Shown here piece by piece: positions 1 through 22,484 of a stretch of DNA of 22,484 nt. Both the position numbers and the translations under genes were made by a program. The stretch's first letter is position 1. Each line of letters opens with the position of its first letter. The notes below the pieces were generated by a model that did no database searches, was not told where the DNA came from, and saw only the letters and a program-made list of their open reading frames with translations. The DNA is from a virus, in IMG/VR virus record IMGVR_UViG_3300017733_000052, positions 1 to 22,484 of that record. One strand, given 5' to 3'.

Positions 1-1104
1 ATAGAATACACCCCATGTCTGTATTACTGAATAGTCTGCGGTTGTCTTTGTAGAGAAAGCTGTATCGTAAGTCTGTAGAATAAAATCACAACCAGGAGGA
101 TCACCGTATTCCCACCAGCTAACCCATTCTTTCTTAATCAGGCTACCTTCATCTGGTGTAGGATTTTGCATGTACAGGCTTTCCCAGTACTTTGATCCAT
201 TGGTGGATCGTATCTCCATCTCATCCTGTTTAAGAACTTTATCTGTTTTCCACTCAGGAAAGTAACTTGTTCCTACAGGTAAGCCTAGTAATTTACTGGA
301 GTCTTCGTCCACCCATGCAGGTATGCTTACTACATCCCACCGCATCTCTGTATCTATGTCAAACTTCTCTTGCTGCTTTAGTAGCCATCCGCAAAGGTCA
401 TCATAATGATAACGAGTATTAATAATAATTATTGCACCGTTAGGCATGATACGTGTGCGTAGTCCTGAAGGCCACCATTCCTTGATATACCTTCTTCCTG
501 CATCAGAGAAACTATCTTCTTCAGACATTGCATCATCAAGGATAGCTACGTGTGCGCCACGACCTGCAATCTGACTACGAACACCTGCAGCATAATAACT
601 ACCATTTAGGTTTGTCTTCCACTTACCTGCCGCACGTACATCCTGTCTCAGGTTTACCCCAGGAAACATATCCATAAATTCTTCTGTTCCTACGATATCT
701 CTGACTGATCTACCGAAGTCACTGGATAGTTGATCTGAGTGACTGACTGTAAGTATTTCGTGATTAGGATTTTTACCTATATACCATGCAGGAAATAACT
801 TAGAGCATATTACTGATTTACTACTACGTGGTGGAAGAAACACCATAAGGCGTTTTACTTTTCCTTCCACTACTTGCTGTAGCTTACTAGATATTACTTC
901 TATGTGTCTGCCCATTTCCCAATCAGATATTAGGGTAGGCGCTACCATTCTCACAAATGTAAGAAAGTCTTTTCTACACTTCTGAGCAACCAAGTTTTTT
1001 AAATTATTTCTTACTTGAAGAAGAGTAGCGTACTTAAATTCTTGTTCTTGTCTAGCCTCTTCTTGACTAGCAGTCAGCTTCTCTTCCTCTGGGTAATCTG
1101 ACAT
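1..1104 (-). CDS. terL: Terminase large subunit, N-terminal 368 residues (partial)
   Basis: This is the DNA-packaging motor ATPase and nuclease that cuts concatemers and drives DNA into the prohead. The reading frame runs from an ATG at 1104 leftward to the window edge without a stop, so the C-terminus is missing. Visible motifs are the deviant Walker A LPPRSSKS at residues 90-97, Walker B VAILDD at 186-191, the coupling motif INTR at 228-231, and the start of the RNase H-like nuclease domain with the first acidic residue in TYDTAF (Asp347). PPRxSKS is a usual variant in marine phage terminases. The preceding 82-aa gene ends one base upstream, so the two are probably cotranscribed leftward, opposite to the replication genes. 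No small terminase subunit is seen here. Assignment is firm from the motif order and spacing. Confidence 0.95.
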   Translation of the reverse strand, partial: MSDYPEEEKLTASQEEARQEQEFKYATLLQVRNNLKNLVAQKCRKDFLTFVRMVAPTLISDWEMGRHIEVISSKLQQVVEGKVKRLMVFLPPRSSKSVICSKLFPAWYIGKNPNHEILTVSHSDQLSSDFGRSVRDIVGTEEFMDMFPGVNLRQDVRAAGKWKTNLNGSYYAAGVRSQIAGRGAHVAILDDAMSEEDSFSDAGRRYIKEWWPSGLRTRIMPNGAIIIINTRYHYDDLCGWLLKQQEKFDIDTEMRWDVVSIPAWVDEDSSKLLGLPVGTSYFPEWKTDKVLKQDEMEIRSTNGSKYWESLYMQNPTPDEGSLIKKEWVSWWEYGDPPGCDFILQTYDTAFSTKTTADYSVIQTWGVFY

Positions 1105-1105
1105 T

Positions 1106-1354
1106 TTATATTTCTGTTTGCTGTGAACAAATAATTTGTCTTACTGGTTTACCTTCAAACCTTGATGAAGCATATTCTTTTATGGCTTCTATATTTTCCC
1201 ACATATGTGCATAACATTTTTCTTGTGTCTTAAAATCTAATGGCTTTCCATTATAGTGAGTAATAACCATAGTATCAGCTTCATTACTTGTTAGTGGATA
1301 TATATCTTGATCTGCGGTAATACCCATAACCATAAAAATTACTATCTTCCACAT
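1106..1354 (-). CDS. Small protein with N-terminal hydrophobic/signal-like segment, upstream of terminase
   Basis: This 82-aa protein is not recognised by family. The first ~14 residues (MWKIVIFMVMGITA) are hydrophobic with one early lysine and could be a short signal peptide or membrane anchor. The rest is polar and contains two cysteines (about positions 47 and 76) that could form a disulfide if it is exported. The start is supported by an AAGGA ribosome-binding site that overlaps the end of the upstream Cys-rich gene. It ends one base before the terminase start, so it belongs to the leftward late-type operon. Marine podoviruses often carry a small unknown gene beside the terminase, and a lysis or packaging role would be a guess. 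Confidence 0.75.
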   Translation of the reverse strand: MWKIVIFMVMGITADQDIYPLTSNEADTMVITHYNGKPLDFKTQEKCYAHMWENIEAIKEYASSRFEGKPVRQIICSQQTEI

Positions 1355-1355
1355 A

Positions 1356-1487
1356 CTAGTTTCCTTCTTGTTCAGATGATCTTTCTTCTCTACAACATTT
1401 ACAATTGCATATATTATTATCTATAGATACATCATCCTTACCACAAGTACAATAGTCTTTATTCGTACAATATTTAACTTCTTCCAT
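1356..1487 (-). CDS. Cysteine-rich 43-aa protein (metallothionein-like spacing)
   Basis: A very small protein with seven cysteines in 43 residues, at 7, 13, 15, 27, 29, 31 and 32 (CTC, then CNCKCC), which suggests metal binding or a disulfide-knotted peptide. I chose the ATG at 1487 because AGGAG lies eight bases before it. A longer 68-aa reading from a GTG at 1562 would add a hydrophobic N-terminus but has no visible ribosome-binding site. The stop codon overlaps the ribosome-binding region of the next gene and the direction matches the terminase, so it is probably the first gene of the leftward unit. The function is unknown and no family is recognised. Confidence 0.6.
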   Translation of the reverse strand: MEEVKYCTNKDYCTCGKDDVSIDNNICNCKCCREERSSEQEGN

Positions 1488-1563
1488 GACAGACACTCCT
1501 ACAGTAAGACAACAAAGTGTAATTTTAACACCCGCTCTTAGTAGAGACAACAAGGGTAGCACA

Positions 1564-1579
1564 GTTGCATAAATGCAAC
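1564..1579. promoter_or_regulatory. Perfect inverted repeat, possible operator between divergent units
   Basis: GTTGCAT-AA-ATGCAAC is a 16-bp palindrome with 7-bp perfect arms. It lies between the leftward terminase unit and the rightward extended -10 promoter at 1617-1644. Its position fits a dimeric repressor or activator site, or a hairpin in the leader of the leftward transcript. On the plus strand an A/T-rich stretch follows, but the T-run begins about ten bases after the stem, so it is a poor plus-strand terminator. Confidence 0.5.
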
Positions 1580-1616
1580 ACTCTAAAACTTTTTTTATTT
1601 TTTTAATTTTTTACTG

Positions 1617-1644
1617 TTGAATATTGTTTTTTATCTGTTATAAT
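1617..1644 (+). promoter_or_regulatory. Sigma70-type promoter with extended -10
   Basis: The -35 element is TTGAAT (1617-1622), followed by a 16-bp spacer and a perfect TATAAT (1639-1644). A TG at 1636-1637 makes it an extended -10 (TGtTATAAT). It reads rightward into the 57-aa gene at 1762. The nine bases TACTGTTGA around the -35 recur at the promoter before the primase-helicase gene. It looks like the strongest host-type promoter in the window and a good early promoter candidate. Confidence 0.75.
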
Positions 1645-1761
1645 ATACTCTATAGAGACACTAAAGAGCAGTAACTTAAAACTGTTAGAAAAGAAATAAA
1701 AAGAAAAACAAAAATAAAGTTCTAATAACTGTTGCAAAGAGTTTATGGAGAGTATATATAG

Positions 1762-1935
1762 ATGTTAGAAAGAGCAGATAATTTTTTACAGACATTTTTT
1801 TCTAATCGTAATACTACTGTGTCTAAAATATCATCGATGCTTTCTATTTTTAAACAAGAAACATCTGCTGATGCTGCAACTCTGAACAACTATCGTAGAT
1901 CAAAGAATGTTTTATATGACGATGTGTGCATGTAA
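1762..1935 (+). CDS. Small protein, 57 aa, first gene after the strong promoter
   Basis: This unrecognised 57-residue frame begins MLERADNFLQTFF and ends DDVCM. It is polar with a few hydrophobic stretches and has no membrane segment. A GGAG lies about 11 bases before the ATG. The gene sits about 110 bp after the extended -10 promoter and about 110 bp before a clear intrinsic terminator, so it appears to be a single-gene transcript. Such isolated early genes in phages often encode host-takeover proteins; that is inference from position only. A second frame shortly after the stop encodes a short lysine-rich stretch without a start codon and is not counted as part of this gene. Confidence 0.6.
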   Translation: MLERADNFLQTFFSNRNTTVSKISSMLSIFKQETSADAATLNNYRRSKNVLYDDVCM

Positions 1936-2046
1936 CCATGCTACTAATTTAAAAGCTTCGTCGTGGAAGTAAGAAAAAGAAAAAAGTTTAGTAAGCCGCA
2001 TTTTAAAAAATAATTTTACTATGCACAAATTGCTAAAAATAAACTA

Positions 2047-2083
2047 AGGGGGTGTTTCCTAGATTGGATACACCTCTTTTTTT
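2047..2083 (+). terminator. Intrinsic terminator after the 57-aa gene
   Basis: The stem GGTGTTTCC (2051-2059) pairs with GGATACACC (2066-2074) with one T-T mismatch and a TAGATT loop. It is followed by C and a run of T residues at 2075-2083 (TCTTTTTTT). It would end the transcript that starts near 1650. Confidence 0.8.
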
Positions 2084-2213
2084 GTGTAAATTTTAGTATT
2101 GTTAGCAAGCCTTGTATTTTTGGTCTGTATATGTCATAGGCATATATATATAATACAAAGCAACAAAATTTTTTTGCATGGGTCTATATAAATTACGCTC
2201 AGAAAATTTCCAC

Positions 2214-2224
2214 ATTGCGGCCCG
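2214..2224 (+). repeat. Direct repeat A, copy 1 (ATTGCGGCCCG)
   Basis: An 11-bp GC-rich word in an otherwise AT-rich region, found again at 2733-2743. It lies 11 bases before copy 1 of repeat B. Confidence 0.6.
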
Positions 2225-2235
2225 GAATGCTTTTT

Positions 2236-2249
2236 AGACATTCACATAG
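2236..2249 (+). repeat. Direct repeat B, copy 1 (AGACATTCACATAG)
   Basis: A 14-bp word repeated exactly at 2666-2679 on the same strand. The two copies flank the 49-aa gene. Confidence 0.65.
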
Positions 2250-2511
2250 GTTTTTTAGGTCTTTTTAATATAAAAAGAATATAAATAATTTTATATAAGA
2301 AGGCTTGTCTCTTTATATATAAATATACCCCACCTAAAATCGCAGATATCCCCTACCCATCCCTCGTGCATTTGTTTAAACATCACCACTCAAATTAATT
2401 GGAATGATTATTTTAAAAAAAAAATAAAAAAAGTTTGGAAGAATATTTACATCTGATCGTCTACGTAGTACAACAACATTAACACTAACCAACTTTAAGG
2501 ATATTAAGACA

Positions 2512-2661
2512 ATGCTTAAATCAAATGAAATCAAACAAGCCGCTACCTTCATCAACTCAATTGCTGGTCTAGACAACACTGAATTAAAATCTCAGTTTGA
2601 AAAATTGCCAGTTAACATTCAAAACAAAATTAGAAATGCAGTAATTAAATCTTCTAAATAA
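2512..2661 (+). CDS. Small protein, 49 aa, single-gene transcript
   Basis: This 49-residue protein (MLKSNEIKQAATFINSIAGL...) is not recognised. The sequence alternates charged and hydrophobic residues and would form two amphipathic helices separated near residues 21-24 (DNTE). It has several lysines and no cysteines. AAGGA at 2497-2501 lies about ten bases before the ATG, and a strong terminator begins 29 bases after the stop. Repeat B occurs on both sides of the gene. The compact unit with its own terminator suggests separate, possibly high-level, expression. A DNA-binding or RNA polymerase-binding peptide is conceivable but not shown. Confidence 0.65.
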   Translation: MLKSNEIKQAATFINSIAGLDNTELKSQFEKLPVNIQNKIRNAVIKSSK

Positions 2662-2665
2662 ATTC

Positions 2666-2679
2666 AGACATTCACATAG
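2666..2679 (+). repeat. Direct repeat B, copy 2 (AGACATTCACATAG)
   Basis: Exact second copy of the 14-bp word at 2236. It lies between the stop of the 49-aa gene and its terminator. Confidence 0.65.
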
Positions 2680-2689
2680 TTCAAACTTG

Positions 2690-2716
2690 GAGCGGTTTTA
2701 TACCGCTCTTTTTTTT
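2690..2716 (+). terminator. Intrinsic terminator after the 49-aa gene
   Basis: A perfect 6-bp stem GAGCGG/CCGCTC with a TTTTATA loop is followed directly by eight T residues (2709-2716). It is a textbook Rho-independent terminator for rightward transcription. Confidence 0.92.
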
Positions 2717-2732
2717 GTTTTAAAATTTTATG

Positions 2733-2743
2733 ATTGCGGCCCG
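2733..2743 (+). repeat. Direct repeat A, copy 2 (ATTGCGGCCCG)
   Basis: Exact second copy of the 11-bp GC-rich word at 2214. It is placed just after the terminator and 33 bp before the next promoter. Confidence 0.6.
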
Positions 2744-2775
2744 AAACATCATTTGTAAAATAATTAATTTAATTA

Positions 2776-2804
2776 TTGACGTTCATTCATCACTGTGGCA
2801 TAAC
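2776..2804 (+). promoter_or_regulatory. Sigma70-type promoter for the small-gene operon
   Basis: TTGACG (2776-2781), a 17-bp spacer, and CATAAC (2799-2804) preceded by TGG, giving an extended -10 context. Transcription would start near 2811, shortly before the first gene at 2838. It follows the terminator at 2690-2716, so it probably drives the long rightward operon. Confidence 0.6.
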
Positions 2805-2837
2805 ATGAACACCACCACCACCAACTAAGGAGCAACC

Positions 2838-2942
2838 ATGCTTGATTTTAAAACTTTAATCATCACAGTATTTGCAGCAAGCGTAACATATGCACTAGCA
2901 ATCATAGCAGATTATTATTTTAATATTTGGGCGGGAGTTTAA
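2838..2942 (+). CDS. Single-span membrane micro-protein, 34 aa
   Basis: This 34-residue protein is almost entirely one hydrophobic helix (residues about 6-24, LIITVFAASVTYALAIIA) and ends with an aromatic tail (DYYFNIWAGV). An excellent AAGGAG ribosome-binding site lies five bases before the ATG, and the next gene begins four bases after its stop. It is the first gene after the promoter at 2776. The function is unknown. Phage single-span micro-proteins act in lysis timing, superinfection exclusion or inhibition of host membrane enzymes, but nothing here selects among these. Confidence 0.65.
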   Translation: MLDFKTLIITVFAASVTYALAIIADYYFNIWAGV

Positions 2943-2945
2943 ACA

Positions 2946-3188
2946 ATGAACACAATTTATATAAATGGCATCAAAACAAAATTTACATATTCCGATGGTG
3001 GAAGTTATGAGACACACCAAAATAATAAAAGAAATGGTTTTCAAGCCATCTTTATATGGAATAAAGCTATCAATGGTAAATTTTTTCCCACAAGTGAAAT
3101 GACTTTACCGCTTGGAATGTTTCAAACGGGTGGCACTTGTAATGTATACGGTAAAGAATACAAAATTAAACGAACAGAATTGACATGA
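2946..3188 (+). CDS. Hypothetical protein, 80 aa
   Basis: This 80-residue soluble protein is not recognised. It is rich in aromatic residues, glycine and asparagine (MNTIYINGIKTKFTYSDGG...), with a pattern suggesting a small beta-rich fold. GGGAG at 2933-2937 serves as ribosome-binding site, overlapping the end of the 34-aa gene. Its stop overlaps the start of the next micro-protein in an ATGA arrangement, so the two are probably translationally coupled. There is no membrane segment and only one cysteine. Confidence 0.75.
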   Translation: MNTIYINGIKTKFTYSDGGSYETHQNNKRNGFQAIFIWNKAINGKFFPTSEMTLPLGMFQTGGTCNVYGKEYKIKRTELT

Positions 3189-3271
3189 TGGAAATTTTAC
3201 TTTTAATTACATTAATAATATTATTTTGTTATCTTGGATACATCACATTGGAGTTGAACAAATGGCTATAG
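3185..3271 (+). CDS. Membrane micro-protein, 28 aa, coupled to upstream gene
   Basis: This 28-residue frame (MMEILLLITLIILFCYLGYI...) is one hydrophobic helix with a single cysteine and a polar tail. The start overlaps the upstream stop as ATGA, and the end overlaps the next gene by ten bases. This packing is the usual style of the operon and supports a real gene, although the protein is at the lower limit of what can be believed from sequence alone. The function is unknown. Confidence 0.5.
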   Translation: MMEILLLITLIILFCYLGYITLELNKWL

Positions 3272-3954
3272 TAAACGGTTTGAAGTTATTAGGTGTAGGC
3301 AATAATGCTAAGACAATTAAGGGCGATGGTTCTGAATATTTAACAGCTATCATGTATCTACTGCCCGATGATTTCTTATGTCCTATGGCACGGCTTGCGG
3401 GATGTAAGGCGGGATGTCTTAATACTGCTGGTCGTGGCGCATTCAATAACGTGCAAGCTGCTAGACACAGAAAGTCTAAGCTACTGTTACAAGTGCCAGA
3501 AGAATTTGATACGCTATTGCGTAGAGACTTAGACAAGTTTCAAAGATATTGTGAGCGTAAAGGTATACAACCTGTGGTGCGATTGAATGGGACAAGCGAT
3601 TATAACTGGAAGAAAATAATAATAGACTACCCATCTATTCAGTTTTACGATTATACCAAAGTTTATAATCGAGTAGCTAAAGATTGGCCGAGCAACTATC
3701 ATCTAACCTTGTCCTACTCAGAAGCGAATGAAACATATCGCGACAAGGTTCTAGACTATGCTAATAACTACGGCGCTAACATGGCGGTAGTGTTTAGAGA
3801 TAAAAATAATATTCCTAAAAAGTTTCTAGGTCGCAAGGTTATAGATGGCGATAAAGATGATCTACGTTTCCTAGATCCTGATAACGTGGTGGTGGCACTG
3901 TATGCAAAGGGCAAGGCTAAGAAAGATGTAAGCGGATTTGTAATAGACGCATAA
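3262..3954 (+). CDS. GP88/DUF7227-like phage protein with N-terminal cysteine cluster
   Basis: A 230-aa protein resembling a widespread phage family of unknown function (GP88 or DUF7227-like). I recognise the pattern CPMARLAGCKAGCLNTAGRG (Cys in C-x7-C-x3-C) followed by a basic AARHRKSKLL and then VVRLNGTSDYNW. The cysteines could hold a metal or iron-sulfur cluster; that is inference. The ATG at 3262 was chosen because GGAG lies nine bases upstream. A TTG at 3226 would extend the frame through the 28-aa gene and has no ribosome-binding site. It is the largest gene in the first half of the operon. Family resemblance is from memory of the motif and has not been searched. Confidence 0.65.
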   Translation: MAIVNGLKLLGVGNNAKTIKGDGSEYLTAIMYLLPDDFLCPMARLAGCKAGCLNTAGRGAFNNVQAARHRKSKLLLQVPEEFDTLLRRDLDKFQRYCERKGIQPVVRLNGTSDYNWKKIIIDYPSIQFYDYTKVYNRVAKDWPSNYHLTLSYSEANETYRDKVLDYANNYGANMAVVFRDKNNIPKKFLGRKVIDGDKDDLRFLDPDNVVVALYAKGKAKKDVSGFVIDA

Positions 3955-3976
3955 CTTTAAATGAGGAGTTAAGACA

Positions 3977-4189
3977 ATGACAGTATTAAAACTGAGCGGA
4001 AAAATGAGAACTGTATTAATGGACGATAGTTATTTAATCGAAGATGATAGGCATTACGTGAAGGCAGGAAACAAACATTACATGGTTTACAAACAATGGG
4101 TAGGTTATGAAGTAGATATTCAAGGTAATCAGATAGGCGATACAGAATACAGCGATACAAAGAAACAACTTTTAGAAAATTTGAAATAA
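3977..4189 (+). CDS. Hypothetical protein, 70 aa
   Basis: An unrecognised 70-residue protein with alternating hydrophobic and charged residues, likely a small beta-rich fold (MTVLKLSGKMRTVLMDDSYLIEDD...). GAGGAG at 3962-3967 gives a strong ribosome-binding site. The acidic patch DDSYLIEDD near residue 20 and many tyrosines are the only notable features. It has no cysteines and no membrane segment. It lies between the GP88-like gene and the zinc-module gene in the rightward operon. Confidence 0.75.
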   Translation: MTVLKLSGKMRTVLMDDSYLIEDDRHYVKAGNKHYMVYKQWVGYEVDIQGNQIGDTEYSDTKKQLLENLK

Positions 4190-4259
4190 TGAAACACTGC
4201 CTTAGTTATGACACATTCATAAGTATACTACAGTTACAAACAACACAGGATAAAGAACA

Positions 4260-4553
4260 ATGCTCTATGAATTTACCGTCCCATGTTTGGAATGCGAAGG
4301 TGAGGGAAAAATATATCGCGGCGAAGGAGATGAACGAGTCACATACTACGATTGCGATCACTGTAACGGGGAAGGAGTGGAATATTCCGAAGCATACTAC
4401 GACTCAGTGCCTGATTTAAAAGAAGATTTTCCTGATGCTGAGAATATAGAAAAGCACACGCTGACAGAAAATGAAAAGCTTAGTATGTGGAAATACTGGA
4501 TGAAACATAATCCAGAAGTTTTAAAGTATGATAGCATCAAGAGGTATTATTAA
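4260..4553 (+). CDS. Small zinc-binding protein with DnaJ-type CxxCxGxG pair
   Basis: A 97-aa protein whose first 40 residues carry two CxxCxGxG motifs, C9LEC12EGEG and C32DHC35NGEG. This is the module that binds one zinc in the central domain of DnaJ. There is no J-domain and no peptide-binding domain, so it is an orphan zinc module followed by an acidic helical tail. Such modules appear in many phage proteins and may mediate protein-protein contacts. The ribosome-binding site is weak (AGGA 12 bases upstream). A competing frame from 4189 overlaps it in another phase, but the duplicated zinc motif makes this frame clearly the real one. Confidence 0.8.
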   Translation: MLYEFTVPCLECEGEGKIYRGEGDERVTYYDCDHCNGEGVEYSEAYYDSVPDLKEDFPDAENIEKHTLTENEKLSMWKYWMKHNPEVLKYDSIKRYY

Positions 4554-4555
4554 TT

Positions 4556-4900
4556 ATGACTAGGACAATTAAAAAACGCGGCTATGGTAAACCTACCCAT
4601 GAAGAGGAGCAGGACATATGGCGCAAAAAAAGATTTGTGGTAGGTATATTTAAGGATACGCATATGCTTATGCAGATAGGTAGATCATACCCAGATTATA
4701 AAACTGCTAACCTAGCAGTACAATATCTAGAAAGTGTAGGCATACAAAAACATTTACGAGACAGTGACTACATCGCTTGTGACTTTGAAACATTAAAGCC
4801 TAGTAACATACCAATTATTTCAGTGCCTGTACTGTCATGGAAAACACCCAGTAAAATAAGGAAGCAATACTATGGAAAAGAAAATAGTAACGCTAATTGA
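4556..4900 (+). CDS. Hypothetical protein, 114 aa
   Basis: An unrecognised 114-residue protein with a basic start (MTRTIKKRGYGKPTHEEEQD), a central part that could be alpha/beta (RFVVGIFKDTHMLMQIGRSY), and a C-terminus rich in lysine and proline. It begins three bases after the upstream stop, with GAGG about 11 bases upstream. It overlaps the next gene by 29 bases. No catalytic motif is visible. Confidence 0.7.
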   Translation: MTRTIKKRGYGKPTHEEEQDIWRKKRFVVGIFKDTHMLMQIGRSYPDYKTANLAVQYLESVGIQKHLRDSDYIACDFETLKPSNIPIISVPVLSWKTPSKIRKQYYGKENSNAN

Positions 4901-5129
4901 AAAGCGAACACAAAAACAAGGGTATAACTTTAGTAGCGATAACAAAAACGTAGTATCTTTTTACCCAGAATATGATTATCATTACGAAGTATCGACGCTA
5001 CGCAATACATGCGAGTTTCATATAGGTGAGGTAGTGAAACCAGCTAAAGTCAGAACAATGTGTATGAATAGGGATAGCTACAGAGTAATTATAAAAGGTG
5101 AGATACAAAATGAGTATGCAGAGAACTAA
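4872..5129 (+). CDS. Hypothetical protein, 85 aa
   Basis: An unrecognised 85-residue protein rich in valine, tyrosine and charged residues, suggestive of a compact beta fold. AAGGAAG before the ATG at 4872 supports the start even though it lies inside the end of the preceding gene (29-base overlap). It has two cysteines, at about residues 47 and 64. It overlaps the following gene by 20 bases. No function can be given. Confidence 0.7.
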   Translation: MEKKIVTLIEKRTQKQGYNFSSDNKNVVSFYPEYDYHYEVSTLRNTCEFHIGEVVKPAKVRTMCMNRDSYRVIIKGEIQNEYAEN

Positions 5130-5397
5130 ACCTATAACTGTTCTAGAATATTTTTCTACTAAGTTTATTTTGACTAACTGGCAAATGGATATGGAGGGCG
5201 AGTGTGCATCATATAGAGAACGATGCAATATGGAACTTTTAGACTTCTTACATGAAAGTTATGGAATTAAAAAAGTTAATAACTGGATTGATGATAACAG
5301 AGAAAGGGTAATAGATGATGTTTGTTGGGATGGATTCGAGTTAATGTCAGAAGAAGTTTATACCTATCCCGATAACTTACAGGATCTAGTACAATGA
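5110..5397 (+). CDS. Hypothetical acidic protein, 95 aa
   Basis: An unrecognised, acidic, helical 95-residue protein with several tryptophans (LTNWQMDMEGEC, NNWIDDNRE, CWDGFEL). I chose the ATG at 5110, which has AAGGTGA seven bases upstream, over an in-frame GTG at 5098. Its stop overlaps the next start as ATGA, indicating coupled translation. Small acidic proteins of early phage operons can be DNA mimics or enzyme inhibitors; nothing in this sequence proves it. Confidence 0.7.
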   Translation: MSMQRTKPITVLEYFSTKFILTNWQMDMEGECASYRERCNMELLDFLHESYGIKKVNNWIDDNRERVIDDVCWDGFELMSEEVYTYPDNLQDLVQ

Positions 5398-5549
5398 AAA
5401 CTGATAGCCAGGAATTGGTAGAACAAGTTTGTTATCAATACTTCGACGGCGTTCTGTCCTATGCCGAAAGTAAGGAACAGCTAGTGGAAATTGTCGGAGA
5501 TGAAAACGAGGCAAGCATAATATTACTTGGAGCAAATTGGTATGACTAG
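5394..5549 (+). CDS. Hypothetical acidic protein, 51 aa
   Basis: A 51-residue acidic protein (MKTDSQELVEQVCYQYFDGV...) that starts in an ATGA overlap with the gene before and ends eight bases into the gene after. The tight overlap on both sides supports it despite its size. It probably folds as two short helices. No family is recognised. Confidence 0.6.
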   Translation: MKTDSQELVEQVCYQYFDGVLSYAESKEQLVEIVGDENEASIILLGANWYD

Positions 5550-5709
5550 TCTAATAATTAAAACTATGACAGTGTTGTGTAATGTCAAGGACAGGATGCT
5601 AGGTAACAGAGTAGAAGCTAGGACATTCGCACAGATAATGGGTGACGTATTAACACCAGATCAATTCAACTATTTAGCAACAGAGATAGAAAGAAAAATA
5701 AATGTATAA
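5542..5709 (+). CDS. Hypothetical protein, 55 aa
   Basis: An unrecognised 55-residue protein, probably helical, with a C-terminal segment (LTPDQFNYLATEIERKINV) that reads as an amphipathic helix. The ATG at 5542 was chosen; GGAG lies ten bases upstream. A TTG at 5527 in the same frame would sit on top of that ribosome-binding site. It overlaps the nuclease gene downstream by eight bases. Confidence 0.6.
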   Translation: MTSLIIKTMTVLCNVKDRMLGNRVEARTFAQIMGDVLTPDQFNYLATEIERKINV

Positions 5710-6241
5710 ATATAAATGTAAAATAATCAGAGTGGTAGACGGTGATACGGTAGACGTAGATATTGATCTAGGTTTTGGAGTATGGCTAAACAATCAACGT
5801 ATAAGATTGTATGGGATAGACACTCCAGAGTGTAGGACAAGAAACAAAGAGGAAAAATACTTTGGCTTGATGGCTAAAGCATTGGTTAAAGATTTCTTAA
5901 AGGAAGGATCTATACAACATCTATCTACACAGTTAGATAAAAAACAGAGAGGTAAGTTTGGTAGGATACTGGGTGAGTTTTGGATCTATGACTCATGGAC
6001 AGATAGACAAACAACTTTAAATGCTGCGTTGTTGATTAGGAATTATGCAGTAGAATATAACGGCCAACCTAAGGCTGAGATAGAACAAAGTCATTTGGTT
6101 AATAGAAGGATTATTTGGGAGCGTTTAGGATATGGCGAGAAAGAACTTAGAGAAATTCAAGGTAAGTCCTACTCTGCAAGTAACTATACAACAAAACGAG
6201 AAGACATCTTTTTACAAGCGAATAGAAAAAAAGGTAGTTGA
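5702..6241 (+). CDS. Staphylococcal nuclease-like (thermonuclease) protein
   Basis: A 179-aa protein of the SNase/OB-fold family, which hydrolyses DNA and RNA phosphodiesters using calcium. The calcium ligand region is VVDGDTVDVD (Asp13, Asp15). The catalytic Arg35 and Glu43 lie in RIRLYGIDTPE, and the second arginine is Arg88 in GKFGRIL. These match the classical R35/E43/R87 set closely. There is no signal peptide, so it acts inside the infected cell, where breakdown of host DNA or RNA for nucleotide recycling is the likely job. It overlaps the upstream gene by eight bases, and a membrane micro-protein follows directly. Confidence 0.9.
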   Translation: MYKYKCKIIRVVDGDTVDVDIDLGFGVWLNNQRIRLYGIDTPECRTRNKEEKYFGLMAKALVKDFLKEGSIQHLSTQLDKKQRGKFGRILGEFWIYDSWTDRQTTLNAALLIRNYAVEYNGQPKAEIEQSHLVNRRIIWERLGYGEKELREIQGKSYSASNYTTKREDIFLQANRKKGS

Positions 6242-6242
6242 T

Positions 6243-6413
6243 ATGACTAATTCTTGTTTCATTATTCTTATTGCTTCTGCGGCAATCTGTTATGGTATAG
6301 GTGTGACAGTGGGATGGTACATAAAAAAGTCTACCATACCTAAAAAGAATACAAGCAAATCTAAAAATGATACCAATAAAAGAAACAGTGCCAACAAGTA
6401 TGGAATGAAATGA
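6243..6413 (+). CDS. Membrane protein with one span and basic tail, 56 aa
   Basis: A 56-residue protein with one transmembrane helix (residues about 4-24, SCFIILIASAAICYGIGVTVG) and a lysine/asparagine-rich tail (KKSTIPKKNTSKSKND). The positively charged C-terminus should remain in the cytoplasm. AAGGT lies about eight bases before the ATG at 6243. A longer in-frame reading from 6132 would run inside the nuclease gene and was not used. Its stop overlaps the next start as ATGA. The function is unknown. Confidence 0.6.
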   Translation: MTNSCFIILIASAAICYGIGVTVGWYIKKSTIPKKNTSKSKNDTNKRNSANKYGMK

Positions 6414-6631
6414 TGGATGATAAACAAAAGAATATAATTAAAAAAGATATAAAGTACGATGTGTTTGAGGCTATGTACAGTAACCTGTTAACCTATGGCA
6501 TCTTATTCCATGAGTTAACCGGCAGGGAACATAATCTTTTAATGTCTCTTTCGGATAGGTACGCTGACGCAATCTATGAAACTGTTATTAAGAATGGTAA
6601 GTACACTGAAAAAAAACGTATGATGTATTAA
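6410..6631 (+). CDS. Hypothetical protein, 73 aa
   Basis: An unrecognised 73-residue, mostly helical protein (IIKKDIKYDVFEAMYSNLLT...). It starts in an ATGA overlap with the membrane protein upstream; a second ATG directly follows at 6413. There are no cysteines or membrane segments. It is part of the tightly packed operon, with an 11-bp gap to the next gene. Confidence 0.65.
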   Translation: MMDDKQKNIIKKDIKYDVFEAMYSNLLTYGILFHELTGREHNLLMSLSDRYADAIYETVIKNGKYTEKKRMMY

Positions 6632-6642
6632 GGAGAAGTGAA

Positions 6643-6909
6643 ATGAAAATATCAGGTTGGTATGAAGGACATGGGTGCGAGGCAATAAATATAGATATGT
6701 CTGGCTCTAATTTAAATCAGATAGCTTACAAGTTACTAAAGGTATACGGCGACGATATCTGTGGCGTAGACATAGAAGTATGTAATCAGGATGGCATGGA
6801 TGTATCTACTGAAATATATGAATTAGTTAATAGTAAAAATACACGTAACTTTGCCATGAGAATAGGACAATTAGATTGGGAAAGCGAAGACCCAGGAGAA
6901 AGTTTATGA
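6643..6909 (+). CDS. Hypothetical protein, 88 aa
   Basis: An unrecognised acidic 88-residue protein (MKISGWYEGHGCEAINIDMS...). The N-terminus with two glycines, tryptophan and tyrosine and the later DDICGVDIEVCNQDG segment suggest a small alpha/beta fold with three cysteines. AAGGAG precedes the ATG at good spacing. Its stop overlaps the next start as ATGA. Confidence 0.7.
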   Translation: MKISGWYEGHGCEAINIDMSGSNLNQIAYKLLKVYGDDICGVDIEVCNQDGMDVSTEIYELVNSKNTRNFAMRIGQLDWESEDPGESL

Positions 6910-7199
6910 CTATAGATGTAGTTAAGGGTAATGTAGAGGCTGATATGGGAAAGAAAGAACAGGTAACAGCATACATAGAATACGCACCTACTTACAGGAG
7001 AAAGGAAGTATCTTCTAAAATATTTTGGAAAGAGGAAGGAGAAAACCCTAAGAAAGAATTTATAGCTAGGATGATTAATTTAATAATTGATACAAAGGAT
7101 AACATCATTATTACACGATGCCCTGTTAATGGTGAGACTGCTAACAGGGACAGAGAAATAACTATTTATTCATGGATAGGTGAAGGAGTAAAGAAATGA
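6906..7199 (+). CDS. Hypothetical protein, 97 aa
   Basis: An unrecognised 97-residue protein with many charged residues and strands (MTIDVVKGNVEADMGKKEQV...). I chose the ATG at 6906, which overlaps the upstream stop and is preceded by AGGAGA, over an in-frame TTG at 6876. Its own stop overlaps the lipoprotein start as ATGA. It has one cysteine (ITRCPVNGE). Confidence 0.65.
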   Translation: MTIDVVKGNVEADMGKKEQVTAYIEYAPTYRRKEVSSKIFWKEEGENPKKEFIARMINLIIDTKDNIIITRCPVNGETANRDREITIYSWIGEGVKK

Positions 7200-7480
7200 A
7201 GAAGTTTATAGCTATACATATGTTGTTACTAACTTTGTTAGTCGTAACTGTAAGTGGCTGTGCGCCAATGCTTTTAGCTGGTGGTGCTGCAGTGGGTGTT
7301 AAAGGAGCTATCACTGACGCAGAACATACCGATACGATAGCAGAACATTCGCTCATAATTGATAGTAACTTACTGGAAGTTAATAGAAATAAAACTGATA
7401 TAGATGCTTTACACGAGAAAGTAGATATGTTAGAAAGTAAAATAATTAATTTAGAAAAATTGTTTCACCTTAAACTGTAA
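7196..7480 (+). CDS. Predicted phage lipoprotein with C-terminal coiled coil
   Basis: A 94-aa protein with a classical lipoprotein signal: MKK, a hydrophobic stretch, and the lipobox VSGC with lipidated Cys22. A glycine/alanine-rich segment follows (LLAGGAAVGVKGA), then a C-terminal heptad-like region (residues about 55-92) that reads as a coiled coil. It should be anchored in the inner or outer membrane facing the periplasm. The start overlaps the upstream stop (ATGA). Candidates are a superinfection-exclusion lipoprotein or an outer-membrane spanin; its place in an early-looking operon, far from lysis genes, makes exclusion or envelope modification more likely. This is inference. Confidence 0.75.
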   Translation: MKKFIAIHMLLLTLLVVTVSGCAPMLLAGGAAVGVKGAITDAEHTDTIAEHSLIIDSNLLEVNRNKTDIDALHEKVDMLESKIINLEKLFHLKL

Positions 7481-7502
7481 TCTAACAAACAGGAGATAAA
7501 AA

Positions 7503-8390
7503 ATGTTAGACCACCTTATTAACACGAATGACAGAGAAATATTTTTCAAAGTGTTTGAGCAAAATGTAATTGGAAAAACTACAGGATGCGAAGCTAACAA
7601 TCATAAAATGTTAACTCGCGGAGATGGTATTGCAGACCCAGATGCTTTTCTATCTGTAGTAAAATCTAACTATAGAATAGTAGAGAATGAAGAAATACTT
7701 ATGCCTCTACAAGAACAGATGATTAATTACTTTGATCCATCTGTATTAGAAAACGTGCAGATAAAAGATCATATCTCTAAAGATGGCGCGGTATGTCATG
7801 CAGAGTATATCTTTCCCACTATTAAAAAATCTGTTGAGACAGATGTAGGACACAAAACAGATATGATCCTTAGATTTATTCTCAAGAATACTTTTAATGG
7901 ATCATCATCTGTAGTCTTCTATGGTGGCTTGATAGATACCTTCTGCACTAACGGTATGATTGTAGGTAACTACGATGTAACCAAGCGTAAACACACTAAA
8001 AACTTTACTATAGATGGCTTCATATCTGCTTTCCAAGATTGCATGATTAACTATAAAAATGTGGTTAAGATGCATCAACAGTGGGCAGATACTAGGATTG
8101 GCCCTCTGCACAATGTCAGGCTTTTGTTTTCTGAGTTAACTAAGAATCAAAACCTGCAAAGAAAAAATACTTTAGCTGATAGACTGTATGCTCAGTATGC
8201 GGATGAGGTTTATAACAGAGGTAACAATGTGTTTGCTGTTACTTCAGCTATGACGCACTACGCTAGTCACAATGACAATAGGTTTCCATTGCGTAGCAAC
8301 GCTGACAATGATAGTTTATTCAAGCGACAAGAGACTGTACGCAAATGGTTTAAGTCTAAAGTATTTGAAGAGTTTCTTGAAGCAGCTTAA
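7503..8390 (+). CDS. DUF932-like phage/plasmid protein
   Basis: A 295-aa protein resembling the DUF932 family (phage/plasmid-like protein), often found on phages and plasmids and without a settled function. Features I recognise are the central DTFCTNGMIVG, the helical region with MHQQWADTRIG, and AMTHYASHND toward the C-terminus. The ATG at 7503 has AGGAG ten bases upstream (7491-7495). It is a soluble protein with no membrane segment. It is one of the largest genes of the operon and lies between the lipoprotein and a small acidic gene. Assignment is by remembered family features and has not been searched. Confidence 0.65.
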   Translation: MLDHLINTNDREIFFKVFEQNVIGKTTGCEANNHKMLTRGDGIADPDAFLSVVKSNYRIVENEEILMPLQEQMINYFDPSVLENVQIKDHISKDGAVCHAEYIFPTIKKSVETDVGHKTDMILRFILKNTFNGSSSVVFYGGLIDTFCTNGMIVGNYDVTKRKHTKNFTIDGFISAFQDCMINYKNVVKMHQQWADTRIGPLHNVRLLFSELTKNQNLQRKNTLADRLYAQYADEVYNRGNNVFAVTSAMTHYASHNDNRFPLRSNADNDSLFKRQETVRKWFKSKVFEEFLEAA

Positions 8391-8413
8391 CAATAACGAG
8401 AAAGGAAGTTGAG

Positions 8414-8599
8414 ATGGTTTACAAGTATAAATCACATGAGGAAATCCCTTCATACATGAGAGATTATCTTTTAGGTGTCGCAGATGCTAACCATGTAGAA
8501 GAGTTAGACCTGGATGACATAAACGACTTTCTGAATGGCCTTGAAGAGTGGCATGTAGAACAAAATTCTATACCCGAATCTTTGAGAAGTGTTCACTAG
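8414..8599 (+). CDS. Hypothetical acidic protein, 61 aa
   Basis: An unrecognised 61-residue, strongly acidic protein (many D and E, for example VEELDLDDINDFLNGLEEW). The ribosome-binding site AAAGGAAG precedes the ATG. It is the last gene before the internal terminator at 8610-8651. A helical acidic surface could mimic DNA, but there is no direct evidence. Confidence 0.65.
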   Translation: MVYKYKSHEEIPSYMRDYLLGVADANHVEELDLDDINDFLNGLEEWHVEQNSIPESLRSVH

Positions 8600-8609
8600 T
8601 TATGTTATA

Positions 8610-8651
8610 GGGGCAGGTTTATTTAATCTAATAGACCTGTCCCTTTTATTT
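8610..8651 (+). terminator. Internal intrinsic terminator in the small-gene operon
   Basis: GGGGCAGGT (8610-8618) pairs with ACCTGTCCC (8635-8643), giving nine pairs including one G-U. The loop is 16 bases and TTTTATTTG follows. The short U-run may allow partial read-through into the next genes, for which no promoter is obvious. Confidence 0.7.
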
Positions 8652-8679
8652 GTTAGTTCTATTACAAAGGAGTAAAATT

Positions 8680-8961
8680 GTGAAGAGGATTAAAATTGTA
8701 GAGGAAGTTTTCTTAAAGTATGAAAGAAGAAAAAATATTTCTAGCGTATCTTTATACAAAGATAACTTAGACCACCCACCGTCTATAATGAGTACCGTAT
8801 CCTTAAAAGAGTTGATATTTAATTCGTTAAATTCAAAGTCATTTAAAAGTATAAACCAAGAATACATAGAACAAATACTTAAAGACTTACAAGATATACA
8901 AGAAGATTTAAAACAATACTCTGAGGACTATCCTGAATTTGGTTTTGGAGATAACGCATAA
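8680..8961 (+). CDS. Hypothetical protein, 93 aa, GTG start
   Basis: An unrecognised, lysine-rich helical 93-residue protein with an acidic C-terminal third (QDIQEDLKQYSEDYPE). I chose the GTG at 8680 because AAAGGAGT lies seven bases upstream. An upstream in-frame TTG at 8650 would fall within the terminator. The last base of its stop is the first base of the next start (TAATG), implying coupled translation. Confidence 0.65.
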   Translation: MKRIKIVEEVFLKYERRKNISSVSLYKDNLDHPPSIMSTVSLKELIFNSLNSKSFKSINQEYIEQILKDLQDIQEDLKQYSEDYPEFGFGDNA

Positions 8962-9233
8962 TGGAAAAGACATTACAAAATATGATAGATGAATTACGTG
9001 CTTGTAAAAATGAAGGGGGATTAGTAGACCCGCGAATGTTACAGACAAGTTTATCAGGATTGTTAGATGAAGTAAAAGAAGATAACCGCTATATGATTGC
9101 AACTCTTAATGAAGTATTAGATAAAATAAACGATATGTCTTACTTAAATTTAAAACAAGAACATCAACTACATGACTTAGCTACCAGAGTACAAGTCCTA
9201 CGTGATGAAGTTTTAAAAGTAATTGGGAAGTAA
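8961..9233 (+). CDS. Helical/coiled-coil protein, 90 aa
   Basis: An unrecognised 90-residue protein with long helical stretches and leucine/isoleucine heptads (residues about 25-88), likely a coiled-coil oligomer. It is translationally coupled to the gene before it through a TAATG junction. There is a single cysteine (RACKNEGG). The next gene also encodes a short coiled-coil protein, so the two may interact. Confidence 0.65.
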   Translation: MEKTLQNMIDELRACKNEGGLVDPRMLQTSLSGLLDEVKEDNRYMIATLNEVLDKINDMSYLNLKQEHQLHDLATRVQVLRDEVLKVIGK

Positions 9234-9238
9234 AACAA

Positions 9239-9430
9239 ATGGACGACCAGTTTGAAAACTCAACTATTAAACTATTAAAAGAACAAATAGCTCAAATGAC
9301 CAACTCAACTTATAATAATTATAAAAGAATAGCGGAACTAAGTGAGCAGAATATTTATCTGAGAAAAAAAGTAACGTATTTAGAAAGTAAACTAGAACAA
9401 ATATCAGATAGGAGATTAAATGAAAGCTGA
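9239..9430 (+). CDS. Short coiled-coil protein, 63 aa
   Basis: An unrecognised 63-residue protein, nearly all predicted helix with heptad spacing (IKLLKEQIAQMTN, LSEQNIYLRKKVTYLESKLE). It starts five bases after the upstream stop and overlaps the thymidylate synthase gene by 11 bases. The thyX ribosome-binding site AGGAG lies within its last codons. The function is unknown; a small leucine-zipper-like dimer is likely. Confidence 0.6.
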   Translation: MDDQFENSTIKLLKEQIAQMTNSTYNNYKRIAELSEQNIYLRKKVTYLESKLEQISDRRLNES

Positions 9431-10163
9431 ACTTATAGCCAATTTAGGGGATGATCTTACTGTTGTCAATGCTGCTAGAGTTTCTTTTGACAAACAAGCT
9501 TCATGGAAAAAAGATGTTAAGTCACCACCAACTGAAAAAGAACTACATGGAAAAGATATTAAGCTAATTAAATATTTGGCAAAGCATAATCACTTCACAC
9601 CCTTCACTCATTGTTCAATAACTTTGAGAGAAACTGTTCCTATATTTGTTGCGAGACAAAGATTTAAACACACTATAGGATTTACTTACAATGAGATAAG
9701 CAGAAGGTATGTGTCTGATGATCCTGAATTTTATTCTCCTGAGACATGGAGGTTTAAAGCAGATAATGTTAAGCAAGGTTCTGATAAAGATGGTTTGACA
9801 GAGAAAGAATTAAATGAGAAAATTTGGTTTATTGATGGTGTATTCCGCGCCTTAGATCAGTCATCCAATAGTCCAAAAGAATTATATTCTATGTGCATGA
9901 GAACTTATAAGTCATTGTTAGAATTAAATATTTGCCCTGAACAAGCCAGGATGGTTTTACCTCAATCAATGTATACAAGTTATTATGTGACAGGTTCGTT
10001 AGCTGCATTTGCAAGGGCGTACAATTTAAGAAGTGAAGCGACTGCACAGGAAGAGATAAGAGAACTGGCTGAAGAATGGAATAAAATAATTTGTAAACTG
10101 TTTCCTGAAAGTTGGAAAGCATTAACAAATAATAATAATAATAATGAAAAGGTACTACACTAA
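9420..10163 (+). CDS. thyX: Flavin-dependent thymidylate synthase
   Basis: A 247-aa ThyX, which methylates dUMP to dTMP with methylenetetrahydrofolate and reduced FAD and so supplies thymidine for phage DNA. The signature lies at residues 79-97 (RQRFKHTIGFTYNEISRRY), the expanded phage version of RHRxxSxNExSxR. The upstream PFTHCSITL (61-69) and the dUMP-site region LRSEATAQEEIREL (203-216) also fit the family. AGGAG four bases before the ATG supports the start. The C-terminus carries six consecutive asparagines from an AAT microsatellite, which is not part of the usual fold. Together with the class II reductase downstream it forms a dNTP-supply set. Confidence 0.93.
   Translation: MKAELIANLGDDLTVVNAARVSFDKQASWKKDVKSPPTEKELHGKDIKLIKYLAKHNHFTPFTHCSITLRETVPIFVARQRFKHTIGFTYNEISRRYVSDDPEFYSPETWRFKADNVKQGSDKDGLTEKELNEKIWFIDGVFRALDQSSNSPKELYSMCMRTYKSLLELNICPEQARMVLPQSMYTSYYVTGSLAAFARAYNLRSEATAQEEIRELAEEWNKIICKLFPESWKALTNNNNNNEKVLH
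10128..10145 (+). repeat. AAT trinucleotide microsatellite in thyX
   Basis: Six tandem AAT units encode six asparagines near the ThyX C-terminus. Units of three bases can vary in number without shifting the frame. Confidence 0.85.
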
Positions 10164-10309
10164 TGGTAATGAAAAAAGGGATAGGGTTAAAAGATAAAAT
10201 TGAAATGACCAGACACATGCAAACAAGTATAGGTCATTCAATTAATACTAATCCAAAAAATAAACATAAAAGAAAAAATTGGAAACCGTATCGTGGACAG
10301 GGGAAATGA
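10163..10309 (+). CDS. Small basic protein, 48 aa
   Basis: An unrecognised 48-residue, strongly basic protein (about a dozen lysines/arginines and few acidic residues, for example NPKNKHKRKNWKPYRGQGK). It starts on the last base of the thyX stop (TAATG) and ends in an ATGA overlap with the next gene, so translational coupling is likely on both sides. The charge suggests nucleic-acid binding. No family is recognised. Confidence 0.55.
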   Translation: MVMKKGIGLKDKIEMTRHMQTSIGHSINTNPKNKHKRKNWKPYRGQGK

Positions 10310-10482
10310 AACATCTATGGGAGAAAGATAGGAAGACAATCTATAAAGAACTATTAGATTTATATCTTGATGAAGGTTACTCTAGAAAGGAAGCTAAAAA
10401 ATTAGCGACAGAAGAAACAGATGAAATAAAAGCTGGTGATTTTTCTTTTGTCTCTAACATAATGGATGAGCAAGACTGTTAA
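10306..10482 (+). CDS. Hypothetical protein, 58 aa
   Basis: An unrecognised 58-residue charged helical protein (EKDRKTIYKELLDLYLDEGY, then SRKEAKKLATEETDEI) with the look of a small helical domain. The ATG at 10306 overlaps the upstream stop as ATGA and has GGGGA just upstream; an earlier in-frame TTG at 10279 was not used. It is the last gene before the replication promoter. Confidence 0.65.
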   Translation: MKHLWEKDRKTIYKELLDLYLDEGYSRKEAKKLATEETDEIKAGDFSFVSNIMDEQDC

Positions 10483-10552
10483 TATTTATATATATCTCTC
10501 TCATACGTGAATAATTTTTTAAGTGATTGATTTTAATATATAAATTATACTG

Positions 10553-10581
10553 TTGACTAAGTTTTAAAAATATGCTATTTA
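10553..10581 (+). promoter_or_regulatory. Sigma70-type promoter for the replication block
   Basis: TTGACT (10553-10558), a 17-bp spacer and TATTTA (10576-10581). The -35 region TACTGTTGA is identical to that of the promoter at 1617. It lies in a 127-bp AT-rich gap before the primase-helicase gene, with a predicted transcript start near 10588. Confidence 0.6.
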
Positions 10582-10609
10582 GTTATTTATCAATAACCCA
10601 GAGGTTGAT

Positions 10610-12277
10610 ATGAATGACAATGAAAACATACTAGTTGAAGCACATAGACCCTGTGAAGACTGTGGTTCATCTGATGCAAGAGCGTTGTATTCAGACGGCC
10701 ATGAGTTTTGTTTTAGTTGTCAAACAAGATTTGAAGGAAGAGGAGATTATCCTGTCATGTCTAAACAAGTAACTACTAATGTAAGTCCAATAACTACCAC
10801 TCAAGGATTTATAACTGATATACCTGAAAGAAAAATATCTTTAAATACATGTAAAAAATATAATGTTAGAACAGTTAAAGATGGTAAAGGTAATATAATA
10901 AAACATCGTTATCCTTACCATGATGTTAATGGTAATCATATCGCTGATAAAATTCGTGTAGTAGAAACTAAGGACTTCCCTGCTGAACCAGTGGGTGCAT
11001 TGGGACGAGGTGTTTTGTTTGGTCAAAACCTTTTCAATGCTGGTGGTAAGTACGTAACAATCTGTGAAGGTGAACTGGATGCACTCTCAGCATTTGAAAT
11101 GCTTGGAAGTAAATGGCCTGTGTTGTCTATCAAGAATGGCGTTCAGTCTGCACTGAAAGATTGCAAAGCTAACCTAGAATATCTTTCAAAGTTTGATAAT
11201 GTTGTCTTATGTTTTGATGCAGATGACAAAGGAAAGAAGGCAGCACAACAAGTAGCTTCATTGTTTGAACCTAACACTTGTCGCATTGTCTGCATGACAG
11301 ATGGCAAGGATGCGTCTGAATATTTACAGGGTGGTAAGCGTGAGCAATTCTCTCGCGCATGGTGGGATGCCAAGGTGTATACCCCTGCTGGTATTCTTAA
11401 CCTTGCTGACATGGGTGATGGCCTGTATGACGAGGGTGAGTACAAGACTTGTTTGTATCCCTTCGAGGGTTTGAATGAGAAGCTGTATGGCATACGCACA
11501 GGTGAACTTGTAACCTTCACGGCTGGTACAGGCACTGGTAAGTCCAGCGTCATGCGTGAACTTATGCACCATGTACTGAACAACACAGAAGAAAACATAG
11601 GTGTAATATCCTTAGAGGAGAATGTAAGATCCACTATCTTTCACCTCATGTCAGTCGAGGCTAATGCTAGGCTGTACATTCGTGAGGTGCGTGACCAGTT
11701 TAGTATGAATGACTTACGCAAGTGGCAAGAGTTAACAGTAGGAACTAGGAGGTTCTTTGCCTTCGATCACTTTGGAAGTATGAAGACTGACGAGATACTT
11801 TCAAGGGTGAGGTATATGATTAAAGCATTAGATTGTAAGTGGATATTCTTAGATCACTTATCGATATTAGTTTCTGGTTTGGAGGGAGATGACGAGCGTA
11901 GAAACATTGATAATCTGATGACTAAGTTGCGGTCAATCGTAGAGGAGACAAACGTAGCTATGCTTCTTGTCTCTCACCTACGCCGCGCACAAGGTGACAA
12001 TGGGCATGAGAATGGTAGGGAGGTTAGTCTGTCCCACCTTAGAGGTAGCCAAAGTATAGCGCAGCTTAGTGATGCAGTGGTGGCTATGGAACGTGACCAA
12101 CAGTCTGATGATCCTAACATAGCCAACACAACAACCATCAGAGTATTGAAGAACAGATATGCTGGAGATACTGGTGTAGCTTCTCACCTATTCTTTAACA
12201 AGGATACAGGGAGGTTGACAGAGGTACATAATCTAGGTGATGATGCAGAAGGAAATAATTCAGATCAGGAACTTTAG
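10610..12277 (+). CDS. T7 gp4-type DNA primase-helicase
   Basis: A bifunctional replisome protein of 555 aa that primes lagging-strand synthesis and unwinds DNA as a hexamer. Domains in order: a zinc finger with C15-x2-C18 and C34-x2-C37; a TOPRIM primase core with CEGELDA (Glu153) and CFDADDKG (Asp203, Asp205); and a RecA-like helicase with Walker A AGTGTGKSS (306-313), Walker B WIFLDH (411-416), the SHLRRAQG motif near 455 and the RGSQSIAQLSD motif at 478-488. The length matches the T7 protein (566 aa). AGAGGT precedes the ATG. The polymerase gene follows three bases after the stop, as expected for partners that work together at the fork. Confidence 0.96.
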   Translation: MNDNENILVEAHRPCEDCGSSDARALYSDGHEFCFSCQTRFEGRGDYPVMSKQVTTNVSPITTTQGFITDIPERKISLNTCKKYNVRTVKDGKGNIIKHRYPYHDVNGNHIADKIRVVETKDFPAEPVGALGRGVLFGQNLFNAGGKYVTICEGELDALSAFEMLGSKWPVLSIKNGVQSALKDCKANLEYLSKFDNVVLCFDADDKGKKAAQQVASLFEPNTCRIVCMTDGKDASEYLQGGKREQFSRAWWDAKVYTPAGILNLADMGDGLYDEGEYKTCLYPFEGLNEKLYGIRTGELVTFTAGTGTGKSSVMRELMHHVLNNTEENIGVISLEENVRSTIFHLMSVEANARLYIREVRDQFSMNDLRKWQELTVGTRRFFAFDHFGSMKTDEILSRVRYMIKALDCKWIFLDHLSILVSGLEGDDERRNIDNLMTKLRSIVEETNVAMLLVSHLRRAQGDNGHENGREVSLSHLRGSQSIAQLSDAVVAMERDQQSDDPNIANTTTIRVLKNRYAGDTGVASHLFFNKDTGRLTEVHNLGDDAEGNNSDQEL

Positions 12278-12280
12278 ATT

Positions 12281-14002
12281 ATGGAAGTTGTTTTAGACAT
12301 TGAGACTGATGATTTAAATGCAACAGAAATATTCTGTATTGTAGCTAAAGAACGTGAGTCAGGTAAGATACATGTGTGGAAAGGAAAGCAATGCTATGAC
12401 ACATTCCCTTTGTTTGCAAAGCGTGTGTCCAAATTTATTATGCACAACGGTATATCTTTTGATGCCAATGTTATTAATAAACTTACATCAGCTTACATTG
12501 ACATAGATCGTATTGAAGATACGCTAATACTCTCTCAACTAACTGATCCTGTTAGAGATGGCGGTCACTCATTAGAATCCTGGGGGCAGAGGCTAGGCTT
12601 CGATAAGATAGACTTCCATGACTTCTCTTGTCTTACCCAGGAGATGATAGACTACTGCATTCGTGATGTAGAACTTACCGAAAGACTTTATATTGCACTT
12701 CAGCCACACGTACATACTATTCGTAGGCAATGCATAGACTTGGAGTATGAAGTAAGAAGGTTAGTATCTCAACAAGAACGAAATGGTTTTTCTTTGGATA
12801 TGCAGAAGGCCACTTGTCTTGTAGCTAAACTTAAAGACAGGTCAGATAGTATTGAGTCTGAGGTAACTGCAATGTTTCCACCCATACCAGTTCTAGTAAG
12901 AGAAGTTACACCTAAAATTAAAAAGGATGGCAGCTTATCTACCGTTGGCCTTAGACATATAGAAGACATAGCTGTTGTGGCTGGTGTTCATTCTGCTATT
13001 GACTATCAAGAATTTAATCTATCATCTAGACAACAAATAGTTAAGAGGCTTTTGTCTAAGGGTTGGCAACCTAATAAGTTTACAGACAAGGGTCATCCTA
13101 TAGTTGATGAGGGTGTGTTAAAGGATGTAGACTTACCTGAAGCAAAAAAGATAGCAGAGTTTTTAATGCTACGGAAAAGAATAGCACAGATACAATCATG
13201 GATAGATGCAGTTAAAGATGATGGAAAAGTACACGGTCAAGTTCTTACGTTACGTGCAATCTCTGGAAGAATGGCGCATCATTCTCCGAATATGGCACAG
13301 GTTCCAGCGAGTTACTCACCGTATGGTAAGGAATGCAGGGAATGCTGGATTAGTGGAGACACATCTAATCTTCTTGTCGGTTGTGATGCTTCTTCTCTGG
13401 AGTTACGTGCGTTAGCACACTACTTAGAGGATAGTAAGTTTACTAAAGAAGTTGTAGATGGTGATATACACACTGCCAATCAACACGCAGCAGGGTTAGA
13501 GACACGCGATCAAGCTAAGACATTTATTTATGCGTTCATCTATGGTGCAGGGGCGGCTAAAATTGGCACTGTGGTAGGCGGTACGGCACAAGATGGTCAG
13601 AGACTAATAGATACTTTCTTGTCTAACGTACCAGCCTTGGCAACTCTCAGGCAAAGAGTTGATGCTGCTTCTAACAGAGGATTTCTTATTGGTTTGGATG
13701 GGAGAAAACTTATAGTAAGAAATAAACACTCAGCAGTAAATCTTTTAATTCAAGGAGCGGGTGCAGTTATATGTAAGCAGTGGCTAGTTGACATACATGA
13801 TTTACTTACGTACACTAAAATAAAAGCAAGGTTGGTAGCGTCAATACATGATGAATATCAGCATGAAATTAATAAAGAACAAGCTGAAGAATTTGGAGAG
13901 CTAACCAAATTAGCAATGAGGAAAACTCAGGAAAGGTTAGGCATAAAGTGTCCACTCGACAGCGAATACAAAATAGGCCACAACTGGTCAGAAACGCACT
14001 AG
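12281..14002 (+). CDS. polA: T7-type family A DNA polymerase with 3'-5' exonuclease
   Basis: The replicative polymerase, 573 aa, more compact than T7 gp5 (704 aa) but with all motifs. The proofreading exonuclease has DIETDD (Asp6, Glu8), MHNGISFDAN (Asp61) and YCIRD (Tyr125, Asp129). The polymerase has motif A CDASSLELR (Asp369), motif B RDQAKTFIYAFIYGAG (Arg409, Lys413, Tyr417) and motif C SIHDEY (Asp524). Tyr417 occupies the position of Tyr526 in T7 and Phe762 in E. coli Pol I. The region between exonuclease and fingers is short, which explains the reduced length. A nuclease gene starts inside its 3' end. There is no DnaJ-like insertion of the kind I recall for HMO-2011-type phages. Confidence 0.96.
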   Translation: MEVVLDIETDDLNATEIFCIVAKERESGKIHVWKGKQCYDTFPLFAKRVSKFIMHNGISFDANVINKLTSAYIDIDRIEDTLILSQLTDPVRDGGHSLESWGQRLGFDKIDFHDFSCLTQEMIDYCIRDVELTERLYIALQPHVHTIRRQCIDLEYEVRRLVSQQERNGFSLDMQKATCLVAKLKDRSDSIESEVTAMFPPIPVLVREVTPKIKKDGSLSTVGLRHIEDIAVVAGVHSAIDYQEFNLSSRQQIVKRLLSKGWQPNKFTDKGHPIVDEGVLKDVDLPEAKKIAEFLMLRKRIAQIQSWIDAVKDDGKVHGQVLTLRAISGRMAHHSPNMAQVPASYSPYGKECRECWISGDTSNLLVGCDASSLELRALAHYLEDSKFTKEVVDGDIHTANQHAAGLETRDQAKTFIYAFIYGAGAAKIGTVVGGTAQDGQRLIDTFLSNVPALATLRQRVDAASNRGFLIGLDGRKLIVRNKHSAVNLLIQGAGAVICKQWLVDIHDLLTYTKIKARLVASIHDEYQHEINKEQAEEFGELTKLAMRKTQERLGIKCPLDSEYKIGHNWSETH

Positions 14003-14523
14003 TAGTTTTAAACAGCACTGAATTAAAAGTCAGTACGTTTATTGGTAAGTCAAGAGGAAAGCAGAACAGAAGTGCTGGTGTATTTGATGCTGCGATAGCA
14101 GACACACACAAAATAGATATACTAGGTGCTGAAGCTGAGTTAGCTTTTGCAAAGTTATGTAATCTATACCCTGAAGACTTTTTAATTTTAAATCCAAAGT
14201 CAAAAGCTAAAGGAACAGATGCCGGTGATCTAACTGTAGATGGTATTTGTATTGATGTTAAAACAACTAAGCATGACAGTGGAATGTTGTTATCTAATTC
14301 AAGACATACCTCTGGCATAGACTTATTTTGTTTAATGGTAAAGAAAGGAGAAGATACATTCCAACTAAAGGGTTTTATGTTGTCTGCTGAACTTATAGTT
14401 AAAGATAGATTTGGTAGAGCAAACGGAAAACTTAGAAGACCAGCATATACAGCTACCCAAGATGAGTTGTACGATTATAAAAATGCTGTTAGTAAATTAA
14501 AAAAACATCTTGACACTAAATAA
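13948..14523 (+). CDS. Predicted PD-(D/E)XK nuclease
   Basis: A 191-aa protein with restriction-endonuclease-fold signs: an N-terminal acidic helix GAEAELAFAKL (Glu62 or Glu64), then GTDAGDLTVDG (Asp94) and CIDVKTTK (Asp103, Lys105). The spacing fits the PD-(D/E)XK superfamily. The GTG start at 13948 overlaps the polymerase end by 55 bases. I see no other standard start before the core, and AGGTTAGG lies just upstream. The location between polymerase and SSB suggests a replication or recombination role, or attack on host DNA. The exact substrate cannot be told. Confidence 0.7.
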   Translation: MSTRQRIQNRPQLVRNALVVLNSTELKVSTFIGKSRGKQNRSAGVFDAAIADTHKIDILGAEAELAFAKLCNLYPEDFLILNPKSKAKGTDAGDLTVDGICIDVKTTKHDSGMLLSNSRHTSGIDLFCLMVKKGEDTFQLKGFMLSAELIVKDRFGRANGKLRRPAYTATQDELYDYKNAVSKLKKHLDTK

Positions 14524-14538
14524 ATGTTCGATTAAGTT
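14510..14538 (+). promoter_or_regulatory. Possible promoter for the SSB gene
   Basis: A perfect -35 TTGACA (14510-14515), a 17-bp spacer and a weaker TAAGTT (14533-14538). The -35 lies in the last codons of the upstream nuclease. Transcription would start about 50 bases before the SSB start codon, giving SSB its own supply. Confidence 0.45.
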
Positions 14539-14597
14539 ATACGTTCAACTATCAAGCTAAGTAATCAGGCTTAGTAAATTATAAAGGAGAATACATT

Positions 14598-15065
14598 ATG
14601 GATACTCATATTATTTCTGGTAAAGCATATTGGGCAAGTGTTACTCAACCTAATACAACTTACGAACCTGTGTGGTGCGTAGATGTTTGTCTTGATGAAG
14701 ACAATAAAAGTCTTGTAGAAAGTCTAGGTCTTACTGTTAAAAACAACGGTGATGAGAAGGGTGACTTTATTAAGATTAAACGTAAGGTAAATAAGCGTGA
14801 CGGTTCGCAGCGGAATGCTCCTGTTGTTAAGGATGCAGAAAATAATAGCTGGGATGACAGGTTAATCGGAAACGGTAGTCAGGTTAATGTTAAATTCTCT
14901 ACTTATGATTGGGAATACAATAAGAAAAAAGGTACAGCCACTGATCTTATTGCTGTTCAGGTAGTTGATTTAGTTCCTTACGGTGGAAGTGGTTCAGAGT
15001 TTGAACCTGTTAAAGGTGGCTTCGTAGTTGGTGGTAGTGAGTCTGCTGAGAATGCTCCTTTCTAA
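14598..15065 (+). CDS. ssb: Single-stranded DNA-binding protein (T7 gp2.5 type)
   Basis: A 155-aa protein that should coat single-stranded DNA at the replication fork. Family signs are the N-terminal ISGKAYWASV strand, a basic stretch KIKRKVNKRDG, and the OB-fold segment LIGNGSQVNVKFSTYDWEY followed by DLIAVQVVDLVPY. The C-terminal tail is glycine/serine-rich with acidic residues and ends in phenylalanine, as in T7 gp2.5, whose C-terminal aromatic residue contacts polymerase and helicase. A strong AAAGGAG site precedes the ATG. It is followed by an unusual 96-bp leader with two hairpins before the sugar genes. Confidence 0.8.
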   Translation: MDTHIISGKAYWASVTQPNTTYEPVWCVDVCLDEDNKSLVESLGLTVKNNGDEKGDFIKIKRKVNKRDGSQRNAPVVKDAENNSWDDRLIGNGSQVNVKFSTYDWEYNKKKGTATDLIAVQVVDLVPYGGSGSEFEPVKGGFVVGGSESAENAPF

Positions 15066-15082
15066 GTAGACCACAAATAGGG

Positions 15083-15139
15083 GTTGTCGCTCTGGGTGGA
15101 CTGAGGCAACTAAGTTAGTAGTGCGGGTGGGAGACTAAC
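15083..15139 (+). promoter_or_regulatory. Tandem RNA hairpins with matching GGGTGG loops (leader of gmd)
   Basis: Two adjacent hairpins lie in the 96-bp gap between SSB and the dehydratase. Hairpin 1 spans 15083-15110 (outer stem GTTGTC/GGCAAC, one G-U) and hairpin 2 spans 15114-15139 (perfect stem GTTAGT/ACTAAC). Both show GGGTGG on the loop side (15094-15099 and 15125-15130), a nearby GAG, and GTT...AAC ends, with 31-base spacing. The stretch is G-rich, unlike the surrounding DNA, and is not followed by a T-run, so it is not a terminator. A protein-binding or structured control element for the genes on either side is likely; no known riboswitch is recognised. Confidence 0.5.
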
Positions 15140-15161
15140 ATCTTTAAGGAAAATATAAATT

Positions 15162-16256
15162 ATGAAGTATGCTTTTATTACAGGTATCACCGGCCAGGAT
15201 GGTTCATACCTAGCTGAATTACTTTTGTCCAAAGACTATTATGTACATGGTTTAATTAGGCGTAGTTCTACACCCAATACAAAAAATATAGATCATATAA
15301 TTAATAACCCTAAAGTTTTTTTACACTTAGGGGATATGACGGACAGTGCTAATTTAAGTAAGTTAATTAACGATATTAAACCTGACGAGGTTTATAATCT
15401 AGCTGCACAAAGTCATGTTAAAGTATCTTTTGATACACCTGTATGCACAGGAGATATAAACGGTCTTGGCTCAATGCGATTGCTTGAAGCATGTCGCAAT
15501 ATTAAAGACAGTAGAGTACCAAAGTTTTATCAAGCATCTTCTAGTGAATTGTTTGGTAAGATACAGGAACCAATTCAAAATGAAACAACTCCGATGTATC
15601 CTCGTTCACCGTATGGCGTAGCAAAACACTATGCTTACTGGGCAGTAAAAAATTATCGAGAAGCCTATAACATGTTTGCTTGTAATGGCATCTTGTTCAA
15701 CCATGAAAGTCCTAGAAGAGGAGAAGAGTTTGTTACCAGAAAGGTAACTAAGTATGTAGCTAACTGGCATACAAATTCTGAACCGCTTGAGTTAGGAAAT
15801 CTTTCTAGCCTCAGAGATTGGGGACATGCTAAAGATTATGTTAACGGTATGTGGCTTATGCTGCAAGCATCCAAACCAGATGACTATGTTCTTTCAACAG
15901 GAGAGAAACATAGCGTTAAAGAATTGGTAGAACTTTGTTTTAAAATTAAACACAACAAAAATATACTATGGGAGGGTGAGGGTATAGGTCAGAAAGGATA
16001 TATTAATTATTTTACAACTAACGCTAATGAAAAAATGCAAAGGAAACTAGTTGTTGTAGTTAATCCTAACTTCTATAGACCTTCTGAAGTAGATGTTCTG
16101 TGTGGCGACTCTACTAAAGCTGAGACAGAATTAAATTGGAAACGTAAATATACGTTTGACAGGTTGATAAAAGAAATGTTATTGTCAGATCAACCAGAAA
16201 AATTTTGGTATAAAAACGGAGGTGAATTACCTAATGGTTACTACACAGTCTCATAA
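15162..16256 (+). CDS. gmd: GDP-mannose 4,6-dehydratase
   Basis: A 364-aa short-chain dehydrogenase/reductase that converts GDP-D-mannose to GDP-4-keto-6-deoxy-D-mannose, the branch point to fucose, perosamine, rhamnose and colitose. The nucleotide-binding motif is GITGQDGSYLAE (residues 8-19). The catalytic region ASSSELFG has Ser127 and Glu129 in place of Thr and Glu of E. coli GMD, and YGVAK has Tyr151 and Lys155. The length is close to bacterial GMD (about 373 aa). AAGGA lies 13 bases upstream, a rather long gap. It overlaps the next gene by 23 bases, so the two enzymes are made together and probably act in sequence. Inserted in a replication block, it is an acquired metabolic gene. Confidence 0.93.
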   Translation: MKYAFITGITGQDGSYLAELLLSKDYYVHGLIRRSSTPNTKNIDHIINNPKVFLHLGDMTDSANLSKLINDIKPDEVYNLAAQSHVKVSFDTPVCTGDINGLGSMRLLEACRNIKDSRVPKFYQASSSELFGKIQEPIQNETTPMYPRSPYGVAKHYAYWAVKNYREAYNMFACNGILFNHESPRRGEEFVTRKVTKYVANWHTNSEPLELGNLSSLRDWGHAKDYVNGMWLMLQASKPDDYVLSTGEKHSVKELVELCFKIKHNKNILWEGEGIGQKGYINYFTTNANEKMQRKLVVVVNPNFYRPSEVDVLCGDSTKAETELNWKRKYTFDRLIKEMLLSDQPEKFWYKNGGELPNGYYTVS

Positions 16257-17427
16257 AATTAACTGGCCTTTAGCCCATGATACTTGGGACAATAAAGAGC
16301 GAGATGCAATGCATGAAGTTATTGCTTCTGGTAAATTTACCTTTGGAGAAAAAGTAAAAAAGTTTGAAGATGATTTTTGTAACTACTTTGATTTTCCCTA
16401 TGCTGTACAAGTTAACAGTGGCGGCAGCGCAAACCTTTTGATGGTAGCTGTTGCAGTTGAAAAGGGTTTAATAAAAAAAGGTGACAAAGTTATTGTCCCT
16501 GCTATCGGTTGGAGTACTTCATACTTCCCATTCTTACAGTATGGTATAGACTTAATATTTGTAGACGTAGACAGAGATACTTGGAACATCAGAGTAGATC
16601 AAATTGAAGATAATATAGCTGATGATGTTAAAGGTATTCTAGCTATTAATATTTTAGGTAATCCTTGCAATTACGAAATAATTAATTCTATCTGTAATAA
16701 TTACAATTTGCTACTGTTTGAAGATAACTGTGAGTCTATGGGAGCAAAGCAGGGTGATAAATACTGTGGTGGCTTTGGTGACATAGGTACATTTAGTACA
16801 TTTTTTAGCCATCATATACAAACAATGGAGGGCGGTGTTGTTGTTTGTGATGACTACGACACATATCAACTTCTTCTTAGTTTAAGATCACATGGGTGGA
16901 CAAGAGGTACAAAATACTTTAAGGATAATCCTTTTGAGTTTGTAACTCTAGGCTACAATGTAAGACCTGGAGAGTTAAACGGTACACTTGGTTCTGTTCA
17001 GCTAAATAAATTAGATGATATGAACAACCAAAGAATTAAAAATGCAGAAACATTTATAAAGTATTTTGGTAATAAAGATTATTGTAGGATACAAAAGGTA
17101 GAAGAAAATAGTCTTTCATCTTGGTTTGGTTTTGGAATTGTCTTTGAACAAAACTCATTCAGAGAGAGGACAAAAAAAATTTTCGCAGATTATTCTGTTG
17201 ACTGCAGACCTATATGCACTGGTAACTTTTACAATCAACCTGTATGTGATAAATACTCTAGCAACATACAGAAAGGTGCATCATTAGCATCAGCAAATAA
17301 TATTGAGGATAATGGTCTGTTCTTAGGAAACAATCCTATGGATTTAGAACCAGCTATTAAAAGTCTTAGCGAAGTTTTAGACCATGAATTTAGTGAGCAG
17401 AATATTATTAATTCTGGTTTACTGTAG
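16234..17427 (+). CDS. DegT-fold PLP enzyme with catalytic His: likely GDP-4-keto-6-deoxymannose 3-dehydratase
   Basis: A 397-aa DegT/DnrJ/EryC1-fold sugar enzyme. The PLP region EDNCESMGA and the motif STFFSHHIQTMEGG are clear. In aminotransferases the loop before the EGG carries the lysine that binds PLP (KxIxxxEGG); here that position is His193. A histidine there is the hallmark of sugar 3-dehydratases such as ColD (His188) and RfbH-type E1 enzymes. ColD removes the 3-OH of GDP-4-keto-6-deoxymannose, which is exactly the product of the upstream GMD. No Fe-S cysteine cluster is evident, which favours ColD over E1. The ATG at 16234 is preferred (GGAGG at 16218-16222); a GTG at 16222 overlaps that site. 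A perosamine synthase is the main alternative but should keep lysine. Confidence 0.8.
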   Translation: MVTTQSHKINWPLAHDTWDNKERDAMHEVIASGKFTFGEKVKKFEDDFCNYFDFPYAVQVNSGGSANLLMVAVAVEKGLIKKGDKVIVPAIGWSTSYFPFLQYGIDLIFVDVDRDTWNIRVDQIEDNIADDVKGILAINILGNPCNYEIINSICNNYNLLLFEDNCESMGAKQGDKYCGGFGDIGTFSTFFSHHIQTMEGGVVVCDDYDTYQLLLSLRSHGWTRGTKYFKDNPFEFVTLGYNVRPGELNGTLGSVQLNKLDDMNNQRIKNAETFIKYFGNKDYCRIQKVEENSLSSWFGFGIVFEQNSFRERTKKIFADYSVDCRPICTGNFYNQPVCDKYSSNIQKGASLASANNIEDNGLFLGNNPMDLEPAIKSLSEVLDHEFSEQNIINSGLL

Positions 17428-17439
17428 ATTATTTTAAAG

Positions 17440-18303
17440 ATGGTAAAAGAAAAAACTATTGATACTCTTGTTGAAGATATATATAATATCTTTGAATGTG
17501 AAGAAGAGGTTAAGATAAAAGAAGAAGACTTAGAGAGGCTTGTTAAAGATGTAGTTGAGTCTGTAACTACTTCTGTTAAAGAGAGAGAAAGATCAAGAGG
17601 AAATCTAAGGTTATCTCTTATCGGTCATCCTGATAGAAAAGTTTGGTACACTGTCAGGGAAGGTGATAAAGTAGGAAAAGAAAAGTTAGCTGGTAAAGAT
17701 AAAATAAAATTTTTATATGGGCATATATTAGAGTCTCTTCTTGTCTTTCTTTCTCGAACTGCTGGACACACAGTAACTGATGAACAAAAGACAGTTAAGG
17801 TAGGTGGTGTTGTAGGTCATCAAGATGCTAAAGTTGATGGTGTTCTTGTTGATTTTAAAAGCGCATCAAGCTATGGTTTTAAAAAGTTTAAGGATAAGAC
17901 AATACATTCTGATGATCCTTTCGGATACATTGCTCAACTGTCTGCTTATGCAAAGGCAAACAACTCAGATGAGGCTGGCTTTGTAGCTATAGATAAATCA
18001 ACAGGTGAAATTTGTTATTGTCCTGTACACTCTATGGAGATGATAAATGCAGAAGAAAGGATTGAGTATCTTAAACAGACTGTTAAATCTGATGTGCCTC
18101 CCCCTCGCTGTTATAGTGATATTCCTGATGGTAAGTCTGGCAACTATAAGCTTCATATTGGCTGTGTGTATTGTTCTTATAAGCGCGATTGTTGGTCTGA
18201 TTCTAACGGCGGTCAAGGACTTAAAAAATTTAATTACTCTACTGGTCCGAGGTACTTAACCAGGATAGGGCGTATGCCTGATGTAGAGGAAATATATGAC
18301 TAA
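17440..18303 (+). CDS. RecB/Cas4-like PD-(D/E)XK exonuclease with cysteine cluster
   Basis: A 287-aa nuclease. The RecB-family motifs are GHILES (His95, Glu98), GHQDAKVDG (Asp129), VDFKSAS (Asp138, Lys140) and the QLSAY motif (Gln166, Tyr170). Near the C-terminus is C242-x2-C245-x5-C251, the spacing of the iron-sulfur staple of Cas4 and AddB nucleases; Cys20 or Cys224 could be the fourth ligand. The expected activity is 5'-3' degradation of DNA ends, filling the place of T7 gp6 exonuclease in recombination and host DNA breakdown. It starts 12 bases after the sugar enzyme with a weak ribosome-binding site and overlaps endonuclease I by eight bases. Confidence 0.82.
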   Translation: MVKEKTIDTLVEDIYNIFECEEEVKIKEEDLERLVKDVVESVTTSVKERERSRGNLRLSLIGHPDRKVWYTVREGDKVGKEKLAGKDKIKFLYGHILESLLVFLSRTAGHTVTDEQKTVKVGGVVGHQDAKVDGVLVDFKSASSYGFKKFKDKTIHSDDPFGYIAQLSAYAKANNSDEAGFVAIDKSTGEICYCPVHSMEMINAEERIEYLKQTVKSDVPPPRCYSDIPDGKSGNYKLHIGCVYCSYKRDCWSDSNGGQGLKKFNYSTGPRYLTRIGRMPDVEEIYD

Positions 18304-18721
18304 GTTTAGATCCAAATCAGAAGAAATAACAAGCGGTCTTTTAAAAGATAAGAAGGTTTTATTTAAATTTGAACCATACTTTATTAAGTATATATGGATT
18401 GAAAATAAAAAGTACTTGCCAGACTTCGTTCTTGATAATGGTATTGTTCTTGAAGTTAAAGGTAGGTTTACTTTAGATGACAGAAAAAAACATCTATTTC
18501 TTAGAAAGAGTAATCCAGATTTGGATGTTAGATTTATATTCAATAACCCTAATTCTAAACTTTACAAAGGTGCTAAATCAACCTATGCTAACTGGTGTGA
18601 CAAGCATAGTTTTTTATATTGTAAATTGTCTGATGGTATTCCTGAAGGATGGATAAGTGAAAGAAAAAGAAACAAAGATTCTTCTGTCTCTAGAAGATAT
18701 AATAAAAAAAAGAAAAGCTGA
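18296..18721 (+). CDS. T7 endonuclease I-type Holliday junction resolvase
   Basis: A 141-aa homologue of T7 gp3, which cuts branched DNA such as four-way junctions and helps break down host DNA and resolve concatemers. The four catalytic residues match the T7 set: Glu9 in KSEE, Asp43 in YLPDF, Glu53 and Lys55 in LEVKGRF. The size is close to T7 (149 aa). GAGG precedes the ATG, which overlaps the end of the upstream nuclease by eight bases. The basic C-terminal tail (RRYNKKKKS) probably contacts DNA; the next gene begins inside this region. Confidence 0.93.
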   Translation: MTKFRSKSEEITSGLLKDKKVLFKFEPYFIKYIWIENKKYLPDFVLDNGIVLEVKGRFTLDDRKKHLFLRKSNPDLDVRFIFNNPNSKLYKGAKSTYANWCDKHSFLYCKLSDGIPEGWISERKRNKDSSVSRRYNKKKKS

Positions 18722-19001
18722 TCCAGAACAGATACTATTCCTAAGTGTTATACTACAGGCTATGCTTGATGCTACTAAACCAAAAACACCTAGAGAGTCA
18801 ACTGAAGCAATCATAGCTAGGGAAACAGCAATGTCTTGGTTCTTCTGTTCTGTTGGCGTAACTGCCGATGACTTTATGACTGTATGTGATATAGCAGATG
18901 TTGACCCTGATTATGTAAGATCATTTGCATACAAAGTCTTACAGTCAAAAGAGATTAATTTTGTTCGTAAAAGAATAAATACTGTGCTAACTTTTAATTA
19001 G
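18657..19001 (+). CDS. Hypothetical protein, 114 aa, GTG start
   Basis: An unrecognised helical 114-residue protein. The GTG start at 18657 overlaps endonuclease I by 65 bases and has AAGGA about eight bases upstream. Features seen are a charged N-terminus (MKEKETKILLSLEDIIKKRK), a conserved-looking region ETAMSWFFCSVGVTADDF, and a helical C-terminus ending in a basic stretch. Small proteins of this kind sit beside recombination genes in many marine podoviruses. The function is unknown. Confidence 0.7.
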   Translation: MKEKETKILLSLEDIIKKRKADPEQILFLSVILQAMLDATKPKTPRESTEAIIARETAMSWFFCSVGVTADDFMTVCDIADVDPDYVRSFAYKVLQSKEINFVRKRINTVLTFN

Positions 19002-19011
19002 GATAATTTTA

Positions 19012-19281
19012 ATGTACAGATTTTGTGAAGACCACTATGTCGAAGAGATACAAAAGTATATTGATACAACTTACGAACAACATTACGCTCAAGACAAATA
19101 TCAGGCTACGGATGTAATTCTTGATGCTGGTTATGGTGAAGGTTTTTGTATTGGTAACATCTTGAAATATTGTAAAAGATATGGAAAAAAAGAAGGTCGC
19201 AATAGAAAAGATTTGTTAAAGGTAATTCACTATGCAATAATTATGCTTCACATTCACGATGAACAAGAAGAAGGAAACTAA
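19012..19281 (+). CDS. Hypothetical protein, 89 aa
   Basis: An unrecognised 89-residue protein rich in tyrosine, histidine and acidic residues. The segment GRNRKDLLKVIHYAIIMLHI resembles the C-terminal helix of the phage DUF3310 family (CKYLxR-type proteins: ILKYCKRYGKKEGRNRKDLLK), and the YQ/AQDKY region fits loosely. DUF3310-like phage proteins are sometimes described as nucleotide kinase-like, but the function is not settled. AGGAT lies upstream of the ATG. The gene is followed three bases later by the reductase. Confidence 0.55.
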   Translation: MYRFCEDHYVEEIQKYIDTTYEQHYAQDKYQATDVILDAGYGEGFCIGNILKYCKRYGKKEGRNRKDLLKVIHYAIIMLHIHDEQEEGN

Positions 19282-19284
19282 TTT

Positions 19285-20970
19285 ATGCCCCAGTTTCGAT
19301 CAAACGAAAACCCTATGTTCAGATCTAAATTTAGCGAAGATATATTCAAACACAAGTATGCACATACAGGTTGCGAAACTTGGTCTAGTTTAGCTACAGT
19401 TCTTGTCGAAGATGTTTGTCAAGATAAGATGAGCAAAGAAGAAAAAGATGATCTTGTCAATTACATTACAGATTTAAAATTTATCCCAGGTGGCCGGTAC
19501 TTATACTATGCTGGACGAACCAATAAGTTTTTTAACAACTGTTATTTGTTGAAGGCAGAAGAAGATACAAGAGAAGATTGGGCAAATATTTCTTGGAAGT
19601 CAGAATCATGTTTAATGACAGGCGGTGGTATAGGAATAGACTACTCTGTATATAGAGAAGAGGGACGCATCCTAGCTGGTACTGGTGGCCTTGCATCTGG
19701 ACCTATACCAAAGATGATGATGGTTAATGAGATTGGTAGGCGTGTTATGCAGGGTGGTAGTAGGCGGTCTGCTATATATGCCAGCCTAAATTGGCAGCAT
19801 CCTGATGTAAATAAGTTTCTTGAATGTAAGAACTGGTATGATATGCCAGTAGGTAGTACAGGATTTACGGTTGGTCAGATTAAAGAACAGGATTTTAACT
19901 TTAATGCACCTTTAGATATGACCAACATTAGTGTTAATTATGATACTGAATGGCTGCTAAAGTATTTACGGACAGGTGATGCAGGAGAAGTCTTTGAAAA
20001 GAATGTAAAGCAAGCTTTGAGTACAGCAGAACCTGGGTTTAGTTTTAACTTCTTTGATAAAGAAAACGAAACACTTCGTAACGCTTGCACAGAAGTTTGT
20101 TCGGACACAGACTCGGACGTTTGTAACTTAGGATCTTTAAACCTTGGACGTATTGAAAGTGTTAAAGAACTTAGTAACATAGTAGAACTAGCTACAAAGT
20201 TTCTTTTGTGTGGTACTCTACGAGCAAAGCTACCTTATGAAAAAGTTTATGCAGTACGAGAGAAAAATCGTAGGCTTGGTCTTGGCCTGATGGGCATACA
20301 TGAGTGGTTAATTAAACGTAATTTTAAGTATGAAGTTACTGATGAACTACATCAGTGGTTGGCTGTATATAAAGGTGTTAGTGATTCAACATCTCAGAAG
20401 TTTTCAGATGAACTTAGTATTAGCCGCCCTGTTGCTAACCGTGCTATTGCACCAACAGGATCAATAGGTATTCTTGCTGGTACAAGCACAGGTGTAGAAC
20501 CAATATTTGCTGTAGCTTACAAGCGTAGGTATTTAAAGGGTGGAACTAGATGGCATTATCAGTATGTAGTTGACAGTGCAGCGCAAGAACTTATCAATAT
20601 TTATGGAACTAAGCCAGAAAAAATTGAGTCTGCTCTTGATCTTGCTGATGATTACAAACGTAGAATAAAGTTTCAGGCTGACGTACAAGACTATGTGGAC
20701 ATGTCTATCTCATCCACAATTAATTTACCTTCGTGGGGTAGCAAGCTTAACAACGAAGACACAGTAAAAGACTTTGCTAAAACTCTTGCTTCATATGCTA
20801 GAAGACTAAGAGGATTTACTGTATATCCTGACTCATGTCGTGGAGGACAACCTCTGACAAATGTACCTTACTCTGAAGCTGTAGATAAACTAGGTGAAGA
20901 GTTTGAAGAGGGCGTAGAAACTCACGATATCTGTGACATTACAGGTCATGGTGGTAGTTGTGGGGTATAG
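19285..20970 (+). CDS. nrdJ: Adenosylcobalamin-dependent (class II) ribonucleotide reductase
   Basis: A 561-aa class II reductase that converts ribonucleotides to deoxyribonucleotides using adenosylcobalamin, with no oxygen and no second subunit required. The redox cysteine pair is Cys86 (FNNCYLL) and Cys280 (DVCNLGSLNL). The thiyl radical residue is Cys268 with Glu270 in NACTE. The substrate loop PTGSIGILAGTSTGVEP begins at 390, and the C-terminal tail ends with Cys550 and Cys559 (CDITGHGGSC) for reduction. It is shorter than many bacterial NrdJ proteins but complete by motif. AAGGA precedes the ATG. It depends on host cobalamin, which limits the host range. There is no room for a cobalamin riboswitch directly upstream. 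Confidence 0.92.
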   Translation: MPQFRSNENPMFRSKFSEDIFKHKYAHTGCETWSSLATVLVEDVCQDKMSKEEKDDLVNYITDLKFIPGGRYLYYAGRTNKFFNNCYLLKAEEDTREDWANISWKSESCLMTGGGIGIDYSVYREEGRILAGTGGLASGPIPKMMMVNEIGRRVMQGGSRRSAIYASLNWQHPDVNKFLECKNWYDMPVGSTGFTVGQIKEQDFNFNAPLDMTNISVNYDTEWLLKYLRTGDAGEVFEKNVKQALSTAEPGFSFNFFDKENETLRNACTEVCSDTDSDVCNLGSLNLGRIESVKELSNIVELATKFLLCGTLRAKLPYEKVYAVREKNRRLGLGLMGIHEWLIKRNFKYEVTDELHQWLAVYKGVSDSTSQKFSDELSISRPVANRAIAPTGSIGILAGTSTGVEPIFAVAYKRRYLKGGTRWHYQYVVDSAAQELINIYGTKPEKIESALDLADDYKRRIKFQADVQDYVDMSISSTINLPSWGSKLNNEDTVKDFAKTLASYARRLRGFTVYPDSCRGGQPLTNVPYSEAVDKLGEEFEEGVETHDICDITGHGGSCGV

Positions 20971-21537
20971 ATGTTAACGTATCACTGTTTTAAAGAAGTG
21001 TTACCAAAAGAATTTTGTGACGGTATAGTAAATGTAGCAAGGGAGTTAGACTCAAAAGAAGCTGAAGTTTCTAAAGATGGTGATGATGTAATATTATCTG
21101 AGATAAGGAACAACAGGGTTGCTTGGTTAGCTAATTCAGAGTTATCAGAAATATTAGAACTATATGTAGATATAGCTAATGAAAAGGCTGGCTGGGATTT
21201 TAACTTAACTTCTTTTGAAGTACCTCAAATATCTTTCTACGGTAAGAATCAATTCTATGATTGGCACGTTGATACAGGCGTAGAAAAACAAAGCGATCCT
21301 TACTTTAGAAAATTAGCTGTATCAATCACACTGAATGACGAGTTTAAAGGGGGCGACTTTCAAGTACAAAACTTTGTTCATCCCCAAGCATCCAATAGAT
21401 TTAAGACAGTAAAAGAGATGAGAAGAAAAGGTAGCATTATTGTCTTCCCATCCTTTATCTTTCACAGAGTAACTAAAGTAAAGGTTGGTGAAAGATGTGC
21501 TATGACTTGTTGGTTTAGAGGTAAAAAATTCTCTTGA
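20971..21537 (+). CDS. 2-oxoglutarate/Fe(II)-dependent oxygenase (prolyl hydroxylase-like)
   Basis: A 188-aa dioxygenase of the double-stranded beta-helix fold. The iron ligands are His99 and Asp101 (WHVDTG) and His165 (FHRVTK); Arg175 in VGERCAM is placed to bind 2-oxoglutarate. Between them GGDFQVQN fits the core strand of the P4H/PKHD type. Small oxygenases of this type are frequent in marine phages and may hydroxylate a protein or a base, but the substrate cannot be read from the sequence. The ATG directly follows the reductase stop, so it is cotranscribed. The stop overlaps the -35 of the next promoter. Confidence 0.88.
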   Translation: MLTYHCFKEVLPKEFCDGIVNVARELDSKEAEVSKDGDDVILSEIRNNRVAWLANSELSEILELYVDIANEKAGWDFNLTSFEVPQISFYGKNQFYDWHVDTGVEKQSDPYFRKLAVSITLNDEFKGGDFQVQNFVHPQASNRFKTVKEMRRKGSIIVFPSFIFHRVTKVKVGERCAMTCWFRGKKFS

Positions 21538-21562
21538 CTACGGTTAGTTTATATAGTAGTAT
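21534..21562 (+). promoter_or_regulatory. Sigma70-type promoter for hsp20
   Basis: TTGACT (21534-21539), a 17-bp spacer and TAGTAT (21557-21562). The -35 spans the stop of the oxygenase gene. A perfect TATAAT also lies at 21590-21595 but lacks a -35 at normal distance. The 79-bp gap and the AGGAG site before the ATG fit separate expression of the chaperone. Confidence 0.5.
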
Positions 21563-21616
21563 TTCTACAGCATGACATAATGTGTGCTATATAATCTCGC
21601 TTAATAGGAGAATAAA

Positions 21617-22096
21617 ATGAATATAGAATTACTACAAACTCATAATAAAAATGCACTACACTCTATAAACGATAACGTAAAAGATTTACTAAGAAACTTT
21701 AGTGTTGGTTTTGAAGATTATCTTTCTTCACCAATGTTGTCTTTCCACAAAGATAATGCAACCACATTCCCATTCCATGATATCTCTAAAGATGGAGATG
21801 ACGGATACATTTTAGAGATTGCTTTAGCAGGATATTCTAAAGAAGATATAACAGTAGAAGAAAGAGATGGTTTTCTAACTGTTTCTTCTAGTGATTTCTA
21901 TAATAAAAAAGAATTAGCAGAAGAAGTTGTTGATGCTATTGTGGTAAAAAATATTTCAAAGAGAAAATTTAAAAGAACCTTCTCTTTAAATCCTAACTAT
22001 GTTGTAGCTGCTGCAGAAATGGTAGATGGCCTGTTAAAAGTAAAATTAAAAATGAAGGCTGACGATCAACATAAAAAAGTAATTCCAATAGAATAG
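21617..22096 (+). CDS. Small heat-shock protein, Hsp20/IbpA type
   Basis: A 159-aa alpha-crystallin-domain chaperone that holds unfolding proteins without ATP. The domain runs from about residue 52 to 148, with GYILEIALAGYSKEDITV, KRKFKRTFSLN and the DGLLKVKLK strand. The C-terminal I156-P157-I158 is the IxI motif used for oligomer contacts. Marine T4-like phages often carry Hsp20; here it accompanies T7-type replication genes. It has its own promoter and ends at a GC-rich hairpin, so it can be expressed independently. It may aid capsid or tail assembly in the infected cell. Confidence 0.92.
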   Translation: MNIELLQTHNKNALHSINDNVKDLLRNFSVGFEDYLSSPMLSFHKDNATTFPFHDISKDGDDGYILEIALAGYSKEDITVEERDGFLTVSSSDFYNKKELAEEVVDAIVVKNISKRKFKRTFSLNPNYVVAAAEMVDGLLKVKLKMKADDQHKKVIPIE

Positions 22097-22105
22097 GTAG
22101 TATAT

Positions 22106-22133
22106 GGGGTGGGGTATTTTCCTCACCCCTTAT
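22106..22133 (+). terminator. GC-rich hairpin after hsp20, probable terminator
   Basis: GGGGTGGGG (22106-22114) pairs with CCTCACCCC (22121-22129), nine pairs with one G-U, around a TATTTT loop. Only TTAT follows, so the U-tract is weak. The strong stem 10 bases after the stop supports termination or transcript-end protection. Confidence 0.6.
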
Positions 22134-22143
22134 CATAAAAATA

Positions 22144-22484
22144 ATGTTAGATAAACCATACAAAATATATGTAGGGTATGACGATAAAGAAAAAACTTAT
22201 TTCGATGTTCTATCCTACAGCATAAGAAAAAATACAAATCATCCTGTAGATATTATCCCACTAAAACAAAACAATCTTCGTAGAGCAGGACTTTATTTTA
22301 GGTCTAAAGATATTAATGAAGACAATCAATTTGTAGATTGTTTTGATGGTAAACCCTTCTCAACTGAATTTAGTTTTACTAGATTTCTTGTTCCTTTCTT
22401 AAATCAGTTTGAAGGGTACGCTTTATTTATGGACTGTGACATGTTTGTCAGGTCAGACATATCTGAATTGTTTGAGAAGTATTG
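22144..22484 (+). CDS. Glycosyltransferase, GT8-like, N-terminal part (partial)
   Basis: The first 113 residues of a protein that runs off the right edge. The start KPYKIYVGYDDKEKTYFDVL and the metal-binding DxD in FMDCDMFVRSDI (about residue 98) fit a GT-A fold transferase of the glycogenin/GT8 type, which moves a sugar from a UDP- or other nucleotide sugar to an acceptor. No clear ribosome-binding site precedes the ATG at 22144, which lies just after the hsp20 hairpin. It could use a sugar made by the gmd pair or a host nucleotide sugar; that link is inference. Confidence 0.75.
   Translation, partial: MLDKPYKIYVGYDDKEKTYFDVLSYSIRKNTNHPVDIIPLKQNNLRRAGLYFRSKDINEDNQFVDCFDGKPFSTEFSFTRFLVPFLNQFEGYALFMDCDMFVRSDISELFEKY

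Follow-up and report, generated by a model that had tools for sequence, protein, structure and literature searches.

A conserved cysteine-rich gene ahead of the large terminase gene of uncultured phages may encode a metallothionein-like protein

What might a 43-residue protein with seven cysteines do at the head of a phage terminase unit? The question is raised by a 22,484-base virus record (the window, which is the whole of that record), whose minus strand carries, in this order, a 43-aa ORF, an 82-aa ORF and the gene of the large terminase subunit, TerL (Table 1). A preliminary description, which named no strand, had placed the seven-cysteine ORF at the head of the terminase unit and had pointed to its CTC and CNCKCC clusters, to a metallothionein-like density of thiols and to a packaging context in which it recognised no role for such a peptide. 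The ORF is confirmed, on the minus strand, and both clusters are present as described: bases 1487 down to 1356 encode MEEVKYCTNKDYCTCGKDDVSIDNNICNCKCCREERSSEQEGN, a protein of 43 aa with 7 Cys.

Table 1. Features at the terminase end of the window
Feature	Position	Strand	Remarks
TerL (large terminase subunit)	1–1104	minus	PHROG 38, E 7.1e-81; truncated by the window end
82-aa protein, second cistron	1106–1354	minus	N-terminus hydrophobic, signal-like; two Cys
43-aa seven-cysteine protein gene	1356–1487	minus	C7, C13, C15, C27, C29, C31, C32
Shine-Dalgarno-like AGGAG	1496–1500	minus	8 nt before the ATG
Sigma-70-like promoter pattern TTGTCT-N17-TAAAAT	1522–1550	minus	Conserved; putative late promoter
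Perfect dyad GTTGCATTTATGCAAC	1564–1579		Upstream of the promoter; candidate operator

The plus strand holds many genes, among them those of a GP88-family protein, a nuclease, ThyX, a primase-helicase, a ribonucleotide reductase and HSP20 (all by Pfam), together with a DNA polymerase that was named from the annotations of its matches. This polymerase is closest to those of the pelagiphages HTVC104P, HTVC103P and HTVC115P (47–48% identity), and HTVC103P has a divergent layout similar to that of the window. Among phage records, the window's TerL is closest to that of HTVC023P-type phages (39%). At the DNA level the first 2,500 bases of the window had no match in 50,697 phage records, and the 82-aa protein likewise had no match in phage records; in its build it resembles gp80 of HTVC115P, which lies between the putative small terminase and TerL. 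The late order of a 54-kb relative runs Cys gene, 81-aa protein, TerL, 202-aa protein, portal, 64-aa protein and GroES-like protein, with the major head protein farther along, and from relatives such as this record we infer a marine origin; the carrier phages are uncultured and probably marine. Elsewhere on the plus strand of the window, a 97-aa protein (4260–4553) has DnaJ-type CXXCXGXG repeats, with PF00684 and Anti-TRAP both below cut-off; a GDP-mannose dehydratase and a DegT-type aminotransferase gene stand in tandem (15162–17427), a pair that suggests surface-sugar modification; and a 2OG-Fe(II) oxygenase gene (20971–21537) adjoins the ribonucleotide reductase gene.

In the mechanical ORF list the cysteine gene appears in a longer form that starts at a GTG (68 aa, 1356–1562), and it is the ATG form of 43 aa, not the GTG form, whose start is common to the relatives. 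The ATG form is the only one of the window's 64 ATG-start ORFs of 30–70 aa to carry at least seven cysteines. When the window was shuffled with its dinucleotides preserved, 5 of 100 shuffles contained at least one such cysteine-rich ORF, so that the number of cysteines by itself exceeds chance only modestly. Its reading frame is open in all 28 distinct nucleotide versions, while each other sense frame has a stop in all 28. Given this pattern, and given that relatives keep the cysteines, the 43-aa ORF is, on sequence grounds, a genuine and conserved phage gene.

Presence was counted among IMG/VR relatives of TerL (the best 80 of 121), whose loci were read upstream with at least 350 bases required; seven of the 80 had less, and one of these (L011) carries the cysteine ORF. 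The preliminary description would have given way had the cysteines varied or the frames been broken in relatives, yet among these best 80 of 121 an intact cysteine ORF stands just before TerL in 37 of the 39 well-covered loci with a TerL of 81–100% identity, that is, in 12 of 12 at 89–100% and 25 of 27 at 81–88%. The two exceptions, both read by eye, are a remodelled 5-Cys protein (L017) and a locus that has no such ORF (L039). At TerL identities of 79% or less, the ORF was found in none of 34 loci from the same best 80 (0 of 1 at 79%, 0 of 33 at 74% or less).

Counted over 77 loci, including the window's own and re-fetches of identical contigs, the family comprises 24 distinct proteins of 41–58 aa, each with 7, 9 or 10 Cys, which are encoded by 28 distinct nucleotide sequences. 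A 19-row alignment has six invariant columns, all of them cysteine, with CXC and CXCC invariant throughout; two of its rows (L036 and L038) start one codon late, without the Met, which leaves the cysteine columns unaffected. Within the groups, all nine cysteines and the CXCXXCXC motif are invariant in the nine-Cys proteins (n = 13) and all seven cysteines in the seven-Cys proteins (n = 5), an invariance that is partly by construction, because members were gathered by a pattern demanding the cysteine spacing and grouped by cysteine number, so that forms with lost cysteines would be missed. This bias was checked at the 39 well-covered close loci, where the pattern is missing only at L017 and L039. 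The cysteine codons vary silently between TGT and TGC at six of seven positions in the 7-Cys group and five of nine in the 9-Cys group. Mean pS/pN was 0.504/0.187 in the former (7 distinct sequences) and 0.525/0.210 in the latter (20), with dN/dS as high as 0.67 in individual pairs. Judged by these substitutions, the 43-aa gene is under purifying selection.

Upstream of the gene, the leader adds to its position a conserved promoter pattern. G+A-rich stretches, such as that of the window's ribosome-binding site, also precede most relatives' ORFs. TTGTCT is found upstream in all 29 distinct family leaders, and in 26 of them a fitting -10 hexamer (at least four of six bases) follows at 17–18 nt, so that the family pattern is TTGTCT-N17/18-TANAAT-like; L021 and L022 have a second TTGTCT, with TACAAT, and in L009 the alignment places a second one with TAAAAT. 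Promoter-like sites as a class are not in excess (7 in the region against 7.3 expected in shuffles), and it is the conserved TTGTCT site, not the class, that carries the promoter argument. In non-carriers, 7 of 28 loci have TTGTCT-N17-TAAAAT 85–122 nt before the TerL match, one has it with a poor -10 and 20 have no promoter pattern within the 260 nt scanned; that of L017 sits farther upstream. Because those seven non-carrier loci also have it before TerL, the putative promoter probably belongs to the late operon, with the cysteine gene lying between promoter and TerL, and because the conserved pattern precedes the cysteine gene, this is likely the operon's first cistron. The context to which the preliminary description could assign no role can accordingly be refined to a clade-specific first cistron between a conserved, putative late promoter and TerL. 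The 82-aa gene is missing in L010–L013, where the cysteine gene stops 3 nt before TerL. The dyad GTTGCATTTATGCAAC occurs in 11 of the 29 distinct leaders, namely all ten of the 7-Cys group and that of the 10-Cys form (L015), and in none of the 18 nine-Cys leaders.

Do the cysteine forms belong together? The 7-Cys form reads C..YCTC..CNCKCC and the 9-Cys form MCDNPNC..CNCKDCSC..CKCC, and a direct comparison of the two profiles gave no match (probability 6.7, with 40 of 200 column shuffles equally good). The 10-Cys form of L015, which begins like one form and ends like the other, fits both profiles: against the 9-Cys profile no full and no Cys-fixed shuffle was equally good (0 of 200 each), and against the 7-Cys profile none of 200 full and 5 of 200 Cys-fixed shuffles were. 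Its TerL branches beside the 7-Cys group. Position, the common promoter and this bridging form argue, with some doubt, that the 7-, 9- and 10-Cys forms are one family.

With near copies and fragments omitted, 53 of the 80 loci entered a TerL tree (root arbitrary), which places 25 carriers, the L017 variant and two non-carriers, L039 and L045, in one clade (support 100/99, 28 rows), the placement of L045 being unsure owing to its long branch; the 25 rows outside this clade have no cysteine gene. The tree needs four label changes and fits one gain with three losses or replacements. A profile search of 30 records, many of them fragments, recovered one copy in nine of ten carrier-clade records (the miss being L017) and none in the 20 others. 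Two of these 20, L044 and L070, start within TerL, and the former, whose TerL identity is 87%, may be a member of the carrier clade. In viral_contigs the two profiles yielded 25 and 14 confirmed loci, the L015 protein matching only itself there, while in genome_contigs the 9-Cys and 7-Cys profiles gave 130 and 40 pattern matches, none of which was confirmed. In L017 (674–889, plus strand), and also in L123, a 71-aa protein replaces the cysteine gene behind a similar leader; it starts MAECKCTECKC in L017 and MVECKC in L123, its remainder differs from the cysteine family, and it may be a variant or remodelled first cistron. L006 (2845–2988, plus strand) and L007 have an extra 47-aa CXXC...CXXC ORF directly before TerL.

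Family searches gave no significant match. The 43-aa protein and one 9-Cys member gave chance-level matches to phage proteins (E 3 and E 9), and no Pfam family matched in 19 members. The prokaryotic metallothionein model PF02069 matched none of the 19 at E 5, a cut-off at which HMMER's filters drop most matches above about 0.1, and none of nine virus records; in a control of the same search it gave a signal in 4 of 14 control genomes, above cut-off in one. NCBIfam yielded nothing significant in the 19 members (one match, E 0.026, in a single member), PHROG nothing at E 1 for the protein of the window and nothing significant for the 19 (single members matched families of unnamed function at E 0.076 to 4.9), and matches to solved structures were at E 0.27 or worse, none of them a metallothionein. 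The profile method is able to see such proteins, for known models do respond to other small cysteine proteins in these phages. A 92-aa late protein of L124 (3580–3858, minus strand), with one CXXC and another Cys, had no Pfam match at E 0.1 and no PHROG match at E 0.01. AlphaFold, run without metal, returned no confident fold (mean pLDDT 53 and 59), which is as expected for an apo-metallothionein and equally for a thin alignment. As far as the searched libraries reach, the gene family matches no known family. The metallothionein-like density of the preliminary description is right in motif terms, yet neither the metallothionein family models nor the solved structures gave a significant match. 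The searches therefore do not support placing the protein in a known metallothionein family, and what we propose below covers the manner of working only.

We tentatively favour, at a likelihood somewhat below even, the reading that the gene encodes a small cytosolic metal-thiolate protein, metallothionein-like in its manner of working, which would be the first product of the late operon and act as a metal and thiol buffer. This reading draws on the CXC, CXCXXCXC and CKCC motifs, the small size, the conserved thiols and the N-terminus. Since relatives keep the cysteines, the seven-Cys family is probably metal-binding, one of the two options named in the preliminary description. No hydrophobic N-terminus or signal sequence is visible by eye in the family, most 9-Cys members beginning MCDNPNC or MCENPNC, and we therefore expect the protein to remain in the cytosol, a reducing compartment in which clustered CXC and CC thiols would favour metal over disulphides; a secreted disulphide peptide was rejected for want of a visible signal sequence. 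In this scheme, the protein would be made as late expression begins, its cistron being the first in the operon for packaging and virion genes; its 7–10 cysteines would form a thiolate cluster with Zn(II) or Cu(I), and during virion construction this cluster would act as a buffer of metal and thiol chemistry inside the infected cell.

A scarcity or absence of aromatic residues is a criterion for metallothioneins, and the CXCXXCXC motif occurs in bacterial ones; five family members have 16–18% Cys, 1–2 aromatics and 0–2 His. The SmtA/PflQ2MT type of bacterial metallothionein (PF02069) is likewise small, Cys-rich and presumed cytosolic, and the 9-Cys form shares a CXCXXCXC-type cluster with it, whereas the phage family has no PF02069 match, ends in CKCC and is encoded in a late unit of a phage. 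By description, the mycobacterial copper metallothionein MymT is also comparable, as a small Cys-rich bacterial protein outside the main bacterial type. Bacterial metallothioneins are described as proteins that bind zinc tightly and act as buffers and in which His and hydrophobic residues are commoner, as they are in plant metallothioneins, and the MymT motif as absent from the other bacterial ones (PMC10612145); their metal-thiolate clusters have also been described (PMC7387436). A further-reaching version, which we consider possible though rather doubtful, is that these phages have their own metallothionein-like family, unrelated in sequence to the known ones, as the lead late-operon gene of one clade and as a Zn/Cu buffer at virion assembly. 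In its boldest form, this protein would work with TerL where other phages encode a small terminase.

A counterweight to the buffer reading is that all 76 family loci that were fetched (repeat fetches included) have TerL next to the cysteine gene, always on the same strand and from a 49-nt overlap to 397 nt downstream of the ORF end, which fits a packaging role as well. The main alternative, unlikely in our estimate, is a packaging accessory, a zinc-stabilised mini-protein acting with TerL, for example as motor adaptor or regulator, in phages without a recognisable small terminase. The 3' end of the ORF overlaps the TerL start in 12 of 14 nine-Cys loci (11 more have no placeable start), and the gene lies where HTVC103P and HTVC115P carry their putative small terminase, which is the first gene annotated in their minus-strand late units and lies ahead of TerL. 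No small terminase was recognised among ten scanned proteins of one relative, and that of HTVC103P had no match in nine records (one query, in a search without a positive control). However, TerL manages without the cysteine protein, which is absent from all 34 well-covered loci at 79% TerL identity or less and, inside the clade, from L039 and L045; vertical descent by itself would keep the two genes linked within one clade; and the closest phage records for TerL are HTVC023P-type (39%), not HTVC103P. Small terminases have a DNA-binding N-terminal domain and an oligomerisation core and measure roughly 120–180 aa, for which 43 aa is too small. Those of HTVC103P and HTVC115P have 145–146 aa and zero cysteines, with no sequence relation seen to the cysteine family, and a classical small terminase was rejected on size and on the lack of a significant PHROG match, even though the gene sits just upstream of TerL. 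Within at most 1.5 kb upstream of TerL, no ORF with more than four Cys was found in HTVC023P, DSL-LC04, CRP-810, HTVC103P or HTVC115P.

Alternatively, the protein could bind zinc and regulate transcription, translation or a host or defence factor from the switch to late expression onward. A small regulator of this kind would also suit the first ORF behind a conserved promoter, and we regard it as improbable. The dyad conserved nearby in the 7-Cys group, the L017/L123 variant, which behind its similar leader looks like an exchangeable accessory gene, and the extra ORF near TerL in L006 and L007 are compatible with it. Against it, the family has CXC and CC where zinc ribbons have CXXC pairs, the searches matched no regulator family, and the net charge of the five members computed runs from -4 to +9, a spread that argues against a common nucleic-acid-binding surface. 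The zinc-ribbon mini-proteins, such as that of L006, are alike in being tiny, Cys-containing and in the same operon, but zinc-ribbon models matched the L006 ORF weakly, below their cut-offs, and the seven-Cys family not at all; a zinc ribbon was rejected for the latter on this ground and on its motifs.

A thiol redox buffer or reductant, working by dithiol/disulphide exchange without metal and serving, for instance, the phage ribonucleotide reductase, is very unlikely: the thiol content is high and the reductase gene is in the window (19285–20970), yet no thioredoxin or glutaredoxin family matched and the cysteine gene is in the late, not the early, unit. That the ORF is spurious, lying by accident in a conserved leader region, would be compatible with its very short length and with the cysteine-rich ORFs of the shuffles, but the conserved frame, a mean pN below pS, the silent cysteine codon changes, the ribosome-binding site and the promoter pattern contradict it, making it extremely improbable, and we rejected it.

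Searches of the open-access literature turned up nothing relevant on phage metallothioneins or Cys-rich phage mini-proteins, and the available part of the main text of a study on uncultivated pelagiphages (PMC9599517) uses none of the terms cysteine, zinc and small subunit. If the metal-binding reading is true, phages would encode metal-thiolate proteins of their own that are coupled to the making of virions. Phage infection would then be connected with the handling of trace metals, a phage function that is undescribed as far as this literature shows. If the protein serves TerL instead, a mini-protein would take the place of the small terminase in the packaging system of these phages. In both cases, a 43-aa gene missed by the annotation libraries searched is, by its substitution pattern, under purifying selection.
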